Positions 1 to 64,000 of a stretch of DNA of 64,000 nucleotides are shown here, piece after piece. A program made the position numbers and the translations under genes. Each line of letters opens with the position of its first letter. Within the stretch, counting starts at the first letter, position 1. Below the pieces are notes generated by a model. The model was not told the DNA's origin, ran no database searches, and worked only from the letters and a program-made list of their open reading frames with translations. The stretch comes from Bacteroidaceae bacterium. Its GTDB lineage: Bacteria > Bacteroidota > Bacteroidia > Bacteroidales > Bacteroidaceae. The DNA lies in contig JAKSIX010000002.1 in assembly GCA_024398595.1 (NCBI GenBank), positions 1-64,000 on the forward strand. Direction: 5' to 3'.

Positions 1-84
1 ATCGACACGCGCCATTTTTGCTTATAACTAATTTATTAACAATATATTACAAAGAACTAAACAAATTTTCTTTGGACACTAGTG

Positions 85-115
85 TTGTACTTTTTATAAA
101 ATATGACTACCTTTG
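85..115 (+). promoter_or_regulatory. Bacteroidota-type promoter for the aminotransferase-like gene
   Basis: A TTG at 85-87 is followed after 20 nt by TACCTTTG at 108-115, which matches the Bacteroidota -33/-7 pattern (TTG and TAnnTTTG). Transcription would begin near 121, about 22 nt before the ATG at 144. This argues that open reading frame upstream of 144 is not coding and fixes the start of the next gene. Confidence 0.6.
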
Positions 116-143
116 CAGACTATTTGTTCACGGGAAGACAGGT

Positions 144-1184
144 ATGAATTATCTTGATCGAAATGAGTTCAATTTCCAGCCTTCGGATAAGGTGCTGGAG
201 GCTGTTGGAAACTTTGATCCGAAAACTCTTTGCTTTTATACCAGAATATATGACACTGGCAAGAAAAGCGTAGTATCCGTGAGGCTTTCGGAAATATATC
301 ACGTGCCTGAGGAACAGGTACTCCTGGGATATGGCGGTGAGGAAATACTGAAAAACGCAATTCATTATTTCCTTATGGAAGGTGAAAACCGGACAATTCT
401 GATTCCGGAATTTTCCTGGTGGTATTATAAAAATGTGGCAGGTGAGTGCAGCGGCGTTTTTGAGATGTATCCATTGCACGAGACTGGTGACACGTTTGCC
501 TATGACGTGACGGAGGTGATAGAATATGCTAATCGGATACATCCCCGTATGCTGCTTCTGGCTTCGCCAAACAATCCCACAGGCAACAGTCTGACATCAG
601 AGGAAATAGGCCGTATTATGGAGAATATACCATCCGATACGATGGTGCTGGTGGATGAGGCGTATGCAAGTTTCATAACTTCGGATACCGACTACATCGC
701 ACCTCTGGTCAATAAGTACTCAAATCTGATCATCATACGTACTCTGTCGAAGTTCTATGGTCTGCCGGGCCTGAGAGTCGGCTTCGGATTCATCGGTGCC
801 GGTCACGATCAGTTCCTGTCATATTCGAACAAGTATCTTGGCTATAACCGCTTCTCTGAGTCCGTCGCGCTTGCGGCTTTGGAAAGTGACGAGCACTATC
901 GCAAGGTGGCTGACGAGATGGAGTGGGATCGTCAGCTGTTTAAGAAGGAACTGGGCAATCTGCCGGGTTTCAAGGTCTATAAGAGTGTCGCTAATTTTAT
1001 TCTTGTCAAATATCCTGCCGATATAAAGGAAGCTCTGCAGAATGCTCTTGCCGAACAGAATTACAAGATTAAGTTTATGGGCGACAAGGGACTGGAGGAT
1101 TGTCTGCGCATAACGCTTGGGCGTAAGGAGCAGATACAGGTCGTGGTGGATACGATAAAGAGAGTCTATCAAAATAGCATCTGA
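144..1184 (+). CDS. PLP-dependent class I/II aminotransferase-like protein (HisC/CobD-like)
   Basis: A 346-residue fold-type I PLP enzyme resembling histidinol-phosphate aminotransferase and threonine-phosphate decarboxylase (CobD). Visible hallmarks are SPNNPTG at residues 141-147, the PLP-ring Asp in VDEAY (D171), the Schiff-base Lys in LSKFYG (K203) and the following GLRVG with R211. The ATG at 144 is chosen because a promoter lies just upstream and homology starts there. The next gene, 7 nt downstream, encodes a LicC-like nucleotidyltransferase. The same two domains are fused in reverse order at 34050-35864, so the pair probably makes and activates one small molecule, for example an amino-alcohol phosphate. 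A simple HisC role is less likely because the his genes of this window lie elsewhere. Transamination and decarboxylation cannot be told apart by eye. Confidence 0.8.
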   Translation: MNYLDRNEFNFQPSDKVLEAVGNFDPKTLCFYTRIYDTGKKSVVSVRLSEIYHVPEEQVLLGYGGEEILKNAIHYFLMEGENRTILIPEFSWWYYKNVAGECSGVFEMYPLHETGDTFAYDVTEVIEYANRIHPRMLLLASPNNPTGNSLTSEEIGRIMENIPSDTMVLVDEAYASFITSDTDYIAPLVNKYSNLIIIRTLSKFYGLPGLRVGFGFIGAGHDQFLSYSNKYLGYNRFSESVALAALESDEHYRKVADEMEWDRQLFKKELGNLPGFKVYKSVANFILVKYPADIKEALQNALAEQNYKIKFMGDKGLEDCLRITLGRKEQIQVVVDTIKRVYQNSI

Positions 1185-1191
1185 AAGGGAA

Positions 1192-1926
1192 ATGAGGGCA
1201 CTTATTCTGGCTGCGGGTATGGCTTCACGGCTGCGTCCGCTTACTTTGAACACTCCCAAATGCCTCCTTAAGGTAGGAGAACGGACTTTGCTGCAACGTA
1301 GTATCGACGCTTTGACGGCCAATGGCATCTGTGACTTCTGCATTGTCACCGGCTATCTGCATAATATGATAGAGGATTTTGTGCGACGGCAGTATGGAGA
1401 CAGGATAAACGTGACATTTATCCATAACCCCATTTACGACAAGACCAATAACATATATTCTCTATGGCTGGCCCGCGAGTTCGCTGATGGCAAAGAGGTC
1501 CTGTTGCTTGACAGCGACTTGCTGTATGACGGCCGGATTGTGGGACGTGTGCTGGCTGACAAGTCGCAGGATGTGCTTACGCTGATCAGGCATGAACTTG
1601 GCGATGAGGAAATTAAGGTCATCGTTAATGGATCCGGAGACATTCTGGAAATAAGCAAGACCTGCAATCCCGCAGATGCCATAGGAGAGAGTCTTGGCAT
1701 AGAAAAGATGGGCTGTGCCTATACGACAGCCCTTTACAGGGAACTTGAACCGATGATGAATGTGGAACACCTGGAGAATGTATTCTATGAGCGTGCCTTT
1801 GAACGCCTTATTCCTCAGGGACACACATTCAGTGTGCTGGATGTTTCCGATCTGTTCTCCTGCGAGCTTGATACTGTCGAGGACTTCGAGAACGCAAAGA
1901 CCAGGATACCCGCTTCTCTTTATTGA
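1192..1926 (+). CDS. LicC-like phosphocholine/amino-alcohol-phosphate cytidylyltransferase
   Basis: A 244-residue NTP_transferase-family protein. The N-terminal LILAAGMASRL loop (residues 4-14) and K23 in TPKCLL form the nucleotide-binding signature. NPIYDKTNNIYSL (residues 79-91) is characteristic of the LicC-like branch, and DSD at 107-109 is the likely metal site. The family activates phosphocholine, phosphoethanolamine or 2-aminoethylphosphonate with CTP. It shares a promoter with the preceding PLP enzyme. The fusion protein at 34050-35864 carries a near-identical signature at the same residue numbers. No kinase, PEP mutase or transferase partner is visible here, but the window starts just upstream, so the rest of the locus may be cut off. 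The substrate is inferred, not shown. Confidence 0.75.
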   Translation: MRALILAAGMASRLRPLTLNTPKCLLKVGERTLLQRSIDALTANGICDFCIVTGYLHNMIEDFVRRQYGDRINVTFIHNPIYDKTNNIYSLWLAREFADGKEVLLLDSDLLYDGRIVGRVLADKSQDVLTLIRHELGDEEIKVIVNGSGDILEISKTCNPADAIGESLGIEKMGCAYTTALYRELEPMMNVEHLENVFYERAFERLIPQGHTFSVLDVSDLFSCELDTVEDFENAKTRIPASLY

Positions 1927-1935
1927 TTTACCGCA

Positions 1936-3636
1936 TCAGCCGTTAATCAGCTTGCGGTAGTGTATGCGTTTGGGCTCTGAATAGCCGAGCTGCTTGACTT
2001 TATACTCCTCGTACTCGCTGTAGCTGCCTTCGTAGAATACCACCCGGCTGTCACCTTCGAATGACAGTATGTGTGTGCAGATACGGTCCAGAAACCAGCG
2101 GTCGTGGCTCACGACTACTGCGCATCCCGCGAAATCCTCAAGACCTTCCTCAAGTGCGCGCAGCGTATTTACGTCAATATCATTGGTAGGCTCATCGAGC
2201 AGAAGCACATTGCCTTCCTCCTTCAGAGCCATTGCCAGTTGGAGGCGGTTACGCTCACCACCGGACAGCATAGCGCATTTCTTTTCCTGGTCAGCACCGG
2301 AGAAATTGAAACGACCAAGATAGGCACGGGCGTTTATGTCGCGTCCACCCATCCGGATTACTTCGTTGCCTCCGCTGACGACTTGGTATACGCTCTTCTC
2401 CGGATCGATGTCCTTATGCTGCTGATCGACGTAGGCGATCTTTACGGTCTCGCCAATTTCAAAGGTACCCGCATCCACTTGTTCAAGCCCCATTATCAGC
2501 CGGAACAGGGTGGTCTTGCCGGCTCCGTTAGGACCTATCACTCCGACTATTCCGTTCGGTGGGAGCATAAAGTTAAGGTCGTCGAACAGAAGCTTGTCCC
2601 CGAATGCCTTTCGCACGCCCTTTGCCTCAATCACCTTGTTGCCGAGACGCGGTCCGTTCGGTATGAATATCTCCAGTTTCTCTTCCTTCGCCTTGACATC
2701 CTCGTTGACGAGCTTGTCATATGAATTCAGACGGGCCTTACCCTTTGCCTGACGTGCCTTCGGCGCCATACGCACCCATTCCAGCTCACGTTCAAGTGTC
2801 TTGCGGCGCTTGCTGGCCTGCTTCTCTTCAAGTGCCAGACGCTGTGACTTCTGCTCCAGCCAACTTGAGTAGTTACCCTTCCAGGGTATACCCTCGCCAC
2901 GGTCCAGTTCCAGAATCCATCCGGCTACATTGTCTAAGAAGTAGCGGTCGTGAGTGACAGCTATGACTGTTCCTGCATATCCCTGCAGGTGCTGCTCCAA
3001 CCAGCCTATACTCTCGGCATCAAGATGGTTGGTAGGCTCGTCAAGTAAAAGAATGTCAGGCTGCTGCAAGAGCAGGCGGCACAGTGCCACGCGGCGGCGC
3101 TCACCACCCGACAATACTCCGGCCTTCTGTTCTTCCGGCGGACAGCGAAGCGCGTCCATAGCCTGTTCCAGTCTGTTGTCGATATTCCACGCATCGGTGC
3201 TGTCGATGATGTCCTGAAGTTCAGCCTGACGTGCCATCAGCGCGTCCATCTTGTTCTGGTCTTCGTAATATTCGGGTAGCTCAAACTTGTGGTTCACCTC
3301 ATCGTATTCCCGGAGCGTATCGTATATCTGCTGTACTCCCTCCATCACTATTTCCTTGACAGTCTTGTCGGGATCAAGCTGCGGTTCCTGCGGCAGATAG
3401 CCTACACTGTATCCGGGCGAGAATACCACCTGACCCTGATAGCTCTTCTCCAGTCCTGCAATAATTTTAAGCAGGGTGGATTTGCCGGAGCCGTTCAGAC
3501 CGATGATGCCAATCTTCGCACCATAGAAGAACGACAGGTAGATGTCTTTCAGAATTTGTCTGTTGTTCTGGAAGGCTTTGCTGACGCCCACCATCGAGAA
3601 GATAATCTTCTTGTCATCGGCTGTTGTCTGTGCCAT
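1936..3636 (-). CDS. ettA: Energy-dependent translational throttle protein EttA (ABC-F)
   Basis: A 566-residue ABC-F protein with two ATPase domains and no membrane segments. Domain 1 has a Walker A (GLNGSGKST, about residues 46-54), an LSGGERRR signature from 175 and LLLDEPTNHLD. Domain 2 has GPNGAGKTT, LSGGERNR and LLLDEPTNDID. The charged linker between them is the P-site tRNA-interaction motif of this family. EttA binds the ribosomal E site and couples translation to ATP/ADP state. Length and the start MAQTTADDKK agree with the family (E. coli 555 aa). It is the last gene of a three-gene minus-strand unit, 5 nt after the DUF3237 gene, and ends 9 nt from the convergent nucleotidyltransferase. 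Confidence 0.93.
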   Translation of the reverse strand: MAQTTADDKKIIFSMVGVSKAFQNNRQILKDIYLSFFYGAKIGIIGLNGSGKSTLLKIIAGLEKSYQGQVVFSPGYSVGYLPQEPQLDPDKTVKEIVMEGVQQIYDTLREYDEVNHKFELPEYYEDQNKMDALMARQAELQDIIDSTDAWNIDNRLEQAMDALRCPPEEQKAGVLSGGERRRVALCRLLLQQPDILLLDEPTNHLDAESIGWLEQHLQGYAGTVIAVTHDRYFLDNVAGWILELDRGEGIPWKGNYSSWLEQKSQRLALEEKQASKRRKTLERELEWVRMAPKARQAKGKARLNSYDKLVNEDVKAKEEKLEIFIPNGPRLGNKVIEAKGVRKAFGDKLLFDDLNFMLPPNGIVGVIGPNGAGKTTLFRLIMGLEQVDAGTFEIGETVKIAYVDQQHKDIDPEKSVYQVVSGGNEVIRMGGRDINARAYLGRFNFSGADQEKKCAMLSGGERNRLQLAMALKEEGNVLLLDEPTNDIDVNTLRALEEGLEDFAGCAVVVSHDRWFLDRICTHILSFEGDSRVVFYEGSYSEYEEYKVKQLGYSEPKRIHYRKLING

Positions 3637-3641
3637 AGCGC

Positions 3642-4172
3642 TTACTTTATCATCCAGACATTAAGTGTGATGCCTCCACCCATTCCTCCGAATCCGGGAC
3701 GGCATACGAACAGCTTGTTGTTCATCCATGCGTACTTGCTGTCAGCGGGAGCCTCGAACTTCGGAGCGCAGGTGAAATACATTCCATCCTGTCCCATATT
3801 GATGATTCCGCTGTTGCGTACGTGAATGGTAACGCCGTCATCGGTGCGGATGCAGTAGATTGCTTCAACCTCGGTGTGTCCTGTCGATGCGTCAGCCATC
3901 TGGTAGTCTGCTCCGCCGGGAAGAACCTCACCCTTGATGTTTGGGCCTTCGAAAGTTCCGCCCGTGATAGGTAATATGGTACGTGTGCCGTGTGTGGTCT
4001 TGCCTACGCTGTATGTCTGACCGAGCTGTACGTGCAATGTAACGACATATTCAAGCTCAGGTGCTGCCGGCTCCTGCTTTTCTGACTTGTCCTGTGACTC
4101 GGATTGCTGTGACTGTGCGAAGATGGCGGTTGAGAATATCAGTGCCATCACGATGCTCATAATTTTTTTCAT
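3642..4172 (-). CDS. Secreted DUF3237 (UPF0311) protein
   Basis: A 176-residue protein with a clear N-terminal signal peptide (MKKIMSIVMALIFSTAIFAQ), a short polar Gln/Ser/Glu-rich spacer and then a complete DUF3237 domain. Family landmarks are ITGGTFEGP, VLPGGADYQ, a TDDGVTIHVRN strand and a C-terminal YAWMNNKLFV segment. The function of DUF3237 is not established; it is a beta-barrel-like fold usually found in the cytoplasm of other phyla, so the signal peptide is a small peculiarity. It lies between the SLC13 permease (12 nt upstream) and ettA (5 nt downstream) and is probably co-transcribed with them. No catalytic residues can be assigned. Confidence 0.8.
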   Translation of the reverse strand: MKKIMSIVMALIFSTAIFAQSQQSESQDKSEKQEPAAPELEYVVTLHVQLGQTYSVGKTTHGTRTILPITGGTFEGPNIKGEVLPGGADYQMADASTGHTEVEAIYCIRTDDGVTIHVRNSGIINMGQDGMYFTCAPKFEAPADSKYAWMNNKLFVCRPGFGGMGGGITLNVWMIK

Positions 4173-4184
4173 ATACCAAAAGTG

Positions 4185-5735
4185 TTAAAGTGGAAATACC
4201 AGTGTTGTGATGAAAATGTTGGCTGCGAGGATGATGAAGTTCATCGGTATGCCAATCTTCATAAAATCATTGAAACGGTATCCGCCCGGACCATACACCA
4301 TAAGGTGTGTAGGTGATCCGATTGGGGTGGCGAAACTGGAACTTACGCTTATCATCAGCGCGACACAGAATGTAAGCGGATTGACACCCAAATGTATAGC
4401 TGTATTGTATGCGATAGGGGCAAAAATGGCTCCTGCTGCCGTATTTGATATGAATTCAGTGATAAATGTTCCTGTCAGGCAGATGGCGGTAAGGATTATC
4501 AGAGGATTATTGCCGCATATTGACAGTATGCCTTTGGCGGTCATTTCTGCAAGTCCCGTCTGCTCAATGGCAGAACCGAGGCATATACTGCCGGCAAACA
4601 CCATGAGTATATCCCAGCTTATTGACTGGCGTGCCTGCCTTATAGTGCAGCACCGGCAAATTATCATCAGCATAGCCGCAATGAAACAGCACTCCAGAAT
4701 ACTGAATACCGACAGATATGAGAGAACTATAAGTCCTGCCATTATGATGGCGGACACAAGTGCTTTCATTCCAGACTTGGGTAACTCTTCCATACCGTAT
4801 ATGCTGTTCTGCAGGCCGAATTTATCGCAGATGGTCATAATGTCATCGGCATTTCCACTTAATGCTATGTGGTCTCCACCCATTATGACTTCATCTTCAT
4901 TGACATTTGAAACGATGTCACGGTCAAAGCGGACAATACTCATTATTCTCGGTTTGTTGGCATTGTCCGTATCGAACGAAATGTAGTTGCCCAGCCCGCT
5001 ATCTTTGAAGGATTGTCCTATCAGGCGGTTGTGCGATGATACTTTCAGCTCGTAGATTACACTCTCGTCAATGCCGGCAGACTGTTCTGTGTCAGTACGT
5101 CTGTCAGGAAGCAGTCTGCTCATGAGTAACGTGGCGGCAATGCCGACGGCCAGACAGAACAGTCCTGGCAGCAGGGTGGTGAATATCGGCAGGGAGATGC
5201 CGCTCTGACCGGTGTAGTAAGATGATATGATAAGATTAGGCGGTGTGCCTATCAGCGTGCAGATACCTCCCATTCCAGCTGCGTAGCTCAGTGGGATATA
5301 CAGTCTGCCTGGAGCTATGTTGAGTTTTTTTGCCCATAACTTTACTACGTTGATGAACATAGCCACAACAGTTGAGTTGCTCAGAAAAGCACTGAGAGCT
5401 GCAACAGGAACCATAATCTTTACGATTGCTTTCCTGTATCCCTTGGGCGTACCGAGCAGGTGGTCCACAATCCATTGGACAGCACCGGAATAGACAAGTC
5501 CGGCTACGACTATATACAGAACACCTACCGTGAATACGCTTTCGGAACTGAAACTTGCCAGCGTCTGCTTTTGGGTCAATGTCCCGGAGACAAGCAGTAT
5601 GGCCATACCTCCGAAGAATACAATATCGGTTGGTATGTTGGTCTTGAGCAGTGTGGCAAACATGGTGATTATCAGTAGTATCGTAAGCCAGGCGTGCCAG
5701 TCGGGACCTAAAATGGAAAGCATCATCTGCGTCAT
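4185..5735 (-). CDS. SLC13-family anion permease with cytoplasmic TrkA-C-like insert
   Basis: A 516-residue polytopic membrane protein of the SLC13 / divalent anion:Na+ symporter group. The N-terminal half (about residues 10-210) carries hydrophobic helices and the SNSTVVAMF and LIGTPPNLI family motifs. A soluble insert (about 225-315) resembles a TrkA_C/RCK domain (ELKVSSHNRLIGQSF). The C-terminal half repeats the helical bundle with SNTAAGAIF and SFATPIGSPTHLMV. Such proteins move sulfate, phosphate or dicarboxylates; the substrate cannot be read from sequence. Relatives often carry two TrkA_C domains, and here I see one region long enough for one. It heads the operon SLC13-DUF3237-ettA, with a TAnnTTTG box 18 nt upstream. 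Confidence 0.85.
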   Translation of the reverse strand: MTQMMLSILGPDWHAWLTILLIITMFATLLKTNIPTDIVFFGGMAILLVSGTLTQKQTLASFSSESVFTVGVLYIVVAGLVYSGAVQWIVDHLLGTPKGYRKAIVKIMVPVAALSAFLSNSTVVAMFINVVKLWAKKLNIAPGRLYIPLSYAAGMGGICTLIGTPPNLIISSYYTGQSGISLPIFTTLLPGLFCLAVGIAATLLMSRLLPDRRTDTEQSAGIDESVIYELKVSSHNRLIGQSFKDSGLGNYISFDTDNANKPRIMSIVRFDRDIVSNVNEDEVIMGGDHIALSGNADDIMTICDKFGLQNSIYGMEELPKSGMKALVSAIIMAGLIVLSYLSVFSILECCFIAAMLMIICRCCTIRQARQSISWDILMVFAGSICLGSAIEQTGLAEMTAKGILSICGNNPLIILTAICLTGTFITEFISNTAAGAIFAPIAYNTAIHLGVNPLTFCVALMISVSSSFATPIGSPTHLMVYGPGGYRFNDFMKIGIPMNFIILAANIFITTLVFPL

Positions 5736-5752
5736 TTTGACTGTGTCTTTTG

Positions 5753-5760
5753 CAAAGTTA
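5753..5760 (-). promoter_or_regulatory. -7 promoter box for the SLC13-DUF3237-ettA unit
   Basis: On the minus strand this reads TAACTTTG, an exact match to TAnnTTTG, about 18 nt before the permease ATG. No convincing -33 TTG lies at the expected distance. Confidence 0.45.
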
Positions 5761-5831
5761 GCTTTTAGTCGTGAGAAATGGCAGTTAAAAAACGGTTATC
5801 TTTATGATATACGTTCCGGATAAGTGGGAGA

Positions 5832-5868
5832 AAGACGAAGGCGAATCGTGATGATCCGCCTTCGTCTT
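5832..5868 (-). terminator. Hairpin terminator of rpsP
   Basis: Perfect 12-bp inverted repeat (5832-5843 with 5857-5868) around a 13-nt loop, 17 nt beyond the rpsP stop. On the minus strand it is followed by a short T-containing run (TTTCT). It separates rpsP from the SLC13 operon. Confidence 0.65.
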
Positions 5869-5884
5869 CAATCTGCCGTAAGGA

Positions 5885-6448
5885 TTAAGCCTCTGCAGGA
5901 ACTTCTGCCGGAGCCTCCTCTGCTGGGGTCTCTGCCGAAGCTTCCTGAGCTGCTGCCTCTGCTGCAGCTGCCTCAGCGGCTGCCAGAGCCTCAGCTTTCT
6001 TCTTGGCGACCTTCTCGGCGATAGCTTCGTTGACCTTCTTCTCGGCCTCAAGTCTTGCCTTGCCAAGTTCGCGCTTAGCCTGCTCTTCCTTTACTGTGAT
6101 AGCCTTTCTGCTGCTCTCCTTGGCCTGCTTCCAGGCATCCAACTTGGCCTGTGCCGTAGCCTCGTCGAAAGCACCCTTCCTGACACCGCCCTGAAGATGC
6201 TTCATCAGATAGACGCCCTCACCGGAGAGGATGTTGCGCGCTGTGTCGGTCGGCTGTGCGCCGCAATTGACCCAATAGAGTGCTCTCTCGAAATTCAAAT
6301 CTACTGTAGCTGGATTGGTGTTGGGGTTGTAGGTACCAATCTTCTCAATAAACTTTCCATCACGTGGAGCTCTTGAGTCGGCAATTACGATTGAATAGAA
6401 TGCATAGCCTTTGTGGCCTCTTCTCTGCAATCTGATTTTTGCTGCCAT
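5885..6448 (-). CDS. rpsP: 30S ribosomal protein S16
   Basis: A 187-residue S16. The first 80 or so residues are the conserved domain (start [18 protein letters not shown], then [19 protein letters not shown]). The rest is a long Lys/Glu- and then Ala/Glu-rich tail of more than 100 residues, ending in repeated AEEAPAE-type units. Extended S16 proteins of about this length are normal in Bacteroidota, whereas S16 of E. coli is about 82 residues. It is monocistronic: a hairpin terminator follows it and a TAnnTTTG box precedes it. The low-complexity tail may contact the ribosome surface, but that is not shown here. Confidence 0.95.
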
Positions 6449-6507
6449 AATTTCTCTTTTTAATTGATTAATGATTTGAATTATGCCTTAAGCCCGTTAA
6501 AGCGGGG

Positions 6508-6515
6508 CAAAGTTA
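6508..6515 (-). promoter_or_regulatory. -7 promoter box for rpsP
   Basis: Reads TAACTTTG on the minus strand, about 60 nt before the rpsP start. No clear -33 element was found. The rest of the divergent gap 6449-6666 shows only A+T-rich sequence and the plus-strand box at 6620. Confidence 0.45.
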
Positions 6516-6619
6516 GTAAATAATATCATATATTCTGCCGTAACGCAGTCTTTTTTCACGGAACACCTCTCAAAAAGTTAAAAGGAGTAGCTTGCCGTCC
6601 ATTGCAATGAATAAATATG

Positions 6620-6627
6620 TATCTTTG
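6620..6627 (+). promoter_or_regulatory. -7 promoter box for the esterase-rseC-rnf unit
   Basis: TATCTTTG matches TAnnTTTG 39 nt before the esterase start. TTG triplets exist upstream but at 15 and 25 nt, not the usual 19-21. It is the best visible promoter for the downstream esterase-rseC-rnf run. Confidence 0.4.
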
Positions 6628-6666
6628 AAAAATTATATAGAAACTTAATATTTATCACGAGCGTAT

Positions 6667-7635
6667 ATGAGGAAAATTGGTTTTGTAATTGCCGCAGTTG
6701 CGGCATTGTTTGTGTGTCCAATGAATGCGTCCGCCCAGGATGCACAGGACAACAGGGTGACTGTTAAAATATGGCCTGACGGAGCTCCGAACAGCAGCGG
6801 CCCCAATGCCCGTGATGCCGGATTTGAGCCGATACTGGTCATCTACAAGGCTCAGGAACCTAACGGTCTGGCTGTGCTTGGCCTTCCTGGCGGTGGATAT
6901 GCGATGCTGTCGAAGTCACACGAGGCGCACGATTTCTATAAGTTCTACAATTCAATCGGTGTGACATACGCTGTTCTGGAATACAGACTGCCGAATGAGC
7001 ACAGTGAGATTCCTCTGAGCGATGTGCAGAAGGCAATGGCCATTCTGCGCGGCATGTCGGAGGAACTGGGCTTTACAAAGCTCGGTATCCAGGGCTGCTC
7101 CGCAGGCGGACATCTGGCATCTACGGCTGCCACACATTACACGTCGGATGAGAACCGTCCCGATTTCCAGATACTTTTCTATCCGGTAATCACGATGGAC
7201 AAGTGATTCACCCACATCGGTTCACACGATCTGCTGCGCGGACAGGATGCAAGCGAGGAACTGGAGATTAAGTTCAGCAATGAGAAGCAGGTGACATCAG
7301 ATACTCCTCCTGCAATTATCTTCCACAGTACTGACGACAGACTGGTTCCGGTGGAGAACAGCATACGCTACTATCAGGCACTTGTTGCAAACAGGGTATC
7401 TGCATCAATGCATCTTTACCCACGTGGCAGCCACGGCTGGGGCGCAGGTGACAATTTCGCATACAAGGCCCAGTGGACTTCCGAACTGGAGGCTTGGCTG
7501 AATAATGAAATACTCAAACCGCAGGGTCAGGGCGGTTTCGGAGGCTTCGGAGGTTTCGGAGGCTTTGGCGGTGGATTCCCAGGTGGCGGTTTCCCGGGCG
7601 GCGGAGCACCGGCAGGAGCTCCTGCACAGAGATAA
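6667..7635 (+). pseudogene. Secreted alpha/beta-hydrolase (BD-FAE/acetylxylan-esterase-like), interrupted by an in-frame TGA
   Basis: The reading frame encodes a signal peptide (residues 1-23), an alpha/beta-hydrolase with nucleophile GCSAGG (S145), the acid in STDDRLVP (D223/D224) and the catalytic His in RGSHGWG (H256), followed by a Gly/Phe/Pro-rich tail of about 35 residues. A TGA at 7204-7206 (codon 180) splits it, with the same frame resuming immediately and matching the family (FTHIGSHDLL after VITMDK). The stop separates the nucleophile from the Asp and His, so neither fragment should be active. TGA is a normal stop elsewhere here, so recoding is unlikely. Relatives act on esterified plant glycans. 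rseC begins 10 nt after the end, so the gene may lead the rnf operon. A sequencing error or a recent nonsense mutation are the main explanations. Confidence 0.8.
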
Positions 7636-7645
7636 ATACGGTGTG

Positions 7646-8059
7646 ATGGCGGACGAGTTCAGACACGAGGGCTTTGTGGAATCCGTGGACGGCAATATGG
7701 TCCGGGTGCGGATTCTTCAGTCGTCGGCCTGCTCCGGCTGTCAGGTGAAGTCGCTATGCAAGGTCTCTGAATCGAAGGAGAAGCTGATTGATGTGGAGTG
7801 CAGTGATGCTTCCCGCTTTGCGGTAGCTCAGAAAGTGGATGTGGTAGGAACTGCAGGACAGGGAATGAGAGCTGTGATGCTGGCATTTACAGTGCCGCTC
7901 CTGCTTCTTCTGGCTGTTGTGATAGGTTGCAGCGCATTGGGGCTCTCCGATGGGGTGGCTGCGGTATGTGCTCTTGCGGTGCTTGTGCCGTATTATATTG
8001 TGCTGTTCCTTATGCGCGGCAGACTGAACAGACGTTTCCTGTTCCATATAGAAGAATGA
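7646..8059 (+). CDS. rseC: RseC/SoxR-reducing-system family protein
   Basis: A 137-residue small membrane protein. Its cytoplasmic N-terminal part carries a Cys cluster (SACSGCQVKSLC, about residues 27-38) typical of RseC, followed by two adjacent hydrophobic helices (about 74-120) and a basic C-terminus. The ATG at 7646 is preferred over upstream starts that overlap the esterase. In many bacteria RseC lies with the Rnf genes and helps keep SoxR reduced or assists Rnf function. Here it directly precedes rnfB (18 nt), which is the usual order in Bacteroidota. No soxR is visible in the window, so the role is more likely tied to Rnf than to SoxR. Confidence 0.88.
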   Translation: MADEFRHEGFVESVDGNMVRVRILQSSACSGCQVKSLCKVSESKEKLIDVECSDASRFAVAQKVDVVGTAGQGMRAVMLAFTVPLLLLLAVVIGCSALGLSDGVAAVCALAVLVPYYIVLFLMRGRLNRRFLFHIEE

Positions 8060-8077
8060 TTAAGTTAACTTACTGAT

Positions 8078-8953
8078 ATGTCAGATTTGATTTTAACAGC
8101 AGTGATTGTCCTGGGTATAGCAGGATTGGTCATAGGTGTGGTACTCTTCCTGATTTCCAGGAAGTTTGCCGTGAAGACCGATCCGAGGATAACTCAGATA
8201 GGGGAGCTTCTTCCTGGGGCTAACTGCGGTGGATGTGGCTTTCCCGGCTGCTCTGCCTTTGCAGAGGCTTGCGTAAGGCAGGGCTCGCTCAAGGGTATGA
8301 ACTGTGCCGTGTCAAAGCCTGAGGCGATGGAGAAGATTGCCGCCATAATGGGTGGCGAAGTTGAGGCTGTGACTCCCAAAGTCGCGGTGGTACGTTGTAA
8401 CGGCAGTTGTGAAAACCGTCCCCGTGTCAATGAGTATGGCGGTGTGAAGCGCTGTTCCATTGCAAACATGGTCTGCGGTGGTGAGACAGGGTGTTTCTAT
8501 GGCTGTCTGGGCTGTGGCGACTGCGTGTCTGCCTGCCGTTTCGGAGCCATTAAGATGAATACGGAGACAGGTCTTCCTGAGGTAGATCAGGATAAGTGTA
8601 CAGCCTGTGGTGCCTGTGTGGGGGCTTGTCCGAGACATATCATTGAACTCCGAAACAAGAACAAGAAGGACCGCAGGGTATATGTGTCGTGCGTCAACAA
8701 GGACAAGGGGCCTGTAGCGAAGAAGGCTTGTGCCGTAGCCTGCATAGGTTGCGGCAAGTGCGTGAAGGCCTGTCAGTTTGAGGCAATTACATTAGAGAAT
8801 AATCTGGCGTATATTGACTTTGAGAAATGCCGTCTGTGCAGAAAGTGTGTTGAGGAATGTCCGCAGCATACAATCCAGGCGGTCAACTTCCCTGCACCTA
8901 AACCGGTTCCGGCTGATGCTGGAGGTGAGGGAAATGAACCACAGAACGCTTAA
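8078..8953 (+). CDS. rnfB: Rnf complex subunit B, ferredoxin-type electron carrier
   Basis: A 291-residue subunit of the ferredoxin:NAD+ oxidoreductase (Rnf). An N-terminal hydrophobic helix (about residues 5-26) anchors it. The CGGCGFPGC segment (about 49-57) is the extra Fe-S motif specific to RnfB. Four ferredoxin-like CxxCxxCxxxC motifs follow: CLGCGDCVSAC, CTACGACVGAC, CIGCGKCVKAC and CRLCRKCVEEC. The E. coli/Vibrio form is shorter and has two, so this is the multi-cluster type. RnfB takes electrons from reduced ferredoxin and passes them to the membrane subunits. It is second in the rseC-rnfBCDGEA operon, and rnfC begins 12 nt later. Confidence 0.95.
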   Translation: MSDLILTAVIVLGIAGLVIGVVLFLISRKFAVKTDPRITQIGELLPGANCGGCGFPGCSAFAEACVRQGSLKGMNCAVSKPEAMEKIAAIMGGEVEAVTPKVAVVRCNGSCENRPRVNEYGGVKRCSIANMVCGGETGCFYGCLGCGDCVSACRFGAIKMNTETGLPEVDQDKCTACGACVGACPRHIIELRNKNKKDRRVYVSCVNKDKGPVAKKACAVACIGCGKCVKACQFEAITLENNLAYIDFEKCRLCRKCVEECPQHTIQAVNFPAPKPVPADAGGEGNEPQNA

Positions 8954-8965
8954 AGAGACAGGACT

Positions 8966-10306
8966 ATGCTAAAGACATTCAAAATAGGAGGCGTGCACCC
9001 GGATGACAATAAGCTCACGCGTGCCGGCGTAACAGAGATTGCAGAATTGCCGAAACAGGCAGTGTTCCCGCTCTCACAGCATATCGGAGCTCCTGCCGTT
9101 CCATGTGTGCAGAAAGGCGATATGGTTAAGGTCGGAACGCTGATTGCCGCAGCAGGCGGATTCGTATCGGCCAATATCCATTCGTCAGTATCGGGTAAAG
9201 TCGCAAAGATTGATACAGTGGTGGATGCCAGCGGGTATCGCAAGCCTGCCATCTTCATTGATGTGGATGGCGATGAGTGGGAAGAGTCTATTGACCGTTC
9301 GGACGATATTGTCAGCGACTGTCAGCTTGCCCCGCAGGAGATAATTGAAAGAATAAAGAACGCCGGCGTAGTGGGTATGGGAGGCGCGTGTTTCCCGACT
9401 CACGTCAAGATGATGCCGCCTAAGGACTGCAAGATAGACTGTCTGATAGTGAATGGCGTAGAATGCGAACCGTTCCTGACTGCCGATCACAGACTTATGC
9501 TGGAACATCCTGACGAGGTGCTGATAGGAGTTTCCATTATAATGAGGGCTCTTGACATCAGCAAGGCATACATCGGCATAGAGGCGAACAAGAGGGATGC
9601 CATTGACCTGCTGAACAGCAAGGTGGCGGCTTATCCTGGCGTTGGGATTGTACCTCTGAAGATGAAGTATCCGCAGGGTGGTGAGAAACAGCTGATAGAT
9701 GCTGTTGTAGGACGTCAGGTACCTGCACCTCCGGCCATACCGGCCAATGTGGGTGCTATCGTGCAGAACGTGGGTACCGTGTTCGCCATATACGAGGCCG
9801 TACAGAAGAACAAGCCTCTGGTTGGGCGCATCGTCACCGTAACGGGAAAAAGCGTGAAGAAGCCTTGCAACCTCGTAGTCAGAATGGGTACTCCAATTTC
9901 GCAGCTGATAGATTATGCAGGCGGTATGCCGGAAGATACCGGCAAACTTATCAGTGGCGGTCCTATGATGGGACGTCCGCTTATGAATGCCGATGTTCCT
10001 GTAGTGAAGGGTACATCTGGCGTGCTTATGCTGCCGCGTGAGGATGCCGAACGTGCAGAGGAACGTTCCTGTATACGTTGCGGCAAATGCGTGAGTGCCT
10101 GTCCTATGGGACTTGAACCCTACCTGATGGCTACGCTTGGCGAACAGGGTGACTGGGAACGCGCCGAGAAGGAAGATATTATGATTTGTATTGAGTGTGG
10201 CTGCTGCCAGAGCACCTGTCCGTCCAGACGTCCGTTGCTCGACTGGGTACGTCTCACCAAAACGACTGTGGGCGGGATAATACGCTCACGCAATGCTAAG
10301 AAATGA
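8966..10306 (+). CDS. rnfC: Rnf complex subunit C (NADH-binding, Fe-S)
   Basis: A 446-residue peripheral subunit. It begins with a RnfC N-terminal domain (GGVHPDDNKLT) and then a Rossmann/SLBB-like region with GMGGACFPTHVK, the NADH/FMN-binding signature shared with NuoF. Near the C-terminus are two tetracysteine sites, CIRCGKCVSACP and CIECGCCQSTCP, each for a [4Fe-4S] cluster. It exchanges electrons with NAD(H) while RnfB handles ferredoxin. It has no membrane helix, as expected. The rnfD start lies 1 nt past its stop. Confidence 0.95.
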   Translation: MLKTFKIGGVHPDDNKLTRAGVTEIAELPKQAVFPLSQHIGAPAVPCVQKGDMVKVGTLIAAAGGFVSANIHSSVSGKVAKIDTVVDASGYRKPAIFIDVDGDEWEESIDRSDDIVSDCQLAPQEIIERIKNAGVVGMGGACFPTHVKMMPPKDCKIDCLIVNGVECEPFLTADHRLMLEHPDEVLIGVSIIMRALDISKAYIGIEANKRDAIDLLNSKVAAYPGVGIVPLKMKYPQGGEKQLIDAVVGRQVPAPPAIPANVGAIVQNVGTVFAIYEAVQKNKPLVGRIVTVTGKSVKKPCNLVVRMGTPISQLIDYAGGMPEDTGKLISGGPMMGRPLMNADVPVVKGTSGVLMLPREDAERAEERSCIRCGKCVSACPMGLEPYLMATLGEQGDWERAEKEDIMICIECGCCQSTCPSRRPLLDWVRLTKTTVGGIIRSRNAKK

Positions 10307-10307
10307 T

Positions 10308-11294
10308 ATGGTGGAGAAACTGATATTGTCTACATCACCGCATCTCCATAGTGGAGATACAGTGGAGAGGAATATGCATACGGTCATTCTGGCTCTGATG
10401 CCTGCGCTGATTGTATCGTTCATAGTGTTCGGCATCGGCTCACTGGTTGTCACGCTGACATCGGTCTGCTCGTGTGTACTGTTTGAGTGGCTTATAACCA
10501 AATATCTGCTGAAACGTGAGAAATTGACTATAGCTGACGGTTCTGCTGTCATTACAGGTATCCTGCTGGCGTTCAATCTGCCGGCCAATATACCTTTGTA
10601 TATGATAGTAATAGGTTCGTTGGTTGCAATAGGCATAGGCAAGATGGTGTTCGGAGGTCTGGGCAACAACCCGTTCAACCCTGCGTTGGTCGGTCGTGTG
10701 TTTATGCTCATTTCATTCCCGACACGTATGACATCGTGGCCGGAACCGCATCAGCTTCTGGCATATACCGATGCCACGACCTGTGCCACCCCGCTGAATC
10801 TGATTGGCCAGATAGCGGGCGGCAACAGCTCGGCTATGGAACAGCTGCCGTCGGTATGGCATCTGTTCATAGGTAATACCGCCGGATGTATAGGCGAGGT
10901 GAGTGCTCTGGCTCTGCTTGCCGGCTTTGCCATACTGCTGTGGCGCAAGGTGATCACCTGGCATATTCCTGTGTCCATACTCCTCACTGTAGCAGTCCTG
11001 ACAGGCATAATGCATCTGGTAAATCCCGAATTGTACGTAAATCCTCTGTATCACCTCTGTTCTGGCGGACTTATGCTCGGTGCCTGTTTCATGGCAACGG
11101 ACTATGTGACATCGCCTATGACGGATAAGGGTATGATATGGTTCGGTATAGGAATAGGGTTCCTGACTGTCATAATCAGGTATTTCGGATCTTATCCGGA
11201 GGGTATGTCTTTCGCAATCCTGATAATGAATGCGATAGTTCCTCTTATAAATAACTGGTGCAAACCAAAACGTTTCGGGGAGACTGCAAAATGA
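10308..11294 (+). CDS. rnfD: Rnf complex subunit D (membrane, covalent FMN)
   Basis: A 328-residue polytopic subunit with around nine hydrophobic helices. The ATG at 10308 is chosen over one at 10293 because the latter would overlap rnfC and add residues absent from the family start (MVEKLILSTSPHLHS). The ATTCATPLNLI segment (about residues 155-165) is where FMN is covalently bound through a Thr in RnfD/NqrB proteins. RnfD passes electrons across the membrane and is linked to ion translocation (Na+ or H+). Its stop overlaps the rnfG start by 4 nt (ATGA), suggesting translational coupling. Confidence 0.94.
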   Translation: MVEKLILSTSPHLHSGDTVERNMHTVILALMPALIVSFIVFGIGSLVVTLTSVCSCVLFEWLITKYLLKREKLTIADGSAVITGILLAFNLPANIPLYMIVIGSLVAIGIGKMVFGGLGNNPFNPALVGRVFMLISFPTRMTSWPEPHQLLAYTDATTCATPLNLIGQIAGGNSSAMEQLPSVWHLFIGNTAGCIGEVSALALLAGFAILLWRKVITWHIPVSILLTVAVLTGIMHLVNPELYVNPLYHLCSGGLMLGACFMATDYVTSPMTDKGMIWFGIGIGFLTVIIRYFGSYPEGMSFAILIMNAIVPLINNWCKPKRFGETAK

Positions 11295-11977
11295 AAAAAC
11301 TGGAATCAAACATATTTAATATGGCGGTAGTCCTGACCGTAATCTCTATTGTGTCGGCGGGACTGCTTGCGCTGGTCAATGGTGTCACCAGCGGACCTAT
11401 TGCTGAGATTAATGGGAAAACCGTGTCGGACGGTGTGAAGAATGTTGTCATTGGCGATGGCAATGTGGATTTTATGGTACTTCCTCCGCAGGAGAAGAAC
11501 GGATTTGTGTTTCATAAAGTTACGGATGCTTCCGGCAATATACTGGGAACGGCGGTCGAATCAACCGATCCCAATGGTTTCGGAGGCAATCTGAAGATTA
11601 TGGTTGGATTTGATCCGGAGGGTGAGATTCTGGGCTATCAGGTGTTGGAACATTCAGAGACTCCCGGTCTCGGTGCTCAGGCAGACGCATGGTTCCGTCA
11701 GGCTTCCGGCGGAGAAGTCCGGGAACAGTCGGCTTTCGCCAATGTCGTTTTAGGTGCTCCTGCCAAGGCCGGCAATCATAATATAATAGGTATGAATCCC
11801 GGCGATGACCTTATGTGGGTAAGCAAGGAGGGTGGCGATGTCGATGCGATCACGGCATCTACAATCACATCGAAGGCTTTTATGCGTGCTGTCAATGCTG
11901 CATACAAGTCTCTTTTCGGATACAGTGCGGCTGACGCTGTCAGCAGTGCTTCTGCACAAACTAAAAACAAAAAGTGA
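11291..11977 (+). CDS. rnfG: Rnf complex subunit G (periplasmic FMN-binding)
   Basis: A 228-residue subunit with one N-terminal membrane helix (about residues 9-30) and a periplasmic FMN_bind domain. The covalent FMN site is the Thr in the DAITASTITSKA segment near residue 190. The family motif TPGLGAQ is also visible. The start at 11291 overlaps rnfD by 4 nt, and longer in-frame starts lie inside rnfD. RnfG moves electrons on the periplasmic face. That is notable beside the periplasmic flavoprotein encoded at 13379, which carries two domains of the same FMN_bind type. Confidence 0.94.
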   Translation: MKKLESNIFNMAVVLTVISIVSAGLLALVNGVTSGPIAEINGKTVSDGVKNVVIGDGNVDFMVLPPQEKNGFVFHKVTDASGNILGTAVESTDPNGFGGNLKIMVGFDPEGEILGYQVLEHSETPGLGAQADAWFRQASGGEVREQSAFANVVLGAPAKAGNHNIIGMNPGDDLMWVSKEGGDVDAITASTITSKAFMRAVNAAYKSLFGYSAADAVSSASAQTKNKK

Positions 11978-12570
11978 TGAACTGCTTCAAGACTATATTA
12001 AACGGAATAGTGAAGGAGAACCCTACGTTCGTACTCCTTCTGGGTATGTGCCCGACATTGGCAACCACATCATCGGCTGCCAACGGTATGGGAATGGGCA
12101 TTGCCACGATGTTCGTGCTCATCTGCTCGAATGTCTTCATATCGCTGCTTAAGAACCTGATACCTGACGGTGTCAGAATACCTTGCTACATAGTCGTGAT
12201 AGCATCGTTTGTGACTGTGCTGCAGATGCTGATGCAGGCATACGTGCCCGATCTGTACAAGACTTTGGGTATCTTCATACCTCTGATTGTCGTGAACTGC
12301 ATCATTCTGGGACGTGCAGAGGCATTTGCCGCAAAGAACAACGTGCTGGCATCGCTGTGTGACGGCATAGGCATAGGACTGGGCTTCACAATCGCATTGA
12401 CATTGCTCGGCCTGATCCGTGAGTTCCTCGGTAAGGGCTCGCTTTTCGGTTACGCCGTACTTCCGGCATCGACGAATATGCTGGTGTTCGTGCTGGCTCC
12501 GGGTGCGTTCATAACACTCGGTCTGCTGATAGCGATAGTCAACTCAATCAAGAACAGAAAAGCAAATTAA
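11977..12570 (+). CDS. rnfE: Rnf complex subunit E (membrane)
   Basis: A 197-residue integral membrane protein with about six hydrophobic helices, homologous to RnfA and to NqrD. Family landmarks are NPTFVLLLGMCPTLA and the GRAEAFAAKN loop. The ATG at 11977 overlaps the rnfG stop by one base (TGATG); a GTG codon immediately before is a possible alternative. RnfE and RnfA form the symmetric membrane core that carries the intramembrane [2Fe-2S] cluster, and a Cys is visible in each expected half (GMCP and VNCIILGR). Confidence 0.94.
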   Translation: MNCFKTILNGIVKENPTFVLLLGMCPTLATTSSAANGMGMGIATMFVLICSNVFISLLKNLIPDGVRIPCYIVVIASFVTVLQMLMQAYVPDLYKTLGIFIPLIVVNCIILGRAEAFAAKNNVLASLCDGIGIGLGFTIALTLLGLIREFLGKGSLFGYAVLPASTNMLVFVLAPGAFITLGLLIAIVNSIKNRKAN

Positions 12571-12573
12571 GCT

Positions 12574-13194
12574 ATGGAATACTTTCTGATTTTCATATCG
12601 GCGATTTTCGTCAATAACATAGTGCTGTCGCAGTTCCTCGGAATATGTCCTTTCCTTGGCGTTTCAAAAAAAATCGGAACTGCAGCGGGTATGGGCGTGG
12701 CAGTCACATTCGTTCTTACCATTGCAGTGATTGTGACATACGCCCTGCAGGTCTGGGTGCTGAATCCATTGGGACTCGGCTTCCTGCAGACGATTCTGTT
12801 CATCCTCGTGATAGCGGGACTCGTACAGATGCTTGAGACTGTATTGAAAAAGGTATCTCCGGCTCTGTATCAGGCTCTCGGTATATTCCTGCCGCTGATT
12901 ACGACGAACTGCTGTATCCTCGGCGTATCGATACTTGTAGCCAACGGTACGTACAATGCACAGGGTATGGAACCGTCTCTGCTTGTTGGGGTCATCTACG
13001 CATTCTGCACGACAAACGAATTCGCACTTCCACTGATTATATTTGCCGGCATACGAGAACAACTCGCTCTGGCGAAGATACCTGAAGGTATGCAGGGAAT
13101 GTCAATAGCTCTGATAACCGCCGGTCTTCTGGCTTTAGCCTTCATGGGCTTCAGCGGAGTTGATCAGGGTGTTGCCAGAGCACTTGGATTGTAA
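12574..13194 (+). CDS. rnfA: Rnf complex subunit A (membrane)
   Basis: A 206-residue polytopic protein paralogous to RnfE, with about six helices. Landmarks are FVNNIVLSQFLGICPFLGVSK at the start (with the cluster-ligand Cys) and TNCCILG in the second half. It is the last gene of the operon, 3 nt after rnfE. A series of hairpins follows immediately (13198-13265), so transcription probably ends here. With rnfB, C, D, G and E it completes the six-subunit Rnf complex, which couples ferredoxin oxidation and NAD+ reduction to ion pumping. Confidence 0.95.
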   Translation: MEYFLIFISAIFVNNIVLSQFLGICPFLGVSKKIGTAAGMGVAVTFVLTIAVIVTYALQVWVLNPLGLGFLQTILFILVIAGLVQMLETVLKKVSPALYQALGIFLPLITTNCCILGVSILVANGTYNAQGMEPSLLVGVIYAFCTTNEFALPLIIFAGIREQLALAKIPEGMQGMSIALITAGLLALAFMGFSGVDQGVARALGL

Positions 13195-13197
13195 TTT

Positions 13198-13265
13198 AAC
13201 TCAAGTTTCGCATGTGAAACTTGAGTTCCAGCCGTTCTCGGCTGGGTCCTCCCCTGAGGGGAGGA
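13198..13265 (+). terminator. Three tandem stem-loops after rnfA
   Basis: Hairpin 1: 12-bp stem, 13198-13209 with 13216-13227. Hairpin 2: 7-bp GC-rich stem, 13228-13234 with 13239-13245. Hairpin 3: 8-bp stem TCCTCCCC/GGGGAGGA at 13247-13265. None is followed by a clean T-run, so this may be a processed 3' end or a palindromic repeat element instead of a simple intrinsic terminator. It starts 4 nt after the rnfA stop. Confidence 0.5.
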
Positions 13266-13292
13266 TGTAGGTGGGGGTCATACAAGGATATT

Positions 13293-13359
13293 ATTATTCA
13301 AGTTTCGCCTTGACAGCCCCTGAATGACAGCAATTTTGAACTTGCGAAACTTGAATAAT
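13293..13359. repeat. Long inverted repeat (16-bp arms) upstream of the flavoprotein gene
   Basis: Arms 13293-13308 and 13344-13359 are perfectly complementary over 16 bp around a 35-nt spacer. The spacer holds two TGACAGC copies (13311-13317 and 13325-13331). The arm core TCAAGTTTCGC also occurs in the first hairpin after rnfA. Related arms appear at 30404-30444 and, degenerately, at 40788-40830. The element ends 19 nt before the start codon at 13379. Confidence 0.6.
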
Positions 13360-13378
13360 TTAAAAACAGATTTCAATT

Positions 13379-15919
13379 ATGAAAAGACTATTTTATATAT
13401 TGCCGGTTCTGGCAATGATTCTGGTCGGTTGTGGCGGAAATGCTTCTTCGGACGGCACTACGCTGGCTAACGGTAAATATACGGCTGCGGGACTGAACTT
13501 CAACGGTACGGTGGATGTCACGGTCACTGTCAAGAAGAACCGTATTGCCAAGATTGAACTGAAGGATGATGGAAGTACCTACGATCAGTACAAGGCTCCG
13601 TTTGATGTCCTGCCTGACAGCATCATCTCCCATCAGTCAACAGATGTGGATGGCGTGACGGGAGCCACATATACGTCAAATGCCATAAAGATGGGTGTGG
13701 AAGCTGCGTTGGCTCAGGCACGTGGTGAAAGACCGTCGGTCAAGGCAGACGCTCCGATTACCTTCACCCCTGGCACATATACGGCAACTGCAGCCGGTTA
13801 TGGAGGCGATGTGCAGGCTCAGGTGACATTCTCGGAGGATGCTATCACGGATATCAAGATACTGAATCAGCGCGAGACGGCACATATCGGAGAGTCCGCA
13901 TTACCGATGGCGGCGGCTAAGATACAGGATGCCTGCGGACTCGGCGTTGATGCCGTGACAGGTGCCACATATTCAACACACGCCGTGAAGGCAGCCGTGC
14001 TGGATGCGGCAGAGCAGGCTGGTGTCACAAACCGTGACGCATTCATCCTGCGTACCAAGGAGAAAGTGGCAGGTGAACCGATAGACGGGACATGGGATAT
14101 AGTAATAATAGGTGGCGGCGGTGCCGGTATGTGTGCCGCTACACAGGCTGTTCAGGAAGGTAACTCGGTTCTCGTGATTGAGAAGAATGCTGAGGTAGGT
14201 GGCAATACACTTGTCGCAGGCGGCGTGTATCAGAGTGTTGACCACAGCCTTGTCTGGGACATCAACAATCCTGAGGCCACTACGGCAAAGGGCTTTGATG
14301 GCAGGATGCATAACAAGGTGCATTCTACAGTGGGCTGTATCAATGATCTTAAGATTATTGCCGGTTGGAGCGAGGAACCGTTTGATGCCGAGTATTACAA
14401 GACCAACGAGTTCGTAGCGGGTGACATTAAGGAACAGTCCAAACACGGTGTCCATCAGGAATTCCTGCCGACACTCCAGGCTTTGAAGACGGAAATAGCC
14501 GCATATATGAAGTATGCTGAGCCGAAACTGGCAAAGGGCGTTCCCGAAACACAGCTTACACTGTTCTCAACAACTAACCTGCATATCTTCCAGACCTATT
14601 ATGGCGGTCTGCGTCAGAGTACCGACAAGTCGGAATGGATACACGGTGAGTATGAGCTTATCAAACAGTTCATAGAGGAAGGTGAACAGCTCAAACCCTG
14701 GCTGATGGGCATGGGGGTTGGTTTCACTGACAGCCAATCTACTCTGATAGGTATGCTTTGGTATCGTGGCAACACTATGACGGGATGCAGGGCCGATATT
14801 GACGGTGACGGGGTTGAGGAGTTCCATTCCGGCAACTGGGGCTCATATTTCGCTCCTCATCTTACGGCCATCAGTCACGGAGATGCTTCAAACCGCATAA
14901 TGCGTTCTACAACGGCGAATGAACTGATATTCGAGAACGGCCGTGTGACAGGTGTGAAGGCTGTTATGGATGATGGCACAGAGGTGACCGCTCACGCCAG
15001 AAAGGGTGTGCTTATCGCGTCAGGAGGCTATGCCGCAAATATTCAGAAGGTGCTGAAGACAAACAATTATTGGTCACGTATGTATCTGTCTCCGACCATA
15101 GGCACTACCAACCGCTCTTCGCTGCGCGGTGATGGTATCGACATGGCTACGGAAGTCGGTGCGGCCACCGTGGGTATGGGCTGGACCCAGCTTATGCCGC
15201 TCAGCAATGTCAATGACGGCTCCATTGCCTTCGGAGGTGTGGAGAACGCAATATTCGTCAGTCCGGCTACAGGCAAGCGTTATGTGGATGAGTGTTCCGA
15301 GCGCGATGTGCTGGCATTGAACTCGTTGAAGAACGGTATTGAATGGCGTGGAGTACGCGGCGTATTCCTGTACATTACACCGGGAATGGGTTTCGGTCCG
15401 CTTGGCGCAAACGACAATTTCGGTGGAATAGCCGGATTCGGTGGTATGTCCGCAACAAATACGCTTAAGTCGGCAAGCTGCACAGGAGCAACGATGCAGA
15501 GTGTGTTCGACGAACTGGAAATTGAGACGGATGCCGAGGCTGTAAAGAACACTATCCGCGAGTATGATATGGCTGTGATGGACGGTATCGCTCCAACTCC
15601 GGGCAAGGCTCACGCTCCTGTTATTATCGGCAGGGCCAAACGTAGTGCCGACGGCTATGACAAATCGACATACGATGTGGAGAATGCCAGTTTCCAGCTG
15701 AAGGTTCTGGCTCCTGCCACACATCATACGATGGGTGGACTGAAGGTTGATCTGGACCGTCACGTGCTTGATGAGGCCGGCAAGCCTATTCCGGGTCTGT
15801 ATGCGGCAGGTGAGGTGACCGGCGGATTCTTTGGCGGTAACCGTCTTGGAGGCAATGCTCTGACGGAGGTAATGGCTTCCGGCCGTATAGCTGCCCGCAC
15901 CATCAATGCGGAGAATTGA
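13379..15919 (+). CDS. Lipoprotein flavoprotein reductase with two FMN_bind domains (fumarate/urocanate-reductase-like)
   Basis: An 846-residue exported protein. A lipobox (LVGC, C18) predicts a lipoprotein. Two tandem FMN_bind domains follow (about residues 30-115 and 128-212), each with the covalent-FMN motif VTGATYT/S (residues 93-99 and 193-199). From about 240 comes an FAD-dependent FccA/urocanate-reductase-type domain with the dinucleotide loop GGGGAG (245-250), PATHHTMGG and GNRLGGNALTE near the end. Relatives pass electrons from membrane donors to fumarate, urocanate or other enoates in the periplasm. The natural acceptor cannot be read here. One FMN domain is usual; two is less common. 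It follows the rnf operon after a repeat-rich gap and precedes ispE by 9 nt. Confidence 0.85.
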   Translation: MKRLFYILPVLAMILVGCGGNASSDGTTLANGKYTAAGLNFNGTVDVTVTVKKNRIAKIELKDDGSTYDQYKAPFDVLPDSIISHQSTDVDGVTGATYTSNAIKMGVEAALAQARGERPSVKADAPITFTPGTYTATAAGYGGDVQAQVTFSEDAITDIKILNQRETAHIGESALPMAAAKIQDACGLGVDAVTGATYSTHAVKAAVLDAAEQAGVTNRDAFILRTKEKVAGEPIDGTWDIVIIGGGGAGMCAATQAVQEGNSVLVIEKNAEVGGNTLVAGGVYQSVDHSLVWDINNPEATTAKGFDGRMHNKVHSTVGCINDLKIIAGWSEEPFDAEYYKTNEFVAGDIKEQSKHGVHQEFLPTLQALKTEIAAYMKYAEPKLAKGVPETQLTLFSTTNLHIFQTYYGGLRQSTDKSEWIHGEYELIKQFIEEGEQLKPWLMGMGVGFTDSQSTLIGMLWYRGNTMTGCRADIDGDGVEEFHSGNWGSYFAPHLTAISHGDASNRIMRSTTANELIFENGRVTGVKAVMDDGTEVTAHARKGVLIASGGYAANIQKVLKTNNYWSRMYLSPTIGTTNRSSLRGDGIDMATEVGAATVGMGWTQLMPLSNVNDGSIAFGGVENAIFVSPATGKRYVDECSERDVLALNSLKNGIEWRGVRGVFLYITPGMGFGPLGANDNFGGIAGFGGMSATNTLKSASCTGATMQSVFDELEIETDAEAVKNTIREYDMAVMDGIAPTPGKAHAPVIIGRAKRSADGYDKSTYDVENASFQLKVLAPATHHTMGGLKVDLDRHVLDEAGKPIPGLYAAGEVTGGFFGGNRLGGNALTEVMASGRIAARTINAEN

Positions 15920-15928
15920 TATCACGCT

Positions 15929-16807
15929 ATGATAGCATTCCCGATTGCGAAGATAAACATAGGACTCAACGTCGTGGCGGAGCGTACTGACGGCTACCAC
16001 GACATTGAGACCATATTCTATCCTGTCAATGTGCAGGATGTACTGGAAATCAATGTAAAGCGCGCACTAAGAACCTCAAGACCTCTCCTTTACAAGATGA
16101 TGGAAAAGGGCATATACTATGAGGATGATGTGTGTTCATTGACATTGAAGGGTAACGTCCTGCCTGGTAATCCTGCGGATAATCTTGTGGTGAGAGCCTA
16201 CAGGATGATGCTTGAGGATTTCGACCTTCCTCCGATAGATATAATGCTGTACAAGCATATCCCTTCCGGAGCGGGTCTCGGCGGGGGCTCATCGGACTGT
16301 GCGAATATGATAATGCTGCTGAACCGGCGTTTCGGTCTTAAAATGACAGCCGGGAATATGGAGCGCTATGCCGCACGCCTTGGTGCCGATTGTGCGTTCT
16401 TCGTGCGCAACAGGCCTGTATTGGCAACAGGTATCGGTAATGTAATGTCTCCGTTGGAATTGTCCTTGAAAGGCTGTTCCATACTTATTGTCAAGCCGGA
16501 AGTTGCTGTGTCAACCGGAGAGGCTTACAGTATGGTTGTTCCTGAAAGTCCAGCTACAGGTTTGGAGAGTCTTGTGAAAAAACCGATAGAGGAGTGGCAC
16601 ACATCTGTCAGGAATGATTTTGAGAAGAGTATATTCAGTCTCCATCCGGAGATAGCCGCAGTAAAGGACAGAATGTACGAGGCGGGGGCTGTGTATTCTG
16701 CAATGAGTGGATCAGGCTCTGCCGTTTATGGTATATTCCGCACTCCTTTGGAGAACCCCGAAAGGTATTTCCACGATATGTGGCACATTCAACGGGTCTT
16801 GATGTAG
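15929..16807 (+). CDS. ispE: 4-diphosphocytidyl-2-C-methyl-D-erythritol kinase
   Basis: A 292-residue GHMP-family kinase of the MEP isoprenoid pathway; it phosphorylates CDP-methylerythritol at the 2-hydroxyl. Visible motifs are AKINIGLNV with RTDGYHD at the start, the glycine-rich ATP loop PSGAGLGGGSSD (about residues 112-123), LGADCAFFV and the C-terminal SGSGSAVYG. It lies 9 nt after the flavoprotein gene and 23 nt before the alkaline phosphatase, so it may share their transcript, though the functions are unrelated. The true MEP-pathway IspD is not in the window; the IspD-like fragment at 37767 is a different protein. Confidence 0.94.
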   Translation: MIAFPIAKINIGLNVVAERTDGYHDIETIFYPVNVQDVLEINVKRALRTSRPLLYKMMEKGIYYEDDVCSLTLKGNVLPGNPADNLVVRAYRMMLEDFDLPPIDIMLYKHIPSGAGLGGGSSDCANMIMLLNRRFGLKMTAGNMERYAARLGADCAFFVRNRPVLATGIGNVMSPLELSLKGCSILIVKPEVAVSTGEAYSMVVPESPATGLESLVKKPIEEWHTSVRNDFEKSIFSLHPEIAAVKDRMYEAGAVYSAMSGSGSAVYGIFRTPLENPERYFHDMWHIQRVLM

Positions 16808-16830
16808 TCAATTATAAAATCTGTTTTGAT

Positions 16831-18279
16831 ATGAAAGTTTTTGGAAAAATCTTTGTTGTTCTTGCTTTGTTTGCCTGTCAGGTGACAGCAAAGGAAGCAA
16901 AATATGTGTTTCTGTTCATTGGTGACGGAATGGGTGTAAATCAAGTGCTGGGAACCGAATATTATCTTGGAGAACTGGCAGGACATCTCGGGATTGAGCC
17001 TTTGTGTTTCACTGGTTTCCCGGTGTCCGGTTTGTGTACGACATATTCGGCATCGACGGATGTGACTGACTCCTCGGCGGCTGCTACTGCTCTGTCAACA
17101 GGACATAAGACTGCAAATAATGTGATGGGAATGCTGCCGGACAAGACCACTCCTGTTGAGGGTATTGCTGAGAAGGCACACAAACAGGGGCACAGGGTGG
17201 CTATCTGCTCTACTGTGGCGATAAATCACGCTACGCCTGCTGCCTTTTATGCCCATACCAGAAGTCGTGATGATAAGCATTTGATAGGCCTCCAGTTGGC
17301 CGACAGCGGATTTGAGTTTTTTGCAGGAGGCGATTTCGAGCAAAATGAGGACAGGGAAGATCCGGCAATAACGGATATGGAGTATGCCGAAGAATCAGGC
17401 TATACCATTGTACGTGGCTATGATGAGTATAAGGAGAAATCCGGTGTGGCGGATAAGATGATATTACTGCAGAAACCGCGTAAGGATGGCAAAAACGAGG
17501 AACTTGTTCCAAGCATAGACCAGACAGGGAGTGAATTGTGTGTTTCGCAGATTACTGAGGCTGCAATTGATTTTATGATGAAGGATCCGTCAAAGGGATT
17601 TTTCATGATGGTGGAGGGCGGTATGATAGATGACTGGCTTCACGGAAATGATGCCGCTTCCACATTCAAGGAGATAATAGACTTTGACAATGCGATAAAG
17701 CTTGCGTACGAGTTCTATAAGAAACACGAGAAAGAAACACTTATTGTCGTTACCGCTGATCATGAGACCGCCGGATTGTCTTTAGGTGCAGGCGTATATA
17801 GACTTGCGCTGAAGAACCTGCAGTATCAGAAAATCAGTGAGTCAGCCTTCGCACGTCATCTGGAAAATATGACTAAGGAGAAACAGGATACTCTTACCTG
17901 GGATGAAATCAAGGCAGAACTTACAGAATATTTCGGTTTCTTTGATACTGTCAGAATTAACAGTTCACAGGAGGCAAGGCTTAAGGATGCGTACGTGAAG
18001 ACCTTTGGAAATTCCGGCAGACGGTGGCGTGCACCGGCATCCTCTGATGACGATGCAGCTAAGGAAGAGTTCTACGAGTATTACAAAGCTGATGCCTTGT
18101 CCGATGTGGCCGTAAAAATCATGAGCGAGGTGTCTCTGATAAATTGGTCAATAGGACAGCATTCCGCCGGATATACTCCTGTCTTTGCGGTAGGAGTGGG
18201 TTCGGAAGCGTTTACAGGCCAGATGGATAATACCGAGATACCGGTACGTATGGCACGCGCAGCCGGATATAAGTGGTAA
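16831..18279 (+). CDS. Secreted alkaline phosphatase (PhoA family)
   Basis: A 482-residue metal-dependent phosphomonoesterase. An N-terminal signal peptide (about residues 1-20) is followed by FIGDGMG (metal-binding Asp), TDSSAAATALSTG (residues 79-91) with the phosphorylated Ser next to D80, and VTADHETAG with metal-binding Asp/His. The start at 16831 gives a clean signal peptide, whereas an in-frame ATG at 16780 lies inside ispE. The enzyme would release phosphate in the periplasm. It runs convergently into dnaB with only 9 nt between the stops, and no terminator hairpin is visible there. Confidence 0.9.
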   Translation: MKVFGKIFVVLALFACQVTAKEAKYVFLFIGDGMGVNQVLGTEYYLGELAGHLGIEPLCFTGFPVSGLCTTYSASTDVTDSSAAATALSTGHKTANNVMGMLPDKTTPVEGIAEKAHKQGHRVAICSTVAINHATPAAFYAHTRSRDDKHLIGLQLADSGFEFFAGGDFEQNEDREDPAITDMEYAEESGYTIVRGYDEYKEKSGVADKMILLQKPRKDGKNEELVPSIDQTGSELCVSQITEAAIDFMMKDPSKGFFMMVEGGMIDDWLHGNDAASTFKEIIDFDNAIKLAYEFYKKHEKETLIVVTADHETAGLSLGAGVYRLALKNLQYQKISESAFARHLENMTKEKQDTLTWDEIKAELTEYFGFFDTVRINSSQEARLKDAYVKTFGNSGRRWRAPASSDDDAAKEEFYEYYKADALSDVAVKIMSEVSLINWSIGQHSAGYTPVFAVGVGSEAFTGQMDNTEIPVRMARAAGYKW

Positions 18280-18288
18280 TACTGAAAT

Positions 18289-19821
18289 TCAGAATGGCAT
18301 ATCACCAGCCGGGCCGGACAGTGGATCGTCGGGTACCGGCTGGTCTTTTTTGGCGGACTCCCTGTTCATTTTGGAGCCGATAAGAGTCTCACCGTATGAT
18401 GCGTTTGAGCTGTTGCCGGTGCCAAGGTCGCAGAATCGCGCGAAGTTGCTGTGGAAGGCCAGACGTACATCGCCTACACCGCCGTTACGGTGTTTGGCTA
18501 TGATAATCTCTGCTATTCCGTGCATATCGTTGTGGTGATCATCCTCATATATCTTATATACCTCAGGACGGTGAATCATACATACAATATCAGCATCCTG
18601 CTCGATTGAACCTGATTCGCGCAAGTCGCTCAACTGTGGCCTCTTGCCCTCGTATCCGTCACGTCCCTCAACGTTGCGGTTCAGCTGTGACAGGGCTATG
18701 ATTGGTATATCCAATTCCTTGGCAAGGCCTTTCAGCTGTCTGGATATCATGCTTATCTCTTCCTGACGGTTGTTGAAACGCCAGCCGCTGGCGTTCATAA
18801 GCTGCAGATAGTCTATGATTATAAGCTGAATGTCGTGTTCGCTCTTGAGTCTCAGTGCCTTTGTTCTCAGTTCCGTTATGGACAATGACGGTGTGTCGTC
18901 CAGATAGAGTGGGGCATCCTGCAAAAGTTTGATTTTCTCGTCAAGCTGTGCCCATTCGTACGGCGCAAGACGTCCGCTGCGGAGTTTTTCCGATGAAATC
19001 TCACAAATGTTTGTGATAAGGCGGTTTACAAGCTGTATATTGCTCATCTCAAGTGAGAACATAGCTACCGGCTGACGGTTGTGGATGGCGATATTCATAG
19101 CCATTGACAGAGAGAATGCGGTCTTTCCCATTGCCGGGCGTGCCGCCAGAATGACGAGGTCGGATTTCTGCCATCCGGAAGTGATTTTGTCCAGGTCGGT
19201 GAATCCGCTGGCCAGACCGCTCAGGCCTGTGGAGCGTTTGGAGGCTTGGCTTATGCGCTCCATCGCTTCAACCAGAACAGGATTAATCTGGGTGTAGTCT
19301 TTCTTCACATTCTGATGCGCTATCTGGAACAGCTCTCCCTCAGCGGCCTGAAGCAGTTCCGAGACATCGGATGTCTCATCGAACGCGCGGGTCTGAACTT
19401 CGCTTGCAAATGATATCAGTTCGCGTGCCATAGCCTTCTGGGCAATGATGGTGGCGTGATATTCAATGTGGGCAGACGATGTAACCTTGCCTGCGAGAGT
19501 GGTTATGTACAAAGTCCCACCGGCTTCTTCCAAAGTCCCGTCGCTCTTCAGCTGCTCTGTCACGGTAAGCATATCAATAGGCCTCTGGTTCATGACAAGT
19601 GTCATCACGGCCTGATATATCAACTGATGCCTATGGTCATAGAATGACTTGGCATTGATAATCTCGCTTCCTTTCGGGAACGCGTCCTGCTCTTTCATAA
19701 GGGCACCGAGCACCGCTTCCTCAAGTTCGATTGCCTGTGGTTGGAGATGGTTGAGCAGCATCATGTCGGATGCACTCTGCCTCGGTTTGGAGGGCTTACG
19801 TGTCTGTGACTGCAATGCCAT
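18289..19821 (-). CDS. dnaB: Replicative DNA helicase DnaB
   Basis: A 510-residue hexameric helicase. The N-terminal DnaB domain starts near residue 25 (PQAIELEEAVLGALM). The C-terminal RecA-like ATPase has Walker A ARPAMGKTAF, Walker B LIIIDYLQLM, and the H4 region SQLNRNVEGR with the arginine-finger neighbourhood. The C-terminal tail is Lys/Asp/Pro-rich. It unwinds DNA at the fork together with primase. It lies 13 nt downstream of the phytoene-desaturase-like gene on the same strand, so it may be partly read from the fatty-acid-like operon, an odd context for an essential replication gene. An internal promoter is possible but not identified. Confidence 0.95.
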   Translation of the reverse strand: MALQSQTRKPSKPRQSASDMMLLNHLQPQAIELEEAVLGALMKEQDAFPKGSEIINAKSFYDHRHQLIYQAVMTLVMNQRPIDMLTVTEQLKSDGTLEEAGGTLYITTLAGKVTSSAHIEYHATIIAQKAMARELISFASEVQTRAFDETSDVSELLQAAEGELFQIAHQNVKKDYTQINPVLVEAMERISQASKRSTGLSGLASGFTDLDKITSGWQKSDLVILAARPAMGKTAFSLSMAMNIAIHNRQPVAMFSLEMSNIQLVNRLITNICEISSEKLRSGRLAPYEWAQLDEKIKLLQDAPLYLDDTPSLSITELRTKALRLKSEHDIQLIIIDYLQLMNASGWRFNNRQEEISMISRQLKGLAKELDIPIIALSQLNRNVEGRDGYEGKRPQLSDLRESGSIEQDADIVCMIHRPEVYKIYEDDHHNDMHGIAEIIIAKHRNGGVGDVRLAFHSNFARFCDLGTGNSSNASYGETLIGSKMNRESAKKDQPVPDDPLSGPAGDMPF

Positions 19822-19834
19822 AATTTGGTAGTGA

Positions 19835-21241
19835 TTATTTGTTTGTCAACAGTCTGACTGTCTCAAAAGCAGTTGCCGTGACACCTTGTAATCCGTGTAA
19901 TACAAGACTCTGCCCTGTGTTGAACAGATTTGCTACAGGTGTGGCTGGCGATAAATAGCTGAGTAGCGGTGAATGCCAGTCTTTGCGGGCTCCGTATGCC
20001 GAACCTTCAGGATTACCGTTGTAGTCGCGCCAGGTCAGCGGACTGCTGATGCATCTGTGGGCTATGGCGGCTTTCAGTCCGGGAAGCTGTGTTTCAGCAA
20101 GTTCAATGCATTCGTCTGCTATGCTGTTCTTGAATGCAATGTAATCGTCTCCGCGTCTTCCGGCCCTTGTTCCGTACCATTCTGAAAGACGGTCGTATGT
20201 CATCGGAGTCAGTATGTCAATGTTCCCTGTATATTCCGAACCGTTTTCCGGATACCTGCAGCAGACCATCACACCGCTTACCGGCCCTTCTTTTCTGTAG
20301 AAGTCCCATACGTCGGCGTTACTGTAGATGAACTTGTTGTGGTTGAAGTATTTTATCGTATCAGGCTTAATCTGCGTGGATACTGTGAACAGACCGAATG
20401 TATTCTCCATTGCGGCCATTCTGCTGCGGTAGGATTTCTTGACGGCTCTGCATTCCGGAATCATACCGGCAGTGACAGCCGGATGCGCATTGCTTATAAA
20501 CTGCTTTGCCTCGAAACACCTTCCGTCATCGGTAATGGCATTCATTATGAGGCCGTCCTTCTCGGTGAGTTGTGTCACATTGGCGTTGCAATATGTCTCG
20601 CCACCGTATTTGTGTATTTCTGAGACGAGTTTGTCAACAAGAATGCCGCCATCACCTTTAAGACGCCAGCTGCTTTGGATGAAAGGTGCGTTGATGTGTG
20701 CGAATACGAAAAGCGGCAATGTGTCCCTGTTCAGTTCCATCTTTGTGGATGAGCCGCACAGTACGTTACGGAGCAGGTCATCCTGGAACTGTTGCTGCAG
20801 ATAGTCCCATGCACCGGCACTTTCAAGCGGAGACATATTCCCGGAAGCCTCCAGCATCCGTACATATCCGTGCAGTGCGTCACGCTCTTTTGGGAAATAA
20901 TCTCCCATTGTTTCTGCGAACTGCTCAAATCCCTCTGCAAAACGGAATGTGTCGCCGGCTATTGTAACAAGGTCGAATCCATCGGGGTCAAGTCTCTGCC
21001 AGGGAATATCCAGCAGACCCAATTCGTTGAAATGGTCGTGGAGCGACTGACCTCTGTCAAGTCCTCCCACATAGTGCAGACCAGTGTCCATACGTATGCC
21101 GAATCTTGGAATGCTCTGCATGGACCCACCGGGAGTCATCTGCCTCTCAAGCACACAGACCTTTCTGCCCTGACGCGCCAGAAGTACAGCACACTCCAGA
21201 CCGCCAAGTCCGCTTCCTATGATTACGACATCGTATGTCAT
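19835..21241 (-). CDS. Phytoene-desaturase/retinol-saturase-like FAD oxidoreductase
   Basis: A 468-residue FAD/NAD(P)-binding protein. The N-terminus MTYDVVIIGSGLGGLECAVLL holds the dinucleotide fold (GxGxxG at residues 9-14), and the C-terminus NTGQSL..GLQGVTAT is the second FAD-contact motif of the CrtI/retinol-saturase group. The ATG at 21241 is chosen because it overlaps the fabG-like stop by one base (TGATG) and places the FAD motif at the N-terminus; upstream codons are inside fabG. Such enzymes add or remove hydrogens on polyenes. It is the last of six genes resembling a type II fatty-acid or polyene synthase, so it may desaturate or reduce the acyl chain they make. No squalene or phytoene synthase is nearby. 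Confidence 0.82.
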   Translation of the reverse strand: MTYDVVIIGSGLGGLECAVLLARQGRKVCVLERQMTPGGSMQSIPRFGIRMDTGLHYVGGLDRGQSLHDHFNELGLLDIPWQRLDPDGFDLVTIAGDTFRFAEGFEQFAETMGDYFPKERDALHGYVRMLEASGNMSPLESAGAWDYLQQQFQDDLLRNVLCGSSTKMELNRDTLPLFVFAHINAPFIQSSWRLKGDGGILVDKLVSEIHKYGGETYCNANVTQLTEKDGLIMNAITDDGRCFEAKQFISNAHPAVTAGMIPECRAVKKSYRSRMAAMENTFGLFTVSTQIKPDTIKYFNHNKFIYSNADVWDFYRKEGPVSGVMVCCRYPENGSEYTGNIDILTPMTYDRLSEWYGTRAGRRGDDYIAFKNSIADECIELAETQLPGLKAAIAHRCISSPLTWRDYNGNPEGSAYGARKDWHSPLLSYLSPATPVANLFNTGQSLVLHGLQGVTATAFETVRLLTNK

Positions 21242-21972
21242 CAGGTATAGAGCCCCCCGTTGATTGATATTACATTGCCCGTAACATACGAGGCTTCCGG
21301 CGATGCGAGGAATGCCACCACATCGGCAACTTCTTCGACAGTTCCGAAACGTCCGGCAGGTATGTTCCTGCACAGCGTGGCCTCGTCAAGCCCTTCTGTC
21401 ATATCAGTCTTGATGAAACCGGGTGCCACACAGTTGACGGTGATGTTCTTGCGTGCTATCTCCTTTGCCAGAGCTTTTGAGGCTGAGATTATTCCGGCTT
21501 TTGCAGCTGAGTAGTTGGCCTGTCCCTGCATACCCATCAGACCGCTTACGCTTGCCATTGATATGATACGGCCGTATTTTCTGCGCATCATAGGGGCGAG
21601 CAACGGCTGTGTCACATTGAAGAATCCGCCCAGACTGACTTGTAGCACACGGTTCCAGTCATCCTCGGGCATAAGTGCCATGATGTTGTCGCGTCTGATT
21701 CCGGCGTTGTTGACTATCACCTCTATGTATTCTTCCGGATTCCGTGCCTGCCACCCTTCAAGAGCTTTGCGGGTCTCTTCGGCCGATGCTACGTCAAACT
21801 GCAGTATTTCTCCGTCCTGACCAGCCTCGCGTATCAAGGCCATTGTCTTTTCGGCCTCCCCAATACGTGATACGTAATTGATGAGGATGTTGTATCCGGC
21901 CTTAGCCAACCTTACAGCCACTGCACGTCCGATGCCTCGGCTACCTCCTGTAACAAGCGCGTATTTTGCCAT
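21241..21972 (-). CDS. fabG: 3-oxoacyl-ACP reductase (FabG-like SDR)
   Basis: A 243-residue short-chain dehydrogenase. TGGSRGIGRAV (residues 8-18) binds NADP(H), NNAGI is the structural motif, and the catalytic set is Ser in MASVSG, Tyr and Lys in YSAAK. The C-terminal YVTGNVISINGG is typical of FabG. It would reduce the 3-ketoacyl group on the ACP encoded two genes upstream. It sits 4 nt after the FabZ-like gene and overlaps the oxidoreductase start by one base, so all are translated together. It is probably a dedicated copy for this cluster; the housekeeping FabG may be elsewhere. Confidence 0.9.
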   Translation of the reverse strand: MAKYALVTGGSRGIGRAVAVRLAKAGYNILINYVSRIGEAEKTMALIREAGQDGEILQFDVASAEETRKALEGWQARNPEEYIEVIVNNAGIRRDNIMALMPEDDWNRVLQVSLGGFFNVTQPLLAPMMRRKYGRIISMASVSGLMGMQGQANYSAAKAGIISASKALAKEIARKNITVNCVAPGFIKTDMTEGLDEATLCRNIPAGRFGTVEEVADVVAFLASPEASYVTGNVISINGGLYT

Positions 21973-21976
21973 TTTC

Positions 21977-22354
21977 CTATTGTTTGGTTCTGAATATTCC
22001 TTTCAGGCTCATATATGTCCGGGCCTGATCCGTTATTGATGCATTGATTTCGTAAGCCGTGTTGTCAGATGCCGGTATGAGTTTTATTGCAACGTCCAAT
22101 GAAGGGCATATAGCGGGTGAGGATACTGCTGTAAGACGGCATTGCTTTATCTCTTCAATGAAAAGGTCCTTGCCAGTGAACAGCTCGGCGCACTCTCGTA
22201 TCATCTCAATATTGCAGACACCGGGACTGACAGGCTTGCCCGGGAAATGTCCCCTGTAGCAGTCACAGTCGCTGAGAAGGCGTATCTGATACGTTACACC
22301 ATCATTGGATATGACAGTATTCTCTATGGAAAAGAATTTATCTTTCAGCAGCAT
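21977..22354 (-). CDS. FabZ-like 3-hydroxyacyl-ACP dehydratase
   Basis: A 125-residue hotdog-fold protein. The segment YRGHFPGKPVSPGVCNIEM (about residues 33-51) contains the family's catalytic His in HFPG and the downstream Glu. It is shorter than FabZ (about 145-150). It would dehydrate the 3-hydroxyacyl-ACP formed by the FabG-like enzyme 4 nt downstream. A second, different hotdog protein lies 10 nt upstream, as in aryl-polyene-type clusters where two dehydratase-like proteins occur. Chain-length or substrate preference cannot be read. Confidence 0.8.
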   Translation of the reverse strand: MLLKDKFFSIENTVISNDGVTYQIRLLSDCDCYRGHFPGKPVSPGVCNIEMIRECAELFTGKDLFIEEIKQCRLTAVSSPAICPSLDVAIKLIPASDNTAYEINASITDQARTYMSLKGIFRTKQ

Positions 22355-22364
22355 TGCAGGGAAG

Positions 22365-22793
22365 TTATCTGACCGGTTCTACAAAAATTTTCATCTTGGT
22401 ATCAGCCACGGCTTCGCCGTTGCACGATGTGGTGGCTGACATCAGCGTGACACCTTCGGCCTCTGCCTCAAATATTATCTCTGTCTGCAGCTCGTCTCCG
22501 ATTGCCGGACGTCTGTAACAGTGAAACTTCCTGACCTCGCCGATATATCCGATAGGGGCGGGAAGGGACTGCATCCGGTAACGGTGTCCGGCAAATGCCG
22601 ATGCCGACTGCGCGATATGCTCGATCAGCCCGGTCTCGGCCATAAGTCCGTCATCTTCAATGAAATAGTTGTCGGCGGTGACGCTAAGGCCGGTATGACA
22701 TCTGTTACCGCTTGCGTCAATCAGCCTGCTGACCATGACGACAGGCTCCCGTTGGGGTATAAGCCCCAACACTTCCTCTGCCTCGTAAAGCAT
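22365..22793 (-). CDS. Hotdog-fold dehydratase/thioesterase-like protein (ApeP-like)
   Basis: A 142-residue hotdog protein. LIPQREPVVMVSRLID near the start and ETGLIEHIAQSASAFAGH (about residues 54-71) resemble the FabA/FabZ-like proteins of aryl-polyene clusters (the ApeP/ApeI group). The canonical HFPG motif is absent, so it may be a partner subunit or a dehydratase with altered chemistry. It lies 18 nt after the ACP gene and 10 nt before the FabZ-like gene. A thioesterase role is also possible for this fold. Confidence 0.72.
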   Translation of the reverse strand: MLYEAEEVLGLIPQREPVVMVSRLIDASGNRCHTGLSVTADNYFIEDDGLMAETGLIEHIAQSASAFAGHRYRMQSLPAPIGYIGEVRKFHCYRRPAIGDELQTEIIFEAEAEGVTLMSATTSCNGEAVADTKMKIFVEPVR

Positions 22794-22811
22794 CTGTATG
22801 CTACGGCTTTA

Positions 22812-23051
22812 TCAGAGATTTTTCTCTATATAATCATAGAGATCGGAGAACTTTGTGAGAAGGTGGAGTTCCTCGGTCGTTACTTTTACACCGAATGCCA
22901 CCTGAATTGCCGATATCAGATCAACGAGTCTCAGACTGTCCAGTTCAAGTGTCTTGCGGATGTCAGCATCAGGAGAAATAACACTTTCCTCAACTTCAAA
23001 CTCCTCTGCTAAAACAGCGTTTACTTTCGATACGATTTCCTCACGTGTCAT
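22812..23051 (-). CDS. Acyl carrier protein
   Basis: A 79-residue acidic protein with the ACP helix pattern and the phosphopantetheine attachment site ELDSLRLVDL (S39). It carries the growing chain for the neighbouring ketosynthase (20 nt upstream) and processing enzymes. The sequence around the site (DSLRLVD in place of the DSLD/AxVEL of fatty-acid AcpP) fits a specialised carrier. No 4'-phosphopantetheinyl transferase is visible in the window. Confidence 0.9.
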   Translation of the reverse strand: MTREEIVSKVNAVLAEEFEVEESVISPDADIRKTLELDSLRLVDLISAIQVAFGVKVTTEELHLLTKFSDLYDYIEKNL

Positions 23052-23071
23052 AGTTGTACTTTTTTATATTG

Positions 23072-24301
23072 TTAATTGATATTCCTAACTATAAGTGTGG
23101 CGTTTGTGCCACCGAACCCGAATGAGTTGCTGAGGAACATGTTGAAATGGGCCTCGCGTGTCTCCGGAATTATATTCAGTATCGCGGTATCTTCATCGGG
23201 ATTCTCAAAATTGATATTCCCGGCAATGAAGCCGTTCTTCATCATCAGGGTGGAATAAATCAGTTCACTGGTGCCTGCCATCCACATCTCGTGTCCGGTC
23301 TGGCTCTTTGTAGATGTAACCGGGACGTTGAGACCGTGGAACACGTTGTTAATGGCTTGCGCCTCGCGGGCATCTCCGATTTTTGTGGATGTGGCATGCG
23401 CGTTGATGTAGCCGATGTCGCGTATGTCAACGCCGGACAGGCGTATGGCCATCTCCAATGAGCGCTGCGGGCCTTCCACGCTCGGCGTGGTCATATGGTC
23501 GCCGTTGCCGCTGAAGCCATATCCCATAACTTCCGCTATGATGTGGGCACCGCGCTTTACGGCATTGTCGTGGCTCTCCAAAATTACTGTTGCGGCACCT
23601 CCTCCGGGAATGAGTCCGTCACGGTCGCGGTCAAAGGGACGGCAAGCCTTGGTCGGATCGTCTTCTCTTGTGGAGAATGTCTGCAGACCGTCAAAGGGCC
23701 CTGTCGCATACGGATTCACCTCCTGTGCGCCGCCACACACTATGCAGTCCTGCAGTCCCTGGCTGATAAGCAGCCAGCCGAGACCTATGCTGTGGCTGCC
23801 TGACGCGCAGGCCGCGCTTACTGTCATATTGACACCGCGAAGCTTGAACAGACAGGCCAGATTCATTGTAATGGATGAATTCATACAACGGAATATCGCG
23901 CCACTGCCACTTGCCGCAGTTGAGTCAATGGAACGTATCTTGTCCCAGGCACCAACCGTTGATTCTGATACTGAATCGTTACCGTACAGGATGCCGACCT
24001 CGTGTGAGGACAGGTAATCCATATCAAGTCCGGCCTGTTCCAGAGCCTGAATAGTAGCCATATAGGCATAACTTGATTCTTCGTGCATATACTTGCGCTC
24101 ATCGCGGCCTACGAACGGTTTCAAATCCGGCATAGGGACTGCTGATGTCAGTGCAGAACGGAATCCGAAACCCTTTCCCTTGCGTTTCTCATCAAAAATT
24201 ATTCCGCTCACACCGTTCCTCAGACTTTCGGTGACTGTGTTTAAATCCTGTCCGAGACAGGACCATATTCCCATTCCCGTAATTACTACTCTATTACTCA
24301 T
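23072..24301 (-). CDS. Beta-ketoacyl-ACP synthase (KAS II-like)
   Basis: A 409-residue thiolase-fold condensing enzyme with a full Cys-His-His triad: C165 in AACASGSH, H301 in NAHATST and H336 in TGHEMWMAG. The start MSNRVVITGMGIWS is typical of FabF-type enzymes. The TGH loop (EMWMAGTSE) departs from the usual LLGAAG, suggesting a specialised substrate. It heads the operon ketosynthase-ACP-hotdog-FabZ-FabG-oxidoreductase(-dnaB). There is only one ketosynthase, with no chain-length-factor partner, which separates it from classical aryl-polyene and dialkylresorcinol clusters. Confidence 0.9.
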   Translation of the reverse strand: MSNRVVITGMGIWSCLGQDLNTVTESLRNGVSGIIFDEKRKGKGFGFRSALTSAVPMPDLKPFVGRDERKYMHEESSYAYMATIQALEQAGLDMDYLSSHEVGILYGNDSVSESTVGAWDKIRSIDSTAASGSGAIFRCMNSSITMNLACLFKLRGVNMTVSAACASGSHSIGLGWLLISQGLQDCIVCGGAQEVNPYATGPFDGLQTFSTREDDPTKACRPFDRDRDGLIPGGGAATVILESHDNAVKRGAHIIAEVMGYGFSGNGDHMTTPSVEGPQRSLEMAIRLSGVDIRDIGYINAHATSTKIGDAREAQAINNVFHGLNVPVTSTKSQTGHEMWMAGTSELIYSTLMMKNGFIAGNINFENPDEDTAILNIIPETREAHFNMFLSNSFGFGGTNATLIVRNIN

Positions 24302-24312
24302 TTTTACATTTT

Positions 24313-24467
24313 TTCACATTACGTCATTATCCTTTGCGAAGTTACTGTTTTTTTCGGTAAGGTACAATTTTCTTCACATTACGCTCCCTTTATGTGTCCC
24401 GTGACATTGACAATTGAAAACGAACGGTCAAACATCCGTGAAAACTCGGTTTTTATTTGTAACTTCG
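24313..24467. promoter_or_regulatory. Divergent control region between the ketosynthase operon and pheT
   Basis: TAACTTCG occurs on the minus strand at 24337-24344 and on the plus strand at 24460-24467, each a one-base variant of TAnnTTTG and pointing to the gene on its own side. An 11-bp direct repeat (TTCACATTACG at 24313-24323 and 24373-24383) flanks the minus-strand box at a 60-bp spacing and could be an operator. The 198-nt gap holds no other recognisable feature. Confidence 0.35.
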
Positions 24468-24499
24468 CGGATTGTGACGGATTTTAGAAATGTTAATGT

Positions 24500-26980
24500 A
24501 TGAACGTATCGTATAAGTGGCTTAAGGAGTATGTCGATTTTGACCTTTCTCCGGAGAAAACAGCTGAGGCTCTGACCTCGATAGGTCTTGAGGTTGACGG
24601 CATTGAAGAGGTGCAGTCTGTAAAGGGCGGACTCAAGGATATTGTGATCGGTGAAGTGTTGGCTTGCGAGCCGCATCCCAATTCGGATCATCTTCACATT
24701 ACTACTGTCAATCTCGGTGGCGGAACTCCTGAACAGATAGTCTGTGGTGCACCTAATGTCGCTGCCGGGCAAAAAGTAGCTGTGGCAGTGTGTGGCGCGA
24801 AAATATATGAAGGTGATGACTGCTTCACAATCAAACCGTCAAAACTGCGTGGTGTCGCCTCGAACGGAATGATTTGTTCTGAGAAGGAATTGGGTATAGG
24901 CAATGACCATTCAGGAATTATGGTTCTGTCTGCCGATGCCGTGCCCGGTACTCCCGCTGCGGATTATTTCGGACTTGAATCGGATTATGTGATAGAGGTG
25001 GATATAACTCCTAACCATGCGGATGCCTGCTCCCATTGGGGAGTGGCACGTGATTTATACGCCTGGCTGCTTCAGAATGGCTACAAGACATCGCTGCACC
25101 GTCCGTCGGATGAGAATTTCCACGTTGACGGCAATGACTTGAACATAGATATTGAGGTGCTGAATCAGGAGGCTTGCCCGCGCTATTCAGGCGTATCCAT
25201 AAGGAACGTGGCCATAAAGGAGAGTCCGGCCTGGCTGAAGAATAAGCTTACGGCAATAGGTCTGCATCCTATCAATAACGTCGTTGATGTCACAAACTTC
25301 ATAATGTTCGCGTACGGACAGCCTCTGCACAGTTTCGATGCCGATAAGATTGACGGCGGTAAGATTGTGGTCAGGACAATGCCGGAAGGTACTCCTTTCG
25401 TCACTCTTGACGGACAGGAGCGCAAGCTCTCCGAGCGTGACCTGATGATATGCAATGCCAATGAACCGATGTGTATTGGCGGTGTCTTCGGCGGCTTGAA
25501 GTCAGGTATTTCCGAGCAGACGGTCAACGTGTTCATAGAGAGCGCGTATTTCCATCCTACGTGGATCAGGAAGAGCGCACGCCGGCATCAGCTGGGCACG
25601 GATGCATCATTCAGATTTGAGCGTGGCGTTGATCCCAACGGTGTCATCTATGCCTTGAAACAGGCCGCAATGCTGATTGCCGAGCTTGGCGGCGGTACCA
25701 TTTCAATGCCGATAAAGGATGTCTATCCGCAGCCGATTGAGGATTTCAAGGTTGATTTCAAGTATGACTATGCAGACAAACTGGCTGGCAAGGTTCTTCC
25801 ACGGGAGACCATGAAGACGATTATCGGAAACCTTGGCATTGCCATTGATTCGGAGTCGGAAGACGGGTTGAAACTTTCTGTTCCGCCTTTCCGCGTAGAT
25901 GTGCAGCATCCGTGCGATATTGTGGAGGAAATTCTGAGAATATACGGTTATAATAATGTGGAGTTTGACAAGTCTGTGCGTTCCAGTCTGACTGTTCAGG
26001 GTGATGTGGATCGTGCCCACAAGATGCAGGATCTTGTGTCCGAACAACTTGTCGGCTGCGGGTTCAATGAGATTCTGAACAATTCCCTGACAAAGGCTGC
26101 ATATTATGACAATCTTGGCTGCTATCCTTCGGGGAGACTTGTCAGGCTGATGAATCCGTTGAGTGCTGATTTGAATGTGATGCGCCAGTCACTTCTGTTC
26201 GGAGGGTTGGAGAGCATCTCTTACAATGTGCGCCGCCAGAGTCCGGATCTGCGTCTGTTCGAGTTCGGCAAATGCTATTATTTTGATGCGGCACGCCGCG
26301 AGTCACTGTCGGACGGGGAGGGCGCCAACACGCTCAAGGCTTACAGTGAGGATTATCGCGTGGGCTTGTGGATTACAGGACAGCGGGTATCCGCTTCGTG
26401 GGCCCACAAGGATGAGGAGTCATCTTTTTTTGAACTGAAAGCCTGTGTCCACAATGTGTTCGCACGTCTTGGACTGGATGTCAGGAACATACGCATTGAA
26501 GAGTTCTCGGACGATGTTTATTCCAGCGGATTGCGTTATTTGCTCCGTTCCGGTAAGGTACTTGCCCAGATGGGTGTGATAAAGAACACGATATTGAAGT
26601 CCTTCGACATAGAGAAGCCTGTGTATTTTGCTGACATTGTATGGGATGAACTGCTGAAGGCTACCAAAAAGGTGAAGGTGAGCTATACGGATTTGCCCAA
26701 GTTTCCTGCTGTAAGGCGTGATTTGGCCCTGCTCGTTGACAAGTCTGTGACTTTTGCCCAGATAGAGAGCGTGGCGTACGGTGCGGAGAAGCGTCTGCTC
26801 AAGGATGTGTCGTTGTTTGATGTGTATGAGGGCAGAAACCTTGAGAACGGCAAGAAAAGCTATGCTGTTGCATTTATGTTGCAGGATGAGTCGCAGACAT
26901 TGAATGACAAGCAGATAGAGAAGACTATGAACGCAATCATCCGCAGTCTTGAGACTTCTCTCGGCGCACGCCTGAGATGA
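24500..26980 (+). CDS. pheT: Phenylalanyl-tRNA synthetase beta subunit
   Basis: An 826-residue beta chain of the heterotetrameric PheRS. It starts MNVSYKWLKEYVDFDLSP, followed by an EMAP/tRNA-binding domain (about residues 40-150), the B3/B4 editing region with the NVVDVTNFIM motif, the B5 domain, the catalytic-like core and the C-terminal anticodon-binding domain (FPAVRRDLALLVD). Length is standard. The alpha subunit gene (pheS) is not next to it. The first codon lies about 33 nt after a TAACTTCG promoter-like box, and yebC follows after 34 nt. Confidence 0.95.
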   Translation: MNVSYKWLKEYVDFDLSPEKTAEALTSIGLEVDGIEEVQSVKGGLKDIVIGEVLACEPHPNSDHLHITTVNLGGGTPEQIVCGAPNVAAGQKVAVAVCGAKIYEGDDCFTIKPSKLRGVASNGMICSEKELGIGNDHSGIMVLSADAVPGTPAADYFGLESDYVIEVDITPNHADACSHWGVARDLYAWLLQNGYKTSLHRPSDENFHVDGNDLNIDIEVLNQEACPRYSGVSIRNVAIKESPAWLKNKLTAIGLHPINNVVDVTNFIMFAYGQPLHSFDADKIDGGKIVVRTMPEGTPFVTLDGQERKLSERDLMICNANEPMCIGGVFGGLKSGISEQTVNVFIESAYFHPTWIRKSARRHQLGTDASFRFERGVDPNGVIYALKQAAMLIAELGGGTISMPIKDVYPQPIEDFKVDFKYDYADKLAGKVLPRETMKTIIGNLGIAIDSESEDGLKLSVPPFRVDVQHPCDIVEEILRIYGYNNVEFDKSVRSSLTVQGDVDRAHKMQDLVSEQLVGCGFNEILNNSLTKAAYYDNLGCYPSGRLVRLMNPLSADLNVMRQSLLFGGLESISYNVRRQSPDLRLFEFGKCYYFDAARRESLSDGEGANTLKAYSEDYRVGLWITGQRVSASWAHKDEESSFFELKACVHNVFARLGLDVRNIRIEEFSDDVYSSGLRYLLRSGKVLAQMGVIKNTILKSFDIEKPVYFADIVWDELLKATKKVKVSYTDLPKFPAVRRDLALLVDKSVTFAQIESVAYGAEKRLLKDVSLFDVYEGRNLENGKKSYAVAFMLQDESQTLNDKQIEKTMNAIIRSLETSLGARLR

Positions 26981-27014
26981 TTTTGCGAATATATAATCAA
27001 AAAACAATAAGAAA

Positions 27015-27752
27015 ATGGGAAGAGCATTTGAATTCAGAAAGGCGAGAAAACTGAAACGTTGGGGTAATATGGCGAAGACTTTTACGCGTATCGGCAAGCA
27101 GATTGCCATTGCAGTGAAGGCCGGAGGTCCTGACCCGGATCTTAATGCGCCTCTTCGTGCCATCATCGCCACAGCGAAGCACGAGAACATGCCAAAGGAC
27201 AATGTGGAGCGTGCCATCAAGAATGCGATGGGCAAGGATCAGAAAGACTACAAGGAAATGAACTACGAGGGCTACGGGCCACACGGAATCGCTATCTATG
27301 TGGAGACTCTTACAGATAATACGACCCGTACTGTGGCTAATGTCCGTGCCGTGTTCAATAAGTTCAGCGGTACTCTCGGCACCAGCGGAAGCCTTGACTT
27401 CATGTTCAGCCACAAATGCCAGTTTACGATATCGAAGAAGGATGGCGTAGATATGGATGACCTGATTCTGGAACTTATAGACCTTGGTGTAGAGGATGAG
27501 TACGATTACGATGAGGAGGAGAACGAGATAACGCTGTACGGTGATCCCAAGTCGTATGCGGCAATACAGAAATACCTTGAGGAGAATGGCTTTGAGGTTA
27601 AGGCTGCCGAATTCACACGTATTCCGAACGACCTGAAGGATGTTACTCCCGAACAGCGTGAGACCATTGACAAGATAGTTGAACGTCTGGAAGAGGATGA
27701 TGACGTGCAGAACGTATATACCAATATGCGTCCTATAGAAGGCGAAGAATAA
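27015..27752 (+). CDS. yebC: YebC/PmpR (TACO1) family protein
   Basis: A 245-residue member of the YebC family. The start MGRAFEFRKARKLKRWGNMAKTF and the NMPKDNVERAI segment are the family signature, followed by YEGYGPHGIAIYVE and an acidic hinge (residues about 155-175, rich in Asp/Glu). The family was first seen as a DNA-binding regulator, and more recent work links YebC/TACO1 to relief of ribosome stalling. It is 34 nt after pheT and 6 nt before the C_GCAxxG_C_C gene, in line with a translation-related context. Confidence 0.92.
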   Translation: MGRAFEFRKARKLKRWGNMAKTFTRIGKQIAIAVKAGGPDPDLNAPLRAIIATAKHENMPKDNVERAIKNAMGKDQKDYKEMNYEGYGPHGIAIYVETLTDNTTRTVANVRAVFNKFSGTLGTSGSLDFMFSHKCQFTISKKDGVDMDDLILELIDLGVEDEYDYDEEENEITLYGDPKSYAAIQKYLEENGFEVKAAEFTRIPNDLKDVTPEQRETIDKIVERLEEDDDVQNVYTNMRPIEGEE

Positions 27753-27758
27753 AAACGC

Positions 27759-28247
27759 ATGACAGAGCAGATTGATCGCGTAGCCCTTGCTGTAGAACTT
27801 TTCAAACAAGGCTTTAACTGCTCACAGTCGGTTACGGCGGCTTTTGCAGATTTGTACGGGCTGACACGCGAGCAGGCATTGCGTGTGTCTGCCTCGTTCG
27901 GCGGCGGTATGGGACGTATGCGTGAGGTGTGCGGGGCCGTGTCGGGTATGTTTGTTCTGGCAGGCCTTGACTGCGGCAGTCCGCAAGCGGGCGATGCGGC
28001 CGGTAAGGAATACAATTACCGTGTAGTCCAGATGCTTGCGGAAAAGTTCAGGGAACATAACGGCTCGATTGTGTGCCGTGAGTTGCTGGGCTTGTCCAAA
28101 GGCAGTCCTGTTCCAGCCGAAAGGAATGCGGAATACTACAGGAAAAGACCGTGCGTACAGATTGTGGCCGATGCTGCGGCTATATTCAATGATTATCTGA
28201 ACGGCAAAGAAAACGATTCTAACTTTAACTCAAATAATGTTAAATAG
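27759..28247 (+). CDS. C_GCAxxG_C_C family redox protein
   Basis: A 162-residue protein of the C_GCAxxG_C_C family. Conserved cysteines sit in FNCSQSV (about residue 21), MREVCGAVSGM (GxxxCGAxxG motif, about residue 53) and GLDCGS, with another in VCRELLG. The pattern suggests metal or redox chemistry, but no function is established for the family. The Asn/Ser-rich C-terminal tail is not conserved in my recollection of the family. It overlaps nothing and is 6 nt after yebC. Confidence 0.8.
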   Translation: MTEQIDRVALAVELFKQGFNCSQSVTAAFADLYGLTREQALRVSASFGGGMGRMREVCGAVSGMFVLAGLDCGSPQAGDAAGKEYNYRVVQMLAEKFREHNGSIVCRELLGLSKGSPVPAERNAEYYRKRPCVQIVADAAAIFNDYLNGKENDSNFNSNNVK

Positions 28248-28259
28248 TTAATTTGCTGA

Positions 28260-28289
28260 TTGCCAATTAATAAATTGACTGTAACTTTG
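28260..28289 (+). promoter_or_regulatory. Promoter of the winged-helix gene
   Basis: TTG at 28260-28262, 19-nt spacer, TAACTTTG at 28282-28289: a full match to the Bacteroidota -33/-7 pattern. Transcription would begin near 28296, about 23 nt before the ATG at 28319. Confidence 0.6.
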
Positions 28290-28318
28290 CGGTCGAAATA
28301 AAAAACGTATAAGAAAAG

Positions 28319-28519
28319 ATGTTCACACAAATGGTTGGAGAGTATGCCGGCATGATATGGCGTGCTCTTGAAGGCAACAATGCCCTTTCCCAGAAAGAAA
28401 TCAAGAAAATTGCAAAAATGAAGGACAAGGAGTTTTATCTTGGTCTCGGTTGGCTGCTCCGCGAGGACAAATTGAATGTCACCGAAGGCGAGGACGAAAT
28501 GTATTTCGCACTCAAGTAA
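28319..28519 (+). CDS. Small winged-helix protein (DUF2582-like)
   Basis: A 66-residue protein. The whole chain fits a winged helix: two helices (MVGEYAGMIWRALE and SQKEIKKIAKMKD), a recognition-helix region (EFYLGLGWLLRED) and a beta wing (KLNVTEGEDEMYFALK). It matches the DUF2582 / winged-helix-turn-helix family common in Bacteroidota. It probably binds DNA, but its target is unknown. It is a single-gene unit with its own promoter (28260-28289) and a strong terminator (28542-28587). Confidence 0.75.
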   Translation: MFTQMVGEYAGMIWRALEGNNALSQKEIKKIAKMKDKEFYLGLGWLLREDKLNVTEGEDEMYFALK

Positions 28520-28541
28520 GCAACTTCTCTGAAACATTATT

Positions 28542-28587
28542 ACGGCAATTCCGCAGTCATTGATATTGATGATTGCGGAATTGTCGT
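28542..28587 (+). terminator. Strong hairpin terminator that also contains part of the lepA promoter
   Basis: A stem of about 20 bp (28542-28561 with 28568-28587, with a few G-T pairs) around a 6-nt loop, followed by a T-rich run to 28602. It lies 22 nt after the winged-helix gene. The TTG at 28573-28575 inside the 3' half of the stem is also the -33 element for lepA. Confidence 0.75.
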
Positions 28588-28603
28588 GTTTTACTTATTT
28601 TTG
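28573..28603 (+). promoter_or_regulatory. Promoter of lepA
   Basis: TTG at 28573-28575, 20-nt spacer, TATTTTTG at 28596-28603. Transcription would begin near 28610, 11 nt before the lepA ATG at 28621. The T-run of the preceding terminator doubles as promoter spacer. Confidence 0.6.
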
Positions 28604-28620
28604 CGAAATAATTGTACGTG

Positions 28621-30402
28621 ATGAAAAATATCAGGAATTTCTGCATAATAGCGCATATTGACCACGGTAAGTCAACTCTGGCTGACCGCCTGTTGGAATA
28701 TACCAAGACGATAGATGTGACGGAAGGCCAGATGCTGGACGATATGGATCTGGAGAAGGAACGTGGAATAACCATCAAGAGTCACGCTATTCAGATGGAA
28801 TATGAATATAAGGGTGAGAAGTATATCCTTAACCTTATTGATACTCCGGGACATGTGGATTTTTCATACGAGGTGTCGCGTTCTATTGCGGCTTGCGAAG
28901 GTGCCGTGCTGGTGGTCGATGCAACTCAGGGTGTTCAGGCACAGACGATAAGCAATCTTTATATGGCTATTGAGCACGACTTGGAGATAATTCCAGTTAT
29001 CAACAAGTGCGATATGCAGAGTGCTATGCCTGATGAGGTGGAAGATGAGATTGTTGATTTACTCGGTTGTAAGCGTGACGAAATAATACGCGCATCCGCA
29101 CGCACGGGGATGGGCGTTCATGAAATACTGGATGCAATTGTGGAGCGTATTCCAAATCCGGTCGGAAATCCGGATGCTCCTCTGCAGGCTCTGATATTCG
29201 ATTCCGTATTCAATCCTTTCCGTGGAATCATTGCGTATTACAAGATTGTGAACGGAAGTATCCACAGTGGCGATAAGGTGAAATTCTACAATACCGGCAA
29301 GGAATACGATGCTGATGAGATAGGTGTGCTGCGTATGGATATGGTGCCGCGCGATGTCATGAAGACCGGAGACGTTGGCTACATCATATCCGGCATAAAG
29401 ACATCGACGGAGGTTAAGGTCGGTGATACAATCACTCATGTGGCGCGTCCGTGCGATGAGGCCATATCAGGTTTTGAAGAATCCAAACCTATGGTGTTCG
29501 CCGGTGTGTATCCGATAGATGTGAACGAGTTTGAGGATTTGCGGGCATCGCTTGAGAAACTTCAGCTGAATGATGCGTCTCTCAGTTTTACCCCTGAGTC
29601 ATCAATGGCACTCGGATTCGGATTCCGTTGCGGTTTCCTCGGGCTGCTCCACATGGAGATTGTTCAGGAACGTCTGGACCGCGAATTTGATATGAGCGTG
29701 ATTCCGCCAGTTCCGAATGTACAGTACATCGTCTATGACAAGCAGGGCAACTGCACGGAGGTGCATAACCCGAGCGGTATGCCGGATCTGACGCTGATTG
29801 ACCATATTGAGGAACCTTATATCGATGCATCGATTATCACTACGACTGAGTATATAGGCCCGATAATGACGCTTTGTCTGGACAAGCGCGGAGAACTGGT
29901 CAAACAGCAGTTCATTGCCGGTAACCGGGTTGAACTTTATTTCAAACTGCCGCTCGGCGAGATTGTCATTGATTTCTATGACAAGTTGAAGAGTATTTCA
30001 AAGGGGTATGCATCGTTCGACTATCATCCGGCAGGTTTCCGCCCGTCAAAACTGATAAAGTTGGATATTCTGCTGAACGGGGAGCCTGTAGATGCGCTCT
30101 CCACACTTACGCACGTGGATAATGCATATGATCTTGGTCGCAGGATGTGTGAGAAGTTGAAGGATCTTATACCGAGACAGCAGTTTGATATTGCAATACA
30201 GGCGGCTATAGGTGCTAAGATTATCGCACGCGAGACTATAAAGCAGGTGCGCAAGGACGTTACCGCAAAATGCTACGGCGGTGATGTGTCGCGTAAGCGT
30301 AAGTTGCTTGAAAAGCAGAAGAAAGGCAAGAAGCGTATGAAGCAGATTGGAAACGTAGAGGTTCCGCAGAAGGCGTTCCTTGCAGTATTGAAGCTTGACT
30401 AA
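28621..30402 (+). CDS. lepA: Elongation factor 4 (LepA) GTPase
   Basis: A 593-residue translational GTPase. G1 is AHIDHGKST (about residues 12-20), G2 GITIKS, G3 DTPGHVDF, G4 NKCDM. The C-terminal LepA-specific domain ends in [20 protein letters not shown] and VLKLD. LepA binds ribosomes and affects back-translocation and initiation. The ATG at 28621 is preferred over a TTG 9 nt upstream because the family starts [16 protein letters not shown]. It is followed by a hairpin shared with the convergent acyl-CoA ligase. Confidence 0.96.
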
Positions 30403-30403
30403 T

Positions 30404-30444
30404 ATCAGTAATTCGGATTTCGTGGCGAAACCCGAATTACTGAT
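30404..30444. terminator. Bidirectional stem-loop between lepA and the acyl-CoA ligase
   Basis: Arms 30404-30416 and 30432-30444 pair perfectly over 13 bp. After one A-C mismatch, TTTCG (30418-30422) pairs with CGAAA (30426-30430) around a TGG loop. The stem overlaps the minus-strand ligase stop codon (30437-30439) and starts 2 nt after the lepA stop. The arm resembles those at 13293-13359 with paired base changes. Confidence 0.65.
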
Positions 30445-32140
30445 AAAGGAAACGCTTGATGCTGCCTTTCGGTGTCTTCTCGAAACTTTCCTCCATCAGC
30501 TGGAACGAGTGAACCCTCTCGTAGGCCGGGAGCGATTCGTTCATTTCCTTGCGGGAAGCGTCAAGGCGTTGCTCAATCTGCTGTCGGCTGAGGCTTCCTG
30601 TCCTTGCAGCTTCCGGATCGGCAACTATGAGACCGATGAGTTTGCCGTCACGTTCAACCACCAGCGATTCGGCTACCAACGGTAACTTGTTGATGATGGT
30701 CTCAATCTCTTCCGGGTAAATGTTCTGTCCTGAGGAACCGAGAATCATGTTTTTGCTGCGGCCCTTTATCGTGATGAAACCGTGCTTGTCCATAAGACCC
30801 ATATCACCGGTGTAGAACCATCCGTCATCATCTATGGCCTGTGCCGTAGCTTCCGGATTCTTGTAGTATCCGAGCATTACATTATCTCCTTTTATTGTAA
30901 TCTCGCCCGGTGTGTTCTCCGGGTCTGAACTGTGAATCTCAACTGTCACTCCGTCTATAGGCTGGCCGCAGGTGCCTGGCTTGAAAGTGTTCCAGTGTGT
31001 GTATGATATGAGAGGTGCGCATTCTGTAGCACCGTATCCTACTGAATAAGGGAAATTGATTGTCCTAAGGCAGTTCTCAACTTCTTTGCTGAGTGCTGCG
31101 CCTCCGATAATCAGCTCTACCATTTTACCGCCGAATATGTCAATGAGCTTGTTTCGTATACCTCTCAGTATAATCTGTCTTAAAATAGGAATCCTAAGGG
31201 CTATCTTCATTGAAGGCTTATCCATAATCGGCATCAGGCCATTGTTTACAACCTTTTCGATAACCAGAGGCACAGTGATGATAAGTGTAGGCTTGAATTC
31301 CCTGAAAGTCTGGAATATTATTTTCGGACTTGGAATCTTGGTCAGGAAATGTATGTGACAGCCTAATGTGAAATCATAGATGAACTCAAACATCAGCCCG
31401 AACATATGGGCCAGCGGAAGCATGCATACGGTATCGCTGCCGGGTTTGAGCGGCATTTTGTTGAGACTGTATATCAACAGCATACGCAATGCCCGGTACG
31501 GTATCATTACACCCTTGGGAAAACTCGTGGTTCCTGAGGTGTAGTTCAGAATGGCAAGGTCATTCCTGTCTTTCTCCTTGAAGAATGCAACATCGTTTTT
31601 GCCGAATCCGTTCGGGAATCTCTGGCTGAAAATCTCATCCAATTTCCCGTATGTGTCGGTCAGCTTTCTGTTCTGCGACTGAATCAGTTCCAAACCGGAT
31701 ATATTGAAATATCCTTCAATTGCCGGCATCTTGTCTGTGTCAATGCTCTTCCACTGTGATTCGCCTACGTACAGTAATCTTGCTTCAGAGTGGTTCACTA
31801 TATTGTGAATGTAGTCTGACTTGAAGTCGGCGAGTATCGGCACAGGTACCGCACCGTATGAGAGAATCGAGAGGAATGCGATTGCCCAGTTGGCGCAGTT
31901 CTTTCCACACAATGCGGCTTTGTCGCCCGGTTTCAGTCCGATGCTTCTGTACAGGATGTGCGCACGTTCAATTTTTTCCGCAATATCCTTATAGAGGTAT
32001 GTTTCACCCTGATAGTCCGACAATGCCTTCAGATTCCAGTTCTTGGTGATGCTTTCCTGAAAGAAAGCTATTGTGCTAGGGTTGTTCAGGTTTATGATGC
32101 TGCTGACATCCAATACGTTTTTGAAAACATTACTACTCAT
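30437..32140 (-). CDS. AMP-dependent long-chain acyl-CoA ligase (paralogue 1)
   Basis: A 567-residue ANL-superfamily adenylating enzyme. NYTSGTTSFPKGVM is the ATP loop, GYGATECAPLIS is the A5 motif, YTGDMG the A7 region, and the C-terminal KTPKGSIKRFLYQ carries the catalytic Lys. It would activate a fatty or other acid with ATP and CoA (or ACP). The ATG at 32140 is chosen because similarity to the paralogue begins there; an upstream in-frame ATG gives 37 extra residues without homology. A TAnnTTTG-like box (TACTTTTG) lies at 32169-32176. The paralogue at 44168-45829 has the same orientation, and the two flank the glycan island. Confidence 0.85.
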   Translation of the reverse strand: MSSNVFKNVLDVSSIINLNNPSTIAFFQESITKNWNLKALSDYQGETYLYKDIAEKIERAHILYRSIGLKPGDKAALCGKNCANWAIAFLSILSYGAVPVPILADFKSDYIHNIVNHSEARLLYVGESQWKSIDTDKMPAIEGYFNISGLELIQSQNRKLTDTYGKLDEIFSQRFPNGFGKNDVAFFKEKDRNDLAILNYTSGTTSFPKGVMIPYRALRMLLIYSLNKMPLKPGSDTVCMLPLAHMFGLMFEFIYDFTLGCHIHFLTKIPSPKIIFQTFREFKPTLIITVPLVIEKVVNNGLMPIMDKPSMKIALRIPILRQIILRGIRNKLIDIFGGKMVELIIGGAALSKEVENCLRTINFPYSVGYGATECAPLISYTHWNTFKPGTCGQPIDGVTVEIHSSDPENTPGEITIKGDNVMLGYYKNPEATAQAIDDDGWFYTGDMGLMDKHGFITIKGRSKNMILGSSGQNIYPEEIETIINKLPLVAESLVVERDGKLIGLIVADPEAARTGSLSRQQIEQRLDASRKEMNESLPAYERVHSFQLMEESFEKTPKGSIKRFLYQ

Positions 32141-32203
32141 AGACTGCCATACTTTTTCAAAAGTTGTCAAAAGTAATGATTTATTCCGTATTTCTGAGAA
32201 TTT

Positions 32204-32381
32204 GTTTTGAAATGTTCGATTAAGAACCTGTTTTGAAATGATTAACTTCAATTCTTATGCTTCTTTTCCGCATCTTTTCTACCGCTTTCCGGTTACAATG
32301 GAGCCACATTGCTCCCTCAAATCAGCAGAAAATCTGCTGGAAAATAACCTATAATAATTTTCGTCAACCATTTCAAAACAG
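32204..32381. repeat. Repeat-rich gap at the left edge of the glycan island
   Basis: TGTTTTGAAATG occurs twice in direct orientation (32204-32215 and 32229-32240) and once inverted (32369-32380). The second and third copies extend to a 13-bp inverted pair (32228-32240 with 32369-32381). Between them lies a perfect 7-bp hairpin (CAGCAGA/TCTGCTG, 32323-32339). The complete gap, 32141-32517, has no gene or tRNA that I can recognise. It may be a remnant of a small mobile or recombinogenic element. Confidence 0.5.
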
Positions 32382-32517
32382 ATTCTGAACTATTATTCGT
32401 AAATTTGACGATGTTAAGAATATAACATTGTAACGATGTCGTCTGTAATCTTACCCGCTACAATCTCTGTAATCTTCTTGCATGATGAGACTTGGAACTC
32501 ATTCTGTACTTTGATAT

Positions 32518-34062
32518 ATGGTTGGGATTGATCAGAAACGGATAGCCAAGAACACGCTGATGCTGTATATCAGGATGGGCGTGGTTATGATGGTCAATCT
32601 TTATGCGTCACGAGTCATTCTGGCAGCTTTGGGTAAGGTCGATTTCGGCATATATGGCGCTGTCGGAAGCATAGTGCAGATGTGTTCGTTTTTGTCCGTT
32701 ACAATGTCAACGGCGTGTCAGAGATTCTATTCCTTTGAGATTGGACGTGGCAATTTTGACAGACTCAGACGCTGTTTCAGTCAGACAATAATAGTTTTCA
32801 TTGTCATCGCGCTGATTGTTGTTCTGCTCTCCGAAAGTGCAGGAATGTGGTTTCTTGAAAATAAAATGCAGTTGGCAGGCCGCACGTATGCGGCTCATTA
32901 TGTCTTTCAGCTCTCAATCGTAAGTTTCATTTTCCAGATAATGCGGATTCCATATATGGGTATGGTAATTGCAAAGGAGAAAATGAAGGTTTTTGCGTAT
33001 ATCAGTGTGTTTGAGGCTTTAGGCTCATTGACTATATCGCTTTTGCTGAAGTATTCACATCACGACAGACTGATTCTTTATGCATGGTTGATGCTTACGG
33101 TTCAGATAATGACAACGCTTGCGTTTTATCTATATTGCAGGATTTTCTATGTTGAATGCCGGGTGTCATTAAAATATGACAGAGCAATGTTCAGACAGGT
33201 CTTTTCGTTTACAGGATGGGAAATGATAGGCTCGTTGGCAGGAGTTTGCAAGACGTACGGTGTTAATCTCCTGTTGTTGAATCCTTTTTTCGGACCTGTG
33301 ATTAATGCGGCACGTGATGTCGCCAACAAGGTGTATAGCACAATACTTCAGCTGCAGACGAATTTCTTTATGGCTGTTAAACCACAACTGATCAAATCAT
33401 ACGCAGATGGAAAGGTGGACGATATGATTGCTCTTATGTGCCAGAGCCTTAGGCTTACATATTATTTGCTGTTGGTTGTAGCCATACCTATCCTTGTGGA
33501 GACTCCTATGATTCTTGACATTTGGCTGGAAGATGTTCCGGAATATGCTCCATTGTTTGCCAGACTGCTTATCGTGAATGGGCTGATTGACACTTTCTCT
33601 AATCCATTGGCATCGGCAATACAGGCAACAGGCAGGAACAAGTGGTATCAGATTTGTATGGGCTCTACTTTACTTGCCATTGTCCCGATAGGGTATGCAG
33701 GGTTTAAATGGTTAGACTGGAATGCGGAAGCTGTATTCTATGTTTCTATAGTTTTGTCAGTAGCTGCACAGTGTGTAAGGGTGTATTTTGTGAGGAAACA
33801 GATAGAACTTGATGTCAGAATGTTTATGCGCCAAGTTGTATATGTCATTCTATTGGTGACATCTGTATGTGTGGCACTGCCACTGCTCGTGAAATGGCTT
33901 TTTGAAATGTCGGATGACCTTTTATCTGCGATTATAGTAATGGCAGTCAGCATGATGTGGACAGCAATAGTTGTGTATTTCATAGGTATTACGGGAAGTG
34001 AGCGTAAGTATGTCAATGGGTTTGTAAAAAAATATATTGGTTTTGTGATATGCAGGCGATAA
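32518..34062 (+). CDS. Wzx-like lipid-linked oligosaccharide flippase (MOP superfamily)
   Basis: A 514-residue polytopic protein with about twelve to fourteen hydrophobic helices and few charged loops, in the polysaccharide-export/MATE-like group. The start MVGIDQKRIAKNTLMLYIRMG and the following ASRVILAALGKVDFGIYGAVG region resemble Bacteroidota O-unit flippases. It would move a lipid-linked glycan or repeat unit to the periplasmic face. It opens the island and overlaps the LicC-PLP fusion gene by 13 nt, so translation is coupled. No Wzy polymerase or chain-length regulator is nearby, so the product may be a short glycan. Confidence 0.82.
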   Translation: MVGIDQKRIAKNTLMLYIRMGVVMMVNLYASRVILAALGKVDFGIYGAVGSIVQMCSFLSVTMSTACQRFYSFEIGRGNFDRLRRCFSQTIIVFIVIALIVVLLSESAGMWFLENKMQLAGRTYAAHYVFQLSIVSFIFQIMRIPYMGMVIAKEKMKVFAYISVFEALGSLTISLLLKYSHHDRLILYAWLMLTVQIMTTLAFYLYCRIFYVECRVSLKYDRAMFRQVFSFTGWEMIGSLAGVCKTYGVNLLLLNPFFGPVINAARDVANKVYSTILQLQTNFFMAVKPQLIKSYADGKVDDMIALMCQSLRLTYYLLLVVAIPILVETPMILDIWLEDVPEYAPLFARLLIVNGLIDTFSNPLASAIQATGRNKWYQICMGSTLLAIVPIGYAGFKWLDWNAEAVFYVSIVLSVAAQCVRVYFVRKQIELDVRMFMRQVVYVILLVTSVCVALPLLVKWLFEMSDDLLSAIIVMAVSMMWTAIVVYFIGITGSERKYVNGFVKKYIGFVICRR

Positions 34063-35864
34063 TTCTGGCGGCAGGAATGGGTAAGCGTCTTGGAGAGCTT
34101 ACAAAATCTAACACAAAGTGTATGATTGAAGTCAACGGTGTGCCGCTGATAGATAGAATGCTTGTGAATCTGACGGGTCTCGGACTATCCCGTGTAGTTA
34201 TAGTTGTCGGATATGAAGGTGAGAGACTTATGGATTACATAGGTCACCGTTACGATGAAAACTTGAAAATTGAGTATGTTGTCAATCCGATATTCGATCG
34301 CACTAACAATATATATTCACTGGCTCTGGCAAAGAAACAGCTACAGGAGGATGATACTCTGCTGTTGGAGAGTGATTTGATTTTTGAACAGCGTATGCTA
34401 AATCTGCTGTTGGATAATAAATATCCGAATCTGGCGCTGGTGGCCAAGTATGAGACTTGGATGGATGGCACTATGGTACGTATTGATGACGATAACAGAA
34501 TAGTCAGTTTCGTTCCGAAAAAGGCATTCAAATACTCGGATGTTCCATATTATTACAAAACCTGCAATATATATAAGTTCAGCAGAGAATTCTGTGCAAA
34601 TCAGTATGTGCCATTTCTTGAGGCGTACAGCAGGGCAATGGGTAATAATGAGTACTATGAGCAGGTGTTGCGTGTGCTGACTGTTTTGGACAAATCTGAA
34701 CTGATGGCTCTTCCGATAACTGATGAAAAGTGGTATGAGATTGATGATGTTCAGGATAAGGATATAGCTGAGACGATATTTTCCTCTGCTGATGCCCGCT
34801 TGATCAAACTGTCCCATTGCTATGGTGGATATTGGCGATTCCCAGAGTTGAAGGATTTCTGTTATTTGGTCAATCCTTATTTCCCTCCTGCCAGGATGAA
34901 GGATGAAATATGTGCAAATTTCAATTCATTACTTACACAGTATCCATCGGGAATGGCTGTCAATTCGCTGCTTGGTGGAAAATATTTTGGAATACGGCAG
35001 AATTATGTATGTGTCGGCAATGGAGCTGCAGAACTGATAAAATGTCTGATGGAGAATCATGCATATGGGAAGACTGGTGTTGTGTTCCCAACTTTTGAGG
35101 AGTATCCGAACAGATTGGCTTCGAAGGATATAGTCAGATATATACCGGATAACCGTGATTTTTCATATACATCAGATGATTTGAAGAATTATTTTGCAGA
35201 CAAGAATTTGTCCAATCTCCTGCTTGTCAATCCGGATAATCCGTCTGGTAATTTTATTTCAAAAGATGATGTTCTGTCATTGTTAAGATGGTGCAGTGAG
35301 AGAAACATTTTTCTTATCGTGGATGAGAGTTTTGTTGATTTTACAGAAAATCATAAGGACAATACTTTGCTGCGAAACGATATTCTTTCAGGTAATGCAA
35401 ATCTCGCGGTTGTGAAATCCATAAGTAAATCGTACGGTGTTCCGGGGTTGCGCCTGGGCATTGTCGCATCATCCGACAGCGCGCTGATTGATGCAATGCG
35501 TAAGGAGGTCGCCATTTGGAATATCAATTCATTTGCGGAGTTTTACATGCAGGTATTCAACAAGTATGAAAAGGATTATTATGCTGCATGTGATAAATTT
35601 ATAGAGGAAAGAGCAATGTTCTATAGAGAACTTTGCGATGTTCCATATTTGAGAGTCATACCATCATCGGCAAATTATTTTCTCTGTGAGGTGACGTCGC
35701 GCTATTCATCGCATGAACTGACGGAACTGCTTTTGAGGGAACATAATGTACTTATTAAGGACTGTGGAACTAAAAGTGCATTTTCAGACAGACAGTTCGT
35801 TCGAATTGCTGTGAGGGATAGAAATGACAATCATATGCTTGCCGAGATATTGAAGGGGATATGA
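34050..35864 (+). CDS. Fusion: LicC-like cytidylyltransferase + PLP-dependent aminotransferase/decarboxylase-like domain
   Basis: A 604-residue two-domain protein. Residues 1-240: NTP_transferase domain with ILAAGMGKRL (5-14), K23 and the LicC-type NPIFDRTNNIYSL (79-91). Residues about 255-604: fold-type I PLP domain with NPDNPSG (394-400), D425 in VDESF and the Schiff-base Lys in SISKSYG (K460), then GLRLG. The fusion suggests channelling: the PLP domain makes an amino-alcohol phosphate or related molecule (for instance by CobD-like decarboxylation of a phospho-amino acid), and the first domain adds CMP. A LicD transferase two genes on could then use it. The substrate is inferred. The separate genes at 144-1926 are the same pair in opposite order. 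The stop overlaps the next start by 4 nt. Confidence 0.85.
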   Translation: MQAIILAAGMGKRLGELTKSNTKCMIEVNGVPLIDRMLVNLTGLGLSRVVIVVGYEGERLMDYIGHRYDENLKIEYVVNPIFDRTNNIYSLALAKKQLQEDDTLLLESDLIFEQRMLNLLLDNKYPNLALVAKYETWMDGTMVRIDDDNRIVSFVPKKAFKYSDVPYYYKTCNIYKFSREFCANQYVPFLEAYSRAMGNNEYYEQVLRVLTVLDKSELMALPITDEKWYEIDDVQDKDIAETIFSSADARLIKLSHCYGGYWRFPELKDFCYLVNPYFPPARMKDEICANFNSLLTQYPSGMAVNSLLGGKYFGIRQNYVCVGNGAAELIKCLMENHAYGKTGVVFPTFEEYPNRLASKDIVRYIPDNRDFSYTSDDLKNYFADKNLSNLLLVNPDNPSGNFISKDDVLSLLRWCSERNIFLIVDESFVDFTENHKDNTLLRNDILSGNANLAVVKSISKSYGVPGLRLGIVASSDSALIDAMRKEVAIWNINSFAEFYMQVFNKYEKDYYAACDKFIEERAMFYRELCDVPYLRVIPSSANYFLCEVTSRYSSHELTELLLREHNVLIKDCGTKSAFSDRQFVRIAVRDRNDNHMLAEILKGI

Positions 35865-36952
35865 AGAAAAAGACTGAGATTTGTATCTGTGGTGGGGGAA
35901 ATCTGGCTCATGTGACTGGTGGATACCTTGCGTCTAAGGATGAGTATTCGGTACGTTTGCTTACGCGTCATCCAGAAAAATGGTGCGTGGATGGCAGACC
36001 ATTGATTGTTGAAGATCCTGACGGCAATAGATTCAGAGGTAATTTTTCTTTGGTTACACCTGATGCGCAGACTGCATTGGATGGCGCGGAAATTGTCCTT
36101 TTGTGTGTTCCTGGATTTGCAATAGCAGATGAATTGAAAAAAATCAGGGAATACGTCACGTCTGATATGTATATCGGCTCAATTGTGTCCAGTACAGGAT
36201 TTTTTTTGATGGCTGATGAACTCCTGGGACTTGATACCCGCTTGTTCGGTCTGCAGAGAGTGCCTTTTATTGCCAGGGTTGACGAGTATGGCTCAAAAGC
36301 GATGTTGCTTGGGTACAAACCTTCAATAACAATTGCAACTTTGCATATTTCGGAACGGGAGTATTTGGTATCAACATTAACTGCGATGTTTGATGTCCCT
36401 GTTGTATTACTTGATAATTATATGAAGGTAACGTTGTCAAATAGTAACCCGATATTGCATCCTTCCAGATTATATGGTATGTTTGGAAGTTGCAGGGAGA
36501 CGTACGATTCGGAAATTATGTTTTATGAAGATTGGGATGTAAGAAGTTCGGAAATTTTGATTGAGTGTGACCGGGAATTTAGAAAAGTTGCTGAATCATA
36601 TGATGTGGGTGAAAATGATATACCTTCGCTTTTGACATATTATGAGAGTAGTGATGCGGTTTCATTGACAAAAAAAATACATTCTATTTCAGCATTCAAG
36701 GGACTTAGGGCTCCTATGATTAGGCTGGAATCTCAAAAGTATGTTCCTGATTATGAAAACCGTTACTTTACGGAGGATATCCCGTTTGGTATGCTGATGG
36801 TCAGGGCTTTTGCTGAACGGCAGGGAATTACTACGGAGATGATTGATACTGTTATAAGCTGGGCTCAGAATGTCATGAACAGGGAATATTTGCGCGATGG
36901 AATTCTAAATGGATGTGATTTGGTAGATACTATTGTTCCATATGTCCTATGA
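35861..36952 (+). CDS. Opine dehydrogenase-family protein (octopine/nopaline dehydrogenase type)
   Basis: A 363-residue NAD(P)-dependent enzyme. A Rossmann N-terminus with CGGGNLAH (residues 10-17) is followed from about residue 180 by the all-helical octopine-dehydrogenase domain, including NPILHPSRLYG (196-206) whose H200 matches the family's catalytic His. Family members reductively couple a 2-keto acid with the amine of an amino acid. In several Gram-negative O-antigens such opines (alanopine, N-(1-carboxyethyl)-lysine) decorate sugars. Its place inside a glycan operon, with 4-nt overlaps to both neighbours, points to that kind of role. An alternative is a polyol/keto-acid reductase in the same precursor pathway. 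Confidence 0.75.
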   Translation: MKKKTEICICGGGNLAHVTGGYLASKDEYSVRLLTRHPEKWCVDGRPLIVEDPDGNRFRGNFSLVTPDAQTALDGAEIVLLCVPGFAIADELKKIREYVTSDMYIGSIVSSTGFFLMADELLGLDTRLFGLQRVPFIARVDEYGSKAMLLGYKPSITIATLHISEREYLVSTLTAMFDVPVVLLDNYMKVTLSNSNPILHPSRLYGMFGSCRETYDSEIMFYEDWDVRSSEILIECDREFRKVAESYDVGENDIPSLLTYYESSDAVSLTKKIHSISAFKGLRAPMIRLESQKYVPDYENRYFTEDIPFGMLMVRAFAERQGITTEMIDTVISWAQNVMNREYLRDGILNGCDLVDTIVPYVL

Positions 36953-37770
36953 TTGACGAATCAATACAGAAACAGCTGCGCGAACAGTATAATCCGGACG
37001 GATCGATGTTACGTGAGATACAGATGTACCTTCTTGATATTTTGTCAGAGGTTGACCGTGTCTGCCGGGAGAATGGCCTTACATATTGGCTTGATTCAGG
37101 AACATTGTTGGGCGCGGTACGGCACGGTGGGTTTATTCCGTGGGATGATGACATAGATATATGTATCCTAAGGAAAGACTACAAACGCTTCTGTAAGGTT
37201 ATGCGTGAATGTCTGCGTCCTCCGTACAAGTTATATGCTATAGACTATGACTCGGACTACAATCACAAGTGGCCGCGTATAGTGAACGAAAATATATCAG
37301 TGAAGCGTATGGCGCCTGATGGGGCAGTCAGGGAGGAGAAACTTTGGGTTGATGCTTTTTTAATGTGCAATGGACATCCGTCATACGTGAGGAAAATAGA
37401 TGCATTGTATGGGCGTTGTTTTCGTCGGGTTCATGGAATTGTGGATGATGGTTGGTTGCGCAGGGTCGCAGGATTTGTGGCATTTCCGTTTGCAACATTG
37501 CTTGTGATGTTTTCGCGTTTGTATGGTAAGACGTTCTACCGCGATACGCTCGTGCATGATTATGCGTCGGGATTTTATAGTATTCGTAAGGTAGATGATA
37601 TATTCCCATTGTCGTCTATATCGTTTGAGGGTAGGTACTTTATATCTCCTGGTAATCCTGAAGCATATCTGAAAAGGGTGTTCGGAAATTACGAAGAACT
37701 TCCTTCAGAGGATAGTAGATTGACTCATAATATGATGGAAGTTAATTTGCTTAATTGTCAAAATAAATGA
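36949..37770 (+). CDS. LicD-family phosphotransferase
   Basis: A 273-residue protein with the LicD nucleotidyltransferase-fold signature at residues 46-71: YWLDSGTLLGAVRHGG followed by FIPWDDDIDI, including the metal-binding DDDID. A hydrophobic patch (about 165-185) may be a membrane contact. LicD proteins transfer phosphocholine, phosphoethanolamine or similar groups from CDP-activated donors to glycans. The donor would come from the LicC-PLP fusion two genes upstream. Both ends overlap neighbours by 4 nt. The region is more A+T-rich than the housekeeping genes around the island, in keeping with horizontal origin. Confidence 0.88.
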   Translation: MIDESIQKQLREQYNPDGSMLREIQMYLLDILSEVDRVCRENGLTYWLDSGTLLGAVRHGGFIPWDDDIDICILRKDYKRFCKVMRECLRPPYKLYAIDYDSDYNHKWPRIVNENISVKRMAPDGAVREEKLWVDAFLMCNGHPSYVRKIDALYGRCFRRVHGIVDDGWLRRVAGFVAFPFATLLVMFSRLYGKTFYRDTLVHDYASGFYSIRKVDDIFPLSSISFEGRYFISPGNPEAYLKRVFGNYEELPSEDSRLTHNMMEVNLLNCQNK

Positions 37771-38375
37771 ACGCAGGTGTGATTTTGGCAGGAGACGTTG
37801 GATCACGCTCTGGTTTGAACACTCCAAAGCAGTTCTATAAGGTGGCAGGCAAGACTGTACTGGAACATACTGTTGATGTGTTTGAACGTCACGGGGGAAT
37901 TGATGAGATTGCAGTAGTGGTCAATTCATCTCTTGTGCGCGAAGTGGAGAGTATAATCCTGCGTAACAAATGGACCAAACTGAAGAAGGTGCTGATTGGA
38001 GGCAAGGAAAGATACTACAATCAGGAGCAGGCGGTGATGGAGATTATGAAATATGTTGACGGAAGGAATAGAAATGCTATGGTCAGAAGCCGCTATCAGT
38101 CCTGTGCCTATATGTCTTTGAAGCTTGGAATATACGGGAAGAATGAATATAGGAACAAGTTCCATTTGCTGCGGACGGTGGACATCTTGTCGAACGATTG
38201 TCAGACAAAACATGCGAATCTGGTGGTCTGGTGTTCCTTTCATTTCAGTTATAGGCTGGCTGTCTTTGGAGCGAAGGCGATAAACAAATACCAGGTGCTG
38301 AAAAACAAATTGATAGAAATTTGGAATTTGCTTCGTGCTGTAATATCTTTAAAGCGTTTTAACTATTCAAGATAA
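37767..38375 (+). CDS. IspD/TarI-like cytidylyltransferase N-terminus joined to an unrelated C-terminus
   Basis: A 202-residue reading frame. Residues 1-100 match the N-terminal half of IspD/TarI/Bcs1-type cytidylyltransferases: VILAGDVGSR (G10 replaced by D), PKQF (20-23) and GGKERYYN (78-85). The second half should contain the HDAVRP active-site strand and the CTP/dimer elements, but none is visible. Instead residues 101-202 form a basic, probably helical stretch (from about 38067). The frame is open throughout, so this looks like an in-frame deletion or fusion and not a frameshift. It probably has no cytidylyltransferase activity alone. It overlaps licD by 4 nt and precedes the SDR-TagD gene by 1 nt, and could be a decaying copy of an Acs1/Bcs1-like gene. 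Confidence 0.55.
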   Translation: MNAGVILAGDVGSRSGLNTPKQFYKVAGKTVLEHTVDVFERHGGIDEIAVVVNSSLVREVESIILRNKWTKLKKVLIGGKERYYNQEQAVMEIMKYVDGRNRNAMVRSRYQSCAYMSLKLGIYGKNEYRNKFHLLRTVDILSNDCQTKHANLVVWCSFHFSYRLAVFGAKAINKYQVLKNKLIEIWNLLRAVISLKRFNYSR

Positions 38376-38376
38376 A

Positions 38377-39564
38377 ATGGGTGCTGCTGAACATAAATAT
38401 AATAAGGCGTTGGTGATAGGTGGAAGTAACGGCATCGGTCTGAGCATTGTGCTGAATCTTGCTGCAATGTGCCGGAACATCGTTATTATGGACAAGGTGG
38501 CTCCGGATTGTGAACTGCCGGACAATGTCTCTTATTATCATTATAACCTTTTGAATGACTGTTTTGAGGATAATGCCGATACTGCCGGTGTGGGACAGGC
38601 TGACATGGATATTCTCGTTGTTACGGCAGGCTTTGGACGTATTGCTCCATTTGAGACATTCGTGGATAAGGAAATTGACAATGTGTTTGGCGTGAATGCT
38701 GTGGCTCTGACAAAAGTTATCAGATATTATTATCCGCGAATGTTGCATGGCGACAGTTTCTTCTGTGCTGTGATGGGTAGCATTGCGGGACTTGTTGCAT
38801 CTCCAATGATAAGTCTGTACAGTGCTACGAAGGCTGCCGTATGTAAATTGACCGAAGGGATAAATGCGGAATTGGAATCTGCAGGATCGTTAAATCGTGT
38901 GCTGAATGTATCTCCCGGCTCGATTAAAGGGACAAAGTTTAACGGTGCATCGGAGAATAATCTGAAATTGACGGAAGGACTTGCGGCTGAGATAATTGAA
39001 AGGATGCTTGCACGTGAGCTCTTGTATATTCCTGACTACGATAATGTGTATAAGGGCGTGCTGGAACGTTATCATACAGACCCGCATAAATTTGCATCGG
39101 ACAGTTGCCGCTACAAGATTGGGAGCGGAAGAATGAATTGTAATCCTCAGTTGAGGGTGGGGTATCTTAGCGGGACATTTGATCTCTTTCATATAGGTCA
39201 TCTGAATTTGCTGCGCAGGGCTAAGGAATGTTGTGATTATTTGGTTGTCGGTGTCCATAAGGATGCGTCACATAAAGGGAAGGAAACTTTTATCCCGTAC
39301 GAGGAGCGTTGTGACATACTCCGTAATATCAAGTATGTTGATAAGGTTATTCAGAGTCTGCCGGAGGATGATGAGATATACAGACAAGGTATTGTGAAAT
39401 ATGACTGCCTGTTTGTAGGCAGTGACTACAAGGGAACCGAGCGTTTCAACCGCTACGAGGCCTATTTTGCCGACAAGAACGTGAGAATAATATACTTCCC
39501 ATATACCCAAGGCACAAGCAGTACGCGACTTCGTAATGCTCTGGATGCGATATCAGAGAAATAA
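38377..39564 (+). CDS. Fusion: short-chain dehydrogenase + TagD-like glycerol-3-phosphate cytidylyltransferase
   Basis: A 395-residue two-domain protein. Residues 1-250: SDR with GGSNGIG (15-21), Ser in GSIAG (134-138) and YSATK (148-152). Residues 257-395: TagD-type cytidylyltransferase with GTFDLFHIGH (HIGH 272-275) and TSSTRLR (380-386). TagD makes CDP-glycerol from glycerol-3-phosphate and CTP. The known Acs1/Bcs1 enzymes fuse an IspD-like cytidylyltransferase to an SDR to make CDP-ribitol; here a different cytidylyltransferase family is attached on the other side of the SDR. The likely product is a CDP-polyol made from a phosphorylated keto-sugar. The TagF-like transferase starts 1 nt after the stop and is the natural user. 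Confidence 0.85.
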   Translation: MGAAEHKYNKALVIGGSNGIGLSIVLNLAAMCRNIVIMDKVAPDCELPDNVSYYHYNLLNDCFEDNADTAGVGQADMDILVVTAGFGRIAPFETFVDKEIDNVFGVNAVALTKVIRYYYPRMLHGDSFFCAVMGSIAGLVASPMISLYSATKAAVCKLTEGINAELESAGSLNRVLNVSPGSIKGTKFNGASENNLKLTEGLAAEIIERMLARELLYIPDYDNVYKGVLERYHTDPHKFASDSCRYKIGSGRMNCNPQLRVGYLSGTFDLFHIGHLNLLRRAKECCDYLVVGVHKDASHKGKETFIPYEERCDILRNIKYVDKVIQSLPEDDEIYRQGIVKYDCLFVGSDYKGTERFNRYEAYFADKNVRIIYFPYTQGTSSTRLRNALDAISEK

Positions 39565-39565
39565 T

Positions 39566-40762
39566 ATGAAATTCCTGGCATATCTGATTTGCTATTTTAT
39601 TTATCCGTTCTCGTTCCTGTTTCCACGGGACAGCCGGAAATATGCCTTTGGCAGTTTCCGTGGAGCGTTTAACGACAATGCGAAACATTTATTCATATAT
39701 GCGTCGCAGCATTGTTCCGATGCCCGTTGCGTATGGCTCTCGCCGGACAGGAAAACTGTGGCTCTTGTGCGCCGTCTGGGCTTCGAAAGCTATTATGTAC
39801 TTTCTCCAAGAGGGGCGTGGTATGCATTGACAGCCAGATACTGGTTTGTAAATTCCTATTCCAATGATATTTTCTTCAGTTTCTCCGGTGGTGCTGTAAT
39901 CATTAATCTGTGGCACGGACTTACGATAAAACGTATAGAATTTGGAATAACCACCGGTGATTTGGCTGACAGATATGTGAAAAAAACATTGAAAGAACGG
40001 TTCTATCATCCTCAGGTGTATATCCGACCGGATTATGTGCTGTCATCCTCACACTTTCAATCTGAGATATTTGCCAAGGATTTCAGGATTGATATATCAC
40101 GTTGCTTGGAGTTCGGCTATCCGCGCAATTACCTGTTGGGACGCTCTTTTCAGGAGAGAATGGATTTCGCCTCCAAGTTTGAACCGGAGCAGGCGCGTGA
40201 GGTTCTGAATATGTTGCGTAATTATTCCAGAAGTTACATCTATATGCCTACGTGGCGTGACTCGCAACGTGAGGTTTTTGTGCAGAGTCTGGATCTGAAT
40301 GCGTTGAACGGGATACTTGCTGACAGGAACGAACTGATGCTTCTCAAACCCCATGCTAATACAATTGTAGATAATGTTGAGTCTCTGTCAAATATCAGAC
40401 TTTTGGACAACAGACTGGATATTTACTCCATTATACCTGACATTGATGTGCTTATATCAGATTATTCCTCTATTATTCAGGATTTCCTGCTTATGAGTGG
40501 CAAAGGGCTGATATTGTATCTGTATGATTATAAAGACTATGCCACCGGACGTGATTTCGAGATTGACTATGAGGCAATAATGCCGGGAGTCAGGGCTTAC
40601 GATTTCGGAATGCTGCGGCAAGCCATTCAAAATGACTGTATAGTTCCAGAGGAGGAACGCAGGCGTTTCATTGGGCTGTTCTGGGGCAATAGCTTGAATA
40701 TCAATTCTTCTGACGAGATAATAGGCTTTGTGCACTCTTTGGATAGAAAAATTTACAAATAG
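39566..40762 (+). CDS. CDP-glycerol/polyol-phosphate transferase (TagB/TagF family)
   Basis: A 398-residue protein of the CDP-glycerol:glycerophosphotransferase family. Hallmarks are INLWHG (LWHG 115-118), YMPTWR (226-231), KPHAN (261-265) and ISDYSSIIQDF (297-307). The N-terminus holds a hydrophobic segment (about 1-20) that may sit on the inner membrane. Members add glycerol-phosphate or ribitol-phosphate units from CDP donors, building teichoic-acid-like chains or single modifications. Here the donor is presumably made by the SDR-TagD fusion immediately upstream. An ATG 30 nt earlier lies inside the upstream gene, so 39566 is chosen. Primase- or polymerase-like activity cannot be separated by eye. 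Confidence 0.88.
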   Translation: MKFLAYLICYFIYPFSFLFPRDSRKYAFGSFRGAFNDNAKHLFIYASQHCSDARCVWLSPDRKTVALVRRLGFESYYVLSPRGAWYALTARYWFVNSYSNDIFFSFSGGAVIINLWHGLTIKRIEFGITTGDLADRYVKKTLKERFYHPQVYIRPDYVLSSSHFQSEIFAKDFRIDISRCLEFGYPRNYLLGRSFQERMDFASKFEPEQAREVLNMLRNYSRSYIYMPTWRDSQREVFVQSLDLNALNGILADRNELMLLKPHANTIVDNVESLSNIRLLDNRLDIYSIIPDIDVLISDYSSIIQDFLLMSGKGLILYLYDYKDYATGRDFEIDYEAIMPGVRAYDFGMLRQAIQNDCIVPEEERRRFIGLFWGNSLNINSSDEIIGFVHSLDRKIYK

Positions 40763-40787
40763 CTGTTTCCTATACGAAGGATTGGGG

Positions 40788-40830
40788 AACTTGAATAATA
40801 GCAATTCGGTAACTTACGAAACCTAAATAA
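40788..40830 (+). repeat. Degenerate copy of the CGAAAC-type repeat before the GT2 gene
   Basis: AACTTGAATAAT at 40788-40799 repeats the end of the inverted repeat at 13344-13359, and the next segment (40801-40828) aligns with 13331-13358 at roughly three quarters of positions (shared CAATT, AACTT, CGAAAC, AATAA). The fold itself is decayed. It fills the only sizeable gap in the island. Confidence 0.35.
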
Positions 40831-41730
40831 ATGATATCGGTTATTATCTGTACATATAATAGGGACAAGTATATATATAATGTATTACGCAGTCTTGCAG
40901 AGGGATCTTATCCTCGCGACAAATATGAGATTGTAGTTGTTGACAACAACTGTACCGATAATACGCAGGAAGAGCTGGAGCGGTTTGCCGCAGATTACCC
41001 CGATGTCGCTATAAAAACGGTGACGGAGTTTGAACAGGGTTTGTCACACGCACGAAACCGCGGAATACTTGAGTCCGGCGGTGATATACTGGTGTATGTT
41101 GATGATGATGCGACAGTGAATAAGGAATACCTGTCGGTATATGATGAATTCTTCTTGCGTAATGCTGGAATTGAGGCGGCGGGTGGACCTGTAATACCTT
41201 ACTATGAGGATGGGACTGAGCCGGAGTGGATGACCTATCATCTGAGAAGGCTGCTTACGGGGTATCTGTACTTCGGCGACAAGGAACGTGATTTCCCCGG
41301 GGACAATTATCCGGGTGGAGGCAATGCCGCCTATAGAAAAAAAGTATTCGATACCGTAGGCTTGTACAATGTTGAGTTAGGTCGAAAAGGAGACAGTCTG
41401 GCAGGTGGCGAGGAAAAGGACATCTTCAATAAGATGACATCTGCCGGAATGCGCTTCCGGTATTTGCCTGGGGCAATTCTGTATCATAGTATTCCACATT
41501 ATAAATTGGAACGGGACTATTTTGACCGTGTAACGTGCGGAATAGGTGAGAGCGAACGCAAACGCACTCTGAGAATATCCAGAACTGCATATCTTAAGCG
41601 TCTCGTCAAAGAAGGAGTGAAATGGTGCGGCACATTGGTACTTTGGATTATATACCTGTTCCGTGGACGTGTGAGGTGCGGCAACATGCTGGTAAGATTC
41701 CGCTGGAATGTAACGAGAAAGTTACTTTGA
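40831..41730 (+). CDS. Family 2 glycosyltransferase
   Basis: A 299-residue GT-A fold enzyme. The start MISVIICTYNRDKYI, the EIVVVDNNCTDNT segment and the metal-binding triple Asp (residues 91-93 in VYVDDDATV) are typical of GT2. A C-terminal hydrophobic stretch (about residues 266-277) suggests inner-membrane association. It transfers a sugar from a nucleotide donor to the growing glycan; the sugar is unknown. It lies 68 nt after the TagF-like gene, the only sizeable gap in the island. Its 3' end overlaps the convergent YfhO gene by 9 nt. Confidence 0.87.
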   Translation: MISVIICTYNRDKYIYNVLRSLAEGSYPRDKYEIVVVDNNCTDNTQEELERFAADYPDVAIKTVTEFEQGLSHARNRGILESGGDILVYVDDDATVNKEYLSVYDEFFLRNAGIEAAGGPVIPYYEDGTEPEWMTYHLRRLLTGYLYFGDKERDFPGDNYPGGGNAAYRKKVFDTVGLYNVELGRKGDSLAGGEEKDIFNKMTSAGMRFRYLPGAILYHSIPHYKLERDYFDRVTCGIGESERKRTLRISRTAYLKRLVKEGVKWCGTLVLWIIYLFRGRVRCGNMLVRFRWNVTRKLL

Positions 41731-44163
41731 TGTTCTCCTGCTTCGTACAACCTGCCCGATTATGAGACATAACGTTATCAGATACATCGTGCAGATGCAT
41801 ATTATGCTTATCGTATCTCCCTTTACCACGCTGTCGGGCGCAAATTCAAAGTGGATTATGTGATGTCCTGCCGGTACGTTGAGCGCACGTAATGTGTAGT
41901 CCGCACGGAAATGTGGGGTAAACTTGCCATCAATGTAGGCCTTCCAACCGTATGGATAGTATATTTCTGAGAATACTATTGTGCCGTCCTGTGATGACTC
42001 GCTTTCATAGTCAATATATCGCGGAGTGTATTTGGTTAGCCTTACTGAGGCTGTACTGTCTTTAGTGTTGATCGGGTTTCCGACGAATTCTGAGAACGTC
42101 CTGTCCAATACGGCAGTGGTGTGCAGATTGATGGTGCCCAGCGCCTCGTCTTCCTGGTTGGCATTATCGACAATCAGGAGAGTGTCAACGTACCACGCGT
42201 TGCCCATGGCCTGAGTATTACGCATCGGGGTTGGGTTACCCTCATTATCCACCGTTATGATATATTTCGCATTCAGCATACTTATCACATTCATGTCCAT
42301 CTTGGATATGTGATTGTCAATAAGATCCTGATAGCGGCGCAATTTGGCAGCTGAATAACCGCCGAGAGACTTCAGATAGTATGATGTGCGTGCATCGCTG
42401 AATGTATTTGTCGCAAGATTCAGGACACGGAAATGCGGATCATTGTCAGCAAGAATCTGCTTTTCGTATGGCTGGATGTTGAACTGGCTGCTTTTCTGTC
42501 TGGCGCTGACGAAATTGCTGTCATTGAAATAGCGCCTGTCAACCGGCCACAGGTCTGCCAGTACCAGAATACCCATAATGAGTGTAATGATGCAGGCGTT
42601 CAATATGCCTTTGACATAAAGCCACAGTGTCAGTGCAGCTCCGACAATGAACAGGAGTGAGCGGAAAGAGTCACTTATCAGTAGTGACTGACGTTCTGTA
42701 ATAATTCCCTGATATATAAAGTCCGGGAGTGAGTCCAGTCTTATATCCGATGCTCCGCTGAATGGGAATAATGATTTCCCGAATAGAATAAGAACAAGGC
42801 ATAAACCAGCTGTGATTCCCGCCGAGAGATATATTCCTTTCAGTGCTTTTGCCTTATCTGCTGTTCCATTGATTATGTCACGTATCGCCATGAACCCGAG
42901 CAGCGGCATTGTTATTTCCGCTATTATCAGGATTGATGATACAGACCGGAATTTGTTGTACAGTGGGAAGAATTTGAAAAATGCGGATGTCAGCGGCATG
43001 AAGTTATGTCCCCAGGCGAGTGCAATGGAAAATATGGTGGCTGCCAAAATAGCCCATTTGTATGCTCCTTTTACCAGTATCAGTCCCAATACGAACAGGA
43101 AGCATACTACAGCACCCATATAGACGTTGCCGGATGTGCCTGGCTGGTCTCCCCAGTACAGTGGTATGGATTTGCAGAACTGTGCTGCGCTTTGTCTGTC
43201 TATACCTTTTGCCACCAATGTCTTATATAGTTTGGAGTCTGTTCCGACATCTACGGAAGATGCTCCGCCCATAACACCGGGGACTAAAAATGAAAGACTC
43301 TCGTCAATGCCGTAACTCCATAGGGTCGCATATTCAATGCTGAGGCCGGAATCCTTTGGGCCGCTATCTCTTGAATCCAGATCAGAATGTCCGCCGCGTA
43401 TCGTTTCCGTCATATATTCCCTGTTGGCGAAAACATTGGCGCAGTTCGTGCCTAATCCTATACCTAACGATGCTGCGAATATTATCAGTGCGATGAAGAA
43501 ATCCTTCAGCCTTTTTTCGTGGATGTGTATATACAACTCTGCCAATGTCAATGTGCCGATCAACATACATATATAGTATGACATCTGAGGATGCCTGGTG
43601 AATATGATAGCTGTCGGAAAAGCTGTGAGTATGAATCCTAATCCATATTTTTTCTTGAATATCAGTTTGAATCCACCTATGACTATAGCCATAAAACCTA
43701 TTGTGAATGTCTTGGTTATGTGGCCTGCCGGAATAATGACGATGAAATATGATGAAAGTGCAATTGCGATTGCTCCTGCCAGACTTAGCCATTTGTCTAT
43801 GTCAAAGCAGCGCAACATTATGAAGAATCCGATGAAATATATAATCAGGATGACAGGTGTCCTGCTGTTTCCGGCATTGTTCATTATGGCTCTGAATGGC
43901 TTGAGCAGTGCGTCCGATTTATAATGGTTGCCTCCTATCTGATACGTTGGCATTCCGCAGAAACTTGAGCCTGTCCAGAATGAATGGTCGCCGGTATCAT
44001 GGCTGTATTGTCTGACTTCCTGCACCATTCCTTCGTATGTTGTCACATCTCCTGCATAGAGAATCTTCCCGCCAAGTGATGGGGCACAATAAATACAGGC
44101 CAAAGCAATGAATATGAACAGTGCTGTGACGTATGCACCGTATTTGCTGAAAAACTTCTTCAT
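41722..44163 (-). CDS. YfhO-family multi-pass membrane protein
   Basis: An 813-residue membrane protein with about a dozen helices and a large periplasmic C-terminal part (about residues 520-770), matching the YfhO family. The N-terminal part contains GKILYAGDVTTYEGM and SFCGMPTYQIG. YfhO-family proteins in Firmicutes are GT-C-fold glycosyltransferases needed for glycosylation of lipoteichoic or wall teichoic acid. A similar extracytoplasmic sugar-adding role here, next to a teichoic-acid-like island, is an inference. It is last in the minus-strand unit yggS, acyl-CoA ligase, yfhO, 4 nt after the ligase. Confidence 0.82.
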   Translation of the reverse strand: MKKFFSKYGAYVTALFIFIALACIYCAPSLGGKILYAGDVTTYEGMVQEVRQYSHDTGDHSFWTGSSFCGMPTYQIGGNHYKSDALLKPFRAIMNNAGNSRTPVILIIYFIGFFIMLRCFDIDKWLSLAGAIAIALSSYFIVIIPAGHITKTFTIGFMAIVIGGFKLIFKKKYGLGFILTAFPTAIIFTRHPQMSYYICMLIGTLTLAELYIHIHEKRLKDFFIALIIFAASLGIGLGTNCANVFANREYMTETIRGGHSDLDSRDSGPKDSGLSIEYATLWSYGIDESLSFLVPGVMGGASSVDVGTDSKLYKTLVAKGIDRQSAAQFCKSIPLYWGDQPGTSGNVYMGAVVCFLFVLGLILVKGAYKWAILAATIFSIALAWGHNFMPLTSAFFKFFPLYNKFRSVSSILIIAEITMPLLGFMAIRDIINGTADKAKALKGIYLSAGITAGLCLVLILFGKSLFPFSGASDIRLDSLPDFIYQGIITERQSLLISDSFRSLLFIVGAALTLWLYVKGILNACIITLIMGILVLADLWPVDRRYFNDSNFVSARQKSSQFNIQPYEKQILADNDPHFRVLNLATNTFSDARTSYYLKSLGGYSAAKLRRYQDLIDNHISKMDMNVISMLNAKYIITVDNEGNPTPMRNTQAMGNAWYVDTLLIVDNANQEDEALGTINLHTTAVLDRTFSEFVGNPINTKDSTASVRLTKYTPRYIDYESESSQDGTIVFSEIYYPYGWKAYIDGKFTPHFRADYTLRALNVPAGHHIIHFEFAPDSVVKGDTISIICICTMYLITLCLIIGQVVRSRRTSK

Positions 44164-44167
44164 CGTT

Positions 44168-45829
44168 TTATTCTTTTTGGTAGAGGAAACGCTTGATGCT
44201 CTTTTTGGGTGTCTTCTCGAATTCCTCGTTGTATATTCTTATCTGTGAAATCTGCTCGTATGCAGGCAGCTCCCTGTTGAGCTCGCTGCGGTTGCTTTCC
44301 ATCGTAGCCGGTATCTGTTCTTCCTTAAGACCGAGGTTCATTGCCTCGTCGAAGTCCGGATATACAAGTGCTACAAGCTTGCCGTTCTCGCTTATGACGA
44401 CAGATTCGGACACGCAAGGCATATTGTTGAGCTTGTCCTCTATCTCCTCAGGATATATGTTCTGTCCTGAAGGCCCGAGTATCATACTCTTGCTGCGTCC
44501 TTTGATGAATACGTTGCCGTCCCTGTCCATTATGCCGAGGTCGCCTGTGTACATCCAACCGTCTGCGTCTATTGTCTCTTCTGTAAGTTTTTCGTTCTTG
44601 TAATATCCCAGCATTACGTTCGGCCCCCGGCAGACAATCTCGCCCGGTATATGTTCGGGATCGCTGCTCAATATTTTGACTTCCATTCCGTATGCGGCCT
44701 TTCCGCAGGAGCCGGGTACGAAAGTCTTCCAGTCCTCGTAGCATATTATCGGGCCGCATTCGGTGGCTCCGTAGCCTACAGTGTATGGGAAATGTACCGA
44801 GTGAAGGAAATTCTCCACTTCCTGATTGAATGCCGCTCCGCCTATGATTATCTGGTAGAACTCCCCTCCGAACGAGTTGATCAGCTCCTTGCGGATTTTT
44901 CTGTTTATCTGGTCATTTACCACGGGCACCTTCAGCAGAAGCCTCATCTGCGTGGTCTCAAGTCTTGGAAGTACATTCTTCTTGATGATTTTTTCGATGA
45001 CTAGCGGTACGGCTATTATGACTTTGGGCTTTATGTCGTGGAACGCCTGGAAAATTACCTTCGGGCTCGGCAGACGTGTGAGGAAATAAACGTGACACCC
45101 GATTGTAATCTCGTAGATGAATTCGTAGGCGAAACTGTACATATGTGCCATAGGCAACATTGAAATCACCTGATCGCCGGCCTTGAGGGTGGACATGACT
45201 CTTCTTGCAAATTCCCTGTTGTTCTCAAGTGAACGGTACGGAAGCATTACGCCCTTGGAGAAACCCGTTGAGCCGGATGTGTAATTGATCATTGCCAGAC
45301 TGTCCGACGGCGGTATGGCATAGCATACATTGGATGGCGTGAAGTCCTTCGGGTACTTCTTCCCGAACAGCTCGTTCAGATGCTCGCGGGCTTCCGTCAG
45401 GTCTTCACTGCGCGATATTGCAAGCGAGAAATCGTCAATGATAATGATTCCGGTCAGTTCCGGCATCATGGATTCATTCAGGTTCTCCCATATATGGTCG
45501 CCTGCGAACAGAAGCTTCGCATCGGAGTGGTTGACTATGTTGTGAATGTTGTTTGGCTTGAACTCGTGCAGGATGGGGACTATTACAGTTCCGTAGGACA
45601 TCGCGGCCAGACACGCCGATGCCCAGTTGGCGCAGTTCCTGCCGCACAATGCAATCTTGTCTCCGGGCTTGATGCCGGCAGCCTGAAACAGGATGTGCAG
45701 TTTTGCTATCCTCCTTGCAATGTCGCGATACAGCAGTGTCGTTCCTTTGTAGTCGGTAAGTGCCTCAAGATCCCAATTCTTCCTGATGCTGTCCTGAATG
45801 CAGGAAATAAGTGATGTGCCGGAGTCCAT
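44168..45829 (-). CDS. AMP-dependent long-chain acyl-CoA ligase (paralogue 2)
   Basis: A 553-residue ANL-family ligase paralogous to the gene at 30437-32140. Shared features are NYTSGSTGFSKGVMLPY, GYGATECGPIICY, YTGDLGIMDRDG and the C-terminal KTPKKSIKRFLYQKE with the catalytic Lys. The two proteins are similar from end to end, and the DNA at their 3' ends is visibly related. It lies 3 nt after yggS and 4 nt before yfhO. It would activate a fatty acid for lipid synthesis or recycling. A dedicated role with the flanked island or the ACP cluster is possible but not shown. Confidence 0.86.
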   Translation of the reverse strand: MDSGTSLISCIQDSIRKNWDLEALTDYKGTTLLYRDIARRIAKLHILFQAAGIKPGDKIALCGRNCANWASACLAAMSYGTVIVPILHEFKPNNIHNIVNHSDAKLLFAGDHIWENLNESMMPELTGIIIIDDFSLAISRSEDLTEAREHLNELFGKKYPKDFTPSNVCYAIPPSDSLAMINYTSGSTGFSKGVMLPYRSLENNREFARRVMSTLKAGDQVISMLPMAHMYSFAYEFIYEITIGCHVYFLTRLPSPKVIFQAFHDIKPKVIIAVPLVIEKIIKKNVLPRLETTQMRLLLKVPVVNDQINRKIRKELINSFGGEFYQIIIGGAAFNQEVENFLHSVHFPYTVGYGATECGPIICYEDWKTFVPGSCGKAAYGMEVKILSSDPEHIPGEIVCRGPNVMLGYYKNEKLTEETIDADGWMYTGDLGIMDRDGNVFIKGRSKSMILGPSGQNIYPEEIEDKLNNMPCVSESVVISENGKLVALVYPDFDEAMNLGLKEEQIPATMESNRSELNRELPAYEQISQIRIYNEEFEKTPKKSIKRFLYQKE

Positions 45830-45832
45830 ATA

Positions 45833-46555
45833 TCAAATTGAAGTGTTGTCTGATAGCGTTTGTTGTATTGTGTAGTCGCGGATACCGAATATGCCGGTTC
45901 CAATCCGTACCATATTGCTTCCCGCCTGAATGGCTGTCCTGTAATCGCCGCTCATTCCGGCGGATATTGTCCTGAAATCATTGCTTTCGCTGAAGAACCT
46001 CTCTTTCGTGGAGTTGAAGAAAGCAACCAGCCTCCTGAATTCCGTGAGAACCTGTTGCCCGTTGTCAGTATTGCTGGCCATTCCCATTACGCCTCCTATC
46101 CTTACGTGGCTGAGAGTCCGCCAATTGCCTTCTGCGAGCATGTCGGAACATTCCTCTGGAAAGAAACCGAATTTGCTCTCCTCCGTTGCTATGTGAATCT
46201 GAAGCAGGCAGGTTATGGTACGCCCGAAACGCTCTGCCTGACGGTTGGTTTCCTCAAGTGCGGCAAAGGAGTCAATACCCTGAATGGTTGATACGAACGA
46301 TGCCATCTGGCGTATCTTGTTACGCTGTACGTGACCTATGAAGTGCCATTCGATGTCTTTGGGCAGGACTTCGTGCTTGGCCACCATCTCCTGCACCTTG
46401 TTCTCACCGAAAATCCTCTGGCCGGCATCGTATGCTGCCTGTATGAACTCCACAGGGTGTGTCTTGGACACGGCAACGAGAGTCACATTCCCGGGAAGAG
46501 ACTTCCTGATTCCATCAAGTCTTTGCGCTATGCCGCTGATGTCTTCCGTATCCAT
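45833..46555 (-). CDS. YggS/PLPBP-family PLP homeostasis protein
   Basis: A 240-residue single-domain TIM-barrel PLP-binding protein. The PLP Lys is in LVAVSKTHP (K31). Other family segments are FGENKVQEM, EWHFIGHVQRNK and the C-terminal GMSGDYRTAIQAGSNMVRIGTGIFG. The family buffers and delivers pyridoxal phosphate. The ATG at 46555 is favoured over one 24 nt upstream because the family begins near there. It heads the unit yggS, ligase, yfhO. A TAAGTTTG box lies at 46583-46590 on the minus strand. Confidence 0.93.
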   Translation of the reverse strand: MDTEDISGIAQRLDGIRKSLPGNVTLVAVSKTHPVEFIQAAYDAGQRIFGENKVQEMVAKHEVLPKDIEWHFIGHVQRNKIRQMASFVSTIQGIDSFAALEETNRQAERFGRTITCLLQIHIATEESKFGFFPEECSDMLAEGNWRTLSHVRIGGVMGMASNTDNGQQVLTEFRRLVAFFNSTKERFFSESNDFRTISAGMSGDYRTAIQAGSNMVRIGTGIFGIRDYTIQQTLSDNTSI

Positions 46556-46652
46556 TTGTACAAACTGCCGCGAATTCAACTACAAACTTACAAAAATATA
46601 ACGATAAAAAGGTTATATTCGCGATGCTATTTGGATATTACTTTGCTTCAGC

Positions 46653-47894
46653 GTGGTTGGGAAATTTATTGCAGGGAGATTGTACAGACGTGGTGACGGG
46701 GCTCGCGGGGCTACGCGCCCGGCTGTCATTATCGCCACTGTAGGAGTGTCCCTCGGACTGTTCGTGATGATACTCTCAATGGCTGTAGCCCGGGGATTCC
46801 GTAATCAGGTAAGTGAGAAGGTCCGTGGATTCATGCAGGATATTCAGGTGGTCAACTGCGGCTATTCCACGGAATCTGACGAACTGCCTGTGTCCTGTCC
46901 GGTCGGGAACTTCGATATGCTGCTTGCCGGAAACAGGATAGAGCACGCACAAAGGTATGTGGAGAAAGCGGGGGTGCTTCGTACAGACAGTTCATTCCAG
47001 GGATTTGTGCTGAAGGGGGTAGGGCAGGAATACGATTTTTCCTTCCTTGAAAGTTATCTGCTTGAAGGTGAAATTCCGGCTTGCAGTGACAGCGTGGCGT
47101 CCGGTGGCGTTCTGCTGTCCAAGACTTTGGCCGACCGGCTGGAACTTTCTGTAGGAGACAAGGTTGATGCCTGCTTTATGCAGGAGCGCATAAGGCTCAG
47201 ACGTTTTACCGTGGCGGGTATCTATCAGACCAATTTCCCCGATTACGACAAGGTCTATGCCTTCACCGATATACATGCGCTCCAGCAGATAAACGGGTGG
47301 AGTGCGGAACAGAGTTCCGGAATAGAACTGACAGTTGCGGATGGTGTGCCTCTGTACGATGCATATATGGATGCCCGTTCAGTGTTCGATGAAATTACGG
47401 TGCGTACGGGCGAACCTTATATGATACGCACTACACAGCAGATTAATTCCGGGCTGTTTGCGTGGCTTGACATACTGAATGTCAATGTCGTTATCATACT
47501 TCTGCTGATGATGGGCATTGCCGGATTCACCATTATCTCCGGCCTTCTGATAATAATACTGGAGCGTACCTCAATGATAGGGATGCTCAAGGCGATGGGG
47601 GCGGGCAATGGCCTGATCCGGAGAATTTTCCTGATGCTTTCCGCCAGAATAGTCATGAAAGGTATGGTTATCGGCGATGTGCTGGGAATTGGCCTTTGCC
47701 TGTTGCAGCAGCGTTGTCACGTCATACCTTTGAATCCGGAAAACTATTATCTTGACAGTGTTCCGTGCGAGTTGGGTACAGGTTGGCTGCTGCTGCTCAA
47801 TATCACGGTATTCGTGCTGTCGTTGCTGATGCTGACAGGCCCGTCTGCCGTCATATCACGGATAGCACCTTCCCGGTCAATCAGATTCGAGTGA
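46653..47894 (+). CDS. ABC transporter permease (LolC/LolE-like, FtsX fold)
   Basis: A 413-residue protein with an N-terminal helix (about residues 23-45), a periplasmic MacB-PCD-like domain (about 55-265) and three C-terminal helices (about 278-400), the topology of LolCE and MacB/FtsX-type permeases. The start is a GTG at 46653, supported by the family-like FIAGRLYRRG region and absence of an ATG nearby. It probably helps release lipoproteins from the inner membrane or is a related export permease. No ATPase gene is adjacent in its own unit; an FtsE-like ATPase is encoded on the opposite strand at 50317. Its last 18 nt overlap lysA convergently. Confidence 0.82.
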   Translation: MVGKFIAGRLYRRGDGARGATRPAVIIATVGVSLGLFVMILSMAVARGFRNQVSEKVRGFMQDIQVVNCGYSTESDELPVSCPVGNFDMLLAGNRIEHAQRYVEKAGVLRTDSSFQGFVLKGVGQEYDFSFLESYLLEGEIPACSDSVASGGVLLSKTLADRLELSVGDKVDACFMQERIRLRRFTVAGIYQTNFPDYDKVYAFTDIHALQQINGWSAEQSSGIELTVADGVPLYDAYMDARSVFDEITVRTGEPYMIRTTQQINSGLFAWLDILNVNVVIILLLMMGIAGFTIISGLLIIILERTSMIGMLKAMGAGNGLIRRIFLMLSARIVMKGMVIGDVLGIGLCLLQQRCHVIPLNPENYYLDSVPCELGTGWLLLLNITVFVLSLLMLTGPSAVISRIAPSRSIRFE

Positions 47895-49004
47895 CTCCGT
47901 GCGTGGCAGTGTTCTCAGATTGTAGCAGGAGGCCATGCTCTCACCGTATGCACCTGCCGACTTGATTGCAAGCAGGTCACCTCTGCGGATTTCCGGAAGT
48001 TCCCTGTCCTTGCCGAAAGTGTCCGATGACTCACATATCGGTCCCACCACATCATAGACCTGCAACTTGCCGTCAGGATTGCTGAGATTGTCTATTCTGT
48101 GATATGCGCCGTACAGTGCCGGTCTGATCAGGTCGGTCATACCGGCATCGGTTATCGCGAACTGTTTCAGCGGATTTTTCTTGACATACAGCACCTTGGT
48201 TATCAGTTGTCCGCATTGTGCGACAATGGAACGTCCCAACTCAAAATGCAGTTCCTGCCCGGGACGCAGTTCCAGATTATTGCGGAATATGTCAAAGTAG
48301 CCTCTGAAATCGGCTATAGGGTTATTGTCAGGGTCAGTGTAGTCAATGCCGAGACCGCCACCGACATTGATATGTCCGGCAGTAAAACCGTTTCCCTGTA
48401 GGCTGTCCTGTATATCATTGATGCGGAGGCAAAGCTTCCGGAATGGCTCCAGATTGAGAATCTGCGAGCCTATGTGAAAATGCAGCCCATCCACGATAAT
48501 GTTATCCATACTGATGGCTTTGGCTATGATGCCGTCAAGCATGTTGAGATCTATGCCGAATTTGTTACCGGCAACGCCCGTGGTTATTTTCGAGTGTGTG
48601 TGGGCATCGACATCGGGATTCACCCTGAATGCTATGCGGGCTTTTTTACCAAGACTGTGTGCCCTTTCCTGTATGACATCCAGTTCCGGCTCGGACTCGA
48701 CGTTGATGCAGAATATGTCATTCTCAAGTGCGAGGTCTATTTCCCAGTCAGCCTTGCCGACTCCTGCAAAGACTATTGCCGATGGGGGGAATCCTGCATT
48801 GAGCGCGGCCTTGACCTCTCCTCCGCTGACACAGTCCATGCCCAGTCCGTACTCCTTTATATGCTTCAGCAACAGTGGATTGGAGTTGGCTTTGACGGCA
48901 TAATGAATGTGACAGCGGCTGTCGTTCCCGGTCAGTTCACGCAGTTCATCCAGCGTCCTGCGGAGCAGTCCGATGTCATACCGGTAGAATGGTGTGTCTG
49001 TCAT
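47877..49004 (-). CDS. lysA: Diaminopimelate decarboxylase
   Basis: A 375-residue fold-type III PLP decarboxylase that makes lysine from meso-diaminopimelate. The PLP Lys is in HYAVKANSN (near residue 38). Others are LHFHIGSQ, the NVGGGLGIDY phosphate loop and the active-site Cys in GPICESSDTF. It is somewhat shorter than E. coli LysA (420). It is the last gene of the his-ftsE-lys operon and overlaps lysC by 4 nt. Control by lysine would fit, but no leader element is visible before it. Confidence 0.95.
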   Translation of the reverse strand: MTDTPFYRYDIGLLRRTLDELRELTGNDSRCHIHYAVKANSNPLLLKHIKEYGLGMDCVSGGEVKAALNAGFPPSAIVFAGVGKADWEIDLALENDIFCINVESEPELDVIQERAHSLGKKARIAFRVNPDVDAHTHSKITTGVAGNKFGIDLNMLDGIIAKAISMDNIIVDGLHFHIGSQILNLEPFRKLCLRINDIQDSLQGNGFTAGHINVGGGLGIDYTDPDNNPIADFRGYFDIFRNNLELRPGQELHFELGRSIVAQCGQLITKVLYVKKNPLKQFAITDAGMTDLIRPALYGAYHRIDNLSNPDGKLQVYDVVGPICESSDTFGKDRELPEIRRGDLLAIKSAGAYGESMASCYNLRTLPRTESLESD

Positions 49005-50320
49005 TTTCTGAATATGGTGTCGCTCAGTCTCTGCAATGCGCGCTTCTTGTCATCTTCCTTTATAAGGAACGAGATGTTGTAGCTGCTGCCTCCGTATGAT
49101 ATCATATGTATGGGAATATCGCTCAGCGCATCCATTACGCGTGACTCAAATCCCACATTGTTCCATTTCATGTCTCCGACTACGCAGATTATGCACATAT
49201 TGGTCTCAACGCTTACTGTGCCGAGCTCTTTCAGTTCGTTCAGGATTGCGTCCAAGTTCTGCGGATTGTCAATGGACATTGATACGCCGACCTCCGATGT
49301 GCAAATCATATCAATAGGAGTCTTGTGGGCTTCGAATATCTCAAATACCTTTCGGAGAAAACCGTATGCCAGCAGCATCCGGCTTGATTTGATGTTGATG
49401 ACCGTAATGTTGTCCTTTGCGGCAACGGCCTTTATCTTGCCGTGGTCGGTCTCATTGTCAATCAGCGTGCCGGGAGCGTCCGGCTGCATAGTGTTCAGCA
49501 GACGTACAGGTATGCCGGCGTTCTTGGCCGGAAGCACGCAGGTGGGGTGGAGAATCTTGGCTCCGAAATATGCCAGCTCGGCAGCCTCGTCAAACAGGAG
49601 GTGACGTACCGGCTGGGTATTGTTCACTATCCTCGGGTCGTTGTTGTGCATTCCGTCAATGTCTGTCCAGATCTGTATTTCCTCCGCATGGAGCACTGCC
49701 CCTATTATCGATGCGGAGTAGTCGCTGCCGCCACGCTGCAGGTTGTCGATGTCGCCGTTGATGTTACGGCAGATGAATCCCTGGGTGATATATATCTGAA
49801 TGTCGGAGTCCGTGTCAATGTGCTTTGCGATGTTCTTCTGTATGTAGCTCATATCCGGTTCCCCGTTGATGTCGGTTCTCATGAACTCAAGTGCCGGTAT
49901 CAGGGCGGCATTCACACCTTTCTCACAGAGCAGGCTCGTCATCATAAATGTGGAAAGCAGCTCTCCCTGTGCCAGAATCTCCTTCTCTTCCTTTTCTGTG
50001 AACCGGATATTTCCGAACGATCTGAGGTGCTCGAATTTCCTGTCGATGAAATCCTGCGCGTTCTGTCTGTAGGTCACAGTGCCGTACAGATTCGCTACAT
50101 GCTGTGAATATGCATCGTGCAACCTGTCAATGACGGCCACGGCGTTTCCGTTCTCTCCCTTGCTGTAGTATTTCGCTATCTCCACAAGCGTGTTGGTGGT
50201 CCCGGCCATAGCTGACAGGACAACCAGTTTCTGTTCGCCGTCGTTACATATAAGGTTACTTACCTCATTCATCCTCTGCGGACTCCCTACCGAAGTGCCG
50301 CCAAATTTCAGAACTTTCAT
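49001..50320 (-). CDS. lysC: Aspartate kinase
   Basis: A 439-residue monofunctional aspartokinase. It starts [13 protein letters not shown] (the nucleotide/substrate motif), and has the GGSDYSASI active-site segment (about residue 206) and a C-terminal pair of ACT domains (about 300-439), which give feedback inhibition. It catalyses the first step to lysine, threonine, methionine and DAP. It overlaps ftsE by 4 nt upstream and lysA by 4 nt downstream, a tightly coupled trio. Confidence 0.95.
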   Translation of the reverse strand: MKVLKFGGTSVGSPQRMNEVSNLICNDGEQKLVVLSAMAGTTNTLVEIAKYYSKGENGNAVAVIDRLHDAYSQHVANLYGTVTYRQNAQDFIDRKFEHLRSFGNIRFTEKEEKEILAQGELLSTFMMTSLLCEKGVNAALIPALEFMRTDINGEPDMSYIQKNIAKHIDTDSDIQIYITQGFICRNINGDIDNLQRGGSDYSASIIGAVLHAEEIQIWTDIDGMHNNDPRIVNNTQPVRHLLFDEAAELAYFGAKILHPTCVLPAKNAGIPVRLLNTMQPDAPGTLIDNETDHGKIKAVAAKDNITVINIKSSRMLLAYGFLRKVFEIFEAHKTPIDMICTSEVGVSMSIDNPQNLDAILNELKELGTVSVETNMCIICVVGDMKWNNVGFESRVMDALSDIPIHMISYGGSSYNISFLIKEDDKKRALQRLSDTIFRK

Positions 50321-51015
50321 ATAGATACGTTTGTGTTGTTGTCAATCTCGTGCAGACATCTGTCCCTGCATTCCATAACGCGGCCCGGAAATTCTGTGAG
50401 CCATTGCAGATTGTGGGTTATCATTACTACAGCGGTGCCCGATTCCCTGACCTTGTGGAGTATACCTATTATCTGACGGCCTGTCTCCGGGTCAAGATTC
50501 CCTGTAGGCTCGTCGGCCAGAATGAGTTCCGGATCATTGAGCAGTGCCCTTGCAATGCATATACGCTGCTGTTCTCCGCCGGACAGCTCGTGAGGCATCT
50601 TATAGCCTTTGGTGTCCATTCCGACCAGAGACAGGACTTCCATTATCCTCTGGCTTATCATGCGCTTGTCCTTCCATCCTGTCGATTCCAGCACGAACTT
50701 GAGATTTTCGTGTACATTCCTGTCCGTCAGCAGCTGGAAGTCCTGGAAAATGACACCCAGTCTGCGGCGCAGCTTGGGTATCCGGTTCCGTTTGATGGAC
50801 GACATATCCTCTCCGAGTACGTAGGCATGACTCTCCGGTCCCTGACATATTACATCAAGCTCGCCGTAGAGAGTCTTTATCAGCGTACTTTTGCCTGCCC
50901 CTACTTTTCCTATGAGATATACGAAATCTCCCTGTCCAACTGTAAATGTCACATCGCCAAGAACATACATATCTTCCTGGTGAATCTCGATGCCTCTGTA
51001 GTCAATAAGTGTCAT
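50317..51015 (-). CDS. ftsE: FtsE-like ABC ATPase
   Basis: A 232-residue ABC ATPase. Walker A is GKVGAGKST (about residues 36-44), the signature LSGGEQQR, Walker [10 protein letters not shown], and the switch His in MITHN. The DNVHENLKF-type segment and QDFQLL (Q-loop) match FtsE. FtsE with FtsX activates septal peptidoglycan hydrolases. No ftsX is adjacent. It sits between hisIE (6 nt upstream) and lysC (4-nt overlap), an arrangement I recall from other Bacteroidota. A general lipoprotein-export ATPase is a weaker alternative. Confidence 0.85.
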
Positions 51016-51021
51016 CGGCGG

Positions 51022-51615
51022 TTATTTGTGACGTTTCTTCAATTCTGCCGCAAGTTCCTCTATGCGGTGCCCCTTCGACGTAAGCAATACAATGAGGTGA
51101 TATATAAGGTCTGATGCCTCGTAAATAAGCCTGTCATCGGTGCCGTTGGTGGCTTCAATCACAGTTTCTACAGCTTCTTCTCCAACTTTCTGGGCCATAC
51201 GGTTCACTCCGCTCCTGAACAGGGATGTGGTGTATGAACTTTCCGGCATATCCCGGTATCTCTTGCAGATGAAGTCCTGCAGATATGACAGGAAGTTTAT
51301 GTCTGCACAGTTCTTCTCTCCCCAGCATGTGTCCGCTCCTGTGTGGCAGACGGGTCCTGTAGGGTTTGCCTTGATAAGAAGGGTGTCGTTATCGCAATCG
51401 TTGAGAATGGACACTACATTGAGGAAGTTTCCGCTTTCTTCGCCTTTTGTCCAGAGTTTCTGTCTGGTGCGGCTGAAGAATGTGACCTTGCCTGTACTGA
51501 CTGTCCTGTCGTAAGCCTCTTCGTTCATGAACCCGAGCATCAGCACCTTGCCTGTGACGTTGTCCTGGATTATGGCAGGAACAAGTCCGCCCATTTTCTC
51601 GAAATCTATTTCCAT
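51022..51615 (-). CDS. hisIE: Bifunctional phosphoribosyl-AMP cyclohydrolase/phosphoribosyl-ATP diphosphatase
   Basis: A 197-residue HisI-HisE fusion. The HisI part (about 1-100) has MLGFMNEEAYDRT, FFSRTRQKLWTKGE, NDCDNDTLL and the metal-binding Cys-containing CHTGADTCW. The HisE part (about 110-197) has KVGEEAVETVIEATN. It catalyses steps two and three of histidine synthesis. It follows hisF by 11 nt and precedes ftsE by 6 nt. Confidence 0.95.
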   Translation of the reverse strand: MEIDFEKMGGLVPAIIQDNVTGKVLMLGFMNEEAYDRTVSTGKVTFFSRTRQKLWTKGEESGNFLNVVSILNDCDNDTLLIKANPTGPVCHTGADTCWGEKNCADINFLSYLQDFICKRYRDMPESSYTTSLFRSGVNRMAQKVGEEAVETVIEATNGTDDRLIYEASDLIYHLIVLLTSKGHRIEELAAELKKRHK

Positions 51616-51626
51616 ATTGTCTGTAG

Positions 51627-52385
51627 TTATATGATTCTTACCGGGATTTTCTGCCCGTAAAGATACTCCTTTAAATCCTTAATACCTATGTCTCCAAAAT
51701 GAAATACACCTGCGGCAAGTGCGGCATCAGCATTGCCGATGGTAAATGCATCCCTGAAATGCTCCATCTTTCCGGCCCCGCCCGATGCTATCACCGGTAT
51801 CGGAAGCAATTGATGCAGTTTTGCAAGAGTGTCGTTAGGATAGCCGTCGCGTGTGCCGTCGTGGTCCATACTCGTGAACAGAATCTCGCCGGCTCCCAAA
51901 TCCGATGCCTTCATTGCCCAGTCAAACAGGTCTATGTCTGTCTCAAGCCGTCCGCCGTTCAGGAAGCATCTCCATCCTTGCGGTGTCATACGGCCGTCAA
52001 TGGCCACTACGCAGACCTGCTGTCCGAAAGCTTTCGCAATTTCGCTGACAAGTTCAGGCCTTCTGATTGCGGCTGAGTTAACGGATACCTTGTCGGCTCC
52101 GGCCAGAAGCATCCTCTCCACATCGTCAACGCTTCTGATACCTCCTCCCACGGTAAACGGTATTGATATCTCTGCGGCAATCCTCTTTACCACCTCTGTA
52201 AATGTATCGCGTCCCTGATGGCTTGCTGTAATATCAAGGTAAACCAGCTCGTCCGCCCCCTGCTCACTGTAGATGCGACCCAGCTCAACCGGGTCGCCTG
52301 CATCGCGCAGGTTTACGAAATTCACGCCTTTGACGGTTCTTCCTTCGCAAACGTCCAGACAGGGTATTATTCTTTTGGCAAGCAT
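51627..52385 (-). CDS. hisF: Imidazole glycerol phosphate synthase cyclase subunit
   Basis: A 252-residue TIM barrel. The two catalytic Asp are visible in RIIPCLDVCEGRTVKG (D11 equivalent) and ILFTSMDHDGTRDGY (D130 equivalent). It uses ammonia from HisH to make imidazole glycerol phosphate and AICAR. It lies 6 nt after hisA and 11 nt before hisIE. Length is normal (E. coli 258). Confidence 0.96.
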   Translation of the reverse strand: MLAKRIIPCLDVCEGRTVKGVNFVNLRDAGDPVELGRIYSEQGADELVYLDITASHQGRDTFTEVVKRIAAEISIPFTVGGGIRSVDDVERMLLAGADKVSVNSAAIRRPELVSEIAKAFGQQVCVVAIDGRMTPQGWRCFLNGGRLETDIDLFDWAMKASDLGAGEILFTSMDHDGTRDGYPNDTLAKLHQLLPIPVIASGGAGKMEHFRDAFTIGNADAALAAGVFHFGDIGIKDLKEYLYGQKIPVRII

Positions 52386-52391
52386 AGTGTG

Positions 52392-53126
52392 CTATCCGTC
52401 AGTTTTGTCATCGTTTATCGCGGCCATCACGTCCAACGTGATTCTTCCCTCGTAATATGCCTTGCCGACAATTGCCGAGTCAAGTCCGGCTTCTTTGAGC
52501 TCTGTCAGGTCAGCGGTTGACGACACGCCTCCGCTGGCTGTGAGTCTGATGTCGGGAAATTCAGCCAGAATCTTACGGTACAGTCCGGTGGCAGGTCCCT
52601 GAAGAGTCCCGTCCAGATTGATGTCTGTGCATATCACCTGTTTTATTCCAATCGATTTGTATTTTCTGATAAATCCGAACAAATCCAACTGACTGTCCTC
52701 TTTCCATCCGTTGATGGATATCTTTCCGTTGCGGGCATCTGCTCCGAGTATTATCCGGTCAGCTCCGTATCGTTCCGCCCATTCGGCGACCTTGTCAGGG
52801 GAACTGACGGCAATACTGCCTACGGTGACCATCGATGCGCCTGCGTCAAATGCCGATTCAATATCCGCGTCGCTCTTGATGCCCCCGCCGAAATCTACTG
52901 TGAGACCTGTCTTGGAGCATATATCGTGCAACACGGAACGGTTGATGATGTGGTCTCCGCCTGCTCCGTTCAAATCGACCAGATGTATGCGTCTGAAGCC
53001 TTTGCTCTGGAACAGCAGTGCCATATCCAAGGGCGTGTCACAATATATCTTCTGCGATGAGTAGTCTCCCTTGGTCAGTCTTACGCACTTTCCGTCGAGA
53101 ATGTCAATGGCGGGAATTATTGTCAT
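52392..53126 (-). CDS. hisA: ProFAR isomerase
   Basis: A 244-residue TIM barrel related to HisF. IIPAIDILDGKCVRLTKGDY contains the first catalytic Asp and ICTDINLDGTLQGP the second. It isomerises ProFAR to PRFAR. It sits 6 nt from both hisH and hisF, so the complete IGP synthase and its substrate-forming enzyme are made together. Confidence 0.96.
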   Translation of the reverse strand: MTIIPAIDILDGKCVRLTKGDYSSQKIYCDTPLDMALLFQSKGFRRIHLVDLNGAGGDHIINRSVLHDICSKTGLTVDFGGGIKSDADIESAFDAGASMVTVGSIAVSSPDKVAEWAERYGADRIILGADARNGKISINGWKEDSQLDLFGFIRKYKSIGIKQVICTDINLDGTLQGPATGLYRKILAEFPDIRLTASGGVSSTADLTELKEAGLDSAIVGKAYYEGRITLDVMAAINDDKTDG

Positions 53127-53132
53127 TATTAT

Positions 53133-53723
53133 TTACAAATCAAGAAAGTTGCACAATATTTTTCCGCCGATTTTCCCGCTCTTCTCAGGATGAAACTGAG
53201 TCGCGTAGAAATTGTCCTTATGAAGCGCCGCACTGAATGGATTTATGTAGGTGGTCTGCGCTATTGTCCAATCGCATACGGGTACGTAGAAACTGTGGAC
53301 GAAATATACGGATTCCGGTCTGCGGAAGCCTTTGAACAGGGCATCCCCGGTGCATTCAATCCCGTTCCATCCCATATGCGGGACTTTATCCTCGTTGCTT
53401 GCCGCACGGAATCTTACGACAGGGACATTGAATATTCCCAAACAATCCACATCGCCTTCTTCGCTGTGCGAACACATCAGCTGCTGTCCCAGACATATAC
53501 CCAAGACAGGCTGTGCAAGTCCCTTGATAATGGAATCCAATCCGTGTGACCTGAGGTAGTCCATGGTCGTTGCGGCTTCTCCGACTCCGGGGAATATGAC
53601 TTTGTCGGCCGAGCGAAGGGCTTCGGCATTGTCCGTCAGAATATGTTCTGCACCGAGTCTGTCCAAGGCGTGCATTACTGAACTGACATTTCCCGCATTG
53701 TATTTGACTATGGCTACTTTCAT
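53133..53723 (-). CDS. hisH: Imidazole glycerol phosphate synthase glutaminase subunit
   Basis: A 196-residue class I glutamine amidotransferase. The catalytic triad is Cys in GICLGQQLM, His and Glu in TQFHPEKSG. It supplies ammonia to HisF. The ATG at 53723 is chosen because the family starts MKVAIVKYNAGN; an in-frame ATG 63 nt upstream would run across the promoter region. It is the first gene of a seven-gene operon hisH-hisA-hisF-hisIE-ftsE-lysC-lysA. hisG, D, C and B are not nearby. Confidence 0.95.
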   Translation of the reverse strand: MKVAIVKYNAGNVSSVMHALDRLGAEHILTDNAEALRSADKVIFPGVGEAATTMDYLRSHGLDSIIKGLAQPVLGICLGQQLMCSHSEEGDVDCLGIFNVPVVRFRAASNEDKVPHMGWNGIECTGDALFKGFRRPESVYFVHSFYVPVCDWTIAQTTYINPFSAALHKDNFYATQFHPEKSGKIGGKILCNFLDL

Positions 53724-53732
53724 ATCGGCCTG

Positions 53733-53769
53733 CAAAATTATGAAATGTTGTATAAATAAAGTAATTTTG
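53733..53769. promoter_or_regulatory. Divergent promoter boxes for the his operon and ileS
   Basis: TAATTTTG is read on the minus strand at 53733-53740 (toward hisH) and on the plus strand at 53762-53769 (toward ileS, ATG at 53802). Both match TAnnTTTG. The -33 elements are not clear. Confidence 0.45.
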
Positions 53770-53801
53770 TAGTTTGAAACATTCAATTTAGGATTACGAG
53801 G

Positions 53802-56800
53802 ATGAACCGCAAGTTTGCAGAAAGGAGTCAGCTGAATCTGTCAGAACTGAATGAGGAAGTGCTGGCCGACTGGCTGAAAGAGAATTTGTTTGAGCGTAGT
53901 GTGAAGGAACGTGAGGGCTGTCCCTCCTTTGTGTTCTACGAGGGACCTCCATCGGCAAACGGAATGCCTGGTATTCATCACGTGATGGCACGTACCATAA
54001 AGGACAGTTTCTGCCGTTACAAGACAATGTGCGGATTTCAGGTGAACCGCAAGGCCGGCTGGGATACTCACGGACTTCCCGTTGAACTCGGCGTGGAGAA
54101 GAATCTCGGCATTACCAAGGAGGATATAGGCAGGAAGATTTCTGTTGATGACTATAACAGGAATTGCCGTACCGAGGTTATGAAATACAAGGAGCGTTGG
54201 AGTGAACTGACGCGTAAGATTGGCTATTGGGTGGATTTGGACAATCCTTACATAACGTATGATAACCGTTATATCGAGACTCTATGGTGGCTTCTGAAAC
54301 AGTTGTACGGAAAGGGCTATCTCTACAAGGGATACACCATACAGCCATATTCTCCGGCAGCCGGAACGGGGCTTTCCAGCCACGAACTGAACCAGCCCGG
54401 ATGTTACCGCGATGTCAAGGACACTACGGTGACGGCACAGTTCCTGATAACCGATCCGAAGCCGGAAATGACAAGGTGGGGCATGCCGTACTTCCTTGCC
54501 TGGACCACGACCCCGTGGACATTGCCGTCAAATACGGCACTTTGCGTGGGCAATAAGATAGATTATGTGGCAGTACAGACCTATAATCCGTACTCAGGTC
54601 AGCCTGTGACGGTGATTATGGCATCTGAGCGTGTCTCCGCGTATCTGAATCCGGAGGGGGAGAAACTGCCGATGGAGCAATACGCTCAGGGCGATAAGGT
54701 GATACCATACCGTATCGTCGCAAATTACAAAGGCTCAGATCTGACCGGTATGCATTATGCCCAGCTTTTCCCGTGGGTCAAGCCGACCTATAAGGACGAG
54801 GACGGCTCGATAAAGATAAGTGATGCCGGATTCCGAGTAATCCACGGTGATTATGTCACTACGGAGGATGGTACCGGTATCGTGCATATCGCTCCGACAT
54901 TCGGCGCTGACGATGCGTTTGTGGCAAAGGCTGCCGGCATCCCGTCGCTGTTCATGGTCAACCGTAAGATGGAGACCCGTCCTATGGTCGATTTTACAGG
55001 AAAATACTGGATGCTGGATGAACTTGATCCTGATTTCGTGGACAGATGCGTGGACAAGTCTCTGTACCGGGAGTATGAGGGTGCGTACGTGAAGAACGCC
55101 TACGACCCCAAGTGCAACGAGGGCGGTAAATACGATGAGTCTGCGGCATCGAAGGCTGAGGATCTGAATATTGCCATCTGTATGCGCATGAAGCAGGCCG
55201 GAACAGCTTTCAAGATAGAGAAGCACGTACACAACTATCCTCATTGCTGGCGTACCGACAAGCCTGTACTCTATTATCCGCTGGACAGCTGGTTCATCAA
55301 GGCTTCTGCCGCACGTGACAGAATGATTGAACTGAACAGGACTATAAAGTGGAAACCGGAATCGACAGGTACCGGCAGATTCGGCAAATGGCTGGAGAAT
55401 CTGAATGACTGGAATCTCAGCCGCAGCCGCTATTGGGGAACACCGCTGCCTATCTGGCGCAATGATGAGGGCGATGAGATTTGCATAGGTTCCGTCCACG
55501 AACTGTATGACGAAATGGAAAAATCCGTCCGGGCCGGTGTGATGAAATCCAATCCGTTCAAGGATAAGGGATTCGTGCCGGATTTATATACGGCGGAGAA
55601 TTACGGGAAGATAGATTTGCATCGTCCGTATGTTGACGATATAGTACTGGTGTCAGAGGCCGGCCGTCCGATGAAGCGCGAGACAGACCTGATTGATGTC
55701 TGGTTTGACAGTGGCGCAATGCCGTTTGCACAGATGCATTATCCGTTTGAGAATAAGGAGCTTGTAGATAACGGTCAGGTGTTCCCTGCCGATTTCATAG
55801 CTGAAGGCGTGGATCAGACGAGAGGCTGGTTCTATACCCTGCACGCTATTGCCACTATGGTACGCGATGCCGTATCGTTCAAGGCTGTCATATCCAACGG
55901 ACTGGTGCTTGACAGGAACGGCAACAAGATGAGCAAGCGTCTCGGCAATGCCGTCGATCCGTTCGGCGAGATTGAGAAGTTCGGCAGTGACCCGCTCCGC
56001 TGGTATATGATTACCAATGCACAGCCCTGGGACAATCTCCGTTTTGACGAGGAAGGGGTGAAGGATGTCGTGAGGAAGTTCTTCGGCACTCTTCACAATA
56101 CATACCGCTTCTTTGCACAATATGCCAATGTGGATGGCTTTGATTTTTCGGAGAGTGTCATTCCTGTGGCAGACAGACCTGTGATGGACCGTTGGATACT
56201 CAGTGAGCTCAACACTCTGATAAGGAATGTGCGCGAGTGTCTGGACGATTATGAGCCTACACGTGCCGGCCGTCTGATTACTGATTTTGTGAACGATTAC
56301 CTGTCGAACTGGTATGTACGTCTTACCAAGGACCGCTATTGGGGCTGTGCAATGAACGCAGACAAACTTGCGGCTTACCAGACATTATATACCTGCCTGG
56401 AGACAATCTCCCTGCTGATGGCTCCTATAGCTCCGTTCTATGCAGACCGTCTGTTCCGCGACCTGAATGCGGTGACCGGACGTGTCAAGTCCGATTCAGT
56501 TCATCTGGCTATGTTCCCGGAATGTGATGAAAGTATGATAGACAAAGCCCTGGAGTCACGTATGGAACTCGCTCAGAAAATCACATCGATGACGCTTGCA
56601 TTGCGTAAGCGCGATGATGTCAGGATAAATGTACGTAAGCCGCTTCAGAAGATACTCGTTCCTGTGACGGCCGAAGTCAAGTCAAATATAGAGCCTGTCA
56701 AGGAACTTATCAGAAGTGAGGTGAATGTCAAGGAAGTTGAGTTCGTGGAGGGCACGGCCGGAATACTTGTGAAGAGGGTCAAGTGCAACTTCAAACTGCT

Positions 56801-57293
56801 TGGCAAGAAATTCGGCCCTCTTATGAAGAGTGTGTCGGCTGCCGTGCAGAATATGACGCAGGAGGATATTGCCGCTCTGGAGCGCGACGGCTCGTTTACG
56901 TTCAATATAGTCGGACAGGAGGCTGTGGTGAATACCTCGGAGGTGGATATATTCAGTGAGGACATACCGGGATGGGTAGTTGCCAACGAAGGGACGGTAA
57001 CGGTTGCCTTGGATGTTACATTGACAGATGCTCTGGTGCGTGAGGGTATAGCGCGTGAACTTAAGAAGAGAATTCAGGATATGCGTAAGGCATCCGGCTT
57101 TGATATAACAGACCGTATTGCCGTGCGCCTTTCATCAACCTCGGCCACAGATGGGGCTGTCATTGAGTATATGGATTGGATTAAGGAACAGGTGCTGGCC
57201 AACTCGATTGAGCTTGTCGCAGGTCTGTCCGAAGGGGAGGATGTCTCATTTGACGAGTATTCGCTGAAGGCTCAGGTGGAGAGACAAAACTAA
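53802..57293 (+). CDS. ileS: Isoleucyl-tRNA synthetase, type 2, with GIHH in place of HIGH
   Basis: An 1163-residue class I synthetase of the long type 2 (eukaryote-like) group. Residues 49-60 read PPSANGMPGIHH: the HIGH motif is G57-I58-H59-H60, with the first and third residues swapped. KMSK is at 709-712 (NGNKMSKRLGN). Between them are the CP1 editing domain and the WTTTPWTLPSN segment. The C-terminal region holds the anticodon-binding and extra domains of type 2 enzymes. Type 2 IleRS are known to resist mupirocin, and the GXHH form has been reported to give very high resistance. The gene opens a run with dksA-like, lspA and DUF4296, and has a TAATTTTG box upstream. Confidence 0.96.
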   Translation: MNRKFAERSQLNLSELNEEVLADWLKENLFERSVKEREGCPSFVFYEGPPSANGMPGIHHVMARTIKDSFCRYKTMCGFQVNRKAGWDTHGLPVELGVEKNLGITKEDIGRKISVDDYNRNCRTEVMKYKERWSELTRKIGYWVDLDNPYITYDNRYIETLWWLLKQLYGKGYLYKGYTIQPYSPAAGTGLSSHELNQPGCYRDVKDTTVTAQFLITDPKPEMTRWGMPYFLAWTTTPWTLPSNTALCVGNKIDYVAVQTYNPYSGQPVTVIMASERVSAYLNPEGEKLPMEQYAQGDKVIPYRIVANYKGSDLTGMHYAQLFPWVKPTYKDEDGSIKISDAGFRVIHGDYVTTEDGTGIVHIAPTFGADDAFVAKAAGIPSLFMVNRKMETRPMVDFTGKYWMLDELDPDFVDRCVDKSLYREYEGAYVKNAYDPKCNEGGKYDESAASKAEDLNIAICMRMKQAGTAFKIEKHVHNYPHCWRTDKPVLYYPLDSWFIKASAARDRMIELNRTIKWKPESTGTGRFGKWLENLNDWNLSRSRYWGTPLPIWRNDEGDEICIGSVHELYDEMEKSVRAGVMKSNPFKDKGFVPDLYTAENYGKIDLHRPYVDDIVLVSEAGRPMKRETDLIDVWFDSGAMPFAQMHYPFENKELVDNGQVFPADFIAEGVDQTRGWFYTLHAIATMVRDAVSFKAVISNGLVLDRNGNKMSKRLGNAVDPFGEIEKFGSDPLRWYMITNAQPWDNLRFDEEGVKDVVRKFFGTLHNTYRFFAQYANVDGFDFSESVIPVADRPVMDRWILSELNTLIRNVRECLDDYEPTRAGRLITDFVNDYLSNWYVRLTKDRYWGCAMNADKLAAYQTLYTCLETISLLMAPIAPFYADRLFRDLNAVTGRVKSDSVHLAMFPECDESMIDKALESRMELAQKITSMTLALRKRDDVRINVRKPLQKILVPVTAEVKSNIEPVKELIRSEVNVKEVEFVEGTAGILVKRVKCNFKLLGKKFGPLMKSVSAAVQNMTQEDIAALERDGSFTFNIVGQEAVVNTSEVDIFSEDIPGWVVANEGTVTVALDVTLTDALVREGIARELKKRIQDMRKASGFDITDRIAVRLSSTSATDGAVIEYMDWIKEQVLANSIELVAGLSEGEDVSFDEYSLKAQVERQN

Positions 57294-57316
57294 GTATTAA
57301 TCTAAAAATTACTGCT

Positions 57317-57691
57317 ATGGCTGAGAAAAAACGCTACACTGATGAGGAACTTGAGGAGTTCCGTCAGCTCATAAACGAGAAACTGGCTGTTGCGCAGCGT
57401 GACTATGATGCTTTGAAGGCTTCTCTTATGAATGCCGACAACAATAGTACTGACGACACATCTCCTACATACAAGGTGCTGGAGGAAGGTGCGAATACCC
57501 TCACGAAGGAGGAGACAACACGTCTCGCACAGCGTCAGATGAAATTCATACAGTCTCTTCAGGCTGCTCTGGTGCGTATAGAGAACAAGACATACGGAAT
57601 ATGCCGCGAGACAGGCAAGCTTATTCCTGCTGACAGACTGCGCGCCGTACCTCATGCAACATTGTGCATTGAGGCAAAGCAGAAAAAGTAA
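57317..57691 (+). CDS. TraR/DksA-family protein with a reduced zinc-finger
   Basis: A 124-residue protein. A long helical region (about residues 8-90) is followed by the DksA-type C-terminal fold YGICRETGKLI and RLRAVPHATLC. DksA has four cysteines in two CxxC pairs. Here only the first Cys of each pair remains (C96, C117), with T99 and A120 in place of the second. Such Cys-poor DksA-like proteins are known and may fold without zinc. DksA-like proteins bind RNA polymerase and respond to ppGpp. It lies 23 nt after ileS and 11 nt before lspA. Confidence 0.85.
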   Translation: MAEKKRYTDEELEEFRQLINEKLAVAQRDYDALKASLMNADNNSTDDTSPTYKVLEEGANTLTKEETTRLAQRQMKFIQSLQAALVRIENKTYGICRETGKLIPADRLRAVPHATLCIEAKQKK

Positions 57692-57702
57692 GGGATGACT
57701 TT

Positions 57703-58353
57703 ATGAGCGGTTCTCCGTCAGAAGAAAAATCGCGGCAGAGGCGTATAGCCGTGCTGCTTATTGTCATGATACTGCTGGCAGACCAGATTGTGAAATATTT
57801 GGTCAAGTCCAATATGTACCTGGGTGAGCAGATCCGTATAACCGACTGGTTCTATATACTCTTTGTCGAGAATAACGGAATGGCTTTCGGAATGGAGATA
57901 TTCGGCAAGCTGTTTCTGTCGCTTTTCCGTATTGTTGCCATTGCCTTCTTCGTATGGTACCTGGTGAGGATAATCAATAAGGGCGGCTACCCTACAGGCT
58001 ATATCGTCTGTGTATCCTGTGTCATTGCCGGAGCAGCCGGCAATCTGGTGGATTGTATCCTTTACGGTCAGATATTTTCCCAAAGCGGATACGGCACTGG
58101 AGGGGTGGCATCTCTTGTACCTTTCGGGGACGGATACGCACCGGTCTTTTTCGGAAAAGTAGTTGACATGTTCTATTTTCCACTGTGGACGTGGCCCGAA
58201 TGGATACCGTTGCTCGGGGGTAAGATATTCTTCAGCCCGGTATTCAATGTGGCGGATTCCTGCATAACCTGCGCAATGATAGTGATAATACTGTTCTATG
58301 CGAAGTGCTTGAACGAGGGACTTGGCAAGGAAAAGTCAAAGAATGGGGAATGA
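57703..58353 (+). CDS. lspA: Lipoprotein signal peptidase
   Basis: A 216-residue type II signal peptidase with four membrane helices. Conserved features are NNGMAFGM, GAAGNLVDCILYG (first catalytic Asp) and FNVADSCITCAM (second catalytic Asp). It is longer than E. coli LspA (164) because of a loop around residues 125-165 that is usual in Bacteroidota. It removes signal peptides from prolipoproteins such as the one encoded just downstream, which it overlaps by 4 nt. It is the target of globomycin. Confidence 0.95.
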   Translation: MSGSPSEEKSRQRRIAVLLIVMILLADQIVKYLVKSNMYLGEQIRITDWFYILFVENNGMAFGMEIFGKLFLSLFRIVAIAFFVWYLVRIINKGGYPTGYIVCVSCVIAGAAGNLVDCILYGQIFSQSGYGTGGVASLVPFGDGYAPVFFGKVVDMFYFPLWTWPEWIPLLGGKIFFSPVFNVADSCITCAMIVIILFYAKCLNEGLGKEKSKNGE

Positions 58354-59234
58354 CACGTTGCCGGCTGATACTGCTGATGTTGGCTCTCACGCTTGTCGTG
58401 GGATGCGGTAACCGCTACAGAAACGGTGTGATACCTCCACGCAGGTTCGCGGATTTTCTGTATGACTACCATCTCGCCCAGGCCATAGGAACTGATTTGC
58501 AGTACGATGAGAAATACAGACAGGAACTGTACGTCAATTACGTATTTGAAAGCCACAACATTACGCGTGAGGAATACGAAGCCTCCTTAGTATGGTACAC
58601 ACGTCATCCCGAAGAACTGTATGACATTTACGTCAGTCTCACGGAGCGGTCGGAGAAGGAAAAAAAAGCCATTGCGTCACGATTGGAGAAGATAGAAAAG
58701 AAATCCTTAATCGTGAAAAGCGGAGATTCTGTCGATTTGTGGTATTTGGGCAGAAGCCGCATAATGGCGGATGCGCCCTTGCTGAATCCGTTTACATTTT
58801 CTGTCGGTGTGGATTCCACCTTCTATATGTCTGATACGCTGGAATGGAAGGTCGGCATATATTTCAGCGACATCTTTCCCGATACAATGCGGTTGGAAAC
58901 GGATAGGGAAGCGTATCTGTCATTTTCCATAGAGTATAAGGACAGCATATCATCCGTAGATACCATTGCCCGCGAAAATGGCATATATACTCTGGTGTTG
59001 CGAAGCGACAGCGTTATTGCACCGGATAACGTAATGGGCTCGATAACGTATCTGAATCCGGATAGCGGTGTGGTGTCCCTGATGTTTCTGCATGACATTA
59101 CCCTTATGCGCTATCATTTATCCGATAAGTACGGCCTGACTCGGGATTCCATTCCGGCAGCCGTTGCAGATTCGCTTGACGGAAGTATCGACTCCCTTCA
59201 GACTACAGGTTCTGAGTTCAGATTCTTCTTCTGA
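58350..59234 (+). CDS. DUF4296 lipoprotein
   Basis: A 294-residue predicted lipoprotein with a lipobox near its N-terminus (LVVGCGN). The DUF4296 domain covers roughly residues 25-120 (PPRRFADFLYDYHLAQAIG, then RHPEELYDIYVSLTERSEKE). The C-terminal half is a beta-rich region without recognised relatives. The function of DUF4296 is unknown; the domain is Bacteroidota-specific. The ATG at 58350 overlaps the lspA stop by 4 nt, a conserved neighbourhood in this phylum. The last 17 nt overlap the convergent methyltransferase gene. Confidence 0.85.
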   Translation: MTRCRLILLMLALTLVVGCGNRYRNGVIPPRRFADFLYDYHLAQAIGTDLQYDEKYRQELYVNYVFESHNITREEYEASLVWYTRHPEELYDIYVSLTERSEKEKKAIASRLEKIEKKSLIVKSGDSVDLWYLGRSRIMADAPLLNPFTFSVGVDSTFYMSDTLEWKVGIYFSDIFPDTMRLETDREAYLSFSIEYKDSISSVDTIARENGIYTLVLRSDSVIAPDNVMGSITYLNPDSGVVSLMFLHDITLMRYHLSDKYGLTRDSIPAAVADSLDGSIDSLQTTGSEFRFFF

Positions 59235-59970
59235 ATTCGGACAGGACGATGGATGTCGCCATGGCGACATTGAGCGACTCTGATGTCGGCCGTCCGGCCG
59301 GGAAGCTTGGAATGCCTATGCGGAAACGTACAAGTTTCCCAATATCTGTACTTATGCCGTTCCCCTCATTTCCCATAATTATGATTCCAGACGGACTCAG
59401 ATGCTCTGTATATATGTTGCTGCCGTCCATAAATGTGCCGTATGTGGGGATATCCTTGTCTATCCGGCTGAGACTCTGATACAAATCTATGTAATGCAGC
59501 TGCACCCGGGCTATTGCTCCCATTGTTGCCTGTACAGCTTTGGGGTTGAACACATCTGCCGTATTCTGTGAACAGAAAATATGATTTATTCCGAACCAGT
59601 CAGCGAGCCTTACTATAGTGCCGAGATTCCCCGGATCCTGCACGCCATCCAAGGCCAGACACAATTCACTGGCGGCAATATCCATATCACACGTGCTGTC
59701 AGGAATGCGGAACAGTGCCAGTACATCGTGCGGAGTCTGCAACAGACTGGCCTTACGCAGCTCATCCCCGGTGACAGGCTGTATCTGTTCTATCCCTTTG
59801 GGGTGGTTTCTGGAAAGCCAGTCATCTGTGGCCGCAAGAAAAACGCATTCGAACGTGCCTGTGAGTTCTTCAGTGAGCTTTGCTCCCTCCGCCAGAAACA
59901 GCCCGTTCTCAAGACGGTATTTTCTTTGAGCCAGAGAATGTATCAGCTTGATTTTGGATGCGCTCAGCAT
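59218..59970 (-). CDS. TrmH/SpoU-family RNA methyltransferase
   Basis: A 250-residue SPOUT methyltransferase. The N-terminal substrate-binding domain (about 1-95) is followed by a knotted SAM-binding domain with LALDGVQDPGNLGTIVRLADWFG (motif 1), IIIMGNEGNGIS (motif 2) and the final SESLNVAMATSIVLSEFRRR (motif 3). It methylates a ribose 2'-OH in rRNA or tRNA; the target is not readable. The ATG at 59970 is chosen over one 60 nt upstream because the family starts near it. A TAACTTTG box lies at 59989-59996 on the minus strand. Confidence 0.93.
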   Translation of the reverse strand: MLSASKIKLIHSLAQRKYRLENGLFLAEGAKLTEELTGTFECVFLAATDDWLSRNHPKGIEQIQPVTGDELRKASLLQTPHDVLALFRIPDSTCDMDIAASELCLALDGVQDPGNLGTIVRLADWFGINHIFCSQNTADVFNPKAVQATMGAIARVQLHYIDLYQSLSRIDKDIPTYGTFMDGSNIYTEHLSPSGIIIMGNEGNGISTDIGKLVRFRIGIPSFPAGRPTSESLNVAMATSIVLSEFRRRI

Positions 59971-59988
59971 AATGTCCGGTATTTGTGG

Positions 59989-60057
59989 CAAAGTTAGTGT
60001 CTGAACGGCAAAAATGAAAGTAAAATGCAACGGTTTTTTGAAGATTACTTAACTTTG
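59989..60057. promoter_or_regulatory. Divergent promoter boxes for the methyltransferase and tamL-like genes
   Basis: TAACTTTG occurs on the minus strand at 59989-59996 (toward the methyltransferase) and on the plus strand at 60050-60057 (toward the outer-membrane gene, 6 nt before its first start codon at 60064). Transcription from the plus box would begin almost at the ATG, leaving a very short or no leader. Confidence 0.4.
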
Positions 60058-60063
60058 CAGGTT

Positions 60064-62397
60064 ATGATGTGCCGGAAATTGTTCAGTTATCTGTGTGTGT
60101 ACGCGACAATATGTATGGTTGCGTCGTGCTCGGTATATAAATATGTTCCGGAAGGAGATTATCTGCTTCACAATGTCAGCGTGGAGTCGGAGGGCAGTAA
60201 TCCGGATAATCTGTCGCAATATGGAAAGTTGTCATACCAGACGCCCAACACAAAATGGCTGGGCCTTTTGAGAATACCATTGAGGGTGTATTCGCTGTCA
60301 GGAAAGAAAAGAGAGGATCCGTCAGATAAAAATCTGTTCCGGCGTATCGGTGAGGAACCTGTCATATTGGATACGATGTTATGTGAGAGTTCCATTGATA
60401 ATATGCGGCACTATCTGAACAATGCAGGATATCTTAAAGCTTCGGTCGGAAAGAGTATAGTGTATTATCGTAAACACAAGGCCGATATTATATATAGAAT
60501 CAACCCGGGGCAGAGGTACAGGATAGGAACATTCGAAAGAGTCATTCCGGACAAGGCAATAGATTCGCTGGCGTATCTGTCTGTACAGGCATCCGCTCCG
60601 CTTGTATCGGCGGGGGTATGGTTTGATGCCTCAGTGCTGGATGCCGAGAGAGACCGGATAATATCAGTCCTTCAGATGAACGGCTATTACGGAGTTGATA
60701 AGGATTGCATATCGTTTGTCGCGGATACCGTCAGCGGATCGTACGATGTCAATCTGACCATGTATGTCAGGCCATACGGAAAGGATGATGCGGGGAATAA
60801 TCTGCCGTACCCTGTACGGTATATTAATTCTGTGAACTATATTCTCGGTGAGAATGCGAATGTGTCCGAAGACCTAAGACGCTATTCCAGGAAGGATGTG
60901 GATGGCTATTCGTATTACTACATTGACAAAGGTGACGGGAGACTGCGCCTGAAACCTAAGATAATCAGAAATCATTCGTTCATAAGCAACGGAGACAGGT
61001 ATGACAGCCGTCGTGTGTCGCGTACCAATACATCTTTGTCGGATATGAGCAGCGTAAGATTCTCGAATATCAGATTTACTGAAAATGAGGAAAATGACTC
61101 TATTGAAGCCGTAGTGTTTATAGCTCCTGACAAAAAATATTCCTTTTCTGCCGAATTGGAGGGGACAAATACGGCCGGGGATCTTGGTGTTGCGGCCTTG
61201 CTGTCATTGACAGACAGAAACATATTCCACGGCGGCGAACAGCTGACTGTGATTCTGCGCGGAGCATTTGAAGCCATCAATAATCTGCCGGGTTATTCCG
61301 GTAACAGCTATCAGGAATATGGTCTGGAAATGAAACTGGATTTCCCTAAACTGATGTTCCCGCTTGTCAGACAGGAGTTTCAGAGGCGCAGCCAGGCAAC
61401 CTCAGAGTTGAACCTGATGTTTAATTCGCAGAACAGACCGGAGTTCAATAAACTCGTGTTTACTTTCGGCTGGGGCTATATTTGGCGTATGAGACGGCAT
61501 CGTCATCAGGTTGATGTGCTGGATATAGATTTCCTGAAAGTGCCTTGGGTGTCTGATCAGTTCAGAAAAGAGTATCTTGATCCTTTGGACAGCAGGTATT
61601 CAATCCTCAGGTACAACTATGAGGATATGCTTTTGTCCAAAATAGGGTATTCATATTATTATTCCAGCGCAGGTTCCAGTTCAAGGATTACAAGACCATT
61701 GACATTGTCGCTCAGATTCAATGCAGAGACATCCGGCAATGTGCTGAATCTTATATCTGGAATTTCGGATGCGGATAAGAACGAATACGGACAATACAAA
61801 TGTATGGGAGTGGCATTTGCCCAATATGTCAGGAGTGATGGGGAGGTTACCTTGAATTGGAGAATAGACAAATGGAATAATCTGCTGTTCCATACGGAAT
61901 ACGGTGTGGCATATCCGTATTCCAATTCAACCAGTGTACCGTTTGAAAAAAGATTCTATTCCGGCGGTGCCAACGGAGTGCGGGGCTGGGCTGTAAGGGA
62001 ACTTGGACCTGGCATCTATCGCGGAGAGGATGATGCAGTGAATTATGTCAGACAGTCGGGTGACGTGAAGCTCGAGGCTACTCTGGAGTTCCGTGCCCAT
62101 CTGTTCTGGAAAGTCAATGCGGCTCTTTTTGCAGATGCCGGTAATGTATGGACTATACGGGAGTATGACGAACAGCCCGGGGGCTTGTTCAGGTTCAATA
62201 CTTTCTACAAACAGATAGGAGTGTCGTGCGGAGCCGGCATAAGGCTTGATTTCAACTTTCTGGTATTGCGACTTGATTACGGCAAGCAGATAATAAATCC
62301 GGCGTACAGCAGCTCAACTCCGGAACATTATCCTTTTACAAACAAAGTAGGTTATCGCGATTATGCCATACATTTCGCGATAGGCTACCCGTTCTGA
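60064..62397 (+). CDS. TamL-like BamA/TamA-family outer-membrane lipoprotein
   Basis: A 777-residue Omp85-superfamily protein. The N-terminus looks like a lipoprotein signal (VASCSVYKYVPEGDYLL, Cys about residue 22). POTRA-like regions cover about residues 30-370, and the C-terminal half is an outer-membrane beta barrel with the Omp85 RFYSGGANGVRGW segment near residue 640 and a terminal aromatic F. Lipid-anchored TamA homologues (TamL) are known in Bacteroidota and work with TamB in outer-membrane protein assembly. Another ATG lies 3 nt later. A promoter-like box between 60050 and 60057 argues against a start at 60025. No tamB is adjacent. Confidence 0.88.
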   Translation: MMCRKLFSYLCVYATICMVASCSVYKYVPEGDYLLHNVSVESEGSNPDNLSQYGKLSYQTPNTKWLGLLRIPLRVYSLSGKKREDPSDKNLFRRIGEEPVILDTMLCESSIDNMRHYLNNAGYLKASVGKSIVYYRKHKADIIYRINPGQRYRIGTFERVIPDKAIDSLAYLSVQASAPLVSAGVWFDASVLDAERDRIISVLQMNGYYGVDKDCISFVADTVSGSYDVNLTMYVRPYGKDDAGNNLPYPVRYINSVNYILGENANVSEDLRRYSRKDVDGYSYYYIDKGDGRLRLKPKIIRNHSFISNGDRYDSRRVSRTNTSLSDMSSVRFSNIRFTENEENDSIEAVVFIAPDKKYSFSAELEGTNTAGDLGVAALLSLTDRNIFHGGEQLTVILRGAFEAINNLPGYSGNSYQEYGLEMKLDFPKLMFPLVRQEFQRRSQATSELNLMFNSQNRPEFNKLVFTFGWGYIWRMRRHRHQVDVLDIDFLKVPWVSDQFRKEYLDPLDSRYSILRYNYEDMLLSKIGYSYYYSSAGSSSRITRPLTLSLRFNAETSGNVLNLISGISDADKNEYGQYKCMGVAFAQYVRSDGEVTLNWRIDKWNNLLFHTEYGVAYPYSNSTSVPFEKRFYSGGANGVRGWAVRELGPGIYRGEDDAVNYVRQSGDVKLEATLEFRAHLFWKVNAALFADAGNVWTIREYDEQPGGLFRFNTFYKQIGVSCGAGIRLDFNFLVLRLDYGKQIINPAYSSSTPEHYPFTNKVGYRDYAIHFAIGYPF

Positions 62398-62434
62398 CAG
62401 TGTAATTGTATGAGAGAAACAAAAGAATATATAT

Positions 62435-63238
62435 ATGAGACTGAAATTTATGAGTCTGGCCAGTGGCAGCAGCGGGAACTGCTATTATCTGGCGGCAGAC
62501 GATGAGGGGATTCTGATTGATGCCGGGATACCGGCACGTCAGATACGCGAACATTTGAGTGACGCAGGAGTGTCTTTCAGCTCAGTCAAGGCCGTGTTTG
62601 TCACACACGACCACGCTGACCATATCAAGGCATTAGGTACGTTAGGCAACAAGTTCTGGCTGCCGATATACGCTACCAGACGCACACACGAGGGGGTGAA
62701 CAACAACTATTGCATGAGTGAGAAACTGGGCGCGATATCGTCCAAATATATAGAGAAGGAGAGCCCTATGGAACTCGGCCCGTTCAGGATAACCGCGTTT
62801 GAGGTGCCTCACGATGGAACTGACAATGTGGGTTATTTCATTGAAGCGGATGGACGTCACTTCTGCTTCGTAACAGACATCGGACATATTACGGAAACGG
62901 TATCTTCGTATATAGTGCGTGCCGATTACCTGATTATGGAGGCGAATTACGATGAGGATATGTTGCGTATGGGACATTATCCACAATTTCTGAAAGACAG
63001 GATAACAAGCCGGTTCGGCCATCTCAGCAATAAGGATACAGCTGAGTTTCTGGCAAAGAATATCACCGGGAATATGAAACATATATGGCTGTGTCATTTG
63101 AGCGGCGAGAACAATCATCCGGAAATTGCCTATAAGACAGTTGAGTTCAGCCTGAGAAGCGTAGGCATAATACCGGGCAAGGATGTTGGACTGACAGCAC
63201 TGAAAAGGACGACGCCTTCGGAATTGTATGAATTTTGA
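62435..63238 (+). CDS. YycJ/WalJ-like metallo-beta-lactamase-fold hydrolase
   Basis: A 267-residue MBL-fold hydrolase. The metal-binding motif THDHADH (about residues 57-63) is complete, followed by VPHDGTDNVGY, the DIGH Asp and a C-terminal HLSGENNHPE His. The start MRLKFMSLASGSSGNCYYL is typical of YycJ/WalJ-like proteins, which are thought to be DNases. It lies 37 nt after tamL and 12 nt before the next gene. The natural substrate is not known. Confidence 0.88.
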   Translation: MRLKFMSLASGSSGNCYYLAADDEGILIDAGIPARQIREHLSDAGVSFSSVKAVFVTHDHADHIKALGTLGNKFWLPIYATRRTHEGVNNNYCMSEKLGAISSKYIEKESPMELGPFRITAFEVPHDGTDNVGYFIEADGRHFCFVTDIGHITETVSSYIVRADYLIMEANYDEDMLRMGHYPQFLKDRITSRFGHLSNKDTAEFLAKNITGNMKHIWLCHLSGENNHPEIAYKTVEFSLRSVGIIPGKDVGLTALKRTTPSELYEF

Positions 63239-63250
63239 AAAACAAAGTAT

Positions 63251-64000
63251 ATGAGAATTGGTAAATATTCATTTGGAACCGGTGACCGCTTTTCTCACGA
63301 GGGCGTGTCGCAATTGGAAGCTCTTGTGCGTGCTGAGAAAGAATTCGGCAGGAGCTTCGTCCCAGTGTGGAACAAGTCTAACCGCGAGCATCAGATAGTA
63401 GGCTCCGAGCCTGCAGATACGCGGGCTGAAGCGGATGCCGCTGTCAGGAGTCTCGGATATGACAGACCATATTTCGTTGATGCCGATCATATCAATATGA
63501 ACAATGTGGACCGTTTTATGGACACGTCGGATTTTTTCACGATTGATGTTGCTGACTATATCGGCAAGGCTGCACCGGAATGCGATATTGATGCTTTTGT
63601 CCGGGCAAACGCCAAATACGTGGGAAAACTGGTGATACCAGGTATAGACCGTCCGTTTGATATGCCGGAGGAAACATTGCGCAGTATAGCCGGGCGTTAT
63701 CTGTTTGCCGTGAGTGAGGCCGGGCGTATTTACAGGCATATAGCCGGAAAGAAGGGTGCGGACAATTTCGTGACTGAAATCTCTATGGACGAGGTGAATG
63801 ATCCGCAGACCCCAGTTGAGTTGTTTTTCATACTTTCGGCTATTGCAGGTGAGGGTATTCCTGTTCAGACCATCGCTCCCAAGTTCACAGGACGTTTCAA
63901 CAAGGGTGTCGATTATGCCGGTGATGTGAACCGCTTCGCTGCGGAGTTTGAGGCTGACCTGCTGGTAATTGATTATGCCGTACGGGAGTTCGGTCTGCCT
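63251..64000 (+). CDS. Tagaturonate epimerase family protein (UxaE), truncated by the window end
   Basis: The first 250 residues of a protein that continues past the window. The start MRIGKYSFGTGDRFSHEGVS and the segments VWNKSNREHQIVGS and YFVDADHINM fit the tagaturonate/fructuronate epimerase family (UxaE), which interconverts D-tagaturonate and D-fructuronate in uronate catabolism. DADH and the TIAPKFTGRFNKGVDY segment likely line the metal and substrate site. It is 12 nt after the MBL hydrolase. It suggests that the cell uses pectin- or uronate-derived sugars. Confidence 0.72.
   Translation, partial: MRIGKYSFGTGDRFSHEGVSQLEALVRAEKEFGRSFVPVWNKSNREHQIVGSEPADTRAEADAAVRSLGYDRPYFVDADHINMNNVDRFMDTSDFFTIDVADYIGKAAPECDIDAFVRANAKYVGKLVIPGIDRPFDMPEETLRSIAGRYLFAVSEAGRIYRHIAGKKGADNFVTEISMDEVNDPQTPVELFFILSAIAGEGIPVQTIAPKFTGRFNKGVDYAGDVNRFAAEFEADLLVIDYAVREFGLP

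Follow-up and report, generated by a model that had tools for sequence, protein, structure and literature searches.

We describe an eight-gene island in a Bacteroidaceae genome (plus strand, positions 32518–41730 of the window, the 64,000-nucleotide stretch of DNA that was analysed) that may represent a widespread and previously undescribed form of glycan tailoring in the Bacteroidales. An opine dehydrogenase (ODH) or an enzyme of the ornithine-cyclodeaminase/mu-crystallin family (OCD) would N-carboxyalkylate a phosphoserine-derived CDP-amino alcohol, giving a surface 'opine phosphate'; we put the chances of this reading at about even. The first half of the pathway, which comprises a LicC–CobD fusion, ODH or OCD, and LicD, is widespread in the Bacteroidales and, as far as we found, is not described in the open-access literature.

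Organization of the island

The ORF listing of the window has eight consecutive open reading frames here, all on the plus strand, with junctions of −13, −4, −4, −4, +1, −29 and +68 nt from the first gene to the eighth. A first-pass annotation had counted eight genes with six of the seven junctions overlapping or 1 nt apart, and this was borne out. Homologues of the TagF-like seventh protein begin at its residue 11, so that its start is probably 39566 (the ORF opens at 39536) and the junction before it +1 instead of −29 nt. The GC content is about 41–43% in the island compared with 46–51% in the flanks. Its two neighbours, which encode an acyl-CoA/ACP synthetase and a YfhO-like protein, are on the opposite strand. 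The host genome is ~2.2 Mb in 95 contigs and 98% complete. Its named relatives belong to the Bacteroidales, and many are MAGs from rumen or gut.

Domain assignment of the eight ORFs with Pfam and NCBIfam profiles recovered most of the signatures proposed at first pass: a MatE-type flippase, an NTP_transferase plus Aminotran_1_2 (CobD-like) fusion, Octopine_DH, LicD, an SDR plus CTP_transf_like fusion, Glyphos_transf and GT2. The exception was the IspD-like gene 5, of which only the N-terminal part was matched. Domain searches also agreed with the annotation in finding no Wzy or initiating transferase among the eight genes; one Bac_transf gene and Wzy_C-type genes are present elsewhere in the genome, on other contigs. 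The first gene (32518–34062) is predicted to encode a MATE/MOP-superfamily flippase (PF01554, 8e-7), probably a Wzx-like exporter of a lipid-linked glycan, and a 58–60% identical orthologue heads the related islands G032 and G065.

A fusion enzyme predicted to activate an amino alcohol

On the basis of Pfam, NCBIfam and PDB profiles, the second gene (34050–35864) encodes a CTP:phospho-amino-alcohol cytidylyltransferase (residues 1–245) fused to a CobD-type PLP decarboxylase (residues 256–604); this order, NTP_transferase and then a CobD-type PLP domain, is that of FrbH-like enzymes. K23, E107-S-D109 and the PLP lysine K460 are invariant in 22 homologues. The LicC half carries an LESD motif identical to that of Tde-PntC (6pd1), located at the position of Tde-PntC Glu104, which contacts the primary amine and is replaced by Asp in choline-specific LicC. 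Against PDB profiles the fusion scores 206 bits for 6oux, 130 for Salmonella CobD (1lc5), 79 for HisC (1fg3) and 68 for LicC (1jyk). The best match of the CobD half is thus 6oux, a 'threonine phosphate decarboxylase-like enzyme', and the same half scores 176 bits against the threonine-phosphate decarboxylase family TIGR01140.

We believe 6oux to be SMUL_1544. SMUL_1544 has been proposed as the source of ethanolamine phosphate for norcobamide (PMC4585668), and FrbH cytidylylates and then decarboxylates the amino-acid phosphonate 2-amino-4-phosphonobutyrate (PMC8976061, PMC6697681). This FrbH substrate is the phosphonate isostere of phosphoserine. No match to PEP mutase was found in the host genome (98% complete), and full-length matches occur in only 4 of the 23 genomes with LicC–CobD. 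Phosphonates are therefore unlikely here, and a phosphonate route was rejected on the absence of a PEP mutase match. Together, the preference for 6oux, the FrbH isostere and the absence of PEP mutase make phosphoserine to CDP-ethanolamine the most economical reading, and the activated group is likely to be ethanolamine.

The fourth gene (36949–37770) encodes a LicD phosphotransferase (PF04991, 4.5e-34) with an intact WDDDIDI motif. It is the sole LicD of the host genome, and its closest NCBIfam model is the Mf1 cholinephosphotransferase (64 bits). In vitro, the LicD-family enzyme Mf1 can use CDP-ethanolamine as a donor of phosphoethanolamine (PMC11982090). A domain search found no choline kinase or transporter (LicA/LicB) among the eight island genes.

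Linkage of opine dehydrogenase to LicC–CobD and LicD

Between these two genes lies a member of the opine (octopine) dehydrogenase family (35861–36952; PF02317, 3.6e-34), which scores 118 bits against a cut-off of 30 and has the Rossmann N-domain. Its alignment with octopine dehydrogenase (3c7a/3iqd, E ~9e-43) covers the full length. H200, R301 and D306, conserved without exception in 63 of 63 homologues, align with H212, R324 and D329 of octopine dehydrogenase, which we take to be the catalytic His and Asp and the keto-acid-binding Arg.

We examined gene neighbourhoods in the best 80 of at least 559 LicC–CobD relatives plus those from related genomes, a sample of 98 distinct loci, some of them near-identical (for example, L062/L105/L106). 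Neighbours were counted by tblastn, with the ODH/OCD slot defined as within 150 bp of LicC–CobD and the LicD slot as the same strand within 200 bp. The gene beside LicC–CobD was ODH in 57 loci, OCD (OCD_Mu_crystall) in 27 and LicD in 9, with the remaining 5 having none of the three; ODH or OCD adjoins the fusion in 84 of the 98, and LicD lies within 3 kb of it in 73. No locus has ODH and OCD together in the slot, although L097 has both in series, and at least 18 changes between the ODH and OCD states were counted on a FastTree phylogeny of LicC–CobD from this sample. Among 150 relatives ODH is uncommon, with 30 copies spread over 27 genomes, yet it is adjacent to LicC–CobD in 16 of the 23 genomes that have the fusion. 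There are also gene fusions: LicC–CobD–ODH (L104, L114 and L121; 943–946 aa, LicD adjoining), ODH–LicD (L062/G050, L105, L106, L116, L145 and L148) and ODH–LicD–GT (L142). Two-gene operons that consist of LicC–CobD and ODH–LicD alone occur.

The adjacency of ODH or OCD in 84 of 98 loci and the fusions of ODH to LicC–CobD or LicD argue that ODH is part of the amino-alcohol pathway. It would not be an accessory gene, and its place in the pathway had been missed by the first-pass annotation. Linkage, fusions and slot replacement offer the strongest support, at the level of sequence, for four activities forming one pathway, and LicC–CobD, ODH/OCD and LicD very probably act together in it. The ODH and OCD families are unrelated and both are able to reduce C=N bonds; the best explanation for their exchange at a single position is that they catalyse the same reaction, the reduction of an amine/keto-acid imine. 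We lean towards a role for ODH in N-carboxyalkylation of the activated ethanolamine group. The known opine dehydrogenases act on α-amino acids, whereas ethanolamine has no carboxylate; the reaction of ODH may therefore precede decarboxylation or involve a different amine. ODH is missing from G032, the closest sister island, and is therefore not essential for LicD function. In the open-access literature we found no description of a link between ODH and LicD or of ODH in Bacteroides capsules.

Related islands and wider distribution

The eight-gene order described at first pass was searched for in relatives and, as an exact order, was found nowhere else. What related islands share is a core of MATE, LicC–CobD, (ODH), LicD and SDR–TagD, with (TagF and GT2). 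Six of the eight genes are present in G032 (MATE, LicC–CobD, LicD, SDR–TagD, TagF and GT2), which occupy the same place on the chromosome, ahead of the YfhO and synthetase genes, and have LicD directly after LicC–CobD. G025 has the last three island genes at this site, at the start of a contig. In G065, from another genus of the family, MATE, LicC–CobD, ODH, LicD and SDR–TagD follow one another with near-identical overlaps, and G004 has the order LicC–CobD, ODH, MATE, LicD, SDR–TagD, TagF and GT2.

A scan of a GTDB-based collection with 22 aligned LicC–CobD proteins gave at least 559 confirmed relatives; one homologue, at locus L094, is from Bacteroides cellulosilyticus. Among 296 genomes sampled across the phylum there was one further, distant member (G292), in which LicD directly follows LicC–CobD. 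Several Prevotella-type genomes have the module by itself next to housekeeping genes, so the module is not necessarily a capsule locus. Full-length LicC–CobD homologues were also found on plasmid records from Fusobacterium, Gloeothece, Pseudonocardia, Erwinia, Rahnella and Priestia. The order in the cyanobacterium Gloeothece is LicC–CobD, SAM methyltransferase and LicD, and in Erwinia and Rahnella a CDP-alcohol phosphatidyltransferase follows the LicC–CobD fusion. These partners would suit a CDP-amino-alcohol with its nitrogen methylated or otherwise alkylated.

A proposed second arm for a CDP-polyol

The sixth gene (38377–39564) encodes an SDR–TagD fusion, in which a short-chain dehydrogenase (residues 1–240; PF00106, 3e-22) precedes an HxGH cytidylyltransferase (residues 258–395; PF01467, 1.3e-17); full-length fusions of this kind occur in 8 of 150 relatives. 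The protein is predicted to reduce a keto or aldehyde phosphate and make a CDP-polyol. It falls below the TagD equivalog cut-off (TIGR01518, 79 bits versus 165) and has YTQGTSST where TagD has RTEGISTT, a departure that makes CDP-glycerol uncertain as the product.

The seventh gene (39566–40762) encodes a predicted TagB/TagF-like CDP-polyol phosphotransferase (PF04464, 6e-47) whose short length of about 398 aa is in keeping with single transfer of the TarB/TarF type. Its scores against equivalog cut-offs are 91 of 550 bits for TarF, 45 of 1000 for TarL and 41 of 500 for TarB. Orthologues with at least 49% identity are found in this genus only, in 17 genomes. The eighth gene (40831–41730) encodes a GT2 glycosyltransferase (PF00535, 5.6e-27), and wherever the contig reaches, GT2 is directly downstream of TagF (17 of 17 full-length TagF loci examined). 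The gene before the TagF–GT2 pair, in 18 loci, is IspD–SDR in 8, SDR–TagD in 4, GT2 in 4 and LicD in 1, with 1 locus cut. SDR–TagD or IspD–SDR, the latter being the Bcs1/CDP-ribitol arrangement, therefore precedes the pair in 12 of 18 loci, and the two fusions appear to be alternative CDP-polyol suppliers. SDR–TagD would be expected to supply a CDP-polyol other than CDP-ribitol. The TagF-like enzyme quite likely transfers the polyol phosphate made by SDR–TagD; that it polymerises polyol phosphate is unlikely.

The fifth gene (37767–38375) seems to be a relic. Its match to PF01128 is confined to positions 4–92 of 221, in the first ~85–100 residues, and residues ~1–85 are 60–65% identical to IspD–SDR fusions of the same genus. 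The second half of IspD, bearing the HDAVRP stretch conserved in relatives, is missing, and the C-terminal ~110 residues are weakly similar (26–35%, E ~6e-5) to the tail of a GT2 of ~320 aa whose gene immediately precedes IspD–SDR in relatives. We considered an intact IspD with a frameshift and ruled it out: the second half cannot be recovered in any single frame, and the C terminus resembles the GT2 tail. Gene 5 is absent from the sister islands G032, G065 and G004. We read it as a non-functional deletion or recombination scar from an ancestor with an IspD–SDR/GT2 stretch.

With no complete IspD, the island would have two activation enzymes rather than three, and the IspD-like gene counted at first pass as a working activation enzyme is instead a truncated chimera missing from every sister island. 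The proposal that the island makes its own CDP-amino-alcohol, independently of choline uptake, and a CDP-polyol in a separate arm gains support; three further genomes of the genus also have SDR–TagD beside this TagF–GT2 pair. The description 'teichoic-acid-like' holds for the second arm, where the TagF-like protein belongs to the superfamily, and does not extend to the whole island, given a TarF score of 91 bits versus 550 and no sign of polymerization.

Proposed pathway and alternatives

As a whole, the island is best explained, with a probability slightly better than even, by a short exported glycan that bears two phosphodiester groups built by two arms. This scheme draws on the domains, intact catalytic residues, linkage, fusions and slot replacement read from sequence; phosphoserine and pyruvate as substrates, the direction of ODH, its action on a nucleotide-bound or a free amine, the polyol and the acceptor are what we infer. 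In the first arm, which hundreds of Bacteroidales share, the LicC half would join CMP to a small phosphorylated amino compound, O-phosphoserine being the most likely one, and decarboxylation by the CobD half would lead to CDP-ethanolamine; the two steps may come in either order. ODH would then form an imine between the primary amine and a 2-keto acid, for which pyruvate is the probable candidate, and reduce it to CDP-N-(1-carboxyalkyl)ethanolamine, from which LicD would move N-carboxyalkyl-ethanolamine phosphate onto a sugar. In the second arm, SDR–TagD would supply a CDP-polyol and the TagF-like enzyme would transfer the polyol phosphate. GT2 would add a sugar and the MATE-type protein would flip the lipid-linked product, with the initiating transferase presumably encoded elsewhere in the genome.

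An island such as G032, where LicD directly follows LicC–CobD in the absence of ODH, would also suit plain phosphoethanolamine tailoring, in which ODH would make an N-carboxyalkyl amino acid unrelated to that pathway and attached to the glycan on its own, for instance through an amide bond. The use of α-amino acids by the known opine dehydrogenases points the same way. We nevertheless consider this scheme unlikely, because it sits poorly with the ODH fusions to LicC–CobD or LicD in several lineages, the two-gene operons and the repeated ODH/OCD replacement, and because the island has no amide-forming ligase. A teichoic-acid-like polymer along the lines of the first-pass annotation, with two working CDP-activation fusions plus IspD, glycerol phosphate polymerised by TagF and phosphocholine or phosphoethanolamine added by LicD, has in its favour the Glyphos_transf domain and the TagD-like domain (TIGR01518, 79 bits). 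Gram-negatives with TagF-like capsule polymerases exist (PMC8262930). Such a polymer is improbable here, however, with a chimeric, truncated IspD, a TagF-like protein that is short and far under the TarF, TarL and TarB cut-offs, and no polymer-specific feature found in the island.

Two further alternatives concern the substrate of the first arm. Membership of the CobD half in the threonine-phosphate decarboxylase family (TIGR01140) would allow phosphothreonine as the starting compound, with CDP-aminopropanol as the intermediate, addition of (R)-1-amino-2-propanol phosphate and modification of that amine by ODH or OCD. This is quite improbable: 6oux outscores Salmonella CobD (206 versus 130 bits), the module has no threonine kinase, and phosphoserine is a general metabolite that is isosteric with the FrbH substrate. 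Tailoring with the phosphonate 2-aminoethylphosphonate through a PntC-like activation enzyme could account for the cytidylyltransferase family and LESD motif shared with Tde-PntC, and PEP mutase domains do lie near the module in some relatives. The chances of this are slight, given the PEP mutase counts above and a PLP half that is CobD-type, as opposed to the class V AEP transaminase of Tde1415.

Comparison with known systems

The immune system recognises both phosphocholine and phosphoethanolamine when they are carried by bacterial glycans, and lic, the best-known pathway, scavenges choline. Opine dehydrogenases are known from octopine and crown-gall opines. If N-carboxyalkylation by ODH or OCD is correct, the head group would come from central metabolism and be turned into an opine, altering its charge, and opine dehydrogenases would gain a role in nucleotide-activated glycan building. 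The module is common among Bacteroidales of the rumen and gut, with at least 559 candidate loci, and so predicts a class of surface epitope that has gone unrecognised.

FrbH of the FR-900098 pathway in Streptomyces, compared here by description rather than by sequence, likewise has an N-terminal cytidylyltransferase and a C-terminal PLP decarboxylase, but it serves an antibiotic pathway with a phosphonate substrate, whereas the island has no PEP mutase, partners of the ODH/OCD and LicD families, and a glycan setting. The PntC–AEPT protein Tde1415 of Treponema denticola joins a LicC-type cytidylyltransferase to a PLP domain and has the same LESD amine-site motif; its PLP domain is a class V AEP transaminase and its substrate a phosphonate, in contrast to the CobD-type domain of the island. 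The lic pathway (LicA/B/C/D; Mycoplasma Mf1) shares CDP activation followed by a LicD transferase, and differs in having the choline uptake and kinase genes that the island does not, where the head group would be synthesised de novo, with ODH or OCD modifying it.

In the second arm, the likeness to Bcs1 and TarI–TarJ (IspD–SDR, CDP-ribitol) lies in the IspD–SDR that precedes the same TagF–GT2 pair in eight loci of the genus, whereas the window has SDR–TagD and an IspD fragment only. The TarF/TagF teichoic acid glycerophosphotransferases share the Glyphos_transf domain (6e-47), but the island host is an outer-membrane bacterium, the score is 91 versus 550 bits and there is no sign of a polymer. 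Octopine dehydrogenase of Pecten maximus (3C7A) is homologous to the island ODH over its full length, with the three catalytic residues kept, but it acts on free arginine, whereas the island enzyme is linked or fused to a CDP-amino-alcohol pathway and its amine is presumably not an α-amino acid. The O-antigen of Proteus mirabilis O14 carries 2-[(R)-1-carboxyethylamino]ethyl phosphate. We found nothing on this head group in the open-access literature searched; it is what an ODH acting on ethanolamine phosphate would yield.

Module variants in related genomes

Beside the gene for the LicC–CobD fusion (N-terminal cytidylyltransferase, C-terminal CobD-type PLP decarboxylase), one locus from the same genus as the window (L051, genome G016) carries an ornithine cyclodeaminase/mu-crystallin gene in place of the opine dehydrogenase gene, directly after the fusion. 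Another (L101, 8412–9941) encodes a 509-amino-acid IspD–LicD fusion immediately upstream of LicC–CobD, a further pairing of a cytidylyltransferase with LicD in a single protein. Full-length domains of PEP mutase, a phosphonate-pathway marker, lie within long open reading frames near the LicC–CobD/opine dehydrogenase module in G009:C81 (L085), G012:C18 (L086) and G027:C1 (L059), and in G012 and G027 a LicC-like domain shares the reading frame. Given this proximity, phosphonate and phosphate head groups may occur together in one such locus.

The island itself is flanked on both sides by paralogous acyl-CoA/ACP synthetase genes (window 30437–32251 and 44168–45829, both minus strand); in the closest sister island (G032) one was found, on the downstream side only. 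At the window start (18–1926, plus strand), an unfused HisC/CobD-like PLP gene adjoins a LicC-like nucleotidyltransferase gene, the top PDB match of which is LicC. Because the same pair in a relative (L205) flanks a CDP-alcohol phosphatidyltransferase-like gene, these arrangements suggest a separate pathway for an activated head group or lipid.

Viral contigs and plasmids

Full-length LicC–CobD fusions also occur on viral contigs of 22–122 kb (L208, L209 and L210), with LicD-like and methyltransferase-like genes nearby in L208 and L209, pointing to amino-alcohol phosphate tailoring carried by phages. On a Gloeothece verrucosa plasmid (L215, 4977–8439), the gene order LicC–CobD, SAM methyltransferase and LicD is a possible de novo pathway for phosphocholine-type tailoring, starting from phosphoserine. 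Priestia megaterium pBM700 (L219, record 139039–152796) carries a LicC–CobD/FrbH-like fusion, near which no PEP mutase is annotated in that record; the neighbourhood includes genes for 1-deoxy-D-xylulose-5-phosphate reductoisomerase (DXR), ATP-grasp proteins and an AAC(3)-type protein, and is reminiscent of a cluster of the FR-900098/fosmidomycin type that carries a copy of DXR for self-resistance.
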